64,000 bases of DNA from Lacibacter sediminis. Lineage in GTDB: Bacteria; Bacteroidota; Bacteroidia; Chitinophagales; Chitinophagaceae. Positions 1 to 64,000 of the stretch are shown piece by piece (the stretch's first letter is position 1; every line of letters begins with the position of its first letter). The notes beneath the pieces are model-generated. The model did no database searches and was not told the origin of the DNA. It saw nothing but the letters and a program-made list of their open reading frames with translations. Both the position numbers and the translations under genes were made by a program. The stretch covers positions 1,922,001 through 1,986,000 of the forward strand of contig NZ_CP060007.1 of the NCBI RefSeq assembly GCF_014168535.1. Direction: 5' to 3'.

Positions 1-117
1 ACCGTTTCTTACAGTAATTTAAGAATTTATTTTGATGAATTAAAAAAGGAATTCTTGACAGACGCCAGAAATGATAAGTACCCAAGTTTGACCAATGAGC
101 AAATAAAAAGGGTGTAG
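1..117 (+). CDS. C-terminal end of a CDS cut by the left edge, unknown function
   Basis: An open frame runs from the first base to a TAG stop and encodes 38 residues rich in charged and polar side chains. No start is visible, so the gene would begin outside the window. No domain can be recognised in so short a piece, and it could be a chance open frame. The gene after it is on the other strand with its stop 44 bases away, so the two would be convergent. No clear terminator hairpin separates them. Confidence 0.35.
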   Translation, partial: TVSYSNLRIYFDELKKEFLTDARNDKYPSLTNEQIKRV

Positions 118-160
118 TTTGTTTTAGAGCGAAGTTTTAGCAGCAGATAAGGACTGGTTA

Positions 161-1303
161 TTACTTCCCGACATTGATTTGCCTTGCTATTCGTTTCCTT
201 CTCGTTTCTGCATGCAAAATGAAATTGCCCTCCGGGAGACTGTTAACATGTATGGCTAACTGATTTTTGTTAAATGAGTTTTTAATGAGGTTAATAAGAG
301 AGCCGTCGGCCCTGAATATTTTACAGGAAACGATAGGCTCACTTGAAAACACTAAAATAGTTTTGTTACTGCTGTTCACATCAACGATGAGATCATCAGA
401 TGACTTTTTCAATTTTACATTTGATATTTCAGAATAAGAAACGTTATTACTTTTGTCGATGAGTTTTAGCCGGTAATTATTGTTTGTCTGTGGCCGAAGA
501 TCATATGCTCGGAATGTTTTTTTCTCATTCATTGTATTTGCGGCATCAATCTCGTGAATTGTTTCCCAGCTTGAATGACTTGATTGCCGTTCAACAATGA
601 ATTTTTTTATACCATGTTCTGCTTTTGTTTCCCAGGTTAATTCAATGGCATTCCCTTTTTGAGTGCCCTGAAATCCCGTAATAGTTACCGGTAACACAAT
701 ATGTTGATAGTAAACCGTGATCCGAACATTATCAATATCAGCAGAAAGAAATACCCCAAGCAAACCACTGATTTCAGCTGAAAGAGCAAAGCCAAAATTT
801 CCACTGTTGATATCAGCTGGAGTCCACGTTGTGCCCCACAAATCTGAGGAGCTTCCATAAGTGGCTGTCGTTTCACTGCCCGCCCATCCGCTTCCGCTGG
901 CGTTATTGTTGCCGGTAATAGCGCCACCCTTTACAAGACGCACACGATAATCTCTAACCACGGCACCAAGACTTAGCCCGCTTGCTTTTCGGTCAATTTG
1001 TACAACTATTCCACAAATAGTTACTGCTGCAGGAATTGACATGCTGAAATTGGTCAATGTCATATAATTTGAATACTTACTGGGGTTTAGTAAAGTAAGT
1101 GTTGCTCCTGCGTAAGCATAATCGTTATTTGATGTGAGTACATCACTTGCATCGTCCCAACCAAAATCACTTCCGGATAAATTGGTTTCAGTTACGGTTC
1201 CTGGCGGACGCTCACTAGAAACACTGCACTGTGCGAGGCTGCTTTTGTAGAGAAGGTTAAGAAAGGTAGCAAGTAGCAGGGCGATGTTTTTTACGCTTTT
1301 CAT
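161..1303 (-). CDS. Secreted protein with C-terminal sorting-type domain
   Basis: A 380-residue protein with an N-terminal signal peptide (basic start, hydrophobic core, likely cleavage after LAQ near residue 25). Residues 26-200 are rich in Ser, Gly, Asn and Thr and look like a beta-sandwich. Around residue 205 a segment beginning LPVTITGFQG starts a beta-rich module that is very common in Bacteroidota extracellular proteins. The last 75 residues (with NSLPEGNFILH near the end) resemble the C-terminal domain used by the type IX secretion system. Expected location: cell surface or medium. No catalytic motif is recognised. It stands alone, convergent with the partial gene on its left and separated from the LuxC-like gene on its right. 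Confidence 0.7.
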   Translation of the reverse strand: MKSVKNIALLLATFLNLLYKSSLAQCSVSSERPPGTVTETNLSGSDFGWDDASDVLTSNNDYAYAGATLTLLNPSKYSNYMTLTNFSMSIPAAVTICGIVVQIDRKASGLSLGAVVRDYRVRLVKGGAITGNNNASGSGWAGSETTATYGSSSDLWGTTWTPADINSGNFGFALSAEISGLLGVFLSADIDNVRITVYYQHIVLPVTITGFQGTQKGNAIELTWETKAEHGIKKFIVERQSSHSSWETIHEIDAANTMNEKKTFRAYDLRPQTNNNYRLKLIDKSNNVSYSEISNVKLKKSSDDLIVDVNSSNKTILVFSSEPIVSCKIFRADGSLINLIKNSFNKNQLAIHVNSLPEGNFILHAETRRKRIARQINVGK

Positions 1304-1416
1304 AGTAGGATATTGGGTTAGAGCCTGATTCTATAACAAAAAAGAATCATAAGTAAAATACTCTCCGGAGGCCTGAAAAGCAAGATGCTGTCTAGGGAAG
1401 TCGAAAAAATATAGAG

Positions 1417-1452
1417 AAACACTTAAACAAATTATGGCGTATTTAAGTGTTT
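1417..1452 (-). terminator. Hairpin downstream of the LuxC-like gene
   Basis: A 10-bp perfect stem (AAACACTTAA with TTAAGTGTTT) closes a 16-base loop. Read on the minus strand it is followed, after a short spacer, by a T-rich run. It lies 50 bases past the stop of the acyl-CoA reductase gene, so it is a plausible rho-independent terminator, although the loop is long and the T-run is not immediately adjacent. Confidence 0.4.
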
Positions 1453-1503
1453 ATATGTATCCCAATCTAGAGTAATATGTTTGAATGAGGGTTGGTCTTA
1501 AAC

Positions 1504-2499
1504 TCACAATCCCAGTAAAAAAGCCATCACATCAACTCCGTCTGCATAGTCCATCAGTCCCGGTTGCTGTGCCTGGCCAAACGGAATAAGATCATTGCCA
1601 ACAATTGCCTGTACCTGTTCATTTCCTTTAAGGCTATTGATCACATCGGCTTGTTGCTCATAGTAGCTGTAATGTAGCGTGCCAATAGGTGAGAAGACCT
1701 GTTCGTTCTCGATCAACACAACACAATCATTGGTCATGTAGTAAATATTATTCATGAGGTAGATCGCCAACTGGTAATCGTAATTGTTGCGATACTTATG
1801 ATGATCAAACATCCAGCTGTATTTCCTGAGTGCATTTAACAGTGGTACAAAATCGTAACCGTTTGGTACGTATAACTTGGTAATGTTGCGGCAACCCAAA
1901 CCGAAATATTGCATTACATCATCCGCTAACAACGACAATTCATTTTCCGTTTCACTGCCTGTTAATATACCTACCGAAGTTCTGTTTTTTCTTATGATGG
2001 AAGGATAGCGCCCAAAGTAATAATCAAAATAACGGGCACTGTTATCGCTGCCTGTTGCAATGTATGCATCGCAATCTTTCAACATACTGTTGAATTGAAC
2101 ACGTTCTGCTACAGCAGGATTCCACTCTGTCATCTTTGTTACAAGATGTTTCAGCAGCACATCGTCTTTCGATGAGAGTTTACATACTTGTTTATGTCCA
2201 CTCACAAAAGCACAAAGAAAATCGTGAAAGCCAACAAGCGGAATATTTCCGGCCATTACAATGCCAACAGTCTTGGGAGTAACGTTGTCATCGAGATGAT
2301 AGTGATCAGCCCAATCACGTAATAGATCATTGTTTAAAAAATTGTTGGCAACAGCTTCTGCTGCTGTTTGTATAAATCTTTGTGTAAACCAATTGTTTAG
2401 TTGTTCAGCCTGTCTGCAGGCATTTTGCCATTCGATGGGTTGTTCAGAAATATATTGCCTTAGTTGGTGTAAAATTTCCAGTCTTTGTTGTAAATTCAT
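1504..2499 (-). CDS. LuxC-family acyl-CoA reductase
   Basis: A 331-residue protein of the LuxC/acyl-CoA reductase family, related to NAD(P)-dependent aldehyde dehydrogenases. It is shorter than luminous-bacteria LuxC. Visible family features are the segment TVGIVMAGNIPLVGFHDFL near residue 77, a Lys/Ser-rich stretch after it (CKLSSKDD), and the GLGCRNITKLYVP region near residue 200, whose Cys is the likely thioester-forming nucleophile. The family reduces acyl-CoA or acyl-ACP to aldehyde, but the substrate here is unknown. There is no signal peptide, so it is cytoplasmic. The gene diverges from a dicluster ferredoxin with only 67 bases between the start codons, suggesting a redox partnership or shared control. 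There are no lux genes nearby, so bioluminescence is not implied. Confidence 0.85.
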   Translation of the reverse strand: MNLQQRLEILHQLRQYISEQPIEWQNACRQAEQLNNWFTQRFIQTAAEAVANNFLNNDLLRDWADHYHLDDNVTPKTVGIVMAGNIPLVGFHDFLCAFVSGHKQVCKLSSKDDVLLKHLVTKMTEWNPAVAERVQFNSMLKDCDAYIATGSDNSARYFDYYFGRYPSIIRKNRTSVGILTGSETENELSLLADDVMQYFGLGCRNITKLYVPNGYDFVPLLNALRKYSWMFDHHKYRNNYDYQLAIYLMNNIYYMTNDCVVLIENEQVFSPIGTLHYSYYEQQADVINSLKGNEQVQAIVGNDLIPFGQAQQPGLMDYADGVDVMAFLLGL

Positions 2500-2513
2500 T
2501 CAGTGCTTTGCTT

Positions 2514-2534
2514 TACATTTGAGATGCAAAAGTA
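2514..2534. promoter_or_regulatory. Divergent -7 boxes between LuxC-like and ferredoxin genes
   Basis: TACATTTG on the plus strand (2514-2521) and TACTTTTG on the minus strand (2527-2534) both match the Bacteroidota -7 consensus TAnnTTTG. Each lies a short distance upstream of its gene. A TTG for the plus promoter sits 23 bases upstream, slightly beyond the usual 19-21 spacing. No good -33 box was found for the minus one. This is inferred from sequence only. Confidence 0.4.
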
Positions 2535-2566
2535 ATTCAAAACTAACCCTAAAATTTTCAAACAGT

Positions 2567-2917
2567 ATGGCTATAAAAATTACAGAAGAATGCATTAATT
2601 GTGGTGCATGCGAACCGGAGTGTCCAAATAATGCAATTTATGAAGGTGGTGTAGAATGGGCGATAGCAGATGGAACAACCGTTAAAGGTTCTTATACCTT
2701 AATTGATGGCAGTGTGGTTGATGCCGCTGCTAAGAACGCACCGGTAAGTATGGATACATATTATATAACTCCAAACAAGTGTACGGAGTGCCAGGGTTTT
2801 CACGAAGAACCTCAGTGTGCTTCGGTTTGCCCGGTTGACTGCTGTGTGCCTGATGAAATGTATGTAGAAACAGTTGAAGACCTGATGGCAAGAAAGGATC
2901 GTTTACACTTGGCATAA
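2567..2917 (+). CDS. Dicluster 2[4Fe-4S] ferredoxin
   Basis: A 116-residue cytoplasmic electron carrier. The first cluster motif is C9-x2-C12-x2-C15-x3-C19 with the usual Pro after the last Cys. The second begins near residue 73 (CTEC, then CASVC and CC) and carries the enlarged insertion typical of Allochromatium/YfhL-type ferredoxins. The ATG at 2567 is chosen because the protein then starts MAIKITEEC, as the family does. The frame remains open further upstream, but that extension would overlap the divergent gene and has no ferredoxin character. A strong terminator follows 73 bases downstream, so it is probably transcribed alone. Confidence 0.92.
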   Translation: MAIKITEECINCGACEPECPNNAIYEGGVEWAIADGTTVKGSYTLIDGSVVDAAAKNAPVSMDTYYITPNKCTECQGFHEEPQCASVCPVDCCVPDEMYVETVEDLMARKDRLHLA

Positions 2918-2989
2918 TTTTTCTCTCAGATGGATGAGTTCCCGTAAGAACGATTCCGGAATACAGCGGGTGATATTTCCCGTTAAAAA

Positions 2990-3025
2990 AAGGTGAAGGC
3001 TTGAAAACCTTCACCTTGCTTTTTA
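2990..3025 (+). terminator. Rho-independent terminator after ferredoxin gene
   Basis: A perfect 10-bp stem (AAGGTGAAGG with CCTTCACCTT) closes an 8-base loop and is followed by GC and five T. It ends only about 13 bases before the ATG of the next gene, so that gene's promoter must overlap the hairpin, or the hairpin acts in its leader. Confidence 0.8.
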
Positions 3026-3037
3026 TATCTTGCACGC

Positions 3038-3523
3038 ATGAAGAAGTTATCGTTTGTAGCAGTGTTGCTTGTGTTTTTGGTTTCATGCCGTTGGGAATTC
3101 AACAAAACAGATAAGACTGAAAATATGGTAGCTGCAGAGCAGCAACTGCAGGAAATGGTTGATACCGATAAAGCTTTTTCAGCCGCAAGCGAAAAAAGCG
3201 GAATGAAAAAGGCCTTTCTTGAATACATTGCTGATGATGCGGTATTGCTTCGCCCCGGTTTTTTACCAATTGTAGAAGGAGACGTTATTAAATTTTTAAA
3301 TGCCCAGGAAGACACTTCCTTTACAATGACATGGGAACCTAAAGGTGGAGACATTGCATCTTCAGGTGATATGGGGTATACTTACGGTGTGTACAAGGTT
3401 GCAACAGCCGATACCACCTTAATGGGTACTTACTTAAATGTTTGGCGCAAGCAAGACGACGGCAAATGGAAATTTGTGATCGACACCGGCAACCCCGGCA
3501 TTGACAAGGAAGGCATCGAATAA
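3038..3523 (+). CDS. SnoaL-like/DUF4440 lipoprotein
   Basis: A 161-residue protein. The N-terminus has a lipoprotein signal (hydrophobic LLVFLVSC, lipidated Cys at 17). The rest resembles the NTF2/SnoaL-like cone fold of the DUF4440 group: a helical start with DTDKAF, an ADDAVLLRPG segment, and a closing WRKQDDGKWKFVIDTG. Proteins of this fold bind small ligands or act as isomerase-like enzymes, and many have no known role. It is probably anchored in the periplasm-facing or outer membrane. It sits between a terminator just upstream and ddl 104 bases downstream. Confidence 0.75.
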   Translation: MKKLSFVAVLLVFLVSCRWEFNKTDKTENMVAAEQQLQEMVDTDKAFSAASEKSGMKKAFLEYIADDAVLLRPGFLPIVEGDVIKFLNAQEDTSFTMTWEPKGGDIASSGDMGYTYGVYKVATADTTLMGTYLNVWRKQDDGKWKFVIDTGNPGIDKEGIE

Positions 3524-3627
3524 TAGAAATTACTGGCAGGATTCTTGACAAGGAAAGCCTGCCTGAAAATACAATACAAACCCGGTTCATGAACAAAACC
3601 GGTAGCAGCAATAAAACCATCCGGTAA

Positions 3628-4629
3628 ATGAATCAACCATTGAATATTGCCCTTGTTACGGGCGGGTATAGCGGCGAAGCAGTGATCTCTTACAAAAGCG
3701 CTACTACCATCTATAATCATCTCGATAAGTCGAAATTTAACGTGTTTGTAATTGATGTTACAAACGAAGGCTGGTTTTATAAAGTGGGAGATAAGCACGT
3801 TTCACCCGTAGATAAAAACGATTTTACGATTATCGTTGACGGTAAGAAAATCAGTTTCGATTGCGTCTTCATCGGCATGCATGGCACACCGGGTGAAGAT
3901 GGAAAACTGCAAGGTTATTTTGATGTGCTAGGATTGCCATATACATCCTGCAGTTCGGCTACATCAGCCATTACATTCAATAAACGATACACAGTTGCGG
4001 TTGCTGCTTTTGCAGGGATCAATGTGGCCAAGAGTGTACATCTGTTCAAACATCAGCCAATTGATGCAAGTGCCATCAAATTGAAGCTACCTGTATTTGT
4101 AAAACCGAATAATGGCGGCAGCAGTATTGGTATGAGCAAAGTAAGCAAACAGGAAGATCTTGCGGCCGCAATTGAAAAAGCATTTAATGAAGATAGTCAG
4201 GTGTTGGTGGAAGAAATGATCACCGGCCGAGAATTCACTATTGGTGTGTTTAAACATAAGGGCGAAATAGTAGCAATGCCAATGACCGAAGTAAAGGCCG
4301 ATGCCGATATGGAGTTCTTCGATTTTGTAGCAAAATACCAGGGTAAGAGTACAGAAATAACACCCGCTGAAGCAAGTGATGAGGTTTATCAAAAGGTGAG
4401 CGATACCGCAAAAAAGGTTTATGCGGTTTTTAACTGTGCGGGTGTAATCAGGATCGATTTTATCTACAATGAAGAGCGTAACGAACCGTTTATGCTTGAG
4501 ATCAATACCATTCCCGGGCAAAGTGATGCGAGTATTGTGCCACAACAGGTGAAAGCGATGGGTTGGAATCTTGATGATTTTTATGCAGCTTTAATTGATC
4601 AGGCAATGACCGATCGCCAAATAAGATAG
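3628..4629 (+). CDS. ddl: D-alanine--D-alanine ligase
   Basis: A 333-residue ATP-grasp enzyme that joins two D-alanines for peptidoglycan synthesis in the cytoplasm. Typical Ddl features are visible: an N-terminal GGYSGEAVISYKSA segment, the GMHGTPGEDGKLQG motif near residue 85, the ATP-grasp lysine/glycine loop with GGSSIGMSKV near 170, a metal- and substrate-binding IRIDFIY, and the C-terminal EINTIPGQSDASIVPQQ. The length is normal. The next gene, encoding a PASTA protein, starts 21 bases after the stop, and both products concern the cell wall, so the two are probably co-transcribed with the rhodanese gene that follows. Confidence 0.95.
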   Translation: MNQPLNIALVTGGYSGEAVISYKSATTIYNHLDKSKFNVFVIDVTNEGWFYKVGDKHVSPVDKNDFTIIVDGKKISFDCVFIGMHGTPGEDGKLQGYFDVLGLPYTSCSSATSAITFNKRYTVAVAAFAGINVAKSVHLFKHQPIDASAIKLKLPVFVKPNNGGSSIGMSKVSKQEDLAAAIEKAFNEDSQVLVEEMITGREFTIGVFKHKGEIVAMPMTEVKADADMEFFDFVAKYQGKSTEITPAEASDEVYQKVSDTAKKVYAVFNCAGVIRIDFIYNEERNEPFMLEINTIPGQSDASIVPQQVKAMGWNLDDFYAALIDQAMTDRQIR

Positions 4630-4650
4630 TTTACATTAAATTCAATACCC

Positions 4651-5484
4651 GTGTTTCAATTCGTTACAAACCGTTCTTTTTTTATCAACCTGCTCATCGC
4701 CATTTTACTTGGCCTTGCAGTAGTGTTTGTGTTTTTTCAATTGCTTGATCGCATTACGCAACATGGTAAATATGTGAAAGTGCCTGAGGTTAAAGGAAAG
4801 AATATAGATGAAGCCCGTACAATGCTGGAGCAACAGGGTTTCCAGGTAGAGGTGCAGGATAGTATTTATTACGACAGTCTTCCCCGCTTGTCGGTGGTAA
4901 AACAATCGCCGCTTCCGGAAGAATTGGTAAAGATCAACCGGACCGTATATCTCACTGTTAACCGGGCCCAACCACCATTGGTTTCAATGCCCAATTTTGT
5001 AGGCCAGACATTCCGTAGTGTTTTACTGCAATTAAATGCGCTTGGATTAAAACTTGGAGATACTTCTCAACGACCTGATTTTGCTGTGGGCTCAATCCTT
5101 GAGCAAACGTATAATGGTAATCTTATACGACAGGGAACGAAGATCCCAATGGGCAGCCGCATCAGTCTTGTGTTAGGAGGGGGTATTAAACAAACGGAAG
5201 TGCCAGTTCCTGTGTTGCTGGGGCTTACCTTTGCGGAAGCAAAAGTATTACTGGAAAGTAATGATCTTTTGTTGGGTGCAGTTGTGGTTGATGGGGCAGT
5301 GGCAGACAGTTCAGCTGCATTTGTCATCAGACAAAACCCGCCAGTGCGTGATGATGAAGGCAGACCAATTCGCATCCGTGGCGGACAGTTAATTGATCTT
5401 TGGATCAGTATGGATCGTACAAAGATCGATAGCATTCAACGACCAAAACCTGTGGTTGAACAAAAAACAGAAAACGAATATTAA
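4651..5484 (+). CDS. Membrane-anchored PASTA-domain protein
   Basis: A 277-residue protein with one N-terminal transmembrane helix (about residues 10-32) followed by three PASTA repeats of about 65-70 residues. Each begins with a V-P-x-V/L pattern (VPEVKGKNIDEA, MPNFVGQTF, VPVLLGLTFAEA). The PASTA part lies outside the inner membrane and is expected to bind peptidoglycan fragments or muropeptides. There is no kinase or transpeptidase domain. The start is a GTG, since no suitable ATG precedes the membrane helix. It follows ddl closely, in keeping with a cell-wall role. Confidence 0.88.
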   Translation: MFQFVTNRSFFINLLIAILLGLAVVFVFFQLLDRITQHGKYVKVPEVKGKNIDEARTMLEQQGFQVEVQDSIYYDSLPRLSVVKQSPLPEELVKINRTVYLTVNRAQPPLVSMPNFVGQTFRSVLLQLNALGLKLGDTSQRPDFAVGSILEQTYNGNLIRQGTKIPMGSRISLVLGGGIKQTEVPVPVLLGLTFAEAKVLLESNDLLLGAVVVDGAVADSSAAFVIRQNPPVRDDEGRPIRIRGGQLIDLWISMDRTKIDSIQRPKPVVEQKTENEY

Positions 5485-5494
5485 AACTATAGAA

Positions 5495-5803
5495 ATGAAG
5501 ACCATTACTGCTGAAGAATTAAAAGCAAGAATTGATGCAGGTGAACAATTGAATATTGTTGATGTGCGTGAACCGCATGAGCATGCAGATTTCAATATTG
5601 GTGGCACATTATATCCGCTTGGACGTATTTTGTCAATGGATGTGGATGAACTGGAAAGTTTAAAAGACCAGGAAGTGATTTTTTATTGCCGCAGTGGTAA
5701 CCGCAGCGGACAGGCTTGCATGTTTGCAGAGACAATGGGTTTTACCAATGTGATTAATCTTACAGGCGGTATGCTTAACTGGAGAGAAAAATTCGGTGTT
5801 TGA
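5495..5803 (+). CDS. Single-domain rhodanese-like sulfurtransferase
   Basis: A 102-residue cytoplasmic protein made of one rhodanese domain. The DVREPHEHADFNIGG segment and the active-site loop CRSGNRSG (Cys near residue 66) are present, followed by the GGMLNW motif close to the C-terminus. Such proteins carry persulfide sulfur, but the acceptor is unknown. The ATG at 5495 is chosen because the frame upstream of it lies inside the PASTA gene. It begins 10 bases after the PASTA stop and is the last gene of the ddl operon, ending at a bidirectional terminator. Confidence 0.9.
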   Translation: MKTITAEELKARIDAGEQLNIVDVREPHEHADFNIGGTLYPLGRILSMDVDELESLKDQEVIFYCRSGNRSGQACMFAETMGFTNVINLTGGMLNWREKFGV

Positions 5804-5826
5804 AATAAATAAATCGAAATAAAAAA

Positions 5827-5860
5827 GAAGGGCACTTATTTAAGTGCCCTTTCTTTTTTT
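5827..5860. terminator. Bidirectional terminator between rhodanese and TonB receptor genes
   Basis: A GC-rich hairpin (stem AAGGGCACTTA with TAAGTGCCCTT, two-base centre) is flanked by an A-run on the left and a T-run on the right, so it can end transcription from both sides. It separates the convergent rhodanese and TonB receptor genes. Confidence 0.85.
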
Positions 5861-8282
5861 ATAATTTGATGTTGATTCCGGCCATGAAATTTCTTCCGGC
5901 CATTGGATAGTAATAATTTTCTGTAACGGTTTGTGCAGCATAAATGTAGCTGAAGCTGTAACCATTCGTTTCATATATCCTGTTAAACAAATTGCTTAAC
6001 TGGAAGGTAAGATTGATCTCTTTTACGCCTTTAAAGCGTATGGCGTAATTCAAACGAAGATCACTTACAAAAAACGGATCAATGCTTCTTGCTTTATTTC
6101 CTGTATTGTCAAGATACTGGCGTGATACATATTTATTCAGCAAACTGATTTCACCATTTTTAACCGGAATAAAGTTGAGTGTAAAGCCTGCAACTGCAGA
6201 AGGAGAGAAGGAGAGCGCCGGACTGTTAAAGGAATTTTCTTTTTGTCCGCCATTATCATAATCATCCACATATTCAGTAAAATTGAGAATGCGGTTATCA
6301 CTCAATGTAAGGTTGCCTGCAAAATTGAACCATGAAGCTGGTTTAACTCCTGCCTGTAATTCAACACCGGCACGATAACTTTTTGGAACATTGATCCGAT
6401 TGTAAGCGCCAACATCATTTACTTTTCCTGTAAGAACAAGTTGGTTGTTATAATGCATATAATAACCGGTAACGCTCCAGTTATACATTTCTTTCCGCTG
6501 TTCAATATTCAATTCGAAGTCGTACAACGTTTCATGCTTTGGCTGTTGGTTTACACCTGCTTCAAAATCATCACGGTTGGGTTCTTTGTTGCCAATGCTG
6601 AAAGATGCAAAGCCAAGCCAGCCATTTCCATCAGCATAGGAGATGCCGATCTTTGGATTAACAAAGTTGAAGTTGCCTCCTGACTGCAATGATGGATTCT
6701 TTCGGAACCCTTTAATCACATGATTAACATTTCGGTATTGCACATCAGCAAATGCTTCCCAGCGACTGTTGATGCGACGCTGATACTTTGTATAAAAATT
6801 AAAATCGGTTTTATAAGCAGTAAGATCATACCATTTATAATCTTTCGTCACCGGCTCTTCACTCCAAATGATCTTTCCATAATGCTTGCCATCATAACGG
6901 GTAAAAGCGCCACCAAAAGTTAATTGATCATTGTTACGTTTGTATTGTGCCGAAAATGTAGATCCATAAAACCAGTTATCTAACCAAAGCTGGCGAATGA
7001 TATCTGATTCAACAGCTGCAAGACCATAATCATCCAATGATTCATTGCGTTTGTATTCTTCGTAATAACCGAGTCCACGTGTGGCAAATAATGCGGCGTT
7101 GATATTCCAGCTTTTATTTACTTCATGATTTAACAACAGTTGATAATGATCCTGACGATAGTTGTCGGTTTGATTGTTATAAAGGAAGTAATTATAAGTA
7201 CGATTATTATCTTGTCTGAAAAGATTTATTGAATCTTCCCTTGTATCGTACAAGTAATAGTTGTTATAATAATGTTCCAGCAGTTTTGCTTCATCTCCTC
7301 TGAGTTTTGCCTCAGGAATTCCATTCCACGATTGGTAAGTTTTCTCTTTTCCGGTGAACGCATTTAAACGAAGAGAAGTTTTTTCATTAATATAAGCTGC
7401 AGATAAATAAGCCGAACGCAGGTTTGATGAACCTCTGTCGATGAATCCATCACTTTTAATTAACGATACACGGCCATCGATGGTGAAATGTTTGCCGATC
7501 AAACCAGATCCTGCTTTAATCGTATGACGCAAGCTGCTGAAAGTCCCGAATCCATTATTCAATTCAGCATACGGCTTTTCATTGAAGTCATTTGTGCTCA
7601 GGTTGAGCGTGGCACCAAACGCACCTGCACCATTTGATGAGGTGCCAACGCCACGTTGTATTTGAATAGAATTTACTGACGAAGAAAAATCGGGCAGGTT
7701 CACAAAAAACAAACCCTGACTTTCTGCGTCATTATAAGGTATTCCATTCAACGTCATGTTGATCCGTGTAGCATCAGTACCACGTATGCGGATGCCTGTA
7801 TAACCAATGCCGTTGCCTGCATCAGAATTTATTACCACTGATGGCGTTTGATTAAGAATAAACGGGAGATCCTGTCCCAAATTCATCTTCTCAATTTCTT
7901 TTTTGTTGAGATTGGTTTTGGCAAACGGCATACGGTCGCCTGCACGTATGGCCGAAACTTCTACAGGTTTCAGGAACAACGGCTGTGCTTCCAACGTTGC
8001 AGTGAGCTTTGTTTCTTTTTCAGTAACTGCAATTGTTTCTTCAAATTGTTTAAAGGCAACAGTACTGATGCGTACGAGATAATTGCCTTTTTGCCTTAGT
8101 AAAATAGAGAATCTTCCTTCACTGTCGGTTTGTGTTGTGCCATTGCCTGCAACTTCAACCGTTGCACCTGAAACGGCGATCTCATTGTTGTTTTTTTCTT
8201 TGACGACACCACTCAGTTTGTACTGAGCCATTGCGAGTTGTTGTGAAATAATCATCAACATTCCCAGCATCAATTTTTTCAT
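5859..8282 (-). CDS. TonB-dependent outer-membrane receptor under TPP riboswitch control (probable thiamin uptake)
   Basis: An 807-residue outer-membrane active transporter. In order: signal peptide (cleavage near residue 20, LAMAQ), a carboxypeptidase-regulatory-like beta-sandwich (about 22-105), a plug domain (about 118-225, with GYTGIRIRGTDATR and the IQIQRGVGTSSNGAGAFG region), and a 22-strand barrel ending in an aromatic-rich strand. The domain set alone does not reveal the substrate. A TPP riboswitch lies in the 5' leader, which points to thiamin, a thiamin phosphate or a precursor, as for the OMR1-type receptors described for Bacteroidetes. No inner-membrane thiamin transporter is encoded nearby, so it is a single-gene unit ending at a terminator. 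The family call is certain; the substrate is inferred. Confidence 0.88.
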   Translation of the reverse strand: MKKLMLGMLMIISQQLAMAQYKLSGVVKEKNNNEIAVSGATVEVAGNGTTQTDSEGRFSILLRQKGNYLVRISTVAFKQFEETIAVTEKETKLTATLEAQPLFLKPVEVSAIRAGDRMPFAKTNLNKKEIEKMNLGQDLPFILNQTPSVVINSDAGNGIGYTGIRIRGTDATRINMTLNGIPYNDAESQGLFFVNLPDFSSSVNSIQIQRGVGTSSNGAGAFGATLNLSTNDFNEKPYAELNNGFGTFSSLRHTIKAGSGLIGKHFTIDGRVSLIKSDGFIDRGSSNLRSAYLSAAYINEKTSLRLNAFTGKEKTYQSWNGIPEAKLRGDEAKLLEHYYNNYYLYDTREDSINLFRQDNNRTYNYFLYNNQTDNYRQDHYQLLLNHEVNKSWNINAALFATRGLGYYEEYKRNESLDDYGLAAVESDIIRQLWLDNWFYGSTFSAQYKRNNDQLTFGGAFTRYDGKHYGKIIWSEEPVTKDYKWYDLTAYKTDFNFYTKYQRRINSRWEAFADVQYRNVNHVIKGFRKNPSLQSGGNFNFVNPKIGISYADGNGWLGFASFSIGNKEPNRDDFEAGVNQQPKHETLYDFELNIEQRKEMYNWSVTGYYMHYNNQLVLTGKVNDVGAYNRINVPKSYRAGVELQAGVKPASWFNFAGNLTLSDNRILNFTEYVDDYDNGGQKENSFNSPALSFSPSAVAGFTLNFIPVKNGEISLLNKYVSRQYLDNTGNKARSIDPFFVSDLRLNYAIRFKGVKEINLTFQLSNLFNRIYETNGYSFSYIYAAQTVTENYYYPMAGRNFMAGINIKL

Positions 8283-8360
8283 TTCTGAATCACTTTTACG
8301 GTTAAAAATTGAATTGGAAATGCTGCGTAACGGAGAGAGGAATATGCATGAAGAACCTCC

Positions 8361-8465
8361 TTCCCTGCGCAGGCATTACCCTGATCAGGTTCTACGGGTT
8401 TGATCTCAGCCTCCGTACTGGTTCCGGGCCCTGGAACCGACGGGTAAGCACCCCGGGGAATCTGT
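8361..8465 (-). ncRNA. TPP riboswitch (THI element)
   Basis: Read on the minus strand this leader holds the conserved THI-box features in order: a 5' arm TTCCCCGGGGTGC, a variable P3 hairpin (GGTTCC with GGAACC), the invariant CTGAGA, ACCCGTAGAACCTGATC, the core GGGTAATGCCTGCGCAGGG, and a 3' arm GGGAA that pairs back with TTCCC of the 5' arm. It lies about 80 bases upstream of the TonB receptor start. The family senses thiamin pyrophosphate and represses its gene. No strong terminator stem follows it, so control of translation is more likely than attenuation (inference). Confidence 0.95.
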
Positions 8466-8498
8466 GTCAAAAACCGGCTAACCGCTTTTTTGACGGCA

Positions 8499-8506
8499 CA
8501 AAGATA
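8499..8506 (-). promoter_or_regulatory. Candidate -7 promoter element for the riboswitch transcript
   Basis: TATCTTTG on the minus strand matches TAnnTTTG. Transcription starting about 7 bases downstream would begin roughly 25 bases before the riboswitch, a sensible arrangement. No clear TTTG -33 box was found. Confidence 0.45.
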
Positions 8507-8568
8507 AATTCTTTCAGGTTTGCTGTAACATTTTCCTTTCAACTGCCGTATCACATAAAACAGAAATT

Positions 8569-9291
8569 ATGAAGAAGTGGATTTTCAGCCTGTTTACCTT
8601 ATCAATTGCCCTGTTTGCAAAAGCACAGGATACACAAATACAAGATGCCAACGCCGAAAAAAGAACCATTAAACCTTTTCACACTATTAAAGTAGGAGAT
8701 GGGATCGATCTTTTTTTATCACAGTCAACCGAAGAATCAGTGGCAGCAAGTGCTTCACGTGATGAATTTCTCGGCCGTTTAAAAACGGAAGTGGAAGATG
8801 GAGTACTGAGGATCTATTACGATCGTGAATCATTTGCCGACTGGACCAGCTCCGGAAAGAAACTGAAGGTGTACGTTTCGTTTAAAAGTCTTGATCAGTT
8901 AACTGCAACAGCAGGCAGTCATGTAAATGTGAATGGAAAGATCAAAGAAGAAACACTGCGACTTTTCCTGAAATCAGGTGCCCAATTCAAGGGTACTGTT
9001 GAAGCAGGAAAATTAACGGTGGAAACAGAAAGCGGATCAAGTTCAACTCTTTCCGGTTCGGCTGGAACCTTTAATGTGAGCGCCAATAGTGGTGCAAGAA
9101 TGCGGGCTTACGATCTGGCGGCGGGCAAAGCTGATATACGCTCAACCAGCGGTGCCAAAGTGGAAGTAACCGTGCAGGAAGAAATGAAACTCTACTCTTC
9201 AAGCGGTGGAAGTATTTATTACAAAGGAAAAGGAAAAATCAGCGAAGTGGGCACTCATATAGGTGCAGTGATTCGCAGAGCAGATAGTTAA
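8569..9291 (+). CDS. DUF2807 (head GIN domain) secreted protein, copy 1
   Basis: A 240-residue exported protein: signal peptide (residues 1-19, cleaved near AKAQ), then a DUF2807 'putative auto-transporter adhesin, head GIN' domain, a right-handed beta-solenoid of short repeats. The family start motif is clear (FHTIKVGDGIDLFLSQ). It lacks a membrane anchor, so it is probably periplasmic or surface-associated, and its function is unknown. The next gene, 27 bases downstream, is a diverged paralogue of the same length, so this is a tandem duplication and probably one operon. This copy has lost most of the SGAS repeats seen in its neighbour. Confidence 0.82.
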   Translation: MKKWIFSLFTLSIALFAKAQDTQIQDANAEKRTIKPFHTIKVGDGIDLFLSQSTEESVAASASRDEFLGRLKTEVEDGVLRIYYDRESFADWTSSGKKLKVYVSFKSLDQLTATAGSHVNVNGKIKEETLRLFLKSGAQFKGTVEAGKLTVETESGSSSTLSGSAGTFNVSANSGARMRAYDLAAGKADIRSTSGAKVEVTVQEEMKLYSSSGGSIYYKGKGKISEVGTHIGAVIRRADS

Positions 9292-9317
9292 TTCACATAT
9301 AAAAAACCTTATTAAAA

Positions 9318-10046
9318 ATGAAAAAGATTGTTTTATCCATCCTGTTATTTGTTGCAGCAACTCCTGTTTTGTTTGCACAGGAAACAACTGTGATCAATGA
9401 TAAAAATGCTGAAGCAAGAAAAGTAAGTGGCTTTCATGGCATTAAAATTTCTAATGCGTTTGATGTGATCATAAAACAGGGAAATGAAGAAGCAGTTGTG
9501 GTAAGCGCAAGCGAAGAGAAATTCAGAGACCGTATTAAAGTCAACGTAGTGAACGGCATTTTGCAAATTTCTTACGATAATGAAAAAGTATGGAAGTGGA
9601 CAAATGAAAACAGGAAGCTGCGTGCTTATATTTCAGTAAAGAATATTGATAAGTTAGATGTTTCAGGCGCAACAGATATTAAGATCGATGGAGTACTGAA
9701 AGGATCGAACCTGAAAGTTGATTTAAGTGGTGCTTCCAGTTTAAAAGGAGCTATCAGCTATGCAAGTGTAACAGTAGATCAGAGTGGTGCATCTAATTCA
9801 AAATTATCAGGCACTGTTACAAATCTTGATGTGGATGTAAGTGGTGCAAGTGATTTTACAGGGTTTGATCTTATCACCGAAAATTGCAGGGCAGAAGCTT
9901 CCGGTGCATCTGATGTGAAGATCACCGTAAATAAAGATCTGAAAGTGGATGCAAGCGGCGCAAGTGATATTCAATATAAAGGCACTGCGTCAGTTAGTGA
10001 TTTCAGAACAACAGGAGCTTCCAGTTTAAAGAAACGTACGAAATAA
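9318..10046 (+). CDS. DUF2807 (head GIN domain) secreted protein, copy 2
   Basis: A 242-residue paralogue of the preceding gene with its own signal peptide (cleavage near VLFAQ) and the family motif FHGIKISNAFDVIIKQ. From about residue 110 on it shows seven regularly spaced SGA(S/T) turns, each about 17-22 residues apart (SGATD, SGASS, SGASN, SGASD, SGASD, SGASD, TGASS), as expected for the rungs of a beta-solenoid. The function is not known. It ends the two-gene unit at a strong terminator. Confidence 0.85.
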   Translation: MKKIVLSILLFVAATPVLFAQETTVINDKNAEARKVSGFHGIKISNAFDVIIKQGNEEAVVVSASEEKFRDRIKVNVVNGILQISYDNEKVWKWTNENRKLRAYISVKNIDKLDVSGATDIKIDGVLKGSNLKVDLSGASSLKGAISYASVTVDQSGASNSKLSGTVTNLDVDVSGASDFTGFDLITENCRAEASGASDVKITVNKDLKVDASGASDIQYKGTASVSDFRTTGASSLKKRTK

Positions 10047-10071
10047 GTTTTCGATAATTATCCAGATGATG

Positions 10072-10115
10072 AACAGAAAGGCAGAAAATATTTTCTGCCT
10101 TTCTGTTTTTTCTTT
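10072..10115 (+). terminator. Rho-independent terminator after DUF2807 pair
   Basis: A perfect 18-bp self-complementary stretch (AACAGAAAGGCAGAAAAT and its complement) is followed directly by T-rich sequence. It ends the DUF2807 unit and abuts the promoter of the tRNA gene. Confidence 0.9.
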
Positions 10116-10145
10116 TGGGAGCTAACCTCAGAACCCTTAATTTTG
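10114..10145 (+). promoter_or_regulatory. Promoter of tRNA-fMet (TTTG-N20-TAATTTTG)
   Basis: TTTG at 10114-10117 and TAATTTTG at 10138-10145, spaced by exactly 20 bases, match the Bacteroidota housekeeping promoter in both boxes and spacing. The mature tRNA begins 11 bases after the -7 box, fitting a very short leader. Confidence 0.75.
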
Positions 10146-10155
10146 CACTCCATTC

Positions 10156-10227
<72 letters not shown>

Positions 10228-10233
10228 CAAAAG

Positions 10234-10260
10234 TCCTCCGCCAAGCGGGGGATTTTCTTT
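10234..10260 (+). terminator. Terminator after tRNA-fMet
   Basis: An 8-bp stem (TCCTCCGC with GCGGGGGA, one G:T pair) with a 3-base loop is followed by TTTTCTTTTT. It lies directly behind the tRNA. Confidence 0.8.
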
Positions 10261-10308
10261 TTATTTCATAGCTTGTAGCTTGCGGCTTTTAGCAGGCAGC
10301 GTTTTTTC

Positions 10309-11178
10309 ATGAAAGTTGGATTTGTAAACATATTTGGTAAGCCTAACGCCGGCAAAAGCACTTTAATGAATGCGTTGCTTGGTGAAAAATTGGCCATTGT
10401 TTCATCGAAAGTGCAAACAACAAGGCATCGCATCAAAGGCATTCTCACAACTTCCGATTACCAGTTGGTGTTTTCTGATACACCGGGCATCATTGATCCC
10501 AAATACAAGCTGCAGGAAAAAATGATGGCCAGTGTAAAGAGTGCATTGGAAGATGCAGATGTGGCGCTGTTGCTGGTAGATGTAAAAGACAGCTGGCAGG
10601 AAAATGAAGACCTGTTTACGTCACTCAGATTAAAAGTGCCGGCCATGGTTGTATTAAACAAGCTTGATCTTGTTGATACGGCTAAACTGGAAGAAGCAAA
10701 AACCTTCTTTGAAGGAAAGCCTTACTGCAAAAAAGTAGTAACGATCTCTGCGTTGTCAGGCGTTAATAAGAAAACTTTCATCAATCATATACTTGAGTTT
10801 GTTCCTGTAGGGGAGCCTTTCTTTGAGGAAGATCAGCTAACGGATCTCAGCACCCGCTTTTTTGTGGCAGAGCTGGTTCGTGAAAAAATATTTGATCTGT
10901 TCTCTGAAGAGATCCCTTATCACACAACAGTAGTGGTAACGGCTTTTGAACAAAAGCAATCATTGATCAAAATTTCTGCAGACATCATTGTGCAACGTGA
11001 AACTCAAAAAGGAATTCTTCTCGGCACTAAAGGTGAAATGATCAAGAAGTTAGGGACACTTGCCCGTGTGGACATCGAGAAATTTGTTGATTCAAAAGTA
11101 TTCCTGGAGCTGTTTGTAAAAGTGCGTCCTAAATGGAGAGACAGCGATCTGTTTTTGAAAGAATACGGGTACAATTAA
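10309..11178 (+). CDS. era: Ribosome-assembly GTPase Era
   Basis: A 289-residue GTPase that binds the 3' end of 16S rRNA and assists maturation of the small subunit. The G domain (1-165) has G1 GKPNAGKST near residue 8, the switch-II DTPGI near 57, and G4 NKLD near 120. The C-terminal third is a KH RNA-binding domain containing the GTKGEMIKKLG motif near residue 242. The length is normal. It begins 81 bases after the tRNA and is followed 95 bases later by the related GTPase gene der. Confidence 0.96.
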   Translation: MKVGFVNIFGKPNAGKSTLMNALLGEKLAIVSSKVQTTRHRIKGILTTSDYQLVFSDTPGIIDPKYKLQEKMMASVKSALEDADVALLLVDVKDSWQENEDLFTSLRLKVPAMVVLNKLDLVDTAKLEEAKTFFEGKPYCKKVVTISALSGVNKKTFINHILEFVPVGEPFFEEDQLTDLSTRFFVAELVREKIFDLFSEEIPYHTTVVVTAFEQKQSLIKISADIIVQRETQKGILLGTKGEMIKKLGTLARVDIEKFVDSKVFLELFVKVRPKWRDSDLFLKEYGYN

Positions 11179-11245
11179 TCTTTTTTAATCTGTTTGTGAA
11201 CGTGCTGAGGCAGGTAGTGATTGCATTGCTTTCTGTTTAATTCAG

Positions 11246-11253
11246 TACTTTTG
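11246..11253 (+). promoter_or_regulatory. Candidate -7 element for der
   Basis: TACTTTTG fits TAnnTTTG and lies 20 bases before the der ATG. A TTG about 17 bases upstream could be the -33 box, although the spacing is short. Confidence 0.4.
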
Positions 11254-11273
11254 TCAACTTTATCTGTTTTATT

Positions 11274-12584
11274 ATGAGTGGTTTTACTGTAGCAATTGTG
11301 GGTCGGCCCAACGTGGGCAAGAGTACATTCTTCAATCGTTTATTGCAGGAGCGTAAAGCAATTGTGGATGATGTGAGCGGGGTTACCCGTGACCGTCAGT
11401 ATGGAGTGGCTGATTGGAATGGCAAATCGTTCAACCTGATCGATACCGGTGGGTTTGTACCTGACAGTACCGATGTATTTGAAACAGAGATCCGCAAGCA
11501 GGTAAAAATTGCTTTGGATGAAGCAAATGCTGTTGTATTTATGTGCGATGCTGCAACAGGTATTACTGATCTGGATGAAGCAATGAGCGATGTGTTACGT
11601 CGTACAACCAAACCCGTTTTCCTGGCGGTAAATAAAGTTGATAACCACGAACGCTTGCTGGAAGCAAGTGAATTTTATGCATTGGGTATTGAAAAGATAT
11701 TTTTTCTCAGTAGTATGACCGGAAGCGGCAGTGGTGAATTACTTGATGCTGTTGCAGAAATTATTCCTGAAGACCAGGCTGAAGTTGAGGTGTCAACTGT
11801 TCCAAAGTTTGCGATCATTGGTCAACCTAACGTAGGTAAATCTTCTTTACTGAATGCATTGCTTGGTGAAGAGCGCACAATTGTAAGTGATATTGCCGGC
11901 ACAACAAGAGATACTATTCATACACATTATAATCTCTTCAATAAAGAATTTATATTGATCGATACTGCAGGTATCCGTCGTAAAACAAAGGTGAATGAAG
12001 ACCTGGAATTCTATTCTGTGATCCGTGCTATTCGTGCATTGGATGAAGCCGATGTTTGTTTATTGGTACTTGATGCAGAGAAAGGAATTTCACAACAGGA
12101 TCTTAATATTTATTCGTTAGCGGTCAAGAAAGGAAAGGGCATTGTTGTACTGGTGAACAAATGGGATCTCATTAAAAAAGAAACAAACACTGCACGTGAC
12201 TATGAAAAGGAACTGAAGCAACGTTTGCTTCCTTTTAATGATGTACCCATCCTGTTTATTTCTGCTGTTGAGAAAACACGCATCATGCAGGCAATTGAAA
12301 TGGCATTGCAGGTGGTAGAAAACAGGCAACGTAAAATATCTACTTCAGAATTGAATGAGGCAATTCAGAAATCGCTTCAGGCTTATCATCCACCGGTTGT
12401 AAGAGGTGTGCCGGTAAGTATTAAGTATGTAACACAATTGCCAACACCTGTTCCATCGTTTGCTTTTTTCTGCAATCATCCTGATGATGTGAAACAACCG
12501 TACAAAAATTATCTGGAAAATCAATTACGTAAAACATTTCAATTTACAGGAACGCCTATGCGTTTGTTCTTCCGTAAAAAATAA
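11274..12584 (+). CDS. der: Ribosome-assembly GTPase Der (EngA)
   Basis: A 436-residue protein with the diagnostic tandem of two GTPase domains followed by a KH-like domain. Domain 1 (about 3-165) has GRPNVGKST and DTGGF. Domain 2 (about 175-350) has GQPNVGKSS, DTAGIRRK and NKWDL. The C-terminal part (about 355-436) is the KH-like module that lets it act on the 50S subunit. The length is typical. It is essential in most bacteria and is expected to be constitutively expressed. Confidence 0.97.
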   Translation: MSGFTVAIVGRPNVGKSTFFNRLLQERKAIVDDVSGVTRDRQYGVADWNGKSFNLIDTGGFVPDSTDVFETEIRKQVKIALDEANAVVFMCDAATGITDLDEAMSDVLRRTTKPVFLAVNKVDNHERLLEASEFYALGIEKIFFLSSMTGSGSGELLDAVAEIIPEDQAEVEVSTVPKFAIIGQPNVGKSSLLNALLGEERTIVSDIAGTTRDTIHTHYNLFNKEFILIDTAGIRRKTKVNEDLEFYSVIRAIRALDEADVCLLVLDAEKGISQQDLNIYSLAVKKGKGIVVLVNKWDLIKKETNTARDYEKELKQRLLPFNDVPILFISAVEKTRIMQAIEMALQVVENRQRKISTSELNEAIQKSLQAYHPPVVRGVPVSIKYVTQLPTPVPSFAFFCNHPDDVKQPYKNYLENQLRKTFQFTGTPMRLFFRKK

Positions 12585-12627
12585 GAACGATTTTTGTATA
12601 CTATCAGCAAAAATAAAATTATCGAAA

Positions 12628-12918
12628 ATGAAAAGACTTTTGATCGTACTGTTTGCAGCATCATTCTTAACTGCCTGCAATAACGAAGCACAAAAAACGG
12701 ACAACGAAAAAACAGAAACATCTTCTGAAGCAGCTGAAGCTTCTGATACCGGCAACCTTGTTGATAAAGCGCAGGAAGGAATGAATGAAGTAATTGATAC
12801 CCTTCAAAGCAAAGGCGGCAAGCTTGCAGATACACTAAAAAAGAAAGTAGTGGAGCCGGTTAAAATCGAAGTGAAAAAGGCTGCTGAAAAAGTAAAAGAG
12901 AAAGTAAGTCAGGAATAA
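12628..12918 (+). CDS. Small charged lipoprotein
   Basis: A 96-residue protein with a lipoprotein signal (LFAASFLTAC, lipidated Cys at 17). The remainder is rich in Lys, Glu and Ala with few aromatic residues and is probably one or two long helices (DTLQSKGGKLADTLKKK, VKKAAEKVKEKV). No domain is recognised. A structural or stress-related envelope role is possible but not shown. It stands alone and is followed 22 bases later by a strong terminator. Confidence 0.75.
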   Translation: MKRLLIVLFAASFLTACNNEAQKTDNEKTETSSEAAEASDTGNLVDKAQEGMNEVIDTLQSKGGKLADTLKKKVVEPVKIEVKKAAEKVKEKVSQE

Positions 12919-12940
12919 TCTACAGAATTTCATATTATCA

Positions 12941-12968
12941 GGGCTGCACCAAATGCAGCCCTTTTTTT
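12941..12968 (+). terminator. Terminator after the small lipoprotein gene
   Basis: An 8-bp stem (GGGCTGCA with TGCAGCCC) with a 5-base loop, followed by seven T. Confidence 0.9.
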
Positions 12969-13095
12969 ATGTTATCATTCGAGCTGCTTTTGTCGAGATT
13001 TCGATTTTTCATTTCAACATTTTTCGAAGAATTTGCAAGACATGATCAAAATCAGTTTGGCTCGTATTGTAAAATAAAATTAATTTACGTTCAGA

Positions 13096-13680
13096 TTGAT
13101 TGTTGTGCCAAACAAGAAGCCACATAAAAGTATCAAAGATCTTCAGCGGCAAATTGCTGTTTATGAAGATGAAACTGCTTATAAAGAGTTGTTCTTTATT
13201 CTATTCAATTCGCTTACACGCTTCGCTACAGGTATTGTTCAATCAAAAGAAGTTGCTGAGGAAATCGTATCGGATGTCTTTATGGGTATCTGGACAGACC
13301 GGGCAAAACTCAATGCAATTGACGACTTGCAACTCTACATCTTTATAGCTGTAAAAAATAATTCCATCCGCAAAGCAAAGCAATTGCATAAACGCACAAC
13401 TATTTCCATTGATGAGATAGACGTGAACATGGAATCGATTTATCAAAATCCCGAACAACGGTTGATATCGGCCGAAAGTGTTAGCCGTATTGAAACAGCG
13501 ATCAATCATTTGCCTCAACGGGCACGACTTATTTTTAAACTGGCCAAGGAAGATAATATGCGTTATAAGGATATTGCTACCTTACTCAATATCTCTGTAA
13601 AAACGGTTGATAACCAGCTGGCCATTGCCCTCAAAAAGATCACAACCGCCCTTGGCGCACCCTTCCGCAAAAAAAGTTGA
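13096..13680 (+). CDS. ECF-type RNA polymerase sigma-70 factor
   Basis: A 194-residue sigma factor with regions 2 and 4 only. Region 2 spans about 25-95 (EIVSDVFMGIW), and region 4 spans about 125-185 with the helix-turn-helix YKDIATLLNISVKTVDNQL. There is no ATG at the right place: translation may start at TTG 13096 or GTG 13105, three codons later. It precedes a FecR anti-sigma gene and a SusC with an STN domain, the standard surface-signalling trio, so it most likely switches on this PUL when SusC/SusD bind their glycan. There is no strong housekeeping promoter in front. Confidence 0.9.
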   Translation: MIVVPNKKPHKSIKDLQRQIAVYEDETAYKELFFILFNSLTRFATGIVQSKEVAEEIVSDVFMGIWTDRAKLNAIDDLQLYIFIAVKNNSIRKAKQLHKRTTISIDEIDVNMESIYQNPEQRLISAESVSRIETAINHLPQRARLIFKLAKEDNMRYKDIATLLNISVKTVDNQLAIALKKITTALGAPFRKKS

Positions 13681-13730
13681 ATTGTCTTTAGGGGATTTTC
13701 TCTATTTCGCACTCCTTACTATTACCAACT

Positions 13731-14840
13731 ATGAGCAGAGATAAAATCTGGCATCTGTTTTCACGCAAACTGGCAAATGAAGCCAGCATAGAAGAATTGC
13801 ATGAATTGCAACAGCTTCTCGAAGATAATCCCACCCTTTTTCACGAGATGGAAGCCATAGAACAGCTATGGAATTCTGAGGCACAGGAGGATTCTGATTA
13901 TCTTGAAGCAACCTATCATCTCCATTACGAAAAAATGAAAAAGCTCGGTATCGAGCCTAAACATATTGATGAGCCAGAGCTAGAGCCTGAGAAAATAAAT
14001 ATTTCCTTTTTCACCCCTAAAAGAAAAAAAGCGATTGCCATGGTCAGCTTGTTTGCTGTTACAGTGATTGCATTTTTCTTTATAAAGAAGCCGTCAGCAG
14101 AAGAATCAGCGCTTACAGCCGATGTAGCAGCAGCTCCAAAAGAAGTAGCAACAAAGAATGGCGTTAGCACTAAAATGCTGTTACCCGATGGTTCTACGGT
14201 TTGGTTAAATGCAGGAAGTAAGCTTGATTATACACGTATTGGCAAATCAGGTAACAGGGAAGTGCAACTTACAGGTGAAGCATTCTTTGATATCGTAAAA
14301 AATCCGGAACGTCCATTTATTATACACACATCAAAGATTGATGTGAAGGTGTTGGGAACAAAATTTAATGTGAAGGCTTATCCGGATGATAAAACAGTTG
14401 AAACCAGTTTGGTGCAGGGGAGTGTGGAAGTATTTGTAAAGAATCGCCCCGGAGAAAAGTACCTGTTGAAACCTAACCAGAAATTAGTGTTATTGAACAA
14501 TGCAGAGGCTGATGTTTTGCCAAAGGCTACAGTAAACAAAAGTCCCAAGTTTCCAATCATTGCAATTGATCATTTAACATACCGTGACAATGATACAATG
14601 GCAGTAGAAACATCATGGATGCAAAACAAGTTGGTTTTTGAAGATGAAGCATTTGCCGAAGTAGCAAGAAAAATGGAGCGATGGTATGATGTGCGGATTC
14701 AATTCAGGAACAGGTCGCTTGAAGATGAATTGCTGAACGGCGATTTTCGAAAAGAAACACTCAAACAGGCGCTTGACGCCTTGCGGATCACAACAGATTT
14801 TCGATATAAGATTGAAGATAAAACTGTCCTTATTTATTAA
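13731..14840 (+). CDS. FecR-family anti-sigma factor
   Basis: A 369-residue inner-membrane protein. An N-terminal cytoplasmic part (about 1-100, DUF4880-like, including LFSRKLANEASIEELHEL) would bind the sigma factor. One transmembrane helix lies near residues 102-120. The periplasmic part contains a FecR domain (about 140-250, with LPDGSTVWLNAGSKL and VKVLGTKFNVKAY) and a C-terminal DUF4974 region (about 290-369) that contacts the STN domain of the outer-membrane receptor. It lies 50 bases after the sigma gene and 181 bases before susC. Confidence 0.93.
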   Translation: MSRDKIWHLFSRKLANEASIEELHELQQLLEDNPTLFHEMEAIEQLWNSEAQEDSDYLEATYHLHYEKMKKLGIEPKHIDEPELEPEKINISFFTPKRKKAIAMVSLFAVTVIAFFFIKKPSAEESALTADVAAAPKEVATKNGVSTKMLLPDGSTVWLNAGSKLDYTRIGKSGNREVQLTGEAFFDIVKNPERPFIIHTSKIDVKVLGTKFNVKAYPDDKTVETSLVQGSVEVFVKNRPGEKYLLKPNQKLVLLNNAEADVLPKATVNKSPKFPIIAIDHLTYRDNDTMAVETSWMQNKLVFEDEAFAEVARKMERWYDVRIQFRNRSLEDELLNGDFRKETLKQALDALRITTDFRYKIEDKTVLIY

Positions 14841-14906
14841 CAACCCCCAAACTGCAACTGATTATGACCCAACATCAAAACTCTTCATAATTAAGCGGCA
14901 AAAAAA

Positions 14907-14932
14907 ACGGGAAATGCGCCAACATTCCCCGT
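14907..14932. other. Hairpin between fecR and susC
   Basis: ACGGGAAATG and CATTCCCCGT can pair over 9 of 10 positions around a 6-base loop. No T-run follows on the plus strand, but an A-run precedes it. It could mark the end of the sigma/anti-sigma transcript or lie in the susC leader. Confidence 0.4.
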
Positions 14933-15021
14933 ATCAGTAGTACAATTTTCTTTCATCTGGAAGCCGCTTGCTATGTAAAAAGAAACGGTTTCCTCTATTT
15001 ATACTACCAAAGCTTAAAAGT

Positions 15022-18000
15022 ATGAAAAAAAGGACTTCGATTGCTAAGGCACTCTATGCCTTAAAAAAGCCGCTATTGATTATGAAACTAACGATTATGC
15101 TTGTTGTGTTGTGTACGTTTCATGCCTCGGCAGGCCTCACCGCACAAACAATAACACTCAAAATTCAAAACACGGAAATTTCGCAGGTGCTGAACAGCAT
15201 CCAAAAACAGGGAGATTTCAGATTTCTCTATAATTCCAAACTAAAAGATCTAAAGCAGAAAGTATCTGTTGAGTTCGAAAATCTCAACATCAGGGAAGTG
15301 ATGGAACGCCTGTTTGCAGGCACAAGCCTCACTTATGTTCAGCTGGAAAACAACCTCGTTGCTATCCGCTCATCAAACCCCGATGAAAAAGATATTCGTG
15401 TTACCGGTAAAGTAACCAGTGAAACAGGAGAAGCGATCTCTGCAGCATCAGTTATTCTGAAAGGAACCAACAACGGTACTGTTACAGACGGAGATGGTAA
15501 TTTTGCAATTACTGTTCCTGAAAATGCAGTGTTGATCATTTCTGCAGTAGGTTATCTCACAACAGAAGTATCGGTTGCAGGAAAGCAACAACTTACTGTT
15601 AAGCTGGTACAATCAACACAAAAAATGGATGAGGTTGTGGTGATTGGTTATGGTACTGCCAGCAGAAGAGATCTTACCGGTTCTATTGCCAAAGTAAAAG
15701 GTGAAGAAATTGCTTCCCAGCCAAATACAAACCCGCTTGCATCATTGCAATCAAAAGTAGCAGGTTTGAACATTGTGAACACTGCCATCCCCGGTTCAGC
15801 ACCTGATGTAAGGATCAGAGGAACGATCAGTGTTGGTACCATTCGCCCCGTTTATATTATCGATGGTATTTTCAGTGATAACATGGATTTTGTTAATCCA
15901 AGTGAAATTGAAAGTATTGAAGTATTGAAAGATCCTTCTTCACTTGCCATCTTTGGTATTAAAGGTGCGGCAGGTGCAATTCTTGTTACAACGAAGCGTG
16001 CAAAAGTTGGACAAACAAATATCAATTTCAATACAACGTTTGGCGTTAAAAACCTGGTTGATAAAATTCAACTGGCCAATGGCGATGAATTCAGATCATT
16101 GTTAACATTTGAAGCCAACAATCGTGTGGCAGATGATCCTGCATCAAATTCATTGTTGAGCTTTGTTAATAATGTTGGTGGTCCGGGTATGTCAGCATTT
16201 CCAGGCAATACAGATTGGATCGATGCGGTAACACGCACAGCAACATTCAGCACAACCAATCTTAGTATTGATGGAAGTACCGATAAGAACAGGTTCCATT
16301 TTGGGTTAGGTTATACATACGATGAAGGTTTGGTGAAACACGTGAAATACGAACGTTTGACCATGAACATTAATGATGAATTTAAAATAAACAGAAAATG
16401 GAAGGTTGGTTTTGGTATTATTGGTTCTAAAGAAAATCTGCCTTATAACAGTGGCGCTTTAGAAAATGCAAGGAGATCATTACCGATCGTTCCTACTGCA
16501 ACTAAACAATTCTACACAAGAAATCCATACGGTGTTGATTCTGGTTATTACGATCTGTATTCTAACACACCCATCATTCAGAATTCAGAAACCAATCCAT
16601 TGGCAACATTGGAATACAACTGGAACAAACGGATTGATGGCCGTTACCGCTTTGTTGGAAATACATTTGTTGATATCAACATCACAAAGGACCTCAACTT
16701 CAGAAGTACATGGTATGCTGATATGAGTTTCCGTAATAACAGGGAATACACTCCGTTGTATTATCTGTACGATCCAACTGCAACAGGAAGCAACCAGGTA
16801 TTCTTAAGAAACAGTCTTACAGCTGTTCGCCAGGATATCATCAACACCAAAGCATTCCAACAGGATTATATTGCTACTTACAAAAAGAAATTTGGTGATC
16901 ATTCAATAACTGCAACAGGAGGTTTTACAACTTATTACAGCAGTTACGAGCAGGTGAGTGGTACATTAAGCCAAAGAACTCAGGGTGTAAATATCATTCC
17001 TGATGAGAAGCGTTTCTGGTATCTCAATACAGGTTTTGGTGATCTTAAAAGTATTATACCAACCGGCCAAAGTGAGTACACAACTGTATCAGGTTTGGCA
17101 AGGGTACTTTACAATTACAAGAACAAATATTATCTGAACGGAAGTTTCCGTAGAGATGGTGCAAGCCAGATCAACAGAGAGTATTCAAAGAAATTCCAAA
17201 ACTTCTGGGCAGTTGGTGCGGCTTGGGAAATTTCGAAAGAAAGCTTCATGGATAACCAAAAAGTATTCGACTTCCTGAAGTTAAAAGCATCAACAGGTTT
17301 GCTGGGTAACTTTACTGCACAAGGAAAAGCATATCCTGCATATCCAACATTCTCTACCACATCTTCAGCTGTATTTGGTGATAATTTAATTCCTGTTTAT
17401 GTTCCGGATTATCTTTTCGATCCGAACCTGAAATGGGAAACTGTAAGCTCATCAGAAGTTGGTGTTGAAGCAGACATGTTAAACAGACGTTTACATTTTG
17501 AAGCAGCTTATTATTACAAGAAAACAAATGACCTCATCGTTCTTCTCGAACCATCAGGTATTTTACCAACACTTACTAATAACGGTTCAATTGAGAACAG
17601 AGGTTTTGAGTTTGTTGCAGGATGGACACAGCAAATCACAAAAGATATGAGTTTTTCTATTGGCGGTAACCTTACAACGTATGCAAACAAAGTGTTGCAT
17701 CTTGAGTTTGCTGCAAGAAAAACAATTTCTTCAAGTGAGCAAACGCCTAACCAGGCTGAAACAGGTTTCCCGATTGGTTATTTCTACGGTCTTATTGCTG
17801 ATGGTATTTATCAATCATATGCCGACATTCTTGCATCACCTGTGAATACAATTAATGGTGGTGGTGTTAAGCCGGGTGATCTCAAGTACAGAGATTTGAA
17901 TAAGGATGGCATTATAAATGATAAGGACAGAACAATGATCGGTAACCCGACCCCTGATTTCACGTATGCCATCAATGGAACATTCCGTTACAAATCATTC

Positions 18001-18441
18001 GATCTGAATGTAGATTTTGCAGGAAGCTATGGTAATGAAATTTACAGAGTGTGGGGAACATCAGAACAAAAGAACTCTGTTTACAACTATCCGAAATATT
18101 ATACTCAGGCATGGACAGCAGCCGGCACTTCCAGTACCGTTCCGATCGTAAATCAGAACCACCTTGTAAACAGGGCGCCTTCTACTTACGGTATTGAAGA
18201 TGGAAGTTATTTCAGGGTCAGAAACCTCGGACTGGGATATACATTCGGAAAGTTTCCTAAGGTAACAGGTTTAAAGAATCTGAAGTTAACCTTCAATGTA
18301 CAAAACCTGATGACATGGAAACGTAACTTAGGCTATTCACCTGAATTTGCAGGAGATGCATTTTCTTTCGGAATGGATTTTGGCGGAGCAGGAAGTGCAT
18401 TACCACGTGTTATAACATTTGGACTCAATGCAAATTTTTAA
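15022..18441 (+). CDS. SusC/RagA-type TonB-linked outer-membrane glycan transporter with STN domain
   Basis: A 1139-residue outer-membrane transporter. After a signal sequence (about 1-40) comes an STN (secretin/TonB short N-terminal) domain at about 44-118, which is the signalling module for the FecR/sigma pair. A carboxypeptidase-like domain follows (about 125-205), then the TonB-box/plug with MDEVVVIGYGT at about 205 and RIRGTISVG, then the barrel. The ATG at 15022 is preferred to the TTG 54 bases upstream because it directly precedes the basic signal peptide. SusD follows after 25 bases. Together they import oligosaccharides released at the surface. The STN domain is absent from SusC proteins controlled by hybrid two-component systems, so it fits ECF control. 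Confidence 0.96.
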   Translation: MKKRTSIAKALYALKKPLLIMKLTIMLVVLCTFHASAGLTAQTITLKIQNTEISQVLNSIQKQGDFRFLYNSKLKDLKQKVSVEFENLNIREVMERLFAGTSLTYVQLENNLVAIRSSNPDEKDIRVTGKVTSETGEAISAASVILKGTNNGTVTDGDGNFAITVPENAVLIISAVGYLTTEVSVAGKQQLTVKLVQSTQKMDEVVVIGYGTASRRDLTGSIAKVKGEEIASQPNTNPLASLQSKVAGLNIVNTAIPGSAPDVRIRGTISVGTIRPVYIIDGIFSDNMDFVNPSEIESIEVLKDPSSLAIFGIKGAAGAILVTTKRAKVGQTNINFNTTFGVKNLVDKIQLANGDEFRSLLTFEANNRVADDPASNSLLSFVNNVGGPGMSAFPGNTDWIDAVTRTATFSTTNLSIDGSTDKNRFHFGLGYTYDEGLVKHVKYERLTMNINDEFKINRKWKVGFGIIGSKENLPYNSGALENARRSLPIVPTATKQFYTRNPYGVDSGYYDLYSNTPIIQNSETNPLATLEYNWNKRIDGRYRFVGNTFVDINITKDLNFRSTWYADMSFRNNREYTPLYYLYDPTATGSNQVFLRNSLTAVRQDIINTKAFQQDYIATYKKKFGDHSITATGGFTTYYSSYEQVSGTLSQRTQGVNIIPDEKRFWYLNTGFGDLKSIIPTGQSEYTTVSGLARVLYNYKNKYYLNGSFRRDGASQINREYSKKFQNFWAVGAAWEISKESFMDNQKVFDFLKLKASTGLLGNFTAQGKAYPAYPTFSTTSSAVFGDNLIPVYVPDYLFDPNLKWETVSSSEVGVEADMLNRRLHFEAAYYYKKTNDLIVLLEPSGILPTLTNNGSIENRGFEFVAGWTQQITKDMSFSIGGNLTTYANKVLHLEFAARKTISSSEQTPNQAETGFPIGYFYGLIADGIYQSYADILASPVNTINGGGVKPGDLKYRDLNKDGIINDKDRTMIGNPTPDFTYAINGTFRYKSFDLNVDFAGSYGNEIYRVWGTSEQKNSVYNYPKYYTQAWTAAGTSSTVPIVNQNHLVNRAPSTYGIEDGSYFRVRNLGLGYTFGKFPKVTGLKNLKLTFNVQNLMTWKRNLGYSPEFAGDAFSFGMDFGGAGSALPRVITFGLNANF

Positions 18442-18466
18442 TCTAAACCGAATTAAACTTTTGAAC

Positions 18467-19990
18467 ATGATCAAGATAAAAAAATTAGTAGTTGCTGCAA
18501 TGCTTGCGTTGCCCACTATTACACTTATTACCGGTTGCAAAAAATTTCTCGACAGACAGCCCTTACAGGCAACTGTTGATGATATTAAAGTTGGTGCATT
18601 GGAAGGAAAGGCATTGGGCTTATATGGTGCCATCCGTAACTCTGCTGCACAACCTTATTGTGGAGATGGCTTTCAAAGCATTCCATGGGTGGCTATGAAT
18701 GGTTTCCGTTCAGACGATGCTGAGATCGTTTCAGATCCCGGTGCTTCTGCCTGGCACCAAACGTATGATAATTTCCAATACACAAAAGATGATTGGGGAG
18801 CAGGTTTGTATTGGGATAAGCACTATGTTTTCATTGGTCTTTGTAACGATGCGTTGGATGAAGCTGAGAAAGGTGGTTACACCGATCCCGGTTCAATGAT
18901 CAATATAGCTGAAGCGAGATTCTTTAGAGCATACGCTTACTTTGATCTGGTGAGAACGTTTGGCGATGTGCCTAAAATTGATTTCAAGATCAATACACCA
19001 TCAGATGGTAACATACAAAAATCACCATCTGCACAGATCTACGCATTGATCGATGCTGATCTTACGTTTGCAGCACAGCATCTTCCTTCAGAATGGGAAA
19101 CAAAGTATAAAGGCCGTCTCACAACGTATGCAGCAAAAACACTGCATGCAAAAGCTTTGCTTTACAGACAACAATGGGCATCGGCTTTAGCACTTTGTAA
19201 AGATGTGATCGCTTCAACTAAATACGATTTGTTTACGCCTTACTGGAAAATATGGAAGAAAGAAGGTGAACTGAATGTTGAATCGATCTTCGAAATACAG
19301 GCATCAAAAACAGCTGGTGATGGTAACACATACTGGAGTCGTCTTGGACAATGCCAGGGCGTACGTGGTTCTGGTACCTGGGATCTTGGCTGGGGTTGGA
19401 ATACACCATCTGCAAGTCTTGTAAGTGCATATGAAGCAGGTGATGTTCGTAAAGATGCGACCATTCTTTTCTCAAATCAGTCAGACGGTGGTACTAATAC
19501 CGGTGGATATGGATTAGTGGTTCCCAATCTTACCAATGCTTTGTACTGGAACAAGAAAGTATATAATCAATACAGCGATTACCAGGCTGCAGGTTTGGGT
19601 ACACCAAATAATGAAGCCCAGAACACATGGGTTAACCACAGAGTGTTGCGTTATTCAGATGTATTGTTGATGGCTGCAGAAGCTGCTAATGAAATTGGTG
19701 GTGCTGCTAATCAAAATGATGCAAAGACATGGGTTAACAAGGTTCGTACAAGAGCAGGGTTGCCTGATATAAATTTTGTTGATCAGGCACAGATGCGTGC
19801 AGCAGTGAAGAAAGAAAGAAGATTTGAATTTGCAATGGAGTTTGAACGTTTCTTTGATCTGGTTCGTTGGGGTGATGCAGCTACTGTATTAAGCGCCAAC
19901 GGCTATCAGAATAAGCATCGTTACTTCCCGATTCCGACATCTGCATTGAATTCAAACCCGAATCTTACACAAAATCCTGAATGGCCGTAA
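18467..19990 (+). CDS. SusD/RagB-type surface glycan-binding lipoprotein
   Basis: A 507-residue partner of the SusC above. A lipoprotein signal ends at ITGC (Cys near residue 24), followed by KKFLDRQPL, the usual SusD opening. The N-terminal TPR-like half and the C-terminal RagB/SusD domain are present, with the family ending FPIPTSALNSNPNLTQNP. The ATG at 18467 is chosen because it gives a normal lipoprotein signal; the frame is open further upstream into susC. It forms the lid of the SusC barrel at the cell surface and binds the polysaccharide. Confidence 0.95.
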   Translation: MIKIKKLVVAAMLALPTITLITGCKKFLDRQPLQATVDDIKVGALEGKALGLYGAIRNSAAQPYCGDGFQSIPWVAMNGFRSDDAEIVSDPGASAWHQTYDNFQYTKDDWGAGLYWDKHYVFIGLCNDALDEAEKGGYTDPGSMINIAEARFFRAYAYFDLVRTFGDVPKIDFKINTPSDGNIQKSPSAQIYALIDADLTFAAQHLPSEWETKYKGRLTTYAAKTLHAKALLYRQQWASALALCKDVIASTKYDLFTPYWKIWKKEGELNVESIFEIQASKTAGDGNTYWSRLGQCQGVRGSGTWDLGWGWNTPSASLVSAYEAGDVRKDATILFSNQSDGGTNTGGYGLVVPNLTNALYWNKKVYNQYSDYQAAGLGTPNNEAQNTWVNHRVLRYSDVLLMAAEAANEIGGAANQNDAKTWVNKVRTRAGLPDINFVDQAQMRAAVKKERRFEFAMEFERFFDLVRWGDAATVLSANGYQNKHRYFPIPTSALNSNPNLTQNPEWP

Positions 19991-20024
19991 ACACAGTTTA
20001 TTCATATTTATAAACACAACAATT

Positions 20025-20912
20025 ATGAAAAATGGTATCAAAATAATATTTGCATCGGCTGTATTGATGCTGGCTCTTTTTGGTTGCCAGAAAATGAATA
20101 AGCCACCGTTGGGAGATTATCCGCAGGATAGTAATCCGCCTGATGGTCCCCTGAAATTCTATGCAGCGTTTGATGGCTCAACCACTAATTCACTGATGAA
20201 TGCTGTGGATAGTATTAAAGCAAATTTCCCTTCTGATAACCCACTTGCTTCTGTTGCAGGAGTTAGAGGAAAAGGAATACAAGGTGCTTCCAAGAAGTTT
20301 ATCAAATACCCCTCATTCAACTCATGGGTTGGTAGCAGCAGTAGTTTTTCTATTTCCGTTTGGTTCAAGAAAAACGGACAAACACTGAATAATGCTGGAG
20401 GCAATGGGCCTGAACACATTTTTTCCTTAAGAGGTTCTGACGGAAATTATCATTGGAGTAATGCAGTAATGTTTTTATTTCTTGAGGGCAATAATACTTC
20501 TTGCGCAATAAAATGTATGGTAGTAAGCCCATCAAACGCCGCTGATCCAAACAGTTCTGCTACTGATAAGTGGTTTGAGTGGGCTGGTGGGGAAGCGATT
20601 TCCGGATTAGTGAATGATCAATGGCGTCATATGGTTTTAGTATATGATGCAAATACAAGTGGAATGACGCTTTATATTGATGGCGTGGCAAACTCTAATG
20701 TTAAAACATGGGGAGGACACGGAGCTATTCGTCTTGCTGGTGCAAAAGTGGGTGAATTCAGAGTAGGAAGAGGACCAAGAAATGATGGTGATGGCGATGG
20801 AGAAGGTGGATGGTTACAAAGTTCTTTCAAGGGCCAAATGGATCAATTCAGATTGTACAGCAAAGCGCTCACTGCAGCTGAAGTTCAAACGCTTTTTACC
20901 GGTAAAATGTAA
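20025..20912 (+). CDS. LamG-domain lipoprotein, probable surface glycan-binding protein
   Basis: A 295-residue lipoprotein (signal ending LALFGC, Cys at 21) with a single concanavalin-A-like LamG/laminin_G_3 fold over about residues 45-292. Typical elements are visible: FSISVWFKKNG, QWRHMVLVYDANTSGMTLYIDGV and GQMDQFRLYSKALTAAEV close to the C-terminus. It occupies the position right after SusD that usually encodes the accessory surface glycan-binding protein of a PUL. No catalytic residues of laminarinases (GH16) are evident, so binding rather than hydrolysis is inferred. Confidence 0.85.
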   Translation: MKNGIKIIFASAVLMLALFGCQKMNKPPLGDYPQDSNPPDGPLKFYAAFDGSTTNSLMNAVDSIKANFPSDNPLASVAGVRGKGIQGASKKFIKYPSFNSWVGSSSSFSISVWFKKNGQTLNNAGGNGPEHIFSLRGSDGNYHWSNAVMFLFLEGNNTSCAIKCMVVSPSNAADPNSSATDKWFEWAGGEAISGLVNDQWRHMVLVYDANTSGMTLYIDGVANSNVKTWGGHGAIRLAGAKVGEFRVGRGPRNDGDGDGEGGWLQSSFKGQMDQFRLYSKALTAAEVQTLFTGKM

Positions 20913-20940
20913 TACGTTTCTTAGCAGTTGGGTATTCATA

Positions 20941-20980
20941 AAAAGGGCTGAACAAGTTTTGTTTCAGCCCTTTTATTCTT
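20941..20980 (+). terminator. Terminator-like hairpin inside the PUL
   Basis: A perfect 12-bp stem (AAAAGGGCTGAA with TTCAGCCCTTTT) around a 10-base loop is followed by ATTCTT. It sits between the susC-susD-lamG genes and the VCBS/enzyme genes and would end or reduce transcription there. Confidence 0.8.
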
Positions 20981-21005
20981 GATTGGTTTTAATTTTTCTT
21001 TTCTT

Positions 21006-24000
21006 ATGGTTCATCAGAAACCTTTTTCTCTTGTCTTGCTCGCAGCAGGCTTCTTCGTTATTTCATGTAGTTCTTGTAAAGAGAAAAAAGAAAACCCTTT
21101 ATTCGTAAGTCTTCCTTCATCACAAACAAATATTCAGTTTGTAAATGAGGTGAAGGATAAAGATATGTTCAATATCCTGTATTATTTGTATTTCTATAAC
21201 GGAGGTGGCGTAGCTATCGGCGACCTGAATAATGATGGCTTGCCGGATATTTATTTTACGGCTAATTCTAAAGGAAACAATAAACTCTATTTAAACAAAG
21301 GTAATTTTCAATTCGAGGATATAACCGAAAAAGCAGGCGTTAAAGGAACGGCCGATTGGTGTTCAGGTGTTACCATGGCCGATGTGAATGCTGATGGCTT
21401 GTTAGATATCTACGTTTCTGCATCAAGTCTTCATCATGGATTGAAAGGACAAAATGAACTCTTTATCAATAATGGCAACGGCACATTTACTGAAAGTGCT
21501 GAAAAGTTCGGTTTAAATTTTTCGGGTTTCGGTACACAGGCAGCTTTTTTTGATTACGATCATGATGGTGATCTTGATTGTTATTTGCTCAATCATTCAC
21601 AAAAACCAAACGCAAATATTTTCGATACTTCTGCACGAAGAAAACCAGACATGCTATCAGGCGATCTGCTTTACAGAAATGAACTTTCAACTTCCGGAAA
21701 GTTCAAAGATGTTTCAGCAGAAGCAGGCATTTACCAAAGCAGTCTTGGTTACGGATTAGGCATTGCAGTTGCAGATTTTAATAACGATGGCTGGGAAGAT
21801 ATTTATGTGGGTAATGATTTTCATGAGAATGATTACTACTATCTCAATAACGGCAATGGTACGTTTACCGAAGATGGTGCCGGGCATTTTAAACATTACA
21901 GCCGTTTCAGTATGGGTAATGATGCTGCTGATATTAATAATGATGGGCAACTGGATATTGTAACGGTTGATATGCTTCCTTACGATGAGAAAGTATTGAA
22001 AACATATGGTAGTGATGAGAACCCGGATACGTATAAGTTTAAGCTGATGGGCCATGGTTATCAAAATCAATATTCAAGAAACTGTTTACAGTTGAATAAT
22101 GGAAATGGCAGCAGTTATAGCGAAACTGCTTTACAAAGTGGTATCTCAGCTACTGATTGGAGCTGGAGTCCTTTGTTTGCTGACTTTGATAATGATGGTA
22201 ATAAAGATCTGTTCATTTCTACCGGGATAGTAAAGCGCCCTGTTGATCTGGATTATGTTCGTTTTGTTTCTGATCTCGTGTTGAAAATGGATGTGAACAA
22301 AACGAATAAGTATGATCAGGTAGCAATTGATAAAATGCCTGATGGTGCATCGCATCCTTTTTTCTACAAGGGTGATGGCGGCATAAATTTTAAAGATGTA
22401 AGTAAGGAGTGGGGTACACTGAATATGAAAGGTTATTTCAATGGTGCATCTTACGCTGATTTAAATAACGACGGCAATCTTGATGTAGTGATCAATTGTA
22501 TCAATTCGCCTGCCTTGATCTTAAAGAATCAATCACCTGCTAAATTAACCATTGATATTGCATTTATTGGTAATAACGGCAACACGTATGGTATCGGTTC
22601 GAAAGCATGGGTGTATTCAGGTGGTAAAGTGCAGTATCAGCAACTGATGCTTACAAGAGGCTTTCAATCATCAAGTGATACAAAACTTCATTTTGGGCTG
22701 GATAGTGTAAGATATATCGACAGTATATTGGTGGTTTGGCCCAATCAGAAATACCAGGTGGTCAAGAATATTCCGGCAAGAGGTTTTATGGAAGTAAATC
22801 AATCAGCAGCCGGTGGTAAGTTTGATTATACAGCGTGGTTCCCTGCAAAGCAAAGACAATTTACAGATATCAGTCAGCAGTTGCTGGTGAATTATGCTCA
22901 CCGGGAAAATGATTTTCTTGATTACAATAAACAATATCTCATTCCTCATCAACTTTCAACCAAAGGGCCAAAAGTTGCGGTTGCTGATGTAAACAAAGAT
23001 GGGCTGCAGGATTTTTATGTATGCGGCGCATCCGGTCAGCCTGGTAAGTTAATGGTTCAAACAACCGCAGGAAAATTTACAAATATTGATACAGCAATTT
23101 TTTCTGCAACAAAAATGAGTGAAGAAGTAGATGCTGTTTTTTTTGATGCCGATAACGATGGCAACCAGGATCTGTATGTAGTGAGTGGAGGTAATGAATA
23201 CAAAGATGGCGACAGTTCCTTATCTGATCATTTATACATGAACAATGGTGCCGGGCATTTTACAGTTGCAACGAACAGGATTCCGAACTTGCTGAAGAAC
23301 AAATCCTGTGTAAGTGTTGCTGATATTGATAAAGATGGTGATACAGATCTGTTTGTTGGCGGTTTGGTTGATGCCAGGCAATATGGCAAAGCACAACCTT
23401 CTTACTTGTTGTTGAATGATGGGAAGGGCAATTTCTCAATCGCACCTCCGGCAGTAGTTGATCTAGAGAATACAGGCATGGTTACTGCTGCATCTTTTGC
23501 TGATATGAATAATGATGGCTGGAATGATCTTGTTGTTACAGGTGAGTGGATGCCGGTAAAAGTATTCATCAACAAGAACGGTAAGTTTATTTCAACTGAT
23601 ATTCCTGCATCAACAGGATTATGGCAAACAATTCATACTGCCGATGTAAATGGCGATGGACTCATGGATATACTGGCAGGAAATTGGGGGCATAATTCAA
23701 AACTCTATGCAGGTAAAGATGGACCGCTGAAATTGTATGTAAGAGATTTTGACGGAAATGGTTCCGTTGAGCAGGTCATGGCTTATACGGTAGCTGGTAA
23801 TGAATATACCTTCCTTGCAAAAGATGAATTGGAAAGAGCGTTGCCGGTTCTAAAAAAAGTATATCTGCAATACAGCGAGGTTGCAGGCAAAACGGTACAG
23901 TATATGTTCTACGACCTGTTTAAAGATTATACAGAACTAAAAGCTGAAACATTAAGTTCTTCCGTTTTTTTAAATGATGGTAAAGGGCATTTTACACGAG

Positions 24001-24311
24001 TAGAATTGCCGGAAGAGTTGCAATTGGCTCCTGTTTTTTCGTTTTCTGCAGCACCTGCAACTAAGCCCGGTAGTTTTATAGCAGCCGGTAATTTCTATGG
24101 AACAATTCCATACGAAGGCCGTTACGATGCTTTGTGCCCGGGTATATTTTCATTCGATAAAACAAAAAATAAATTCACTGTCGATAAAAACGTAATAGAT
24201 ATTGATGGCGAAGTGAGAGATATGAAATGGTTGAATTTGCAGGGAAGTAAACCTGTATTGATGGTCGCAAGAAATAACATGCCGTTGAGTTTTTATCAAC
24301 CGGTCAAATAA
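21006..24311 (+). CDS. FG-GAP/VCBS repeat lipoprotein with ASPIC/UnbV domain
   Basis: An 1101-residue lipoprotein (lipobox region FFVISCSSC). About twelve calcium-binding-like D-x-[DN]-x-D-G motifs (DLNNDGLPD, DVNADGLLD, DYDHDGDLD, DFNNDGWED and so on) define FG-GAP/VCBS repeats that build beta-propellers. Seven lie before and five after an ASPIC/UnbV domain at about 515-600 (YGIGSKAWV, LHFGLDS, ILVVWPN). Such proteins are frequent beside SusC/SusD pairs in Bacteroidota and are thought to bind carbohydrate or protein, but no activity has been established. ATG 21006 is chosen over an upstream TTG because it directly precedes the signal peptide. It is the first gene after the internal terminator. 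Confidence 0.9.
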   Translation: MVHQKPFSLVLLAAGFFVISCSSCKEKKENPLFVSLPSSQTNIQFVNEVKDKDMFNILYYLYFYNGGGVAIGDLNNDGLPDIYFTANSKGNNKLYLNKGNFQFEDITEKAGVKGTADWCSGVTMADVNADGLLDIYVSASSLHHGLKGQNELFINNGNGTFTESAEKFGLNFSGFGTQAAFFDYDHDGDLDCYLLNHSQKPNANIFDTSARRKPDMLSGDLLYRNELSTSGKFKDVSAEAGIYQSSLGYGLGIAVADFNNDGWEDIYVGNDFHENDYYYLNNGNGTFTEDGAGHFKHYSRFSMGNDAADINNDGQLDIVTVDMLPYDEKVLKTYGSDENPDTYKFKLMGHGYQNQYSRNCLQLNNGNGSSYSETALQSGISATDWSWSPLFADFDNDGNKDLFISTGIVKRPVDLDYVRFVSDLVLKMDVNKTNKYDQVAIDKMPDGASHPFFYKGDGGINFKDVSKEWGTLNMKGYFNGASYADLNNDGNLDVVINCINSPALILKNQSPAKLTIDIAFIGNNGNTYGIGSKAWVYSGGKVQYQQLMLTRGFQSSSDTKLHFGLDSVRYIDSILVVWPNQKYQVVKNIPARGFMEVNQSAAGGKFDYTAWFPAKQRQFTDISQQLLVNYAHRENDFLDYNKQYLIPHQLSTKGPKVAVADVNKDGLQDFYVCGASGQPGKLMVQTTAGKFTNIDTAIFSATKMSEEVDAVFFDADNDGNQDLYVVSGGNEYKDGDSSLSDHLYMNNGAGHFTVATNRIPNLLKNKSCVSVADIDKDGDTDLFVGGLVDARQYGKAQPSYLLLNDGKGNFSIAPPAVVDLENTGMVTAASFADMNNDGWNDLVVTGEWMPVKVFINKNGKFISTDIPASTGLWQTIHTADVNGDGLMDILAGNWGHNSKLYAGKDGPLKLYVRDFDGNGSVEQVMAYTVAGNEYTFLAKDELERALPVLKKVYLQYSEVAGKTVQYMFYDLFKDYTELKAETLSSSVFLNDGKGHFTRVELPEELQLAPVFSFSAAPATKPGSFIAAGNFYGTIPYEGRYDALCPGIFSFDKTKNKFTVDKNVIDIDGEVRDMKWLNLQGSKPVLMVARNNMPLSFYQPVK

Positions 24312-24339
24312 CTAATGAATCACTAAGAAATTTTTAGAA

Positions 24340-25776
24340 ATGAAAAAGAATCATTTTTTTACTCTTATAGCGCTCAGTACACTTTTTGTTTATGGCGATT
24401 GCAATAAGAAAGACACTGGTGGTCAAACTAATCCACCCGCAACTCCTGTTAATGAAGTTGACTTCTGGCTTACCAAAACAGATCAAACTTCCTTGCTTCA
24501 AAAGCAAACAACGCCTCTGGCGTTCAGCACAACAAACAACGGCTATCTTACCATCGATGTTGATTCAACAGTTAAATATCAAACAGTAGATGGGTTTGGG
24601 TATACACTTACTGGTGGAAGTGCCTACCTGATCAAACGAATGGGAACAACTGAGTCTGCTGCATTGTTAAATGAATTGTTTGGCAGTACCAACAATGCTG
24701 CGAATGTGAGCTATCTGCGTATTAGTATTGGCGCTTCAGATCTCAGTCCTTCTGTTTTTAGTTACAATGATTTACCTGCAGGACAAACAGATCCAACGCT
24801 TGCTAATTTCAGTCTTTCACAGGATACAGTTGATCTTATTCCGGTGTTGAAACAAATACTTGCCATCAATCCTTCCATAAAAATCATGGGTTCTCCGTGG
24901 AGCCCTCCTGTTTGGATGAAAGATAACGGTAGCAGTATTGGCGGAAGTTTATTGCCACAATATTATGCAGTGTATGCACAGTATTTTGTGAAGTACATAC
25001 AGGCGATGAAAGCAAAAGGTATTACCATTGATGCGATTACATTACAGAACGAACCACAGCATGGTGGCAATAATCCAAGCATGGTAATGTCTGCTGCACA
25101 ACAGGCCGATTTTGTAAAGAATCATTTAGGTCCGGCATTTGCGGCGGCGAACATCACTACAAAAATTATTGTGTGGGATCATAATTGTGATAATCCGAAT
25201 TATCCCATCACTGTTTTAAATGATCCGGCTGCAAAAGCATTTATAGATGGTTCAGCTTTTCATTTGTATGCAGGAGATATCAGTGCATTGTCAACTGTTC
25301 GTAATGCGCATCCTGATAAGAATCTTTATTTTACTGAACAATGGACTGGAGCAAACGGAACATTCGGTGGTGATCTTACGTGGCATGTAAAAAATGTGGT
25401 TATAGGTTCTATGCGCAACTGGAGTAAAATTGCATTGGAGTGGAATCTTGCAAATGATCCATCATTCGGTCCGCACACGCCGGGAGGTTGCACTGAATGT
25501 AAAGGAGCGTTAACGATAAGCGGTTCATCGTTCAGCAGAAATGTGGGTTATTACATTATAGCACATGCATCAAGATTTGTTCCGGCAGGATCAATTCGCA
25601 TTGAAAGCAATGTTATTAATGGTGTAAGCAATGTCGCATTTCTCACACCATCAGGTAGGAAGGTGTTGATCGCCGTAAATGATGGAGGTACAACAGCCAT
25701 TTTTAATATCAGGTATAAAGGAAAAGTTGCTGCAACAGGTTTACCTGTAGGGGCAGTTGGGACTTATGTATGGTAA
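24340..25776 (+). CDS. GH30-family glycoside hydrolase, copy 1
   Basis: A 478-residue exported enzyme of glycoside hydrolase family 30 (glucosylceramidase/beta-1,6-glucanase clan). The N-terminus is a signal whose Cys (YGDC, residue 21) could be lipidated, although Asp before the Cys is unusual. The barrel has the GFGYTLTGGSA motif near residue 87, PWSPPVWMKDNG near 190, the acid/base Glu in QNEP (E238) and the nucleophile Glu in FTEQW (E333). A beta-sandwich forms the last 90 residues. Members hydrolyse beta-1,6-, beta-1,3- or other beta-glucosidic bonds depending on subfamily, which cannot be fixed by eye. It lies immediately before a second GH30 with which it shares the motifs but little else. 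Confidence 0.92.
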   Translation: MKKNHFFTLIALSTLFVYGDCNKKDTGGQTNPPATPVNEVDFWLTKTDQTSLLQKQTTPLAFSTTNNGYLTIDVDSTVKYQTVDGFGYTLTGGSAYLIKRMGTTESAALLNELFGSTNNAANVSYLRISIGASDLSPSVFSYNDLPAGQTDPTLANFSLSQDTVDLIPVLKQILAINPSIKIMGSPWSPPVWMKDNGSSIGGSLLPQYYAVYAQYFVKYIQAMKAKGITIDAITLQNEPQHGGNNPSMVMSAAQQADFVKNHLGPAFAAANITTKIIVWDHNCDNPNYPITVLNDPAAKAFIDGSAFHLYAGDISALSTVRNAHPDKNLYFTEQWTGANGTFGGDLTWHVKNVVIGSMRNWSKIALEWNLANDPSFGPHTPGGCTECKGALTISGSSFSRNVGYYIIAHASRFVPAGSIRIESNVINGVSNVAFLTPSGRKVLIAVNDGGTTAIFNIRYKGKVAATGLPVGAVGTYVW

Positions 25777-25796
25777 TACGTTTAAAACAAATAGCG

Positions 25797-27257
25797 ATGA
25801 AGAAAATTTTGTTAGCAGCAGTTGTGCTGCAAATGATCGGATGTGCTGAAAAAAAGAATGCAGAAACAACGAACATATCCTTTTCAACTGAAGGAAAGAA
25901 AGTATTTGCCTATACCACGGCTGATAGCACCAGCTTCAGATTGTCAGCTACTGACACAGCAAGTTTTACAGATTTTGGTCAGCCCTTTGAAACGCAGGTA
26001 TGCGTATTTGTTGATCCTTCAAAAACAGATCAGACGTATATGGGCATTGGCGCTGCCATTACCGATGCATCTGCCGAAACATTAGCAAAGCTGCCTGCCA
26101 ACAAACAAGAGGAATTACTCAAAGCATATTTTGATAAAGAGAATGGCATCGGTTATTCCATTGTGCGTACAAATATCAACAGTTGCGATTTCAGCAGTGA
26201 TATGTACACGTATGTAGCTGATGGCGATAAAGAATTAAAATCATTCAACATTGAACATGACAGGAAGTATAAAATTCCGATGATCAAAGCTGCAATGAAA
26301 GCGGCGGGTGGTTCTGTAACATTCTTTGGTAGTCCTTGGAGCCCACCAGCCTGGATGAAGGATAATAACAACATGCTGCAGGGCGGAAAACTAAAAGCTG
26401 AATTCGCAGGAGCGTGGGCGATGTATTATACAAAATTCATCAAAGCATATGAAGCGGAAGGTATTCCTGTATGGGGTATTTCCGTACAGAATGAACCGAT
26501 GGCAAAACAACGTTGGGAAAGTTGCATTTATACGGCTGAAGAGGAACGTGATTTCCTAAAGAATCACCTTGGGCCAACAATGCACAAAGAAGGATTGCAG
26601 GATAAAAAAATAATTGTGTGGGATCATAACAGGGATCTGATCTATCAACGTGCATCAACTTATTTTAACGATCCGGAAGCATCAAAATATGCGTGGGGTA
26701 TTGGTATGCATTGGTATGAAAACTGGAGTGGTGGTGATCCAATGTTTGAGAATGTGGGATTGGTGCACCAGGCATTTCCGGATAAGAATATTTTATTTAC
26801 AGAAGGTTGTGTTGAACGTTTTGATTCTACAAAATACAACTGGTGGGCTTTGGGTGAACGTTACGGCCGTTCTATGATCAATGATTTTAATAACGGCATG
26901 GTTGGTTTTACTGATTGGAATATTCTGCTTGATGAAACAGGCGGCCCGAATCATGTTGGCAACTTTTGTTTTGCGCCGGTACATGGGCATTCAAAAACAG
27001 GCGAGTTGGTTTATACTAATTCCTATTATTACATCGGTCATTTTTCTAAATTCATTCAGGTTGGTGCCAAGAGGATCATCAGCAGCCCAAGCCGCAGTCA
27101 ATTACTTACAACATCTTTCCTCAATCCTGATGGAAGTGTGGTTGTAGTAGTGATGAATCAGGGAAATATCAATACCGATTTTGTAATATGGATCGATGGA
27201 AAAGCGGCACAGGCCAAAGCATTACCACATTCTATGAACACGTATGTGATCAGGTAA
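25797..27257 (+). CDS. GH30-family glycoside hydrolase, copy 2
   Basis: A 486-residue lipoprotein (signal ending LQMIGC, Cys at 16). The catalytic pair is visible: acid/base Glu in QNEP (E233) and nucleophile Glu in LFTEGC (E336). GIGAAITDASAET near residue 82 and PWSPPAWMKDNNN near 180 match the GH30 core, and a C-terminal beta-sandwich follows. ATG 25797 gives a clean lipoprotein signal; the frame extends 27 bases upstream into the preceding gene, which is rejected as the start. It is clearly diverged from copy 1, so the two probably cleave different bonds or chain lengths of one glucan. Confidence 0.93.
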   Translation: MKKILLAAVVLQMIGCAEKKNAETTNISFSTEGKKVFAYTTADSTSFRLSATDTASFTDFGQPFETQVCVFVDPSKTDQTYMGIGAAITDASAETLAKLPANKQEELLKAYFDKENGIGYSIVRTNINSCDFSSDMYTYVADGDKELKSFNIEHDRKYKIPMIKAAMKAAGGSVTFFGSPWSPPAWMKDNNNMLQGGKLKAEFAGAWAMYYTKFIKAYEAEGIPVWGISVQNEPMAKQRWESCIYTAEEERDFLKNHLGPTMHKEGLQDKKIIVWDHNRDLIYQRASTYFNDPEASKYAWGIGMHWYENWSGGDPMFENVGLVHQAFPDKNILFTEGCVERFDSTKYNWWALGERYGRSMINDFNNGMVGFTDWNILLDETGGPNHVGNFCFAPVHGHSKTGELVYTNSYYYIGHFSKFIQVGAKRIISSPSRSQLLTTSFLNPDGSVVVVVMNQGNINTDFVIWIDGKAAQAKALPHSMNTYVIR

Positions 27258-27275
27258 CAACTGATCGGTAAGATT

Positions 27276-28952
27276 ATGAAGAACTGCATTGCCATATTAG
27301 TTATTTCTGTTGTGATTCTTTCTTTTCATTCTTGTAAGAAAAAATCATCTCCACCAACTATTGTTCCACCTGCATCGAAGTTGATGTTAAGTACAATTCA
27401 ACTCAATAGCAATGGGTGGGGTACAACATTGTATGGTATCAACAGGCAACCGGTTATCAGGATGCGTTTTTCAGGTCCGGTTAAACAAAGCACAGTAGCA
27501 ACTGCATTAAAATTATCGGATGGAACCAATCCTGCTGTGGCGCTCAGTATATCTTACGAAAGCAAAGATTCAGTTGTGGTGGCACAGCCGGTTGCGGCAT
27601 TGGCGGGACTTACACAATATTTTTTTACTATCGATCCTTCTTTGCAGTCAGCAGCAGGAACAGATTTTGTTTCATCAGTCGATCAACGTTTTATTACACA
27701 GATCGATTCATCAAGAAAATTTCCCGCTATTACTGATGACGAGTTGTTGACGAAAGTGCAACAACAAACGTTTAAATACTTCTGGGATTTTGCACATCCG
27801 GTTAGTGGATTGGCAAGAGAACGAAATACATCAGGTGATGTGGTGACATCAGGTGGTTCGGGCTTTGGCGTAATGGCACTTGTAGCAGGTGTCAACCGAA
27901 ATTTTATTACAAGGGCGCAAGGTCTTGCGAGAATGCAAACCATCATTGCCTTTCTGAAAACGAATGCACAAAAATTTCATGGAGCATTTCCGCATTGGTT
28001 AAATGGTGCCAGCGGAACAGCAGTTGCGTTCAGTACAAAAGATAATGGTGCCGATCTTGTAGAAACATCTTTTCTGATGATGGGTTTGTTAACTGCCCGA
28101 CAGTATTTCAATACTGCAGATGCAGCAGAAGTAAATCTGCGGAATGATATTACAGCATTATATAATGGAGTTGAATGGAGTTGGTTCAGGAAAAATAATG
28201 AACAGGTATTATACTGGCATTGGAGTTCCAATTATAATTGGGAAATGAATTTGCCGATACGTGGCTGGAACGAATGTTTAATTACCTATGTGCTGGCAGC
28301 CTCTTCACCAACTTATGGTATTCCTAAATCTGTTTACACAGGTGGTTGGGCAGCAAACGGAACGAATGGTTTTGTCAACGGAAGTTCGTATTACAATATT
28401 CAATTACCGCTTGGTATCAGTCACGGTGGTCCGTTATTCTTTTCGCATTATTCATTTTTGGGTATCAATCCAAATGGTCTTTCAGATGCTTATGCTAATT
28501 ACGAAGTGCAGACAAGAAATCATTCACGCATAAATTACCAGCATAGTGTTGTTAATCCAAATAATCATTACGGGTATAGCGATTCTGTTTGGGGGTTAAC
28601 AGCAAGCGATATTCCAGGTGGATATACTGCCAGCTCGCCAACAAATGATGTAAGTGTGATTGCACCGACAGCAGCATTGTCGTCAATGCCATTCACTCCA
28701 ACTGAAAGTATGAAGGCGTTGAAGTTTTTCTATTATGTGTTGGGCGATAAGTTGTGGAAAGAGTATGGTTTTGTAGATGCATTTTCATTAAAACAGCTTT
28801 GGTTTGCCAATTCATTTCTTGCTATTGATCAGGGACCGATCATTGTAATGATCGAAAATCACCGTAGTGGGTTGTTGTGGAATCTGTTTACAAGTTGTCC
28901 TGAAGTAAAAGCAGGTATGTTATCACTTGGGTTTACTGCACCTTATTTATAA
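27276..28952 (+). CDS. PF10091/GH144-type endo-beta-1,2-glucanase-like lipoprotein with Ig-like domain
   Basis: A 558-residue protein. The lipoprotein signal ends FHSC (Cys at 20). Residues about 35-150 form a Big_5-type bacterial Ig-like domain. Residues about 150-558 are the alpha/alpha-barrel 'glucoamylase' domain PF10091, with the hallmark YFWDFAHPVSGLARER near the start, GFGVMALVAG, HGAFPHWLNG, and a closing IDQGPIIVMIENHRSGLLW. Characterised members from Chitinophaga (GH144) are endo-beta-1,2-glucanases. The lipid anchor and extra Ig domain suggest action on polymer at the cell surface. The linkage specificity is inferred from the family. Confidence 0.85.
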   Translation: MKNCIAILVISVVILSFHSCKKKSSPPTIVPPASKLMLSTIQLNSNGWGTTLYGINRQPVIRMRFSGPVKQSTVATALKLSDGTNPAVALSISYESKDSVVVAQPVAALAGLTQYFFTIDPSLQSAAGTDFVSSVDQRFITQIDSSRKFPAITDDELLTKVQQQTFKYFWDFAHPVSGLARERNTSGDVVTSGGSGFGVMALVAGVNRNFITRAQGLARMQTIIAFLKTNAQKFHGAFPHWLNGASGTAVAFSTKDNGADLVETSFLMMGLLTARQYFNTADAAEVNLRNDITALYNGVEWSWFRKNNEQVLYWHWSSNYNWEMNLPIRGWNECLITYVLAASSPTYGIPKSVYTGGWAANGTNGFVNGSSYYNIQLPLGISHGGPLFFSHYSFLGINPNGLSDAYANYEVQTRNHSRINYQHSVVNPNNHYGYSDSVWGLTASDIPGGYTASSPTNDVSVIAPTAALSSMPFTPTESMKALKFFYYVLGDKLWKEYGFVDAFSLKQLWFANSFLAIDQGPIIVMIENHRSGLLWNLFTSCPEVKAGMLSLGFTAPYL

Positions 28953-28954
28953 AT

Positions 28955-30298
28955 ATGAAGAAGAAGTTATTCATACTTGCCGCTGTACTATTTGTTGTAC
29001 ATATTGTTTCTGCTCAGAAACAGAACGCAAAATTTGATCCGCTTAGCCGACCAAAAAATTTATCCGATTCTGCTTTGCTTGATCTTGTGCAAAAACAAAC
29101 CTTTCGTTATTTCTGGGATTTTGCTCATCCTGTTAGTGGAATGTCAAGGGAGCGGAGTAATAATACTTTTGGTTATGGAGATGAAGTTGTAACAACAGGC
29201 GGAACAGGGTTTGGTATTATGAGTGTAATCGTAGCAACAGAACGTAAATGGATCAGCAGGGATACTGCTGCAAAATTTCTGTTACGTATCGTGAAGTTTT
29301 TAAGCAAAGCTGATTCCTATCATGGCGTATTTGCGCATTGGCTTCACGGTGCAACAGGCAAAACAATTCCATTCAGCAGGAAAGATGATGGTGCCGATCT
29401 TGTTGAATCGTCTTATTTATTCCAGGGATTACTCTGTGCTCGTCAGTATTTTAATGCTGATAATAATCTTGAACGTGAATTGCGCAACCGCATCAACTGG
29501 TTATGGAATGATATTGAATGGAACTGGTTTACAAACGGCGGACAGGAAGTGTTGTATTGGCATTGGAGTCCAAATAATGGATGGGCAATGAATTTTCCTG
29601 TGCGTGGCTTCAATGAATGTTTGATCATGTATGTGTTGGCTGCATCAACACCTAATGAAAAATATGCAGTGAGCCCGGCGGTATATCATCGTGGCTGGGC
29701 AGAAAGTAATTTCTTTAAAAATGGGAAGGAGTTTTACGGAATCAAATTGCCGCTTGGTTTCGACTATGGCGGGCCGTTGTTCTTTTCTCACTATTCTTTT
29801 CTTGGTCTTAATCCACAAGGTTTGAAAGATCGTTATGCTGATTATTGGGAGCAAAATAAAAATCATACACTCATCAACCGGGAGCACTGTGTAAGAAACC
29901 CCAATAAGTTTAAAGGTTATGGTGCTGATTGCTGGGGGCTTACTGCAAGTGATACTTACAATGGCTATGCTGCACATTCCCCCACAGAAGATCTCGGAAC
30001 AATTTCACCAACGGCCGCATTGAGTGCATTTCCTTATACACCTGAGTATTCTATGCAGGCATTAAAACATTTTTATTTTAAGTTGGGAGATCAGATATGG
30101 AGTGAATATGGTTTTGTGGATGCATTCAACGAATCAAAGAACTGGGTAGCAAAAAGTCATTTGGCCATTGATCAGGGGCCAATTATCGTAATGATTGAAA
30201 ATTACCGCAGCGGTTTACTCTGGAAATTATTTATGAGCTGTAACGAAGTGCAAAATGGATTGAAGCGTTTACGTTTTGAAAGCCCGGCAATTAAATGA
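28955..30298 (+). CDS. PF10091/GH144-type endo-beta-1,2-glucanase-like enzyme, soluble copy
   Basis: A 447-residue paralogue of the previous gene, starting 2 bases after its stop. It has a cleavable signal peptide without a lipobox Cys (ending HIVSAQ) and no Ig domain, so it is probably soluble in the periplasm. The PF10091 domain fills residues 40-447 with YFWDFAHPVSGMSRER, GFGIMSVIVA, GVFAHWLHG and IDQGPIIVMIENYRSGLLW. A likely role is cleavage of imported oligosaccharides. The near-zero spacing shows translational coupling with the lipoprotein copy. Confidence 0.87.
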   Translation: MKKKLFILAAVLFVVHIVSAQKQNAKFDPLSRPKNLSDSALLDLVQKQTFRYFWDFAHPVSGMSRERSNNTFGYGDEVVTTGGTGFGIMSVIVATERKWISRDTAAKFLLRIVKFLSKADSYHGVFAHWLHGATGKTIPFSRKDDGADLVESSYLFQGLLCARQYFNADNNLERELRNRINWLWNDIEWNWFTNGGQEVLYWHWSPNNGWAMNFPVRGFNECLIMYVLAASTPNEKYAVSPAVYHRGWAESNFFKNGKEFYGIKLPLGFDYGGPLFFSHYSFLGLNPQGLKDRYADYWEQNKNHTLINREHCVRNPNKFKGYGADCWGLTASDTYNGYAAHSPTEDLGTISPTAALSAFPYTPEYSMQALKHFYFKLGDQIWSEYGFVDAFNESKNWVAKSHLAIDQGPIIVMIENYRSGLLWKLFMSCNEVQNGLKRLRFESPAIK

Positions 30299-30353
30299 TC
30301 AGCATGAAGTGTGGTTGCTTTTTCAAGTAGTATGAAATTTAAAATAGAAATCC

Positions 30354-30770
30354 ATGTCTAAATTTCTTTCCTCATCACCAATTTACGAATCATTTGCAAT
30401 CGGTATTGTGCGCATCATACTGGGTGTTTTTCTCATTTACCATGGTTGGGAAATTTGTGATGAAGCAAAAATGAATGAATACCTCACCTGGGATGCGTTT
30501 AAAAAATCATCAAACGGCACCTTCCTTGCGTATGTTGGTAAAGCTGCAGAACTTATTGCAGGCATTCTTTTTATGATTGGATTGTTTACACGCATTGCTT
30601 CAGTGCTCATCATTGGGGTGATGTTGTACATATCTTTTGTATTAGGTAACGGTGTTGTCTGGTATAACGATCAGCATCCGTTCATGTTTGTGCTGTTTGG
30701 TTTCCTGTTTTTCTTTATCGGCCCGGGAACATTCAGTCTTGATCACTTATTATTTCAAAAGCAGAAGTGA
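30354..30770 (+). CDS. DoxX-family membrane protein
   Basis: A 138-residue protein with four predicted transmembrane helices (about 15-35, 62-80, 85-105, 112-130) and the DoxX features GVFLIYHGWE near the first helix and AAELIAGILFMIGLFTR in the second. The biochemical role of DoxX proteins inside PULs is unknown; suggestions for the family include redox or quinone-linked functions. Its TGA stop overlaps the ATG of the following GH43-like gene (ATGA), so the two are translationally coupled. Confidence 0.88.
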   Translation: MSKFLSSSPIYESFAIGIVRIILGVFLIYHGWEICDEAKMNEYLTWDAFKKSSNGTFLAYVGKAAELIAGILFMIGLFTRIASVLIIGVMLYISFVLGNGVVWYNDQHPFMFVLFGFLFFFIGPGTFSLDHLLFQKQK

Positions 30771-32554
30771 TGAAAAAACTAGTCATTCTCATTTTCTCTG
30801 TCAGTTGCATGATGCAAACTTTGCATGCGCAACAAAAAACGTATTGCAACCCTATTAATATTGATTATGGCTATACACCCATTCCTAATTTCAGCGAGTG
30901 GGGCAGGCACCGTGCAACAGCCGATCCGGTCATTGTTACTTACAAAGGTGATTACTATCTCTTCGGCACCAATCAATGGGGCTATTGGCATAGCAGCGAT
31001 ATGCTTAATTGGAAATTTGTTTCAAGAAAATTTTTACGGCCATGGAATAAAGGGTATGATGAACTCTGTGCGCCTGGTGTTGGTATCATAGGTGATACGA
31101 TGATCGTTTTTGGTTCAACCTATACAAGACAGTTCAGTATCTGGATGAGTACAAATCCCAAAGCCAATGAATGGAAGCCATTGGTTGATTCATTTGATAT
31201 TGGCGGTTGGGATCCTTCGTTCTTTACCGATGATGATGGAAGGTTGTATATGTATAATGGCAGCAGCAATAAATTTCCGATGTATGGTATTGAACTCAAT
31301 CGTAAAACCATGCAGCCTGTTGGTACAAGAAAAGAAATGTATGTGCTGGAGCCATGGCGGTTTGGCTGGCAACGTTTTGGTGAGCACATGGATAATACCT
31401 TTCTTGATCCGTTTATTGAAGGCAGTCACATGACGAAACATAACGGAAAATATTATTTGCAGTATGGTGCACCTGGTACTGAGTTCAGCGGTTATGCAGA
31501 TGGTTTACTTGTCGGAAACAGTCCGTTGGATTTTTTTGAAGCGCAGAGCGATCCGCTAAGTATTAAGTTAGGTGGATTTGTAAGAGGTGCGGGTCATGGT
31601 ACAACATTTTCCGATAAGTTTAATCAATACTGGCATATATCTACCACTGTTATCTCAGTGAAAAATACATTTGAACGAAGGCTTGGTATCTGGCCAACAG
31701 GTTTTGATAAAGATGGCAACATGTTTTGCAATACAACATTTGGTGATTATCCGCATTACATTCCATCAGCGAAAACGGATGGATCAACTTATGGAAAAGA
31801 TGGCAAGTCACCTTACTTCACCGGGTGGATGTTGCTCAACTATAACAAGCCCGTGCAGGTTTCATCAACCCTCGGTGGCTATCATCCCAATAATGCAGTT
31901 GATGAGCTGATCAAAACTTATTGGAGTGCAGCTTCAGGAAATAAAGGAGAGTGGATACAAACCGATCTTGGAAATGTTTCAACTGTAAATGCGGTACAGA
32001 TCAATTATGCTGATCAGGATGTAAGTTTCCCCAAAGAAATGGATACGATATTCCTTGGAAAAACAATTGGACTGTATCATCAATACAAACTTTATTATTC
32101 AGTTGATGGAAAGAAGTGGAATGTACTGGTCGATAAAAGTAATAATCAAACAGATGTACCGCATGAATATGTTGAACTGGAAAAACCTGTACAGGCACGT
32201 TTCATTAAACTGGAGAATATTCACATGCCAACCGGCAAGTTTGCAATTAGTGGTTTGCGTGTGTTCGGTAATGGCAATGGTGCTAAACCCGAAGCAGTAA
32301 AAGGTTTTATTGTATTACGAACCGAAAAAGATAAACGAAGCGCTTTTATTAAATGGAAACCGGTCGACAATGCGTTTGCTTACAATATCTACTACGGTAC
32401 ACATCCTGATAAACTGTACACAAGTATTATGATCCATTCAAATAACGAATATTGGATGAAGGCGATGGATTCTCAAAAGACTTATTATTATACTATTGAA
32501 TCAATAAACGAAAACGGGGTGAGTGAACGTTCGCCTGTTATTAAAGTTGAGTAA
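30770..32554 (+). CDS. GH43-like five-bladed propeller glycosidase with discoidin and Fn3-like domains
   Basis: A 594-residue exported protein (signal ending LHAQQ). Residues about 30-350 form a GH43-type beta-propeller with candidate catalytic residues in the usual order: Asp in TADP (D52), Asp in GWDPSFF (D148) and Glu in IEGSH (E217). Residues about 365-500 are an F5/8 type C (discoidin) carbohydrate-binding domain, and about 505-594 are Fn3-like. The exact substrate cannot be read from sequence: arabinosidase, xylosidase or galactosidase activities are all known in this clan, as are non-catalytic members. It would remove side groups that block glucan cleavage (inference). Its start overlaps the stop of doxX. 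Confidence 0.8.
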   Translation: MKKLVILIFSVSCMMQTLHAQQKTYCNPINIDYGYTPIPNFSEWGRHRATADPVIVTYKGDYYLFGTNQWGYWHSSDMLNWKFVSRKFLRPWNKGYDELCAPGVGIIGDTMIVFGSTYTRQFSIWMSTNPKANEWKPLVDSFDIGGWDPSFFTDDDGRLYMYNGSSNKFPMYGIELNRKTMQPVGTRKEMYVLEPWRFGWQRFGEHMDNTFLDPFIEGSHMTKHNGKYYLQYGAPGTEFSGYADGLLVGNSPLDFFEAQSDPLSIKLGGFVRGAGHGTTFSDKFNQYWHISTTVISVKNTFERRLGIWPTGFDKDGNMFCNTTFGDYPHYIPSAKTDGSTYGKDGKSPYFTGWMLLNYNKPVQVSSTLGGYHPNNAVDELIKTYWSAASGNKGEWIQTDLGNVSTVNAVQINYADQDVSFPKEMDTIFLGKTIGLYHQYKLYYSVDGKKWNVLVDKSNNQTDVPHEYVELEKPVQARFIKLENIHMPTGKFAISGLRVFGNGNGAKPEAVKGFIVLRTEKDKRSAFIKWKPVDNAFAYNIYYGTHPDKLYTSIMIHSNNEYWMKAMDSQKTYYYTIESINENGVSERSPVIKVE

Positions 32555-32555
32555 G

Positions 32556-33224
32556 ATGAAAAAACAAATCACAAGCAGTATACTTTTTCTATTCTTTGTT
32601 ATTTTTTCAAATGCCCAAAACAAAGAACCTTTTCCTTTTTGGAACGAAGTGCAGAAGTTTAAGACTGCAGATAGTGTTGCTTTTCCTGCATCCAATCAAA
32701 TCCTGTTGATCGGTAGTTCCTCCTTTACGTTGTGGAAAGATGTACAATCTTATTTCCCCGACCGGAAAATATTGAACCGTGCGTTTGGCGGCAGTACTTT
32801 GGTTGATGTGATCCGTTACCGTTACGACGTTATTTATCCTTATCAACCAAAACAAGTAGTGATCTATTGTGGTGAAAACGATTTTGCAGCGAGTGATACT
32901 GTAACAGTTGAAATGGTCGTGAAGCGTTTTACCACTTTGTTCAATTATATCCGTGCAAAATATAGGAATGTGCCATTGGCTTATGTGTCCATGAAGCCAA
33001 GTCCAAGTCGGGTGCGCCTGATGCCGAAATATGTGGAAGCGAATAAGCGTATTCAAACTTTTCTGTCAACAAAGCCCAACACGAAGTTTGTAGATGTGTA
33101 CAGTGTGATGCTTACTTCAACCGGAGAACCAATGCCTGATATTTTTAAAGAAGACAGATTGCACATGAATGAAAAGGGTTATGCTATCTGGAAAAAGAAA
33201 CTGCAGAATGTTTTACTCAAATAA
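32556..33224 (+). CDS. SGNH/GDSL-type esterase
   Basis: A 222-residue exported hydrolase (signal ending IFSNAQ). SGNH blocks are recognisable: block I is LLIGSSSFTLW (Ser in GSSS instead of GDS, near residue 54), block II has the Gly of AFGGST, block III is CGEND, and block V is DRLHMN with the catalytic Asp and His near the C-terminus. Such enzymes remove acyl groups from carbohydrates, so a role in deacetylating the glycan is likely but inferred. ATG 32556 lies 1 base after the stop of the GH43-like gene; the frame extending upstream lies inside that gene. Confidence 0.87.
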   Translation: MKKQITSSILFLFFVIFSNAQNKEPFPFWNEVQKFKTADSVAFPASNQILLIGSSSFTLWKDVQSYFPDRKILNRAFGGSTLVDVIRYRYDVIYPYQPKQVVIYCGENDFAASDTVTVEMVVKRFTTLFNYIRAKYRNVPLAYVSMKPSPSRVRLMPKYVEANKRIQTFLSTKPNTKFVDVYSVMLTSTGEPMPDIFKEDRLHMNEKGYAIWKKKLQNVLLK

Positions 33225-33237
33225 TAAATGTTGTTTT

Positions 33238-35526
33238 ATGAAAGTCTTAAAAGGATCGCTCATCGGATTTGTCATCTTGCTTTCTGTTCAGTTGCACGCA
33301 CAACAAACAAAAGAAGCAAAGATGAAAGTCTTCATCGATGCACTGATGAAGAAGATGACAGTAGATGAAAAGATCGGGCAATTGAACTTACCCGGCTCAG
33401 GTGATATTGTTACAGGGCAAGCCGGTAATTCTGATATTGGTAAAAAGATCAAAGAAGGAAAAGTTGGCGGTCTCTTTAATATTAAATCTGTTGCAAAGAT
33501 CAAAGCTGTGCAAAAAGTAGCAGTAGAAGAAACACGTTTGAAAATCCCACTGTTGTTTGGAATGGATGTTATTCATGGTTATCAAACTGTGTTTCCGATT
33601 CCGTTGGGATTAAGCTGCAGTTGGGATATGCAATTGATTGAACAAAGTGCACGCATTGCAGCAATTGAAGCAAGTGCTGATGGTATTAACTGGACATTTT
33701 CTCCAATGGTTGATCTTACACGTGATCCACGTTGGGGTCGTGTGTCGGAGGGCAGCGGTGAAGATCCCTATCTCGGTGGACAAATTGCAAAAGCAATGGT
33801 GCGTGGTTACCAGGGAAAAGATTTGTCGTTGAATAATACCATCATGAGCTGTGTAAAACATTTTGCCTTATACGGAGCAGCAGAAGCAGGCCGTGATTAT
33901 AATACAACTGATATGAGCCGTTATCGTATGTACAACGAATACTTTTATCCATACCAGGCTGCAGTTGATGCGGGTGTGGGAAGTGTGATGGCTTCGTTTA
34001 ACGATATTGATGGTGTGCCCGCAACAGGTAATAAATGGTTGTTGACGGATGTGTTGCGAAAACAATGGGGCTTTAAAGGATTTCTTGTTACTGATTACAC
34101 AGGCATCAACGAAATGATGGATCATGGTATTGGTGATCTCAAAACTGTTTCTGCACGGGCATTGGGTGCAGGGATTGATATGGATATGGTGGGTGAGGGT
34201 TTCCTAACCACACTCAAACAATCATTGAGCACTGGTAAAGTAACCATGCAAATGATCGATGCGGCTTGCAGACGAATCCTTGAAGCAAAATACAAACTCG
34301 GTTTATTTGATGATCCTTATCGCTATTGTAACGAAGAACGTGCAAAGACAGAAATATTTAATTCTGCTCATCGCAAGATCGCCAGAGAAACAGCAGCGCA
34401 GAGTTTTGTGTTGTTAAAGAATCAAAACAATGTATTGCCGTTAAAGAAAAGCGGAACTGTTGCAGTGATTGGTCCACTGGCAAATGATAAACGTAATATG
34501 CCCGGTACGTGGAGCGTGGCTGCAGAGTTTGATAAGGCAACAGCAGTGTTAACCGGGTTAAATGAAGTGCACGGAAGTAAAGTAAAATTCATTTATGCAA
34601 AAGGTAGTAACCTGGACTATGATGAAAAACTTGAAGAAAGAGCAACAATGTTTGGTAAAAGTTTAGGCAGAGATAAGCGTTCACCCGAAGAGATGATCAA
34701 TGAAGCGGTTGCTATCGCAAATCAAAGTGATGTTGTGTTGGCTGTGCTCGGTGAAAGCGCAGAGATGAGTGGTGAATCGTCAAGCAGAAGTAATATTGAA
34801 ATACCGCAGGCACAAAAAGAATTGTTGAAAGCGTTGTTGAAAACCGGTAAGCCGGTTGTATTGGTTTTATTTACCGGTCGGCCACTGGCATTAACATGGG
34901 AGCAGCAGAATGTACCTGCTATTCTCAATGTTTGGTTTGGTGGAAGTGAAGCAGGCTATGCAATTGCCGACGTATTGTTCGGCGATGTAAATCCTTCCGG
35001 TAAATTATCAATGACGTTTCCGCAGAATGTTGGACAAGTGCCATTGTTTTACAATCACAAGAACACCGGTCGGCCGTTGGCAGAAGGAAAATGGTTTGAA
35101 AAATTCCGCAGTAATTATTTAGATGTGAGTAACGATCCGTTATATCCATTCGGCTATGGATTGAGTTATACCAACTTCAGCTATAGTGATGTAAAGATCA
35201 GCAACACATCACCGAAAGGCAATCAAACCATTACCGCAAGCGTAACGCTTACCAATACGGGTACTGTTGCCGGTAAAGAAGTAGTGCAGTTATACATCCG
35301 TGATGTGGTTGGTTCTGTTACTCGCCCGGTAAAAGAGTTGAAAGATTTTCAGAAAATAGAATTGAAAGCAGGAGAAAGTAAAACGGTCACGTTCAATATT
35401 TCAATCAACGATCTGAAATTTTATAATTATGACTTGAAACATGATTGGGAAGCCGGAGAGTTTCAGATCATGATTGGCGGTAACTCAAGGGATGTTAAAA
35501 AGGCAACGCTCAGTTGGAGTAAATAG
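33238..35526 (+). CDS. GH3-family beta-glucosidase (BglX type)
   Basis: A 762-residue exported enzyme (signal ending QLHAQQ). The GH3 N-terminal barrel spans about 30-375 with DVTRDPRWGR-like residues (VDLTRDPRWGRVSEG), KHFALYG and the nucleophile Asp in LVTDYTG (D286). The GH3 C-terminal domain (about 400-630) and a terminal Fn3-like domain (about 665-755) follow. It removes glucose from the non-reducing ends of oligosaccharides in the periplasm, the last step of the PUL pathway. ATG 33238 is chosen because it starts a normal signal peptide. It is the last gene of the locus. Confidence 0.95.
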   Translation: MKVLKGSLIGFVILLSVQLHAQQTKEAKMKVFIDALMKKMTVDEKIGQLNLPGSGDIVTGQAGNSDIGKKIKEGKVGGLFNIKSVAKIKAVQKVAVEETRLKIPLLFGMDVIHGYQTVFPIPLGLSCSWDMQLIEQSARIAAIEASADGINWTFSPMVDLTRDPRWGRVSEGSGEDPYLGGQIAKAMVRGYQGKDLSLNNTIMSCVKHFALYGAAEAGRDYNTTDMSRYRMYNEYFYPYQAAVDAGVGSVMASFNDIDGVPATGNKWLLTDVLRKQWGFKGFLVTDYTGINEMMDHGIGDLKTVSARALGAGIDMDMVGEGFLTTLKQSLSTGKVTMQMIDAACRRILEAKYKLGLFDDPYRYCNEERAKTEIFNSAHRKIARETAAQSFVLLKNQNNVLPLKKSGTVAVIGPLANDKRNMPGTWSVAAEFDKATAVLTGLNEVHGSKVKFIYAKGSNLDYDEKLEERATMFGKSLGRDKRSPEEMINEAVAIANQSDVVLAVLGESAEMSGESSSRSNIEIPQAQKELLKALLKTGKPVVLVLFTGRPLALTWEQQNVPAILNVWFGGSEAGYAIADVLFGDVNPSGKLSMTFPQNVGQVPLFYNHKNTGRPLAEGKWFEKFRSNYLDVSNDPLYPFGYGLSYTNFSYSDVKISNTSPKGNQTITASVTLTNTGTVAGKEVVQLYIRDVVGSVTRPVKELKDFQKIELKAGESKTVTFNISINDLKFYNYDLKHDWEAGEFQIMIGGNSRDVKKATLSWSK

Positions 35527-35912
35527 TAACTTCTTTTTTATTACGATCGCAACATAAAAACCTGGTTATGCGAGGGATTTATATTGCGATCTTTCTTTGT
35601 AAACCCACCTGCTGATGACTCCCTGCGTCAGCAATAGTTCCATTTGCCCCAAAAACGGATAAGAGAAAATACTTATTTTTTTAATTAAGATTTTATAACA
35701 AGTTCATTTCAAAAGAATTTGAACGAAATTCACTTTTATCCAAATCCTGTATCCATGAAACATGTTACCCACGAGATGTTGGTGTACTCCGTTTTTCTGT
35801 ATTCCTTTTCTTTTTCCCCGAAAGATTTTTCCATTTCTATTTTCGACAGAGCAGGTTTGGCGGTTTACCATAATGGCTATTGTGCATCACCTTCAAACTT
35901 TGCTAACCAGCC
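35527..35912. other. Intergenic region between the PUL and the kinase gene
   Basis: 386 bases. An 8-bp inverted repeat GATCGCAA/TTGCGATC (35545-35552 and 35584-35591) with a 31-base spacer could form a weak terminator for the GH3 gene. A 65-codon open frame (35719-35916) overlaps the kinase start by ATGA, but its product looks like no known protein. No exact TTTG/TAnnTTTG promoter was found. Confidence 0.5.
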
Positions 35913-38900
35913 ATGAAGTCATTATTAAAAACAATATTTCCAATCAGCCGGAGTATTGCACTGATATTTCTATTGGCCATTTCCACCATCATCTTTTTTG
36001 GACGTATTGTTTATTTAAGTGGCATCTATACCAGCAAAACAGATAAGATGGTTGCCCATACTTACCGGGTAATGGATTATGTTGCAAAGATCAAATCGGG
36101 TATAGCAGAAAGCGAAGCAATGGTGAGCAGTTATCTGCTGCAACCTAAAAAAGTAACGTACGATGAATTGGTAAAACTGCAGGCTGAATTGAAACATTCA
36201 ATGGTAACGGCAAGGCAACTGGCAATTGATCCAACACAGAAGCGGTTTTTGCAGGAGCTCGAAATCATGTTGCTTCAAAAGCAAACTGAACAGTTAGCAA
36301 TATTTAAACAGCCGTCATTCAAAAGTAATTCATCATCGGTTTCTGATTTTGTGGCAAGGCAACAGCAACTTTTATTTACCATTAACGGAAAGCTTCGTCT
36401 TATTACTGACAGGCAAAACTGGTTATTACAATTACGTACCCATGCAAGTGATGCGGCAGAACAAAGATTGATACGCATAGCCTATGCAGGCGCAACGATT
36501 ATCATTATGTTTATCGCCGTTTTGCTTTGGCAGTTAAATAAAGATATACGTCGGAGAAAGAAAGCAGAACATGATATCAGGGAAAGTGAGATCAAGTACC
36601 GTAAACTGATTGAAGGCCCGGGCATGATCACCTTCACTGCAAACCTGAATGGCGAATTTGAATTTGTAAGTGCAAAATCAAAAATATTAACCGGTTACAC
36701 TCCATTTGAGCTGCAGGGGCAATCATTTTATAAATTAGTACCGGAAGCATGGCACCAACAAGTACTTAAAAGTTTTGAACAACAATTTCATGAATATGCA
36801 CAGGAAAAGATCATGCGTTTCCCCATCATTACAAAGGATAATGAGGAGAAATGGGTGAAACTTACTTCTCTCATCATTTCAAACGATGAACAGATCGTCG
36901 GCTTTCAATGTACGGTCAAAGACATTACTGATGAAATAGAAGCAGAGTCAAAGTTGAAAGAATCAGAAGAGCTGGTGCAAACGCTCCTGAACAATACCAA
37001 CGAAGGGTTTTTTATGGTTGATCGTGATTTAACCATTCGTGTCATGAACAAACCAGCCCGTGAAGGAATGGAACTACGTACCGGAAAAAAAGTAGAGGTT
37101 GGTATGAATTTACTCTCAGTTATTCCGGCACAGGTTATTGATGATGCCGTAATTAATTTCGGGAAAGTGTTTAACGGAGAGTATGTAGAATATGAAGCCC
37201 GTTACAATACCGAGAAAGGCGTACAATGGTTACGGATCAGTCATACGCCTGTAAGAGAAAATAATAATGAGATAACCGGGGCAGCTGTTGTAACCTCTGA
37301 TATTACTTCCATTAAACAGAATGAAGAAAAAGTAGAGGAGGCGAATCGAAAGATAAGGGCTATGCTCTCAAGTACAGAGGAAGGATTTTATATGGTAGCA
37401 CCTGATTGTACCGTTATTATGGTGAATGAAGCCGGTAAAAATATCATGAAGCTTACAACAGGGAAACTTTGTATTGAAGGCAGTAATATATTCGATTATA
37501 TCAAGCCGGAACGCAAAGAAATATTCAAGGAGATATTTGAAAAAGTAGTGAATGGAAGTACTGAGGAATCAGAATTGTTTTTTGAAACAGCGGAAGGTGA
37601 TTTGTGGATACATAACACGTACTTCCCTGTACGAAATGAGGCGAACGTTGTTATAGCCGTATGCTTTGCAGTAAAAAATATTACTGAGCGTAAACTTGTA
37701 GAACAGGCATGGGAAAAATTGAGAGAAGAAAAAGAAGAGAATCAGTTCCGTTTGCAGTCAATCCTTGATAATACACCTTTGATCATGTTCATTAAGGATC
37801 TGGATGGGAAGTATATGCTTATTAACCGATCATTCAGGGAGGCCTTCCAACGCACAGAAGATGAAGTAATAGGAAAAACCGATTTTGACTTTGATGAAGA
37901 CGAAGCCTCGATCCGTTACCGTGAAGCAGATGACAAAGTTATTGCTACGTTGGAGCATGTACAAACAGATGAAACGGTGCAAATGCCGGATGGCGAACAT
38001 CACCTGCTCATTGTGAAATTCCCTTTGTTCGACAGGGATAATATTTTATATGGTGTTGGCGCTATTGCCACTGATATAACGGAGCGTACAAGGTCACGTG
38101 AAAAATTAATAGAAGCAAAAAAGAAAGCCGAATCAGCAGAGCAATTACAAGAACAGTTTCTCGCTAATATGAGTCATGAAATCCGCACGCCACTGAATGG
38201 TATTATCGGCATGACAAATGTGTTGCAGCATACTGCACTTTCTGAAGAACAGGAAGAGTTTGTGCAGATCATTCGTCAGTCGTCCGATAACTTATTGATG
38301 CTGATCAACGATATTCTTGATCTCTCAAAGATAAAAGCCGGAAAACTTTCAGTAGAGCAGGTTTCGTTTGATTTACAAAAAGTCTTGGAGCAGGCCGTGG
38401 CGCCATTTCGATTGAAAGCAAAAGAAAAAAGACTTACACTTTCTATTCATTGCGATCGTTCAGTTCCTCTTCAGCTAACAGGCGATCCGTTACGGATCAC
38501 ACAAATACTTTCAAACCTACTGAGCAATGCCTTGAAGTTTACCGAAGCTGGAAGTATCGAGGTAAGAATTTGTGAACTGCAGCAACAGGAAGATGGCAAA
38601 ACTAATTTATCAATTTCTGTAACAGACACCGGAATCGGCATATCCGACGAAAAACTTGAACATGTATTTGAAAGTTTTGAACAGGCAGCCATTGAAACAT
38701 CACGCAAATATGGTGGCACAGGTTTAGGATTATCAATTACACGCCAGTTGTGTGAAATGATGGGGGGTGCAATTGCTGTTAGCAGTGAATTTGGGAAAGG
38801 CACAACGTTCCGAGTGCAATTACCATTTACAATTGCTGAAGCAGTCCCTGTTGTAACACAGGTTATGGACTTGTCGAAAAACCGTAACGATAATATCAGC

Positions 38901-39665
38901 GGAAAGAAAATATTAGTGGCAGAAGATAACGAGATCAACCAGAAAGTAATTATGCACGTACTGCAACGTGTGGGCATCAGCACCACCATTGTAAATAACG
39001 GTAAGGAAGCTGTTGAATTACTTGAAGCAGGTGAAGAGTTTGACCTGATCATCCTTGATCTGCAAATGCCAATAATGAATGGATTTCAGACAGCAACCTA
39101 TATCAGGAAAAAACTGGAATTAACTCTTCCTATTATTGCCATGACGGCGAGTGCACTTCGTAATGAAAAAATGCGCTGTTTTGAATTAGGTATGAACGAA
39201 TATCTCACCAAACCATTTGTTCCGGCTGATCTTTATACCGAGCTGCGTCGTTTCTTACTTGCTCAGCCAGCAACAGGCAAGTCAACAAACACATCACAAA
39301 CACAACAACAGGGCACTGAATTGTATAATCTTTCGCACCTCTATGAAATGGAAGACCAGGAATATTTCTGCGAAGTATTACAGCTGTTTCTTGCAACAAC
39401 ACCATCATTATTAAATGAAATTCATGAAGCAACACTGTATGAAAATTGGGAGGAAGTGTACAGGAAAGCTCACAAGTTAAAAAGCAGCCTCGGCATTCTG
39501 CAAATGAATTTAATGCTTGGCCTGGTTTCGACAATTGAACTTCAGGCAAAAGAGCAAAAGAATATTGACCGGATACCCGATGGGTTAAAAAAAGCAACGG
39601 AACTGTATGACTTGATACGTCCAATGATTGAAGCCGAACTGGAAAAAGCAATACAAATAACCTGA
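35913..39665 (+). CDS. Multi-PAS hybrid histidine kinase with receiver and HPt domains
   Basis: A 1250-residue inner-membrane sensor. In order: transmembrane helix (about 10-32), periplasmic CHASE3-like sensor (about 35-180), second helix (about 188-208), four PAS domains (about 225-340, 345-465, 475-595, 605-725), HisKA with the phosphorylated His in MSHEIRTPLNG (H755), HATPase (N/G boxes to about 970), receiver with EDN and phospho-acceptor Asp in LDLQMP (D1049), and a C-terminal HPt domain with His in AHKLKSS (H1187). This is a complete internal phosphorelay that needs only an external receiver, which the next gene (29 bases downstream) supplies. The stimulus is unknown. It probably controls the glycosyltransferase genes that follow. 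Confidence 0.93.
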   Translation: MKSLLKTIFPISRSIALIFLLAISTIIFFGRIVYLSGIYTSKTDKMVAHTYRVMDYVAKIKSGIAESEAMVSSYLLQPKKVTYDELVKLQAELKHSMVTARQLAIDPTQKRFLQELEIMLLQKQTEQLAIFKQPSFKSNSSSVSDFVARQQQLLFTINGKLRLITDRQNWLLQLRTHASDAAEQRLIRIAYAGATIIIMFIAVLLWQLNKDIRRRKKAEHDIRESEIKYRKLIEGPGMITFTANLNGEFEFVSAKSKILTGYTPFELQGQSFYKLVPEAWHQQVLKSFEQQFHEYAQEKIMRFPIITKDNEEKWVKLTSLIISNDEQIVGFQCTVKDITDEIEAESKLKESEELVQTLLNNTNEGFFMVDRDLTIRVMNKPAREGMELRTGKKVEVGMNLLSVIPAQVIDDAVINFGKVFNGEYVEYEARYNTEKGVQWLRISHTPVRENNNEITGAAVVTSDITSIKQNEEKVEEANRKIRAMLSSTEEGFYMVAPDCTVIMVNEAGKNIMKLTTGKLCIEGSNIFDYIKPERKEIFKEIFEKVVNGSTEESELFFETAEGDLWIHNTYFPVRNEANVVIAVCFAVKNITERKLVEQAWEKLREEKEENQFRLQSILDNTPLIMFIKDLDGKYMLINRSFREAFQRTEDEVIGKTDFDFDEDEASIRYREADDKVIATLEHVQTDETVQMPDGEHHLLIVKFPLFDRDNILYGVGAIATDITERTRSREKLIEAKKKAESAEQLQEQFLANMSHEIRTPLNGIIGMTNVLQHTALSEEQEEFVQIIRQSSDNLLMLINDILDLSKIKAGKLSVEQVSFDLQKVLEQAVAPFRLKAKEKRLTLSIHCDRSVPLQLTGDPLRITQILSNLLSNALKFTEAGSIEVRICELQQQEDGKTNLSISVTDTGIGISDEKLEHVFESFEQAAIETSRKYGGTGLGLSITRQLCEMMGGAIAVSSEFGKGTTFRVQLPFTIAEAVPVVTQVMDLSKNRNDNISGKKILVAEDNEINQKVIMHVLQRVGISTTIVNNGKEAVELLEAGEEFDLIILDLQMPIMNGFQTATYIRKKLELTLPIIAMTASALRNEKMRCFELGMNEYLTKPFVPADLYTELRRFLLAQPATGKSTNTSQTQQQGTELYNLSHLYEMEDQEYFCEVLQLFLATTPSLLNEIHEATLYENWEEVYRKAHKLKSSLGILQMNLMLGLVSTIELQAKEQKNIDRIPDGLKKATELYDLIRPMIEAELEKAIQIT

Positions 39666-39694
39666 ACTTAATTACCAACCTGAAAAATCAAAAC

Positions 39695-40057
39695 ATGAAA
39701 ATTTTAGTAGCAGAAGATGAACCCATCATGCTTAAAACAATTGCTTTGCGTTTACGGAAAGACGGTCACGATGTAATTGTTGCTGATAATGGCCGTGAAG
39801 CCATGGAGCAGATCGATGCACATGATCCTGACATGATTATTACCGACATTATGATGCCTTACTCATCCGGGCTGGAAATTGTTGGAAAAGTAAAAGCTGT
39901 TGGCCAGCGTAACGTTCCCGTTATTGTGCTGAGTGCAATGGGCCAGGAGAATGTAGTCGTTGAAGCATTCAACCTTGGTGCCGATGATTATATTACAAAG
40001 CCATTCAGCCCGAATGAACTTTCCATGCGTGTCAAACGGTTAACAAAAATTGCCTGA
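39695..40057 (+). CDS. Stand-alone receiver-domain response regulator
   Basis: A 120-residue protein consisting of a single REC domain: acidic pocket in VAEDE near residue 7, phospho-acceptor D51 in ITDIMMP, Ser/Thr switch in LSAM, and Lys in ITKPF. There is no DNA-binding or enzymatic output domain, so its effect must come through a protein partner. The kinase next door ends in an HPt domain that would phosphorylate it. The downstream HEAT-repeat and GT2 proteins are candidate targets (inference from position). Confidence 0.92.
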   Translation: MKILVAEDEPIMLKTIALRLRKDGHDVIVADNGREAMEQIDAHDPDMIITDIMMPYSSGLEIVGKVKAVGQRNVPVIVLSAMGQENVVVEAFNLGADDYITKPFSPNELSMRVKRLTKIA

Positions 40058-40067
40058 TGAATGTCGC

Positions 40068-40101
40068 CTGTTTTAAAAGAAATGGATGTTCATTAAAACA
40101 G
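40068..40101 (+). other. Hairpin between receiver and HEAT genes
   Basis: A 9-bp stem CTGTTTTAA/TTAAAACAG with a 16-base loop and no T-run after it. It could be a processing or stabilising element rather than a terminator. Confidence 0.35.
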
Positions 40102-40139
40102 AGTAGGTAATTTCAAGTTAAGCGGATTAAATTAGTTGT

Positions 40140-41264
40140 ATGGAAATGGAATTTAAAATGGCTGCGCAGCAAGTGCTGGATGTATTTATACAACCGGTTC
40201 ACCTGATGCTGGCCATGTTTATTTTCATTGCGATTATTACGGTTGTCATCTTTTTTATTTTAGTTTATCTCATTCGTCGAACGGCACGCAGTTACAGGCG
40301 TGCCCAGTTAAGAGAAACATACAGTTCGCTGATCAGTGAACTTGCGCTTTGCGAAACGGAAAATGAATTGCAGGAGTTCCTTGCTCTGTCATCTACACAA
40401 GAGCAACTTCATTTATTGCTCAACGACGCCTATTCACGAAAAGTACTGGTATCAGAATTGTTGAAAACCGTAAAGAATATGAGCGGCACAGCAGCATTGA
40501 ACATTTGCTGGTTTTATGAAAAGGCCGGGCTCGATAATGATTCTCTTACACGCTTACAGGAAGGCGCATGGCATGTGAAAGCAAGAGCCATCCAGGAATT
40601 GAGCGGGCTTCAGCAAAAAAAATATATCACGAAGATTTATCGTCTTACAAACCATCCGGATGAATTGGTACGTAATGAAGCAAGAACGGCTGTGGTAAAA
40701 CTCACCGGTTTTGATGGTTTACGTTTTCTGGATGTTGTGAGTTACCCGTTAACCGAATGGCAACAGCTGTGCCTTTTGTATGAGCTATCGTTGCATGGCA
40801 GCAGAGCATTTGAACAGGCACCCCGTTGGCTGCAATCAAAAAATAACAGTGTAGTTGAATTTACATTACGTTTAGTGGAAGTGTACAAGCTGTATGAGCT
40901 TTATCCCAACGTAATTGCATGTTTACATCATCCGGCAAAGATTGTCAGGAAAAAAGCACTTGCAGCACTAAACGAAATTTATGATTCAACTGCAAATGAA
41001 TTGCTGGTTGAAATGTATACCAAAGAAGATGCTGACGTGCAGGTGCAAATACTAAAACTGCTGCAGGAACATGGTGGAGAAGCAGAACAGTTTTTTCTAT
41101 TGCAGCAGTTGATTCACCCACAACAGGAAATTAAAGTAGCTGCAGCACGTGCAATATTTCATACTCAACCAGAAGCGGAGCGTTTATTAAAACAACAGGT
41201 GGATGAAGAAAGCTACCCATGGACAGTATTGCTTCCACAGTTAAAACAGGAGGTAGCTTTATGA
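40140..41264 (+). CDS. Membrane-anchored HEAT-repeat protein
   Basis: A 374-residue protein with one N-terminal transmembrane helix (about 21-46) and a cytoplasmic all-helical region of about six HEAT-like repeats (for example GAWHVKARAIQELSGL, HPDELVRNEARTAVVKL, HPAKIVRKKALAALNEI, DADVQVQILKLLQ). HEAT repeats are protein-binding scaffolds. Its stop overlaps the ATG of the glycosyltransferase gene (ATGA), pointing to equimolar synthesis and probable complex formation. A link between the phosphorylated receiver and the glycosyltransferase is inferred. Confidence 0.85.
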   Translation: MEMEFKMAAQQVLDVFIQPVHLMLAMFIFIAIITVVIFFILVYLIRRTARSYRRAQLRETYSSLISELALCETENELQEFLALSSTQEQLHLLLNDAYSRKVLVSELLKTVKNMSGTAALNICWFYEKAGLDNDSLTRLQEGAWHVKARAIQELSGLQQKKYITKIYRLTNHPDELVRNEARTAVVKLTGFDGLRFLDVVSYPLTEWQQLCLLYELSLHGSRAFEQAPRWLQSKNNSVVEFTLRLVEVYKLYELYPNVIACLHHPAKIVRKKALAALNEIYDSTANELLVEMYTKEDADVQVQILKLLQEHGGEAEQFFLLQQLIHPQQEIKVAAARAIFHTQPEAERLLKQQVDEESYPWTVLLPQLKQEVAL

Positions 41265-42688
41265 ACTGGCAGCAGCTTCTTGTTGATCTGTTAACCTATG
41301 TTATTTTTATTTATTCTGTTGTATTGTTATTATGCTATCTCTTCATTGCTTTTTATTCCATTGGTGAAACAAGAAGATATATCCGTAAAAGCAGTTTCAC
41401 TGATTACTCCATCATGGCGGTATCAGAACACACGCCATCTATCAGTATTCTTGCGCCGGCATACAACGAAGGCGCAACGATCATTGAAAATATCCGTTCG
41501 CTGCTGAATATCCATTACAACAATATGGAAGTGATTGTGCTTAATGATGGCAGTAAAGATGATTCAATGCAGAAGTTGATGGATGCCTATCAACTCGTGG
41601 AAGTTCCGTACGTCTTCACTACACATATTGCAACAAAACCTGTTCGTGCAATTTACAGAAGCAGCAATCCCGTTTATAAAAAGTTACTTGTTGTTGATAA
41701 ACAGAATGGAGGTAAGGCTGATGCGTTGAATGTTGGTATCAACATCGCATCGAATGATATTCTTGTTTGTATTGATGTGGATTGTATACTTGAGCAGGAT
41801 GCGATGCTGAAATTGATCAAACCATTCCTGGAAGAAAAAGAGAAACGTGTGATTGCTACTGGTGGTGTTGTACGTATTGCTAATTCATGCGAGGTAAAAG
41901 ATGGAAAGATTATTCGTGTGCATTTACCTGAAGAGTTTATTCCAAGGGTGCAGACATTAGAATATATCCGTGCATTTTTATTGGGTCGTATGGCATGGAG
42001 CAGGCTGAATGGATTGTTGCTGATTTCAGGTGCGTTTGGAGCGTTCGATCGGGAGATTGCAATTAGAGCCGGAGGTTACGATCATAATACTGTAGGTGAG
42101 GATATGGAACTGGTTGTGCGTATGCGCCGCTATATGGAAGAGAAAAAACTTCCGTACAAAGTTGCTTACATTCCAGATCCCCTTTGCTGGACAGAAGCAC
42201 CTGCGAGTTATAAAATTCTTGGTCGTCAACGTAACCGCTGGACCAGAGGAACCATTGAAACATTGAAGCTTCACAAGAAAATGTTTTTTAATCCGTCTTA
42301 TGGTGTGTTGGGCATGCTCAGTTATCCTTACTGGTTCTTCTTCGAATTTCTTGCCCCGCTCATTGAGTTTACCGGCTTTATTGCGTTGTTGATATTTTCT
42401 GTCCTCGGCTTTATGGATTGGCCATTCTTTTTTGCTTTGCTTGGGTTTATTCTCAGTTTTGGATTTCTGTATTCTGTATTTGCAATTTTGATGGAAGTAC
42501 TTACCTATAATCAATACAGGAAACGAAAAGAAATTTTCAGTTTAATACTAACTGCTTTTTTAGAACCATTCGTTTTTCATCCGTTTGTAGTTTGGAGTGC
42601 TGTACGTGGGAATATTGATTTGATCCGTAAGAAAAAATCATGGGGTGAAATGACAAGACAAGGATTTGCCGGAAAGAAAAAAACTTAG
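41261..42688 (+). CDS. Processive membrane glycosyltransferase, GT2 family
   Basis: A 475-residue inner-membrane enzyme. One N-terminal helix (about 8-33), a GT2 catalytic domain (about 55-330) with DGSKDDS, the metal-binding DVD (D172/D174), an ED acceptor motif in VGEDMEL and the polymer-handling QRNRW (Q323-W327), then three to four C-terminal helices (about 350-440). This architecture is that of polymerising synthases such as those for poly-N-acetylglucosamine, hyaluronan or cellulose. The sugar cannot be fixed by eye. ATG 41261 overlaps the HEAT gene stop and is preferred over an earlier ATG inside that gene. Confidence 0.92.
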   Translation: MNWQQLLVDLLTYVIFIYSVVLLLCYLFIAFYSIGETRRYIRKSSFTDYSIMAVSEHTPSISILAPAYNEGATIIENIRSLLNIHYNNMEVIVLNDGSKDDSMQKLMDAYQLVEVPYVFTTHIATKPVRAIYRSSNPVYKKLLVVDKQNGGKADALNVGINIASNDILVCIDVDCILEQDAMLKLIKPFLEEKEKRVIATGGVVRIANSCEVKDGKIIRVHLPEEFIPRVQTLEYIRAFLLGRMAWSRLNGLLLISGAFGAFDREIAIRAGGYDHNTVGEDMELVVRMRRYMEEKKLPYKVAYIPDPLCWTEAPASYKILGRQRNRWTRGTIETLKLHKKMFFNPSYGVLGMLSYPYWFFFEFLAPLIEFTGFIALLIFSVLGFMDWPFFFALLGFILSFGFLYSVFAILMEVLTYNQYRKRKEIFSLILTAFLEPFVFHPFVVWSAVRGNIDLIRKKKSWGEMTRQGFAGKKKT

Positions 42689-43467
42689 AATCTTCTTCCA
42701 TACCCAACTGATCCATACAGTTGATTGCCGAATGTGGATGGCTTGTATTCATCCCTTGAATAGCCAACTGCAAACTGTAGAATATTTTTTCGCTGAATCG
42801 ATTTCTTAATACCCAAAACAATGCGATTGGAATATAACCTTTGGTTCGTAGTAAACTGAATATTTCTTGTTTCATCGGGCGATACTCCCGTACCATATTG
42901 CAGCCAGGCATAATCGTTCATTTCACCAAAATACCTGCGTGCTGTAAATAACCCAGCGAAGTTGAAACCGTCATTATCGCTCAGGAAACTTCTTGCCTGT
43001 AAAAACCAATTGCCGGTGTAATAACCGACACCTGCAACGCCGATCCATAAATTCTTATCAAAGTATAGATAACGAAAACCTCCTTCAAGTTCAATACTTT
43101 TCGGAATATTTACATACAACGAATAACCTGCACGAAACTTTGGAAAAACGGGCATGTCTGCTGAATAGCCAACACCTACATAACTATAAACCTTCTTTGA
43201 GAATTTCGGATATGCTTCCAGTTCGCCTTGCCAGCCATTTTGTGCAAGACGGTTTGCATAATTCAAGCGGCCAAGGATAGCTGCTTTCTTTGTTTCGTGT
43301 TTGTACTCAAGACCGGTTATGTGCCAATTGTTAGCAAACTGTTTGTCGAAATGAAAATACTCGTATTGAATGGTGAGTGTGTTCTTGAAGTGCACACTGT
43401 CTGTTTGTTGTGCAGCTGTAAACACCGGCAACAACAAAATGAGGTATAAAATAATATGGTTTCTCAT
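42685..43467 (-). CDS. YaiO-family outer-membrane beta-barrel protein
   Basis: A 260-residue outer-membrane protein: signal peptide (cleavage near FTAAQQ) followed by alternating amphipathic strands rich in Tyr, Gly and Phe, ending in an aromatic residue (YGRRF). It resembles the YaiO barrel, a family often linked to surface polysaccharide genes. It is convergent with the glycosyltransferase, the two stops overlapping by 4 bases with no terminator between them. It may be the outer-membrane exit or docking site for the polymer made by the GT2 enzyme (inference). Confidence 0.82.
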   Translation of the reverse strand: MRNHIILYLILLLPVFTAAQQTDSVHFKNTLTIQYEYFHFDKQFANNWHITGLEYKHETKKAAILGRLNYANRLAQNGWQGELEAYPKFSKKVYSYVGVGYSADMPVFPKFRAGYSLYVNIPKSIELEGGFRYLYFDKNLWIGVAGVGYYTGNWFLQARSFLSDNDGFNFAGLFTARRYFGEMNDYAWLQYGTGVSPDETRNIQFTTNQRLYSNRIVLGIKKSIQRKNILQFAVGYSRDEYKPSTFGNQLYGSVGYGRRF

Positions 43468-43544
43468 TATGACTACGGAGTGAATAAAGGTAATTGTTAT
43501 CCTGCTATGTTTTTGTAGTTGAAAATAGAAAAATAGTCAGCTTA

Positions 43545-44267
43545 TTAGAATCTTACAAACAATTCGCAGAAATTGCGCCAGAACTCAAACTTATAAAATG
43601 TAAATACGGAAATATGATAGAGAACAAGTATGAGTAAAGCAAGAGGGAATACATTCCATCGTTTATGTGATCGCCAATCCCAGATACATAGACCAATCAG
43701 CATCAGATCAGCTAACAGGAACCCGGCGAAGGGAGCCATTGGGTTACCCTCGATCGTAGGCATATAATTCAGCATACCCCGAAAATGAATGTGAATCAAC
43801 CGGTCTGTTACAGGTGTAAACATAGGAAACACTGTACAGATCATGTAACGGGCATGGATAGTTGATTTCTTACGATGATAAATTGCAAGTCCGTAGAGTA
43901 GTGCAAATGCAACGAGTGCGTTTGCGGCCAGTGCTACAAAGAAATAATCCATCGTACCTAATTGCGGTACGGGTTGCAACTGGTATTTTAATAAGTCAAG
44001 TGTAGTAAAGATCATGAGCGGTACCAGTATGTACGATGCTTTACCAACTGTTCTGTGCAGTTTTGTACGTTTTGTACGGATGAGGTAGGGCTGCACGATC
44101 AGCATCAGGCACCAGAGCGTTAATGCAATACCATGCAGATGCATCCGGTAATTCTTCTGTTCAAGTAATTTGGTAAAATAAGTTACCCAGAAACCGGCTA
44201 CTACAAAAAGGAAGAAAGCAATGAAATATAAATGACTCTTTTGAAAAATTGTTTTCTCAAGCTTCAT
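43545..44267 (-). CDS. Multi-pass membrane protein, unknown function (DUF2306-like?)
   Basis: A 240-residue protein with six to seven predicted transmembrane segments. Several His residues lie at helix ends (MHLHG near residue 45, LHRTVGK near 70, IYHRKK and IHARYM near 140), a pattern seen in putative haem- or metal-binding membrane proteins such as DUF2306/b561-like groups; no assignment is certain. ATG 44267 is chosen over an in-frame TTG 24 bases upstream because it gives a shorter, basic N-terminus. It is on the same strand as the Crp/Fnr gene, 83 bases behind it, and might be read through from it. Confidence 0.7.
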   Translation of the reverse strand: MKLEKTIFQKSHLYFIAFFLFVVAGFWVTYFTKLLEQKNYRMHLHGIALTLWCLMLIVQPYLIRTKRTKLHRTVGKASYILVPLMIFTTLDLLKYQLQPVPQLGTMDYFFVALAANALVAFALLYGLAIYHRKKSTIHARYMICTVFPMFTPVTDRLIHIHFRGMLNYMPTIEGNPMAPFAGFLLADLMLIGLCIWDWRSHKRWNVFPLALLILVLYHISVFTFYKFEFWRNFCELFVRF

Positions 44268-44350
44268 GGCAATTAGTTGGTTAACGTTCAAGATACAAAT
44301 CTGAAAGGATCAGCTGGTTAATTCTTTCAAATTCATAAACGAATAACACA

Positions 44351-45040
44351 TCAGCTTTGTTCAATATACTCCTGCAGTAAAGCTGCATTCAGAATTTGTG
44401 TTTTCTTACCGTCGGTATTGATCGCTTTTTCAGTACTTAATTCGTTCATGATCCTGAACAACGATTCATAAGTAGTACCTGTATAAGATGCAAGATCCTG
44501 GCGACTGATGGAAAGATTGATGTATCCATTTGCATCTTTTCCGAATTTATTCTGCAGGTAAAGCAATGCATTTGCAATACGTCCTTTTACATTCATGTGT
44601 GCAAGGTTGCGCATGCGTTTTTCCGATTCTTTCAATTCAGCTGCAAAGAACATTAATAAGTTATATTGAAAATCGGGATTGGTGCGCAGTGTACTGTTGA
44701 AGAAAGAAAGATCAATATAACAAACATCGGTTGGTTCCATTGCGGTACCTGAAACAGGGTAAACAGTATCAGCACCTAAACCACGGTGTCCAACAATGTC
44801 GCCATCTCTTGCAATACGAAGGATCAGTTCTTTTTCATCGCTCCATCGCTTATGCACTTTCACCAGGCCTTTGCTGATAAAGTACATGCCTTTTACTTCT
44901 TCGCCTTCAATAAACAGTTGCTCACCTTTTTTGAAATGAAAACTTTTGCGGTTGGCATCAAGCGCAGGTAACCAATCGTGCTGGCATTGTTTGCACATGG
45001 TACAGCTTTTCAGGTCGCAGTTCTTTTTGTTTTGCTTCAT
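44351..45040 (-). CDS. Crp/Fnr-family transcription regulator with Cys-rich N-terminus
   Basis: A 229-residue regulator. Residues 8-19 carry four cysteines (C8-x4-C13-x2-C16-x2-C19), which could bind an Fe-S cluster as in FNR-type sensors. A cyclic-nucleotide-binding-like beta-roll follows (about 30-135, FKKGEQLFIEGEEVKG) and then a helix-turn-helix (about 155-225) with SRQDLASYTGTTYESLFRIMNEL. ATG 45040 is preferred to a TTG 27 bases upstream. It lies 54 bases behind cobA, probably in one transcript, and opposite nirB, so it is the best candidate for oxygen-, redox- or NO-dependent control of nitrate assimilation. The ligand is not known. Confidence 0.88.
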   Translation of the reverse strand: MKQNKKNCDLKSCTMCKQCQHDWLPALDANRKSFHFKKGEQLFIEGEEVKGMYFISKGLVKVHKRWSDEKELILRIARDGDIVGHRGLGADTVYPVSGTAMEPTDVCYIDLSFFNSTLRTNPDFQYNLLMFFAAELKESEKRMRNLAHMNVKGRIANALLYLQNKFGKDANGYINLSISRQDLASYTGTTYESLFRIMNELSTEKAINTDGKKTQILNAALLQEYIEQS

Positions 45041-45094
45041 TGCGGATTTTCGTGTTTGCTGCTGCAAAGTAACGGCAAACGCTGTTTGGGTTCA

Positions 45095-45877
45095 TCACAA
45101 AGATTTCTTCTGAAAAATAGCTTCTCCTGTTTGTTCGTTTATAGCCGACTTTAAAAGCGATGGATGCAGTTTCACCACTTCACCCACGATAATAATTGCA
45201 GGATTGCCAATGCCTTCGTAGGATGCTTTAAAGAAAATATCTTTTACTGTGCCAATCACCATCTTCTCATCTTTAGTAGTACCATTCTGAATAATGGCAA
45301 CAGGTGTATCGCTTTTGCCATGCGTTCTGAAAATATCCATAATGCCTTCGAGCTTACTCATGGCCATTAATATAATAACAGTAGCACTTGATTGTGCGGC
45401 TAATTGGATATCTGTTGATATCTCACCCGAACGGGTAGTTCCGGTTGTTACCCAAAAGCTTTCATTGATACCACGACAGGTGAGGGGAATCATTTGTGAA
45501 GCAGGTACAGCAATGGCACTGGAGATGCCGGGCACCAGTTCAACCTCCATTCCAGCCAGTCTTGCTGTTTCAATTTCTTCCTGGGCACGTCCAAACACAA
45601 ACGGATCGCCGCCTTTTAAGCGCACCACCACTTTATGTTTCTGGCCATACTCTACTATTAATGTATTGATCTCTTCCTGGGAAAGGGCATGGCAACCATA
45701 GCGTTTGCCCACAAAACGTTTGATGCAGTTGGACGAGGCATACTGCAGAAGTTCATCGTTGGCGAGTGCGTCATATAGTATCACATCAGCCTGCTCCAGC
45801 ATACGTATAGCTTTTATTGTAATAAGTTCCGGATCGCCTGGTCCAGCCCCAATAAGTAGCAATTTTCCCAGTTTCAT
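45095..45877 (-). CDS. cobA: Uroporphyrinogen-III C-methyltransferase
   Basis: A 260-residue cytoplasmic enzyme that methylates uroporphyrinogen III twice with S-adenosylmethionine, giving precorrin-2 for siroheme. Motifs: GAGPGDPELIT near residue 10, VVRLKGGDPFVFGRAQEE near 82, VPGISSAIAVPA near 115 and the TGTTR region near 142. It is the single-domain form, without a CysG-type oxidase/chelatase part, which must be encoded elsewhere. Its position facing nirB fits supply of siroheme for nitrite reductase. Confidence 0.95.
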   Translation of the reverse strand: MKLGKLLLIGAGPGDPELITIKAIRMLEQADVILYDALANDELLQYASSNCIKRFVGKRYGCHALSQEEINTLIVEYGQKHKVVVRLKGGDPFVFGRAQEEIETARLAGMEVELVPGISSAIAVPASQMIPLTCRGINESFWVTTGTTRSGEISTDIQLAAQSSATVIILMAMSKLEGIMDIFRTHGKSDTPVAIIQNGTTKDEKMVIGTVKDIFFKASYEGIGNPAIIIVGEVVKLHPSLLKSAINEQTGEAIFQKKSL

Positions 45878-45899
45878 ACAAATTAAATTAAAAAATATG

Positions 45900-45911
45900 T
45901 GATCGAAATCA
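45900..45911. promoter_or_regulatory. Candidate Crp/Fnr-family binding site 1
   Basis: TGATCGAAATCA, a perfect TGAT-N4-ATCA dyad matching the core of the FNR site (TTGAT-N4-ATCAA). It lies 23 bases upstream of cobA and 160 bases upstream of nirB, in the divergent intergenic region. Confidence 0.5.
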
Positions 45912-45952
45912 TGTTTCGGTCAATAAAAATACAAAAAATAGCCTTAATTTCA

Positions 45953-45964
45953 TGACAGAAATCA
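45953..45964. promoter_or_regulatory. Candidate Crp/Fnr-family binding site 2
   Basis: TGACAGAAATCA has the same length and spacing as site 1 and differs by one base in the half-sites (TGAC instead of TGAT). Its centre is 53 bases from that of site 1 and about 110 bases upstream of the nirB ATG. Confidence 0.4.
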
Positions 45965-46070
45965 TTTAATACTCTGCTGATAGTTGGGTTTGCCATAAAA
46001 AATATTAAATGATTAAAAATTATAATACGATTGTTTGCTACCATTGTTGTTACACTTAAACAATAAGATT

Positions 46071-48569
46071 ATGAAAGTGGTAGTAATTGGAAACGGCATG
46101 GTGGGTTACAAGTTTTGCGAAAAGCTTGTAAAAAAGAACATTGCCGGCAATATCTCCATCGTGGTTTTTGGAGAAGAAGTAAGACCTGCTTACGACAGGG
46201 TTCATTTAAGTGAATATTTCGCCGGTAAATCTGCCGACGATCTTTCCCTCGCTCCCAAAGAATGGTATACTGAAAATGGTATTGTATTACATCTTTCCGA
46301 TCCCGTGGTATCAATCGACCGGGAAAAGAAAACCGTACACTCACACGCAGGTATAACCGAAACTTACGATTACCTGGTCCTGGCTACAGGTTCTGCAGCA
46401 TTTGTGCCCCCGATTCCGGGAGTTGAAAAAGAAGGTGTATTTATCTACCGCACCATTGAAGACCTGGAACTGATGACCAAATGGGCAAAGAAATCAAAGA
46501 AGGGTGCGGTGATCGGTGGTGGCTTGCTGGGATTAGAAGCTGCGAAAGCCATGCTTGATCTGGGTGTTACCGATACGCAGGTAATTGAGTTTGCTCCACG
46601 TTTAATGCCCCGCCAGATAGATGATGCGGGTTCAAGATTATTACAATCGAAATTAGAAGACCTCGGTCTTACAATTCATACATCAAAAAATACCACGGCT
46701 ATAAATGGTGATGAAGCAATTGCCAGCATGAGTTTTTCTGATGATAGTTCTTTTGATGTTGACATGCTCGTGATCTCTGCCGGTATTAAACCAAGAGATG
46801 AACTGGCAAGAAATGCAGCAATTGAAGTTGGTCCACGTGGAGGAATAACCGTTAACGATAACTTGCAAACATCCGACCCTTTTATTTTTGCTATTGGTGA
46901 ATGTGCATTACATAAAGGAATGATCTATGGTTTGGTTGCTCCCGGTTACGAAATGGCCGAAGTGGTGGTGACTAATTTAACAGGAGGTGAAAAATCGTTT
47001 ACCGGTTTTGATATGAGCACCAAGCTAAAATTAATTGGTGTGGATGTAGCCAGCTTTGGCGATCCGTTTGTGAGTGGAGAAGGAATAAGAAGTATTGTGT
47101 TTGATGACAGTGTGAAAGGTGTTTACAAACGCATTAATGTAAGTGCCGATGGTAAAGAATTATTGGGCGGAATTTTAGTGGGTGATGCAGAGCAATACAA
47201 TATGTTGTTGCAAACCTGTAAGAACAAAGTGGTGTTGCCTCCAAATACAGAAGATGTTATTCTTGGTGCAAGAGGTGGTGAAGGTGAGGGTGGTGCCGGT
47301 GTTACAAGTTTGCCTGATGATGCAGTGATCTGCAGTTGCGAAGCTGTAACAAAAGGAGCTATCTGCGAATCAGTTGTATTGGGTTATGAAACTGTTGATG
47401 GCATTAAGAAATGCACCAAAGCAGGTACCGGTTGTGGTGGTTGTGTGCCAATGGTGAAAGACTTGATGTTGCATACCATGAAAACACAAGGCAAGGTTGT
47501 TCGTAATGTATTGTGCGAACACTTTGATTACAGTCGCCAGGAATTATTTGATCTCATCAAAATAAACGATCTGCGTACATACGATGCAGTGCTGGATAAA
47601 TTTGGTAAAGGTGATGGTTGCGAATTGTGCAAACCTCCTGTTGCATCGATCCTTGCAAGTTTGTGGAATGAAGTGATCCTGAAAAAAGGAAATGATACGG
47701 CACAGGATAGTAATGATCGTTTCTTAGCGAATATTCAAAAAGGTGGAACCTATTCTGTAGTTCCTCGTATTCCCGGTGGAGAAATTACGCCTGATAAATT
47801 AATTGTGATTGGACAGGTAGCGAAGAAATACAATCTCTATACAAAGATCACCGGCGGTCAACGTATTGATCTGTTTGGTGCACACTTAAGTGATCTTCCA
47901 AATATCTGGGAAGAATTAATTGAAGCTGGTTTCGAAAGCGGACATGCTTACGGTAAAAGTTTACGTACAGTAAAAAGTTGCGTTGGAAGTACCTGGTGTC
48001 GTTTCGGTTTGCATGATAGTGTAAGTTTTGCAATACGGGTTGAAGAACGCTATCGTGGTCTTCGTTCACCACATAAATTAAAAGGTGGTGTTAGTGGTTG
48101 CATCCGTGAGTGTGCTGAAGCACAGAGTAAAGACTTTGGAATTATTGCAACAGAAAAAGGCTGGAACCTGTATGTATGCGGCAACGGCGGTAGTAAACCT
48201 CAACATGCATTGTTACTCGCTTCTGATATTGATGAAGAAACATGTGTAAAGTATCTCGATCGTTTCTTAATGTTTTATGTAAAAACTGCTGATCCGTTAA
48301 CACGTACAGCTACATGGTTAAATAAGATGGAAGGTGGTATTGATTATCTGCGTTCAGTTGTTGTGCATGATGCATTAGGAATGAATGCAGAGTGGGAAGC
48401 GGCAATGGAAAACCATGTAAACACTTACGAGTGCGAATGGAAAGCTGCGATTGAAACGCCTGAATTACGTAAACGCTTTAATCACTTTGTAAACGCACCT
48501 GAAGTGAAAGATCCAACAGTTGTGTTTGATCCAATGCGTGAACAGAAGCGTGCGAAAGAATGGAAATAA
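46071..48569 (+). CDS. nirB: NAD(P)H-dependent assimilatory nitrite reductase, large subunit
   Basis: An 832-residue cytoplasmic enzyme reducing nitrite to ammonium. FAD- and NAD-binding domains occupy about 1-310 (GNGMVG at the start, GGGLLGLEAAK near 145). A BFD-like [2Fe-2S] domain follows with C421, C423 and GCGGC about 30 residues later. Then come the ferredoxin-like half domain and the siroheme/[4Fe-4S] domain with C637-x5-C643 and C677-x3-C681. The length is typical of NirB. ATG 46071 begins the canonical KVVVIGNGM; an upstream in-frame extension has no support. nirD follows 215 bases later, an unusually wide gap. Confidence 0.97.
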   Translation: MKVVVIGNGMVGYKFCEKLVKKNIAGNISIVVFGEEVRPAYDRVHLSEYFAGKSADDLSLAPKEWYTENGIVLHLSDPVVSIDREKKTVHSHAGITETYDYLVLATGSAAFVPPIPGVEKEGVFIYRTIEDLELMTKWAKKSKKGAVIGGGLLGLEAAKAMLDLGVTDTQVIEFAPRLMPRQIDDAGSRLLQSKLEDLGLTIHTSKNTTAINGDEAIASMSFSDDSSFDVDMLVISAGIKPRDELARNAAIEVGPRGGITVNDNLQTSDPFIFAIGECALHKGMIYGLVAPGYEMAEVVVTNLTGGEKSFTGFDMSTKLKLIGVDVASFGDPFVSGEGIRSIVFDDSVKGVYKRINVSADGKELLGGILVGDAEQYNMLLQTCKNKVVLPPNTEDVILGARGGEGEGGAGVTSLPDDAVICSCEAVTKGAICESVVLGYETVDGIKKCTKAGTGCGGCVPMVKDLMLHTMKTQGKVVRNVLCEHFDYSRQELFDLIKINDLRTYDAVLDKFGKGDGCELCKPPVASILASLWNEVILKKGNDTAQDSNDRFLANIQKGGTYSVVPRIPGGEITPDKLIVIGQVAKKYNLYTKITGGQRIDLFGAHLSDLPNIWEELIEAGFESGHAYGKSLRTVKSCVGSTWCRFGLHDSVSFAIRVEERYRGLRSPHKLKGGVSGCIRECAEAQSKDFGIIATEKGWNLYVCGNGGSKPQHALLLASDIDEETCVKYLDRFLMFYVKTADPLTRTATWLNKMEGGIDYLRSVVVHDALGMNAEWEAAMENHVNTYECEWKAAIETPELRKRFNHFVNAPEVKDPTVVFDPMREQKRAKEWK

Positions 48570-48726
48570 AGATTTTTGGTTTTGAATAATACGATTGTTG
48601 CCATATAGAAAATTGCTTTTAACCTCCGAATAATACTCCAAACGAATTTTCGATGATTGATTGCTAAGGCCCCAATGGCCACTTTTCTGCGATTGCCTGC
48701 ATATAAAAAAAGGAAGCTCTGTTCTG

Positions 48727-48740
48727 TTGTGTAAACACAA
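48727..48740. promoter_or_regulatory. TTGTG-N4-CACAA dyad upstream of nirD
   Basis: TTGTGTAAACACAA is a 5-N4-5 dyad with the geometry of Crp/Fnr-family operators but a different half-site from those at nirB. It lies 44 bases before the nirD ATG. It could be an operator or a chance palindrome. Confidence 0.3.
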
Positions 48741-48784
48741 GTTTTATCAACAGGTATTCATTAAGTCCTTTAAGTACTAAAAAT

Positions 48785-49132
48785 ATGATCGCAGAAAAAA
48801 CAATTACCTGGTTTGCCGCCTGCAGAGTATCAGATGTTCCTGCAAACGGTGGCGTGTGTGTGAAATACAACGACACACAGATTGCACTTTTCCATTTTAC
48901 AAGACGAGATGAGTGGTATGCCACACAAAACGAATGCCCGCATCGTCAGCAAATGGCGTTGAGCCGTGGCATGATCGGTACGCAAAACGAAGAGCCGAAA
49001 GTTGCCTGCCCCTTTCACAAAAAAACATTTTCACTGGTTACAGGCGAATGCCTGAGTGGCGATGAATGCGCTATTAAAACCTACGAGGTGAAAGTGGAAG
49101 AGGGCATGGTCTACATCGGTGTTGAAGATTAA
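48785..49132 (+). CDS. nirD: Nitrite reductase small subunit (Rieske type)
   Basis: A 115-residue Rieske-like protein that pairs with NirB. Both halves of the [2Fe-2S] ligand set are present: CPH near residue 49 and CPFH near residue 76. Many NirD proteins have lost these ligands, so this one may truly carry a cluster. It is cytoplasmic and of normal length. It lies 215 bases after nirB, with a 14-base dyad in the gap. Confidence 0.93.
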   Translation: MIAEKTITWFAACRVSDVPANGGVCVKYNDTQIALFHFTRRDEWYATQNECPHRQQMALSRGMIGTQNEEPKVACPFHKKTFSLVTGECLSGDECAIKTYEVKVEEGMVYIGVED

Positions 49133-49211
49133 TAATACATTATTTCAAAACCAAAACTGAAGAATAAATGAAGAGAAAGTAAACTAATTATCAGCAAAGC
49201 TGAAAAAAATA

Positions 49212-49238
49212 GCCCGGCAGATGGCAGTCTAACCGGGC
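49212..49238 (+). other. GC-rich hairpin in the leader of the porin gene
   Basis: GCCCGG and CCGGGC pair around a 15-base loop with no T-run behind. It lies in the leader 46 bases before the porin ATG; it may stabilise or regulate the mRNA. Confidence 0.35.
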
Positions 49239-49283
49239 CGTATGATTCCAGGATTTATCACCTTAAAATCGACCAAAATTAAC

Positions 49284-50876
49284 ATGAAAAATTTTAAAAC
49301 AACACGAATAATCTTTTTGAGCTTAATGCTACTAGCTTATTGCACAACAAAGGCACAGTTTACATTATCAGGCCAGCTCCGCACACGTACTGAAGTGCGT
49401 AACGGCTTGGGCAACCTCGTATTGAAAGGTTCGAAACCCGCCGTGTTCACTTCACAACGTACGAGATTGAACTTTGGCTATAAATGGGACAGATTAACTT
49501 TTGGAGTGGCAGTACAGGATGTTCGTGTTTGGGGACAGGATGCATCATCTATTTCAAATGCAGATGGTAACCGTTTGATGCTGCATGAAGGTTGGGCAGA
49601 TCTTACATTGTTCAACGTTGCAGATACAACCATCAAAGCAAAAGGTATTGACCTGATGAGCCTCAAAGTAGGTCGCCAGGAATTAATTTATGATGATGTG
49701 CGTTTGATCGGCAATTTAGACTGGTTGCAACAGGCCCGCCGTCATGATATGGCGTTGATGAAAACAGTTCACAAAGGATGGCAGATCGATATCGGTTATG
49801 CGTTCAATCAAAACACAGATGCATTTGGATATACCGGAACTGGTTATGTTCCGTCCAATGTACCTGCGTATGTAAAAAACTCATTGGGTACATTAGTGCC
49901 AACACCAGCAGGCATGTTGCCAATGGCAACAGCCGGCAGTGCAAGTAATAACAGCAGCAAAACAGGAGCACCTGTCTGGATGAATCCTCCCACAACAAAT
50001 GGTGGTAACCAGGATTACAAATCATTTGCGAGTTTGTATATCAGCAAAAAAATTAAGCAGACTAAATTCTCTGCGCTCTTCTTCAACGACAATTTCGGTA
50101 AATACAAACTTGATTCAGCAGGCAGCGATGCTACAGGTTATGTATATGGTCGTCGCTTTGTTTCTTCCGGCGCATCAGATGCGTTCAATTATAAAGGAAC
50201 CAATCAACGTTACACGTATGGTTTAATGATCAACCAAACGATAGGTAATGCATCCGGTTTTGGAAAGATCGCATTCCAGGGAGCTTTCTATGCACAAAGT
50301 GGTAAGAACCGTGATGGTGTGAAAATGAAAGAAGCCTATCACTATGCATTGTCTGCAACTTATCAAAAAGGAAAGATCAGTGTAACACCCGGTTATGAAT
50401 TCTTAAGTGGTAACGATGCAACAACTGCAACAGATGAAAAGTTTGATCCATTATATGGTACGCCACACCGTCATTGGGGTTACATGGATTATTTCTATGT
50501 AGGTACAGGTTCACCTGCAGGTGGTTTAAAAAATCCTTACCTCAAAGTGAAATACACAGGCACTGCATTAACAGCAGGTGTTGATTTTCACTTGTTCTCT
50601 ATTGATAAAAACATGAAGAAAGCTGATGGCTCCTTCATTGGAAAAGATCTTGGTAATGAACTTGATTTCCTGTTGAACTACAACATGAACAAGTTCACTA
50701 ATATAGAATTGGGTTATTCAATCATGAATGCAACCGGCAGCATGGCAATTGCAAAAGGACAGGCAACAACTGATGCGGCAGCTGCTAATTACAGGAAAAC
50801 AGGTAACTGGTTTTATGCGATGCTTCGCTTTACGCCTGATTTCTTTTACACAAAGCCGGTAGCGATCAAACAGTAA
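49284..50876 (+). CDS. Outer-membrane porin of the alginate-export (AlgE-like) family
   Basis: A 530-residue outer-membrane protein: signal peptide (ending TTKAQF), then a large barrel of alternating strands beginning LSGQLRTRTEVRNG and with a DDVRLIGNLDWLQQ motif near residue 145, as in the alginate_exp domain family. In Bacteroidota such porins are often encoded with nitrate/nitrite genes rather than with alginate genes. Here it lies between nirD and nrtA, so a role as outer-membrane channel for nitrate is likely (context inference). ATG 49284 starts the signal peptide; the earlier in-frame ATG gives a poor N-terminus. Confidence 0.85.
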   Translation: MKNFKTTRIIFLSLMLLAYCTTKAQFTLSGQLRTRTEVRNGLGNLVLKGSKPAVFTSQRTRLNFGYKWDRLTFGVAVQDVRVWGQDASSISNADGNRLMLHEGWADLTLFNVADTTIKAKGIDLMSLKVGRQELIYDDVRLIGNLDWLQQARRHDMALMKTVHKGWQIDIGYAFNQNTDAFGYTGTGYVPSNVPAYVKNSLGTLVPTPAGMLPMATAGSASNNSSKTGAPVWMNPPTTNGGNQDYKSFASLYISKKIKQTKFSALFFNDNFGKYKLDSAGSDATGYVYGRRFVSSGASDAFNYKGTNQRYTYGLMINQTIGNASGFGKIAFQGAFYAQSGKNRDGVKMKEAYHYALSATYQKGKISVTPGYEFLSGNDATTATDEKFDPLYGTPHRHWGYMDYFYVGTGSPAGGLKNPYLKVKYTGTALTAGVDFHLFSIDKNMKKADGSFIGKDLGNELDFLLNYNMNKFTNIELGYSIMNATGSMAIAKGQATTDAAAANYRKTGNWFYAMLRFTPDFFYTKPVAIKQ

Positions 50877-50933
50877 TGATGTGATGAATGAACAGAAGAG
50901 GTAATGATTAGTAACACTTAAAACAACAACAAC

Positions 50934-52142
50934 ATGAAACTCTCAATAAAAAAACTGGTTCTTTTTTCAGCAATGGCGCTGTTGCTTACAGGCATGTTCG
51001 CCTTTAAACTTTCTACGCCTTCACGTAAAATAAAACTGGGGTTTATTCCTCTTACCGATTGCGCACCGCTGGTAGTGGCAAAAGAACTCGGACTCTTTGC
51101 GAAGTATGGAGTGGATGTGGAACTTGAAAAACAAGCATCATGGGCAGTGGTACGTGATAAAATATTGAACGGTGAATTAGATGGCGCACATTGTTTATTC
51201 TCAATGCCGCTTTCTGTTTACACAGGTGTTGGTGGTAAGGCAGGTTCCGAAATGAAAATTGCGATGGTGTTAAATAACAATGGCCAGGCAATTACATTGT
51301 CAAAAGATTTTTGCGGACAGGTTGGGTTTAAACAAGTGAACAAAGCTGCAGGTGGAGTAAAAAATGTTCAGGGCAGAAAGGAAGTAACCTTTGCACAAAC
51401 ATTTCCCGGCGGTACGCATGATATCTGGTTGCGTTACTGGATGTCGGCAGCAGGTATCAATCAGAAATCAGTTGGTATCATTACCATTCCTCCTCCGCAA
51501 ATGGTGGCCAACATGCGTGTTGATAATATGGAAGGTTTTTGTGTTGGTGAACCATGGAATGGTGTTGCAGCCGCACAAAACGTTGGCTTTACACATATCT
51601 CTTCACAGGATCTCTGGAAGAATCATCCTGAAAAAGCATTGGTTGTGAATTCAGCTTTTGCTTCTGCCAGCAGGGAAGATCTCAAGAAAGTAATGAAAGC
51701 AATTGTTGAAGCATGCAGGTGGCTCGATGTAATGAGCAACAGGTCAAAAGCAGCTTCATGGCTTTCAAAACCAAATTATGTAAATGCGCCTGTTCAGGTA
51801 TTGGAAGCAAGATTGAAAGGTTCATACGATCTCGGTTGCGAGTTAGGTGTACAAAAGTATAAAGATGATTACATGACGTTTTATAATAACGGTATTGTAA
51901 ACATGCCTAAGAAATCATACACCGCATGGTTTCTTGCACAGTATGTTCGTTTTGGATATTTAAAAGCTGAGCCGAATTACAAAGGCATTGCAGAAAAATT
52001 AGTGTTGGATGATCTGTTTGCAGAAGTAGCAAAAGAAATGGGTATACCGGTGCAAACGGATATGCAGGTGATCAAAACAAATTTTGATGTGGCATTTGAT
52101 CCAAACAATGTATCGGCTTATTTGAAAACAACAAAACATTAA
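50934..52142 (+). CDS. nrtA: ABC transporter nitrate-binding protein (NrtA/CmpA type)
   Basis: A 402-residue periplasmic or membrane-tethered solute-binding protein. After an N-terminal signal/anchor (about 7-24, no lipobox Cys) the NrtA/CmpA/SsuA-like fold begins KIKLGFIPLTDCAPLVVAKELG and includes ASWAVVRDKI, DGAHCLFSMP, FPGGTHDIWLRYW and GFCVGEPWN, all characteristic of the nitrate/bicarbonate-binding group. It delivers nitrate (possibly nitrite) to NrtB/NrtD. A stable hairpin separates it from nrtB. Confidence 0.93.
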   Translation: MKLSIKKLVLFSAMALLLTGMFAFKLSTPSRKIKLGFIPLTDCAPLVVAKELGLFAKYGVDVELEKQASWAVVRDKILNGELDGAHCLFSMPLSVYTGVGGKAGSEMKIAMVLNNNGQAITLSKDFCGQVGFKQVNKAAGGVKNVQGRKEVTFAQTFPGGTHDIWLRYWMSAAGINQKSVGIITIPPPQMVANMRVDNMEGFCVGEPWNGVAAAQNVGFTHISSQDLWKNHPEKALVVNSAFASASREDLKKVMKAIVEACRWLDVMSNRSKAASWLSKPNYVNAPVQVLEARLKGSYDLGCELGVQKYKDDYMTFYNNGIVNMPKKSYTAWFLAQYVRFGYLKAEPNYKGIAEKLVLDDLFAEVAKEMGIPVQTDMQVIKTNFDVAFDPNNVSAYLKTTKH

Positions 52143-52154
52143 AAATGGTGAGTG

Positions 52155-52191
52155 GTCAGTGGTGAGTTGTAAGTAATGATTCACCGCTGAC
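52155..52191 (+). other. Intercistronic hairpin between nrtA and nrtB
   Basis: GTCAGTGGTGA pairs with TCACCGCTGAC (11 bp, one G:T) and weaker pairs continue inside. The left arm is part of a degenerate GTGAGTGGTCAGTGGTGAG repeat. No T-run follows, so it more likely protects the nrtA mRNA end than terminates transcription, allowing more binding protein than permease. Confidence 0.5.
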
Positions 52192-52212
52192 GATCACAAT
52201 AAAATATTTACA

Positions 52213-52998
52213 ATGAAAAATTTCTTCTCCATAAAAACGCTTCTTTCAGCGGTCTACTTTTTAGGTGGGCTTGCGCTGATGGGTGGTATATGGGAATTAA
52301 TTGCAGCTATCACTAAACATGAGATCCCAACACCGGCAATGACATGGGAAGTGTTTAAAGAAGTTATGCAAAATCCCATGCAGAACGATCCTGATTACAA
52401 AGGCATCGGTGTGAAATTGATCAGCTCACTCAGTCGTGTAGGAATTGGTTTTGGCTTTGGTAGTTTATTCGCTATTCCGATTGGTTTGATCATGGGGTCA
52501 AATAAAATTACCATGAACATCATTAATCCAATGGTGCAGATACTTCGCCCTGTTTCTCCATTGGCATGGTTCCCGTTGGGACTTGCCATTTTCCAGGACT
52601 CACCACAGGCAAGCATCTTTATGATCTTCATTTGTTCATTGTGGCCAACGCTTATCAATACAGCATTTGGTGTATCACATATTCCGCAGGATCATAAAAA
52701 TGTTGGAAAGGCATTTGGCTTTTCCCGTTGGAAATACATTACAAAAATTGTGTTGCCTTATACATTCCCGCACATCTTAACCGGTTTGCGTTTGTCGATT
52801 GGTGTGGCATGGATGGTAATTGTAGCAGGAGAGATGTTATCAGGTGGTATGGGGCTTGGATATTTTGTTTGGGAAGAAGGATTTAATGGCGGCAGTGTTG
52901 CAAAGATCCTTGTAGCCATCATCATCATTGGTATTGTTGGGTTGTTGCTCGACAGAATTTTTATGGCTTTGCAAAAGCGTTTCAGCTTCGCTGCATAA
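52213..52998 (+). CDS. nrtB: ABC transporter nitrate permease
   Basis: A 261-residue inner-membrane permease with about six transmembrane helices and the binding-protein-dependent transport signature (EAA-loop) around residue 170 (AFGFSRWKYITKIVLP, then HILTGLRLSIGVAW). PVSPLAWFPLGL near 115 is typical for the NrtB/SsuC/TauC group. It works with NrtA and the ATPase encoded 265 bases downstream, on the far side of the small NrtS-like gene. Confidence 0.94.
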   Translation: MKNFFSIKTLLSAVYFLGGLALMGGIWELIAAITKHEIPTPAMTWEVFKEVMQNPMQNDPDYKGIGVKLISSLSRVGIGFGFGSLFAIPIGLIMGSNKITMNIINPMVQILRPVSPLAWFPLGLAIFQDSPQASIFMIFICSLWPTLINTAFGVSHIPQDHKNVGKAFGFSRWKYITKIVLPYTFPHILTGLRLSIGVAWMVIVAGEMLSGGMGLGYFVWEEGFNGGSVAKILVAIIIIGIVGLLLDRIFMALQKRFSFAA

Positions 52999-53010
52999 AA
53001 CCTAAAACAG

Positions 53011-53214
53011 ATGTTTATGAATAAGAAAAATATAACAACAGCTTTACTGGTAGCAGTGATCGTTGGAACTATTCTGAATATAATAAACAGCTATGAAGTG
53101 ATTGTGAATGGAACATTTACAGGTAAGAACATGCTCAGGATCATGCTCACCTACATCACACCATTTTGTGTGTCGCTTTATTCTTCAACAAAAGCTTCAA
53201 AGCAAAAAGCATGA
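53011..53214 (+). CDS. nrtS: Small membrane protein resembling nitrate/nitrite transporter NrtS
   Basis: A 67-residue protein with two predicted transmembrane helices (about 9-27 and 42-60). The sequence VAVIVGTILNIINSYEV in the first and LTYITPFCVSLYSS in the second resemble the NrtS family, a small membrane transporter type reported in cyanobacteria and other bacteria. It lies 12 bases after nrtB and 48 before the ATPase gene, inside the ABC operon. ATG 53017 (two codons later) is an alternative start. It could act as an independent nitrate carrier or associate with the ABC permease. The family call is from recall of conserved segments. Confidence 0.72.
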   Translation: MFMNKKNITTALLVAVIVGTILNIINSYEVIVNGTFTGKNMLRIMLTYITPFCVSLYSSTKASKQKA

Positions 53215-53262
53215 ACGGAGTGATAACAGAAAACGAAATTTTAAATTCTTAACTGAAAAGTT

Positions 53263-54120
53263 ATGACAACAACATTAGGACTAAGCCCACGGGTGGTTGA
53301 AATAAGCAAGACAGATACTGCCGAGGCAAACAGTATTGAAATAAACAATGTAACTGTAAGCTTTAAAACGCCTACCGGTGTTTACACAGCCGTGAAAGAT
53401 ATTTCATTGAACGTAAGGAAAGGAGAGATCGTTGCACTCATTGGTCACTCGGGCTGTGGTAAATCAACACTCATGGGCACAATCAGTGGCATGGTGAAAC
53501 CAACATCAGGTGAAGTGATCGCTAATGGAAATGTGGTTTCAAAACCAGGCCCTGACAGAGGTATTGTTTTTCAAAACTATTCCTTGCTTCCCTGGCTGAG
53601 TGTTTATAGTAATATCTACGAAGCTGTTGACGCAGCGTTGAAAGATAAATCAGCAGCAGAAAAGAAAGCATTGGTTGAAAAGAATTTGAAGATGGTGAAT
53701 CTCTGGTCGCACAAAGACAAATTGCCCGGGCATTTATCAGGTGGCATGAAACAACGTGTAGCTATTGCACGAGCATTCGCCATCAACCCAAGTATTCTTT
53801 TGCTTGATGAGCCTTTCGGTGCATTGGATGCTTTAACTAAAAGTAACATGCATGTAGAGCTGTTGAAATTATGGAACCTCGATAACAGGGAAAAAACAAT
53901 TGTGATCGTTACACATGATGTGGAAGAAGCAATTTTCTTAAGCGATCGTGTAGTGGTGATGAACAATGGTCCGGCTGCTACCATCAAAGAAATTGTTGAT
54001 GTGCCGTTGCCAAGACCAAGAAATAAAAAAGAGATCGTTCATGATGAATGTTACATGGCGATCCACGACAAGTTATTAAGTCTCCTGATCGATAAATTTT
54101 CAATCAACGATATACATTAA
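53263..54120 (+). CDS. nrtD: ABC transporter nitrate ATP-binding protein (NrtD type)
   Basis: A 285-residue ATPase with Walker A GHSGCGKST near residue 66, signature LSGGMKQRVAIARA near 160, Walker B ILLLDEPFGALD near 183 and a switch His in VTHDVEEA near 220. It is of NrtD size and has no NrtA-like C-terminal domain such as NrtC carries. It energises NrtB. The first 25 residues extend beyond the usual domain start and are not conserved by eye. Confidence 0.94.
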   Translation: MTTTLGLSPRVVEISKTDTAEANSIEINNVTVSFKTPTGVYTAVKDISLNVRKGEIVALIGHSGCGKSTLMGTISGMVKPTSGEVIANGNVVSKPGPDRGIVFQNYSLLPWLSVYSNIYEAVDAALKDKSAAEKKALVEKNLKMVNLWSHKDKLPGHLSGGMKQRVAIARAFAINPSILLLDEPFGALDALTKSNMHVELLKLWNLDNREKTIVIVTHDVEEAIFLSDRVVVMNNGPAATIKEIVDVPLPRPRNKKEIVHDECYMAIHDKLLSLLIDKFSINDIH

Positions 54121-54148
54121 TTCATTCTAACACTTAAAACAGCAGCTG

Positions 54149-55453
54149 ATGTCGCAAGCAACATTACAACAACCACTAAGCAAACTCAATATCTTTTCAT
54201 TGAGTGGTGTGCAAATGAGAACCTTCCATATTACCTGGCTTACATTTTTTGTTTGCTTTTTTGGATGGTTTGGATTAGCTCCTTTAATGCCAACCATTAA
54301 AGAAGACCTACATTTAGATAAGTCACAGATCGGAAACATTGTGATTGCATCTGTATCAGGTACCATCATTGCACGTTTGCTCATTGGTCGTTTGTGCGAT
54401 ACCTGGGGGCCACGGAAAACATACACTGTATTGTTATTGCTTGGTGCAATTCCGGTAATGGGTGTTGGCTTGGCACAATCATATACGTCGTTTTTGTTGT
54501 TCCGTTTAGCGATCAGCGTAATTGGTGCATCATTCGTGATCACACAGTTTCACACATCCATGATGTTTGCGCCAAACATTAAAGGAACAGCCAATGCAGT
54601 TGCTGGTGGTTGGGGTAATCTTGGTGGTGGTATCACCAACATGGTGATGCCGTTGATCTTTGCGGCCATTGTTGGTTTTGGTTATACCAAAGGCGAAGCA
54701 TGGCGTTATGCGATGATCGTTCCCGGTGTAATGATGTTGGTGGTTGCATTTTTGTATTTCCGTTATACAAAAGATACACCTGCCGGTAACTACGATGAAA
54801 TTCAACGTGAAGTAAAAGTAAAAACCAAAACTGATTACAGTGTGTTGAAAGACTGGAGAGTTTGGTCACTTGCATTAGCATATTCCGTTTGTTTTGGAAT
54901 GGAAATCACCTTCGACAATATTGCTGCACTTCACTTTGTGCAGGAGTTTAAATTATCACAAAGCAGTGCAGGATTCTGGGCTGGTGTGTTTGGCTTCATG
55001 AACATTTTTGCACGTGCACTCGGCGGCATCTTTGCTGATAAGGTTGGCAGAAAATATGGTATGCGTGGTAAAGGTTTATTACTTGCTGCTGTATTGTTGC
55101 TTGAAGGTGCAGGATTGATGTTGTTTGCGCAAGCCGGTTCATTTACGATGGCTATAATCTCCATGATCTCTTTTGCATTGTTTTTGAAAATGGCGAATGG
55201 TGCAACATATGCTATTACTCCCTTTGTAAATGAAAAAAATGTTGGATTGGTGAGTGGTATTGTTGGTGCAGGTGGTAATGTCGGCGGTATGTTGTTTGGC
55301 TTCCTGTTTAAAAGTAAAAACATTACATACGTTGATGCATTCGGTTATATCGGTATGATCGTAATGGGTGTGTCGTTATTGGTATTGGTAACAAGATTTA
55401 CGAAAAAAGAGAAAGTGGCAGAATTGAATGTGGCGTTAGAGAACGCAGCGTGA
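54149..55453 (+). CDS. narK: NarK/NrtP-type MFS nitrate/nitrite transporter
   Basis: A 434-residue protein with twelve predicted helices of the nitrate/nitrite porter family. Family features: FVCFFGWFGLAPLMP near residue 35, RLLIGRLCDTWGPRKTY (the MFS loop 2-3 motif) near 77, and the two nitrate-signature segments ANAVAGGWGNLGGG near 150 and VSGIVGAGGNVGGM near 370. It transports nitrate and/or nitrite across the inner membrane. It follows nrtD by 28 bases and precedes the reductase by 37, so it belongs to the same operon. Confidence 0.94.
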   Translation: MSQATLQQPLSKLNIFSLSGVQMRTFHITWLTFFVCFFGWFGLAPLMPTIKEDLHLDKSQIGNIVIASVSGTIIARLLIGRLCDTWGPRKTYTVLLLLGAIPVMGVGLAQSYTSFLLFRLAISVIGASFVITQFHTSMMFAPNIKGTANAVAGGWGNLGGGITNMVMPLIFAAIVGFGYTKGEAWRYAMIVPGVMMLVVAFLYFRYTKDTPAGNYDEIQREVKVKTKTDYSVLKDWRVWSLALAYSVCFGMEITFDNIAALHFVQEFKLSQSSAGFWAGVFGFMNIFARALGGIFADKVGRKYGMRGKGLLLAAVLLLEGAGLMLFAQAGSFTMAIISMISFALFLKMANGATYAITPFVNEKNVGLVSGIVGAGGNVGGMLFGFLFKSKNITYVDAFGYIGMIVMGVSLLVLVTRFTKKEKVAELNVALENAA

Positions 55454-55490
55454 TGATTTATTAAAGATTGTCTGCAAATAAAAAAGTAGC

Positions 55491-58400
55491 GTGAAGGAAA
55501 CGAATGAACATACTATGGATCTGAACAGCTCAGGAAATACTGCAGCTAACCTTACCACCTGTTGTTATTGTGGAGTGGGTTGCGGTATTGTTACCAGTAA
55601 AGATAAATTGGGTCGTTTGCATGTGGAAGGCGATAAGAACCATCCTGTAAACAAGGGTATGCTTTGCAGCAAGGGCATGAATCTTCATTACACAGTGAAC
55701 GATCGCTCTGATCGGTTGCTTTATCCGGAGATGCGTTACAACCGTAACCAGCCCCGTCAACGGGTAACATGGGATACAGCTTTGGAACGCACAGCAAAAG
55801 TATTTGCAACACTCATTGAAAAGTATGGTCCTGATTCGGTTGCGTTCTATGCATCGGGACAATGTTTAACAGAAGAATATTATGTGATCAATAAACTCAT
55901 CAAAGGATTTATCGGCAGTAATAATATCGATACCAACTCACGTCTTTGCATGAGCAGTGCCGTGGTTGGTTATAAAATGAGTTTGGGCGAGGACAGTGTG
56001 CCAGTGAGCTATGATGATCTTGAACTGGCTGATGTAATTTTTGTGGCCGGTGCAAATCCTGCCTGGTGTCATCCCATTTTATGGAGAAGAGTGGAGGCAG
56101 CCCGTGAAAAAAATCCTGATCTCAAAATCATTGTCAGCGATCCACGTAAAACTCAAACATGCTCCATTGCCAATGTGCATCTGCAATTAAATCCGGGAAC
56201 GGATATAACGCTGCATCATGCAATAGGAAGAGTGTTGATCGAGAACGGCGATATTGATCTCGACTTTATTGCTAATCATGCAGAAGGCTTTGAAAAATAC
56301 CGTGATACTGTTTTTGAACGAACCATTGCAGAAGCAGCGATCATTTGCGGTGTTGATGAAAAAGATATTCGATTAGCAGCTTCTTATATTGGTAAAGCGA
56401 AAGGTTTCATCAGCATGTGGACGATGGGCTTGAACCAAAGTGTAATTGGTGTAAACAAAAACCTTTCACTCATCAACTTAAATTTAATTACTGGACATAT
56501 AGGAAAACCAGGCTCTGGTCCGTTATCGTTAACAGGTCAGCCAAATGCGATGGGTGGAAGAGAAGTAGGTGGCTTGTCGAATTTATTACCTGCCCATCGT
56601 GACCTTTTAAATCCCGAACATCGTGCTGCAGTAGAAAATTTCTGGGGTGTTGCCCCGGGAACGATCGCTGCGAAGCCAGGTCTTACTGCTACAGAAATGT
56701 TTGAAGCGTTGAATGATGGACGGTTAAAAGCCATCTGGATCCTTTGCACCAATCCACTGATCAGTTTGCCTGATGTGCGCATGGCTGAAGAAGGATTGAA
56801 GAAAGCAAAGTTTGTAGTAGTACAAGACATCAGCAATCGCCCCGAGACAATCAGGTATGCCGATGTGCTGTTACCAGCAGCATCATGGACCGAAAAAGAA
56901 GGTACCATGACGAATGCAGAGCGGCGCATCAGCTACTTGAATAAAATTATAGATGCACCGGGGGAAGCCTTGCCCGATGCTGAGATCATTTGCCGCTTTG
57001 CAAAAAAGATGGGCTTCAAAGGTTTTGATTACAACAGCTTCTCCGAAATTTTTGCAGAACATGTTGCACTCACTGCCGGTACCAATATCGACATGAGCGG
57101 ATTGAGTTATGAAGTTCTGAAAGAGAAACGTTCGGTTCAATGGCCGTATACTTCTTCATCAGAAAGCTATGGTACAAAGCGATTGTTCACTGATCGTAAA
57201 TTTCATACGCCTTCGCAAAGAGCCATCATTCATTCGTTCAATGATGAGAATCAATCAGAAAAATTAAGTCCAGATTTTCCATTGGTGTTAACAACAGGTC
57301 GCATCCGTGATCAGTGGCATACCATGAGCAAAACAGGAAAAGTAAATAAACTCAACAAGCATATTTCAGAATCGTTTTTGGAAATACATCCTGATGATGC
57401 GGCTGAACGTTCCATTAAAGAAAATGATCTCGTTGAAATTTTTAATGGCAGAGGTAATGTAAGAGTGAAAGCAAAATTCACAACCGATATTAAGAAAGGG
57501 GTTGTGTTTTTGCCGATGCATTGGGGTAAAGTATTGAACAGTGATTTGAACAGGGCGAATAACCTCACCAATAATTTAGTTGATCCGAAAAGTAAAGAAC
57601 CCGACTTTAAATTCTCTGCTGTTGAAGTGAAACTTCATAAGAAGGCAAAACAAAAAATAATTGTTGTTGGTGCCGGCGCAGGTGCCTGTGGTTTTGTACG
57701 CAGCTACCGCATGATCAATACAGATGATGAAATAGAGATTTTCAGCAAAGAAGATTTTCCGTTTTATAATCGTGTATTGTTGCCCGATTATATCAGTGGT
57801 ACGCTGCAATGGCAGAACCTGGTGAAAATGACTGATGCAGAAGAATATGATTACAATATTAAACTGCATCGTGGTGTAAGCATTGCTGAAATTAACAGGG
57901 AACAAAAAACAGTAACCGATAGTAAAGGAAATATTCATCACTACGATGTGTTGTTATTGGCAACAGGCAGCCGTGCAGCGATGTTGCGTGATGTGCCTGC
58001 GATGCAGGGCATCTTTACCATGCGTAGCAGAACTGATGCGGATAATTTCAAGTATCATGTTGATCCTGCAAAGGGAAAAGTAGTGATCGTTGGCGGTGGT
58101 TTGCTGGGTATTGAATTGGCTGCATCACTTCGTGAAGTAGGAGTGGAAGTAACCATTGTGCAACGTATCTCCCGTTTAATGGATCGTCAGCTTGATCCGT
58201 TGGGAAGCCAGTTGCTGCATGAAGAGTTAACCGATAAAGGAGTTGATATTTATTACAACGATGAGATCGAACGTTTTCTTGGTGATACAACAGTTACCGG
58301 TATTCGTTTAAAGAGTGGTTTGATGATCGATTGCCAGGCGATTGTAATTGCAATTGGCACTGTGCCGAATATTGAAATTGCAAAAGCAGCCGGTATTGAT

Positions 58401-59060
58401 TGTAAGCGTGGAGTTGTGGTGGATGAATACCTGCAAACAAATGATCCAGCTGTATTTGCCATTGGTGAAATTGCAGAGTTCAAAGGTTTTCTTTATGGTA
58501 TTACTGCTGCAGCTGAACAACAGGCAGAAATTGTCGCACGCTATCTAGGTGGCGATATTTCCAACTACTATTCAGGTTCTTTGCTCATGAATATTTTGAA
58601 AATGCATGGCACAGAACTTTGTTCATTGGGTGAAGTGGAATGTCCGGATGATCCTGCTTACGAAGAAGTGGTGTTTATTGATAAAGCCAAACGCTATTAC
58701 AAAAAATGTATCATTCACAATGATCGTTTGATCGGTGCTATTTTAATTGGTGATAAAAGCGAATTCCTTGAATACCGCAACCTCATTGAACAAAAAATGG
58801 AGTTGAGTGAAAAACGTTTACAGTTATTACGTTCAGGTAAAGCACCGGAACCTGTCATTGGAAAACTGGTGTGCAGTTGTAACAATGTAGGTGAAGGAAA
58901 TCTCATCAACAAAATAAACGAAGGTTGTAAAGATCATTTGCAGTTATGTCAACTCACAGGTGCAGGTATGGGTTGTGGCAGTTGCAGGCCCGAAGTAAAA
59001 ACGATCCTTGAAAACAACCTTCATTCAAATCTAAAAGAAACATCACTGGTAGAAAAATGA
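55491..59060 (+). CDS. nasA: Assimilatory nitrate reductase fused to FAD/NAD(P)H reductase and BFD-type [2Fe-2S] domain
   Basis: A 1189-residue cytoplasmic enzyme. Residues about 20-715 are a molybdopterin (bis-MGD) nitrate reductase of the NasA/NarB type: [4Fe-4S] ligands C24, C27, C31, C59, the Mo-binding Cys in NSRLCMSS (C153), and a dinucleotide-binding C-terminal part with LTTGRIRDQWHTM. Residues about 720-1080 are a complete pyridine-nucleotide-disulfide oxidoreductase (GAGAGACGF near 725, GGGLLGIELAAS near 870) like NasB/NirB. Residues about 1125-1170 are a BFD-like domain with C1128, C1130, C1162 and C1165. The fusion would pass electrons from NAD(P)H through FAD and Fe-S to Mo in one chain. 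The start is GTG 55491, with ATG 55515 as an alternative. The next gene overlaps by 4 bases. Confidence 0.93.
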   Translation: MKETNEHTMDLNSSGNTAANLTTCCYCGVGCGIVTSKDKLGRLHVEGDKNHPVNKGMLCSKGMNLHYTVNDRSDRLLYPEMRYNRNQPRQRVTWDTALERTAKVFATLIEKYGPDSVAFYASGQCLTEEYYVINKLIKGFIGSNNIDTNSRLCMSSAVVGYKMSLGEDSVPVSYDDLELADVIFVAGANPAWCHPILWRRVEAAREKNPDLKIIVSDPRKTQTCSIANVHLQLNPGTDITLHHAIGRVLIENGDIDLDFIANHAEGFEKYRDTVFERTIAEAAIICGVDEKDIRLAASYIGKAKGFISMWTMGLNQSVIGVNKNLSLINLNLITGHIGKPGSGPLSLTGQPNAMGGREVGGLSNLLPAHRDLLNPEHRAAVENFWGVAPGTIAAKPGLTATEMFEALNDGRLKAIWILCTNPLISLPDVRMAEEGLKKAKFVVVQDISNRPETIRYADVLLPAASWTEKEGTMTNAERRISYLNKIIDAPGEALPDAEIICRFAKKMGFKGFDYNSFSEIFAEHVALTAGTNIDMSGLSYEVLKEKRSVQWPYTSSSESYGTKRLFTDRKFHTPSQRAIIHSFNDENQSEKLSPDFPLVLTTGRIRDQWHTMSKTGKVNKLNKHISESFLEIHPDDAAERSIKENDLVEIFNGRGNVRVKAKFTTDIKKGVVFLPMHWGKVLNSDLNRANNLTNNLVDPKSKEPDFKFSAVEVKLHKKAKQKIIVVGAGAGACGFVRSYRMINTDDEIEIFSKEDFPFYNRVLLPDYISGTLQWQNLVKMTDAEEYDYNIKLHRGVSIAEINREQKTVTDSKGNIHHYDVLLLATGSRAAMLRDVPAMQGIFTMRSRTDADNFKYHVDPAKGKVVIVGGGLLGIELAASLREVGVEVTIVQRISRLMDRQLDPLGSQLLHEELTDKGVDIYYNDEIERFLGDTTVTGIRLKSGLMIDCQAIVIAIGTVPNIEIAKAAGIDCKRGVVVDEYLQTNDPAVFAIGEIAEFKGFLYGITAAAEQQAEIVARYLGGDISNYYSGSLLMNILKMHGTELCSLGEVECPDDPAYEEVVFIDKAKRYYKKCIIHNDRLIGAILIGDKSEFLEYRNLIEQKMELSEKRLQLLRSGKAPEPVIGKLVCSCNNVGEGNLINKINEGCKDHLQLCQLTGAGMGCGSCRPEVKTILENNLHSNLKETSLVEK

Positions 59061-60553
59061 AAAACAGTTCAACCATAAAGATCAATTTCCGTGGCGGTAT
59101 TATATCGCCGGGTGATCTGTACAATATATTGGTCGCTGCTACCAAAGTGGGCGTTCGTCATGTGAGTTTTGGTTTGCGTCAGCAATTGCTGATCACTGTT
59201 GCTGTTGAAGACAGGCAAACGTTTTTGGATGAATTGGATCTTATCGATATTGCTTATGAAGTAGGGACGGTGCAATTTCCAAACATCGTCAGCTCATATC
59301 CTGCAGAAGAAATTTTCATCAATAACACCTGGTTGAGCGAAGGTGTGTACAAAGATATTTTTGATGGTATCGATTATCAGCCAACGTTAAAAATAAATGT
59401 AAGCGACAGTAACCAGAGTTTCACGCCCATGCTTACCGGTAATATCAACTGGGTGGCTGCAAAGGAGTCTGCACATTTTTGGCATTTGTTCATTCGTTTT
59501 CCCAAGACGAATATCATTTTCGAATGGAATCAGCTGGTGTACACCAATGATGTTGCAAAAGTGTCGAAGGAAATTGAAGAGATCATTCTTGATCATCGTG
59601 ATCGTTTCTCAGATAATACCGAAGCGCAAGGCGAAACATTGATGAAGCTGGTACACACTGATCGTTATATTACAAAACCTGTCGAAAAGCCCGTGCAATT
59701 ACCTGCATTCAATCTTCCTTATTACGAAGGTTTCAACAGGTACAACAATAATAAATACTGGATGGGTGTGTACAGGCGTGATGAGTTGTTCAGTGTTGAT
59801 TTCCTGAAAGAAGTGTGCAAGCTTTGTTTGGAAACCAAGATCGGGCAATTGTGTTCAACACCATGGAAAAGTATAATTGTAAAAGGAATTGACGAAAAAG
59901 ATAAACTTAAGTGGAGTTTGTTGCTGGATAAATATCATCTTAATGTTCGACATGCAGCTAACGAATTAAATTTCCAGGTGGAAGATGATTGCCGTGAAGG
60001 ATTGGCATTGAAAAACTATTTGGTGAAGCAATTGAATAATGAAGACACCCGCACATTTGGTCTTTGCTTTGGTATCAAAACAAGAAGCAAGAGCGAAGTG
60101 TTCAGTAGTATACTGGTGAAACGCAAACCGTTGTTAAAACTATTCGGTTGGGAATTGTTTTATGTATATGATATTCTTTGTGCAAACGATTTTAATCCTA
60201 ATGCACGAACGGGATTTGTGTTTAGCAGCAATAATCCAAAATTCTTACTCTCAGAACAATTGCGTCGTTCGGTGAATGCATTTTACCAGAACCGTGAAGG
60301 CAAGCTCGCTCTTGTAGAAAAAGTGTTACCGGTTAAAAAAGAAGTGGAGAAGAAACCCGCAGCACAATATGTTTATCAATGTACTGATTGCTTAACGGTG
60401 TATGATGAAACAGTGGGCGAACCTGAAAACAATATTGCAGCAGGTGTATCATTCGAATCACTGCCGGCAGATTATTGTTGCCCTTTATGTGATGCAGGCA
60501 AAGAAAGTTTTACAAAAATTGAAAAATCGAAACTGGGTTTACAAACCGTTTAA
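59057..60553 (+). CDS. Sulfite/nitrite-reductase-like protein with C-terminal rubredoxin domain
   Basis: A 498-residue cytoplasmic protein whose ATG overlaps the stop of the nitrate reductase (ATGA). The first 420 residues resemble the ferredoxin-like repeats of siroheme sulfite/nitrite reductases (GVRHVSFGLRQQLLITV near residue 32; CSTPWKSIIVKG near 270). The four-Cys siroheme/[4Fe-4S] pattern (C-x5-C...C-x3-C) is not found; the closest cluster is C-x2-C-x7-C before TPW. Residues about 438-490 are a rubredoxin with C442, C445, C475 and C478. It may be an electron donor or assembly partner of the fused nitrate reductase. The function is not established. Confidence 0.8.
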   Translation: MKNSSTIKINFRGGIISPGDLYNILVAATKVGVRHVSFGLRQQLLITVAVEDRQTFLDELDLIDIAYEVGTVQFPNIVSSYPAEEIFINNTWLSEGVYKDIFDGIDYQPTLKINVSDSNQSFTPMLTGNINWVAAKESAHFWHLFIRFPKTNIIFEWNQLVYTNDVAKVSKEIEEIILDHRDRFSDNTEAQGETLMKLVHTDRYITKPVEKPVQLPAFNLPYYEGFNRYNNNKYWMGVYRRDELFSVDFLKEVCKLCLETKIGQLCSTPWKSIIVKGIDEKDKLKWSLLLDKYHLNVRHAANELNFQVEDDCREGLALKNYLVKQLNNEDTRTFGLCFGIKTRSKSEVFSSILVKRKPLLKLFGWELFYVYDILCANDFNPNARTGFVFSSNNPKFLLSEQLRRSVNAFYQNREGKLALVEKVLPVKKEVEKKPAAQYVYQCTDCLTVYDETVGEPENNIAAGVSFESLPADYCCPLCDAGKESFTKIEKSKLGLQTV

Positions 60554-61123
60554 CTCAGCATGTGCATTAAAATTACGAAAGCAGGTTTTCTGAGCATCGT
60601 TCAATTGAATGCTGAACACGGTTAAATGATCAAGCATAAACTTCATGCTGTGCCTTGTTAACGAGCCATTTTGCAGCATATCAAAAATAGTGGCAAGTCC
60701 CTTTGCGGTATAGATGGCACACAATGGCTCAGGTTCATGATCGTTCATAAACACATATGCATTGTAACCCGGGTTTTGTTTATAAGCCGCAGAAAGTTCT
60801 TTGATCAATAGTGGTTCCATCAACGGCATATCGCAGGCAAATACAAACAGGTCTTCTGTGTTATACTGCAAATGCGCACTCAACACACCCAGCAATGGTC
60901 CATGCAATTGCAACGAAGCAGCATCAACAAACAGATCATCTGCTGCAAACACTTCTGCATAATCATTTAGCTGTTGCCTGTTCACAGAAAGTTTTACAGG
61001 AATGTCGAGTATGCTGAGTTTATCTACAGCAGTTTGGGCCCATGTATTTGCTTCGAGCTTCAACAAGCCTTTATCGCAGCCCATCCTGGAGCTTTGTCCG
61101 CCGCAAAGTATAATACCCGTCAT
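60539..61123 (-). CDS. mobA: Molybdenum cofactor guanylyltransferase
   Basis: A 194-residue cytoplasmic enzyme that links GMP to molybdopterin to form the MGD cofactor needed by the nitrate reductase next door. Motifs: LCGGQSSRMGCDKGLL at residues 6-21 (nucleotide-binding LxGGxSxRMGxDK) and FACDMPLM near residue 94 (metal-binding). The length is normal. It is convergent with the rubredoxin-domain gene, the ends overlapping by 15 bases, and lies 12 bases behind the SelW-like gene on the same strand. Confidence 0.94.
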   Translation of the reverse strand: MTGIILCGGQSSRMGCDKGLLKLEANTWAQTAVDKLSILDIPVKLSVNRQQLNDYAEVFAADDLFVDAASLQLHGPLLGVLSAHLQYNTEDLFVFACDMPLMEPLLIKELSAAYKQNPGYNAYVFMNDHEPEPLCAIYTAKGLATIFDMLQNGSLTRHSMKFMLDHLTVFSIQLNDAQKTCFRNFNAHAELNGL

Positions 61124-61135
61124 AACAAAAATGAA

Positions 61136-61435
61136 TTAGAGTGAACTCTGGTGATGAGGTTTTGTATCAGCATGCCCAAGACTTTTACCCGGGCTTACAA
61201 TATCTCTCACCACCTGTTTTAATTCTTTGATCTCAGGAAAGCCACCATAGGTTTTGCGGTTGAAAATTTCTTTACCATCAATGGAAATATGAAAATCGCC
61301 GCTTACTTCACTAGGTTGCAGTGTAACGCCCTTCAATTCATTCTCAAACGTCGTGAGTAATTCCTGTGCGATGTAAGCAGAACGCAGGAGCCAATGACAT
61401 TTCGGACAGTATTCAATGACAATAACAGGTTTCAT
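61136..61435 (-). CDS. SelW/Rdx-family thioredoxin-like protein
   Basis: A 99-residue protein of the SelT/SelW/SelH (Rdx) family, in which the usual CxxU/CxxC redox motif is here C10-P-K-C13 after a beta strand (VIVIEYCPKCHWLLR). GGFPEIKELKQVVRD near residue 64 matches the family's G-F-P...K..V end. It probably acts as a small cytoplasmic thiol-redox protein; the partner is unknown. It lies upstream of and in the same direction as mobA with a 12-base gap, so the two are probably co-transcribed. Confidence 0.85.
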   Translation of the reverse strand: MKPVIVIEYCPKCHWLLRSAYIAQELLTTFENELKGVTLQPSEVSGDFHISIDGKEIFNRKTYGGFPEIKELKQVVRDIVSPGKSLGHADTKPHHQSSL

Positions 61436-61560
61436 GTAGTTTAGTTGATTATTAGGGATAAAAGAGCCTTATAAAATTACTGTTATTTTACTCGTGTAAA
61501 AATTATTCTTTGCAGCAAAACCAAAGCTGGCAGTCGTTTACAAATACTGTAATTTTAGGC

Positions 61561-62388
61561 ATGCTTTCGATCAGCCATTTATATGTGTATCCCATAAAGT
61601 CGTTGGGTGGTATTGAACTCAGCTCGGCTCGTTTAACCGATCGTGGTATTGAACACGACCGTCGGTGGATGCTGGTTGATGAGAACAATCGCTTTTTAAC
61701 CCAACGGGAATTTTCAAAAATGGCCTTGCTGCGCACAGCCATTCATGCAAATGAATTAACCGTTTATGAAAAGGGGAATGAAGTGGATAAGATCAGTGTT
61801 AACTTGTACCCAACAGGAAATGGAACAGTGAATGTGCAGGTGTGGGATGATGTGTGTGAAGCACTAGTGATGAGCAACGAGGTCAATGAATGGTTTACGC
61901 AGAAGTTAAATATGTCCTGTAAACTGGTGTATATGCCGGATGTGAGCAAACGAAAAGTGGATACAGAGTATGCATTCAATCATGAGATCACCGGTTTCTC
62001 CGATGCATTTCCTGTGTTGATGATCGGGCAGGCATCGTTGGATGATTTGAACAGCCGCTTGGAAAAACCTGTGCCGATGAATCGCTTTCGTCCGAATATT
62101 GTGTTTACTGACGGAACGGCATTTGAAGAAGATACGATGAGAGAGTTTCACATTAATGGAATAACATTTTATGCGGTGAAACCCTGTGCAAGATGTGTGG
62201 TAACAACCACCGACCAGGAAACCGGCATTACTTCCAAGGAGCCATTGAAAACATTGTCAACTTACAGAACAGGAAACAATAAAGTGTATTTCGGACAGAA
62301 TATTTTATACAAGAACGAAGGAACTATAAAAGTGGGAGATGAGTTGAAAGTGGTGGAGACAAAAGAAGCATTGCAGTTGAATGCCTGA
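61561..62388 (+). CDS. MOSC-domain molybdoenzyme, mARC/YcbX-like
   Basis: A 275-residue protein. The MOSC_N beta-barrel (about 1-120) starts LYVYPIKSLGG, and the MOSC domain (about 130-265) contains RFRPNIVF and the ARCVVTTTDQETG segment, whose Cys (C212) aligns with the Mo-ligand Cys of mARC (RCxxTT.D..TG). This points to a Moco enzyme that reduces N-hydroxylated compounds, as mARC and E. coli YcbX do. The [2Fe-2S] domain fused to YcbX is absent, so a separate electron donor is needed. ATG 61561 directly precedes the first strand. moaA follows 24 bases later. Confidence 0.88.
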   Translation: MLSISHLYVYPIKSLGGIELSSARLTDRGIEHDRRWMLVDENNRFLTQREFSKMALLRTAIHANELTVYEKGNEVDKISVNLYPTGNGTVNVQVWDDVCEALVMSNEVNEWFTQKLNMSCKLVYMPDVSKRKVDTEYAFNHEITGFSDAFPVLMIGQASLDDLNSRLEKPVPMNRFRPNIVFTDGTAFEEDTMREFHINGITFYAVKPCARCVVTTTDQETGITSKEPLKTLSTYRTGNNKVYFGQNILYKNEGTIKVGDELKVVETKEALQLNA

Positions 62389-62412
62389 TCATCTCTCAAT
62401 AAAAAGAACAAC

Positions 62413-63393
62413 ATGTTGATCGATCAATATAACAGGGTACATAATTATTTACGGATATCGTTAACCGATAACTGCAACCTGCGTTGCTTTTATTGTATGC
62501 CGGAAGAGGATTATGAATTTACAAAGCAGGCAAGCCTGATGCAGGCAGACGAAATTGAATCGCTGGCAAAAACATTTGTACGCCTTGGCGTTAATAAAAT
62601 CCGCTTAACCGGCGGCGAGCCATTAGTACGAAAAGATGCAGCCGATATTATTCTTCGCTTATCAAAATTGCCCGTTAAACTTACACTCACTACCAATGGT
62701 ACAAGATTACATGAGTTTGTAGATTTGCTGGAAGAAGCAGGAGTGCGTTCGCTCAATGTGAGTCTTGATACATTACAAGCAGCAACTTTTCAGCATCTCA
62801 CCAGGAGAGATCAGTTTCAAAAAGTCATGGATAATATTCAGTTACTCATCAACCGTAACTTTCATGTAAAAGTAAATGTGGTGGTAATGAAAGGACTGAA
62901 CGATGGGGAGATCAATGATTTTATTGCATGGACAAAAGATACGCCTGTGCATGTTCGCTTTATTGAGTTTATGCCGTTCAGCGGTAACCAATGGACAAGC
63001 AACCAGGTATTCACCTGGCAACAGATTTTACAGGTAGTAGAACAACAATATTCTTTTCTTCCACTGAAGAATGAAGAACATGATACTGCAAAAGGCTATA
63101 TCGTTCCCGGTCATACAGGAACATTTTCTGTGATCAGTACCATGAGTGCTCCTTTCTGCAGCAGCTGCAACCGCATGCGTTTAACAGCAGATGGTAAAAT
63201 GAAAAATTGTTTGTTTGCAGAAAAGGAAATGGATCTGTTGGCTGCATTACGCAGCGGTGAAGATGTAACCGAACTCATCAAACAAAATATAGCAGCCAAA
63301 GCAAAAGAACTCGGCGGCCAATTCACTGCCGACTTTGAGCACATCAACGCAGAAACCATTCACAACAGAAGTATGATTGGGATTGGAGGATAA
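62413..63393 (+). CDS. moaA: GTP 3',8-cyclase MoaA
   Basis: A 326-residue radical SAM enzyme that converts GTP into the 3',8-cyclised precursor of molybdopterin, together with MoaC. The N-terminal radical-SAM cluster is C21-x3-C25-x2-C28. The C-terminal substrate-binding [4Fe-4S] cluster has CSSC near residue 250 and a further Cys in KNCLFA. The protein ends in GG, the conserved C-terminal tail needed in this family. moaC, moaD, moaE and moeA are not in this window. Confidence 0.96.
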   Translation: MLIDQYNRVHNYLRISLTDNCNLRCFYCMPEEDYEFTKQASLMQADEIESLAKTFVRLGVNKIRLTGGEPLVRKDAADIILRLSKLPVKLTLTTNGTRLHEFVDLLEEAGVRSLNVSLDTLQAATFQHLTRRDQFQKVMDNIQLLINRNFHVKVNVVVMKGLNDGEINDFIAWTKDTPVHVRFIEFMPFSGNQWTSNQVFTWQQILQVVEQQYSFLPLKNEEHDTAKGYIVPGHTGTFSVISTMSAPFCSSCNRMRLTADGKMKNCLFAEKEMDLLAALRSGEDVTELIKQNIAAKAKELGGQFTADFEHINAETIHNRSMIGIGG

Positions 63394-63399
63394 AAACAA

Positions 63400-63464
63400 G
63401 TACGAAGTCGGAAGTTAGAAGTACGAAGTAAGAAGCCCACCACGTCAGACGCCCTCGTCGGACG
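63400..63464. repeat. Short direct repeats and hairpin between moaA and the AraC-type gene
   Basis: GTACGAAGT occurs at 63400-63408 and 63421-63429, with related GGAAGTTAGAA/GAAGTAAGAAG units between and after. Behind them CGTCAGACG and CGTCGGACG can pair over 8 of 9 positions around a CCCT loop (63443-63464). There is no T-run. The region separates two convergent genes. Confidence 0.5.
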
Positions 63465-63481
63465 GAAAACGTTAAATAAAC

Positions 63482-64000
63482 TTAATTCAGATTTCGATAC
63501 TCATTCGGCGATTGCCCAACACGTTGTTTAAACAGTCGTGTAAAATGTTGCGGATATTTAAATCCTAATTCATACGCTATTTCACTGACTGATTTGCTGT
63601 GATCAAATATTTTTTCTTTAGCGATGTCAATCATCTTCGATTGAATGTATTCCTGTGCTGTCTTACCGGTTTCTTTTTTGATGAGGTCGCCAAAATAATT
63701 GGCTGATAAATTCAATTCACCTGCACAGTAAGCTACAGAAGGCAAGCCGATGGTTTGTGGTTTATCTGACTGGAAATACTCGTTCACTAAATTTTCAAAT
63801 TTCTCCAGGATGCCTTTATGCGGATTGTCACGTGTAATAAACTGGCGATCGTAAAAACGCAGACAATAATCTAAAAACAATTCAATATTCGATACGATCA
63901 ATCGCTTACTGTGTTTGTCAATACTTTGTTCTAATTCGTGTTCAATTTTAGAAAAACAATCGAGAATGATTTTCCGTTCACGTTCTGATAAATGCAATGC
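63482..64000 (-). CDS. AraC-family transcription regulator, N-terminal part outside the window
   Basis: At least 172 residues of the C-terminal part are visible; the open frame reaches the right edge. Two helix-turn-helix units of the AraC/XylS DNA-binding domain lie in the last 100 residues (LSANYFGDLIKKETGKTAQEY and SVSEIAYELGFKYPQHFTRLFKQ), ending GQSPNEYRNLN. Regulators of this type are usually about 290-310 residues with an N-terminal cupin-like sensor, so roughly 120 residues are missing. An internal ATG near the edge is not a credible start. It is convergent with moaA, and its target cannot be told. Confidence 0.9.
   Translation of the reverse strand, partial: ALHLSERERKIILDCFSKIEHELEQSIDKHSKRLIVSNIELFLDYCLRFYDRQFITRDNPHKGILEKFENLVNEYFQSDKPQTIGLPSVAYCAGELNLSANYFGDLIKKETGKTAQEYIQSKMIDIAKEKIFDHSKSVSEIAYELGFKYPQHFTRLFKQRVGQSPNEYRNLN

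Follow-up and report, generated by a model that had tools for sequence, protein, structure and literature searches.

Sulfite and nitrite reductase (Sir/Nir) folds are recognised by a siroheme-[4Fe-4S] centre. CobG, the precorrin-3B synthase, keeps a [4Fe-4S] cluster, and the body of flavorubredoxin is flavodiiron. In Paracoccus, both reductases of the nitrate pathway receive electrons from the NADH site of NasB through a Rieske protein, NasG, and this sharing is thought to prevent the build-up of nitrite (PMC5424462, PMC4724949). In this work we analysed SirRd, a protein that joins a Sir/Nir-like body to a C-terminal rubredoxin and is encoded beside a nitrate reductase in Bacteroidota. No paper describing SirRd was found among the matches listed in a search of titles and the starts of abstracts, with subscription papers and preprints outside its scope.

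SirRd follows a fused nitrate reductase in the nitrate cluster

The window, the 64,000-nucleotide stretch of DNA that was analysed, lies in a 5.1 Mb genome assembled as a single contig. The named organisms closest to it are Lacibacter luteus and L. cauensis (Chitinophagaceae, Bacteroidota). Its nitrate cluster starts with the gene for uroporphyrinogen-III C-methyltransferase (SUMT; siroheme supply), located at 45095..45877 on the minus strand. On the plus strand this is followed by full-length NirB, the large subunit of an NADH-dependent siroheme nitrite reductase (46035..48569), a NirD-like Rieske protein with the motif CPH...CPFH (48785..49132), a porin, NrtA, NrtB, NrtC, a NarK-like nitrate/nitrite transporter (54149..55453), a fused nitrate reductase, NasA-NirBn (55491..59060, 1189 aa), and SirRd (59057..60553, 498 aa). 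MobA lies downstream of SirRd on the opposite strand, followed by MOSC and MoaA. NirB and the NirD-like protein correspond to genes annotated nirB and nirD in relatives, and the NarK-like and SUMT proteins were likewise named from the annotation of relatives. The porin, NrtA, NrtB, NrtC, MobA, MOSC and MoaA were named by reading of their sequences. The ATG of SirRd at 59057 overlaps the TGA stop of nasA (59058-59060) as ATGA, which confirms the predicted four-base overlap with the nitrate reductase gene.

Domain matches show that the fused nitrate reductase consists of NasA (4Fe-4S, molybdopterin) and the N-terminal NADH/FAD/BFD [2Fe-2S] module of NirB. In an alignment inspected by eye, the FAD, NAD and BFD [2Fe-2S] motifs were intact in 35/35 fused NasA sequences, suggesting that fused NasA can probably take electrons from NADH on its own. 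The idea that SirRd is the sole electron entry to NasA was rejected on this ground. Since fused NasA has its own NADH entry, SirRd is likelier to link than to supply electrons.

SirRd has a two-fold Sir/Nir body and a C-terminal rubredoxin

SirRd contains two ferredoxin-like NIR_SIR_ferr half-domains. The first spans residues ~2-61 (59060..59239, plus strand) and carries an invariant G39-x-R41-Q42; the second spans residues ~246-284 (59792..59908, plus strand) and carries an invariant C257 and T268-P269-x-K271 and a near-invariant C254. A Pfam scan placed a rubredoxin domain (PF00301, E 1.8e-16) at residues 440-485 (60374..60511, plus strand), with cysteines at 442, 445, 475 and 478, so the rubredoxin with all four Cys that had been read from the sequence is borne out. 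Beyond the rubredoxin, Pfam and NCBIfam recognised no cofactor motif in SirRd. To describe the family, 30 SirRd relatives were aligned; one of 31, cut by the edge of the fetched stretch, was left out. The four rubredoxin cysteines are found in 29/30 relatives and a Pfam-called rubredoxin in 27/30. The domain is shortened in 2/30 and absent in 1/30. In L066 and L045 the four Cys are kept, the rubredoxin loop is lost and Pfam calls no rubredoxin.

The window protein scanned alone scored 22.4 bits against NIR_SIR_ferr (PF03460), just under the Pfam cut-off of 24, and its second half-domain was weak (E 0.36) but exceeds the cut-off in relatives. In the alignment scan, PF03460 matched 30/30 relatives at E<=1 (best 1e-17), and 10/10 hand-picked relatives scanned singly exceeded the cut-off with two stretches each. 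In none of the 30 relatives did the scan match the siroheme/4Fe-4S domain, PF01077. We then built a profile of residues 1-430 from 25/31 SirRd sequences, excluding six near-copies or cut rows, and compared it using hhalign with 32 two-fold sulfite/nitrite reductases. The two aligned over 397 columns (97.1%, E 5.5e-11), profile columns 12-417 matching columns 79-529 and the match spanning window residues 6-417. Controls remained at background: ten column shuffles gave at most 0.4%, reversal 0.8% and six unrelated neighbour families at most 1.1%. A narrower comparison with five NirA-like proteins reached 34% over one half-domain only. NirB, which has a half-domain in common with SirRd, gave 27% over only 73 columns. 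SirRd as the missing C-terminal half of NirB was rejected, as it aligns to two-fold proteins and hardly to NirB.

Searches of PDB sequences returned mainly the rubredoxin end. The best 60 of 67 matches of the window protein, and the best 60 of 68 of the 30-row profile, were rubredoxins or proteins with a rubredoxin-like stretch. With the profile of residues 1-430, five matches were obtained at E<=10 (best E 0.33), none of them a sulfite/nitrite reductase. An AlphaFold2 model made from a shallow alignment of three rows, the window protein and two relatives 86% and 85% identical to it, had a mean pLDDT of 36 and a pTM of 0.22. Collectively, the full-length profile match and its controls bear out the predicted two-fold architecture and support SirRd as a true two-fold Sir/Nir homologue, its fold being assigned by profile comparison.

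The siroheme ligands are lost and the gene is maintained

The C-x5-C...C-x3-C motif that ligates siroheme and [4Fe-4S] was found in 0/30 SirRd relatives, in agreement with the original prediction, compared to 32/32 of the reductases, which were selected for having it. In the alignment with the reductases, SirRd has an 11-column gap that takes in both Cys of C-x5-C. For C-x3-C, a variable column (343) stands opposite the first Cys, and the second lies in a 3-column gap. A sulfite-reductase-like protein whose ligands are intact is encoded in the same genome, and the basic residues of SirRd were mapped by alignment to this protein. Which of them bind the anion near the siroheme we take from E. 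coli SiR. R41, the counterpart of the TTRQ Arg, is conserved in 30/30 SirRd relatives. The Arg of NRN is lost, and its Asn, N76, is present in 30/30. The first Lys of RKFK is variable (K in 12/30, R in 5/30), and the second, K112, is kept in 27/30. In the second half-domain, C257 and T268-P269-x-K271 are present in 30/30 and C254 in 28/30, the exceptions being the two nearest relatives, which have Ser.

The original prediction had called SirRd a decayed enzyme, and this is not borne out. Overall dN/dS for SirRd is 0.05-0.09, and there are 33 invariant columns among the 30 relatives. Between the SirRd gene of the window and two Lacibacter copies, at dS 1.2-1.5, dN/dS was 0.069-0.075 across the whole gene and 0.058-0.065 in its Sir part; the two copies compared with each other gave 0.058 at dS 0.62. 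The neighbouring nasA is more constrained still (dN 0.037 at dS 0.86). These values reject SirRd as a pseudogene and identify it, as far as substitution patterns can, as a maintained pseudoenzyme family under purifying selection.

SirRd is retained together with NirB and fused NasA

We searched Bacteroidota genomes, public plasmids and viral contigs, and performed one single-protein search of genome contigs. Some SirRd match was found in 124/395 Bacteroidota genomes; in 29 of these it extends over the Sir body, with E <=1.6e-53 in every case. The other matches listed, down to E ~2.5e-7, lie within SirRd residues 357-498, mostly at the rubredoxin end. Fused NasA-NirBn was found in 33/395 genomes and full-length NirB in 28/395, counts that, like those for SirRd, are not independent events. 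The genomes with NirB and those with both SirRd and fused NasA are the same 28. SirRd therefore co-occurs with fused NasA in 28/29 SirRd genomes, in each case within the nitrate reductase operon. The remaining genome, G126, has a Sir body without rubredoxin at a contig start, and its search gave no fused NasA at E<=1e-100 and no NirB at E<=1e-60.

SirRd lies 3' of nasA on the same strand in 29/29 loci holding both. The spacing ranges from a 157-base overlap, counted from the earliest possible start, to 954 bases in L066, where one ORF, read as a nucleotidyltransferase, lies between the two genes. NirB is on a contig other than that of SirRd in two genomes and ~22 kb away in a third, so linkage alone is insufficient to explain retention. 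Plasmid cassettes in Spirosoma, Hymenobacter and Persicobacter carry SirRd, fused NasA and NirB, the latter in two ORFs on the Hymenobacter plasmid. A SUMT relative was present in 10/30 SirRd neighbourhoods fetched and in 3/3 plasmid cassettes. The single-protein search of genome contigs returned two Lacibacter loci, and no SirRd was found in viral contigs.

Five of the 33 genomes with fused NasA are without SirRd, and no full NirB was found in them. Beside nasA these five encode a NirA-like two-fold siroheme reductase, whose Cys pairs are intact in the alignment, and a flavodoxin at the matching place. A flavin/NAD reductase lies beside nasA in all four of these genomes that were checked for it. 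Pfam scans of the loci called the siroheme reductase in 5/5, the flavin/NAD reductase in four and the flavodoxin in one. The five SirRd-less sequences formed one group (98/96) in a NasA tree built from 35 fused and three unfused proteins, and the remaining 30 fused NasA grouped with weaker support (88/93). The tree flagged odd letter make-up in seven rows, the five SirRd-less among them. Since the five form one clade, the SirRd/NirB swap counts as one event, and the counts overstate the weight of the split among fused NasA. Families f1, f10 and f24 are scattered among the 30 others, a pattern that suggests transfer of the cassette between lineages with SirRd retained. Comparison of conserved fused-NasA positions revealed no clear docking patch: by raw counts, the residues never seen in the SirRd-less clade amount to 12/159 in the NirB-like module and 14/294 in the NasA part, a slight excess in the former.

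The original prediction tied SirRd to nitrate reductase alone. This does not fit its absence from 5/33 fused-NasA genomes and its presence in 28/28 NirB genomes, which point to the NirB-type reductase or the NasA-NirB pair as the tighter partner. The partner of SirRd is thus probably the reductase pair or NirB, and not nitrate reductase alone.

Discussion

The observation made from the window sequence is confirmed, and its interpretation is partly supported. It is also more general than first stated: on the sequence evidence, SirRd belongs to a conserved pseudoenzyme family tied to NasA and NirB nitrate assimilation, for which the proposed role of electron carrier or scaffold is plausible.

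Since SirRd follows the NirB version of the pathway, and with NasG of Paracoccus as a precedent, we tentatively favour SirRd as an electron-transfer or docking adaptor between NasA-NirBn and NirB that would not itself reduce nitrite. The Sir-like body may dock on the NirB-type flavin/[2Fe-2S] module, which is common to NasA-NirBn and NirB, at the place usually taken by the siroheme domain. The tethered rubredoxin would then relay or balance electrons among the flavin module, NasA and NirB/NirD, and nitrite could be reduced at the pace of its making. The adaptor reading is consistent with a full-length two-fold NIR/SIR profile match that has lost its ligands (0/30), with rubredoxin Cys in 29/30 relatives and with dN/dS of 0.05-0.09. 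It also fits the co-retention with NirB (28/28) and fused NasA (28/29), the position 3' of nasA in 29/29 loci, the three plasmid cassettes, and the FAD/NAD/BFD motifs kept by 35/35 fused NasA. Against it, the NirD-like Rieske protein in the same cluster could already take the role of NasG, and each reductase comes with an NADH module, so that an extra carrier is not strictly required. The SirRd-less split is a single tree event whose five rows are flagged for odd letter make-up, no docking patch stands out on fused NasA (12/159 vs 14/294), and the rubredoxin is shortened in two and missing in one of 30 relatives. More tentative still is the wider proposal that a siroheme reductase fold without its cofactor may serve as a dedicated redox coupler on NirB-type flavin modules, linking nitrate and nitrite reductases in Bacteroidota.

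Because SirRd tracks NirB exactly in our sample (28/28), the strongest rival explanation is siroheme delivery to NirB. As a NirB maturation factor, the Sir body would bind siroheme or its precursor via the N-terminal Arg/Lys and hand it over, with the rubredoxin as a redox or metal helper. The retention of R41, aligned with the TTRQ Arg, in 30/30 relatives and of K112 in 27/30 would suit this role, as would the SUMT relatives in 10/30 neighbourhoods and 3/3 plasmid cassettes and the absence of SirRd from the five genomes with a NirA-like reductase in their nitrate cluster. However, the sulfite-reductase-like protein of the same genome has intact ligands, and we know of no such helper for it; nor, to our knowledge, does the NirB of other phyla need a maturation factor of this kind. 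The SirRd gene also follows nasA, not nirB. We consider this explanation unlikely.

R41 and K112 are also possible anion-site residues, and their conservation along with the rest of the Sir body is what would be expected of a subunit that has a structural role, or channels nitrite, in a NasA-NirBn/NirB complex. The rubredoxin site would then be mainly structural, as the four Cys kept in L066 and L045 after loss of the loop might indicate. The Pfam-called rubredoxin kept by 27/30 relatives argues instead for redox use, which makes a purely structural or channelling role improbable. The invariance of C257 and T268-P269-x-K271 (30/30) raises the further idea of a new enzyme that has a different cofactor in its Sir fold, perhaps around C254-x2-C257 and TPWK, and reduces or detoxifies a nitrogen species such as NO or hydroxylamine leaking from NirB. 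Flavorubredoxin, an NO reductase, likewise has a C-terminal rubredoxin that matches that of SirRd. A new enzyme seems quite doubtful, given the Ser in place of C254 in the two nearest relatives and the lack of any cofactor motif beyond rubredoxin recognised by Pfam or NCBIfam. That SirRd is a cassette passenger without an essential role, as the Sir body of G126 without rubredoxin, fused NasA or NirB might suggest, is highly improbable given its dN/dS of 0.05-0.09, its 33 invariant columns in 30 relatives and its presence in 28/28 NirB genomes.

A conserved family that keeps the fold, deletes the centre and occurs in 28/28 sampled Bacteroidota genomes with NirB suggests a second, non-catalytic use of the Sir/Nir fold. 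SirRd also becomes a named component of Bacteroidota nitrate assimilation, its relatives being called only 'rubredoxin' in the two gene-annotated plasmid records opened.

Comparison with known systems places SirRd closest in architecture to the CysI/NirA hemoproteins (PF03460 + PF01077). The two have the order half-domain/body/half-domain/body in common and align over 397 columns, and SirRd retains the Arg of TTRQ and the Asn of NRN. In contrast to these proteins, SirRd has the C-x5-C stretch deleted, has lost C-x3-C, has no PF01077 match and has a rubredoxin added. It is not a member of the NirB family, as it has neither the N-terminal NADH/FAD module nor the siroheme domain. CobG (TIGR02435) matches 12/30 SirRd relatives weakly (best E 8.3e-6), and in the 7/10 singly scanned members that matched, the match runs through the second half-domain. 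Scores are far under the CobG cut-off of 234.8 bits, the highest of the ten scanned singly being 18.3. Flavorubredoxin likewise carries a rubredoxin at the C-terminal end of a larger body, and its rubredoxin matches that of SirRd, but the body of SirRd is Sir-like and not flavodiiron. Like the NasG/NirD Rieske proteins of nas operons (PMC5424462, PMC4724949), SirRd is a redox protein whose gene accompanies those of the nitrate and nitrite reductases. Unlike them, it carries a rubredoxin rather than a Rieske centre, on a Sir-like body of ~420 residues, and it is encoded alongside a NirD-like protein.

Conserved cysteines and rubredoxin variants of SirRd

The second half-domain of SirRd, the siroheme-less NIR/SIR-fold protein with a C-terminal rubredoxin, contains a near-invariant C-x2-C (residues 254-257; window 59816-59827). 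In the 30 aligned SirRd relatives the first Cys (254) was conserved in 28 and the second (257) in all 30, and some had an extra Cys at position 260 (11/30) or 266 (17/30). The rubredoxin tail was shortened in two of the fetched loci (L066, 9069-10445, and L045, 8993-10438), where the loop between the Cys pairs was trimmed and all four Cys were retained. Two other ORFs, of 499 aa (L067, 7831-9330) and 477 aa (L068, 9089-10522), have a rubredoxin at the N-terminus. A SirRd body lacking the rubredoxin was present at a contig start (L040, 273-1556); neither fused NasA (E<=1e-100) nor NirB (E<=1e-60) was found in this genome, and the SirRd body is probably a remnant.

Nitrate-assimilation loci of Bacteroidota

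Large plasmids of Spirosoma, Hymenobacter and Persicobacter (L120, L121, L122) carry the nitrate cassette. On the Hymenobacter plasmid NirB was detected in two overlapping ORFs (L121, 1009-3512), a split attributable to either a frameshift or a sequencing error. NrtC of genome G091 was also spread over two ORFs (L039, 15995-16852).

A second layout of nitrate assimilation was observed at five loci (L072, L073, L074, L075 and L076) from genomes with fused NasA and without SirRd. It comprises fused NasA-NirBn, a two-fold siroheme NirA-like protein and flavodoxin, together with a flavin/NAD reductase in the 4 of 5 loci that were checked for it, and no full NirB was found in the five genomes. The NirA-like proteins of two of these genomes exceeded the NCBIfam CobG cut-off (G050, 346 bits; G008, 343.7 bits), so this model may mislabel them as precorrin-3B synthase.
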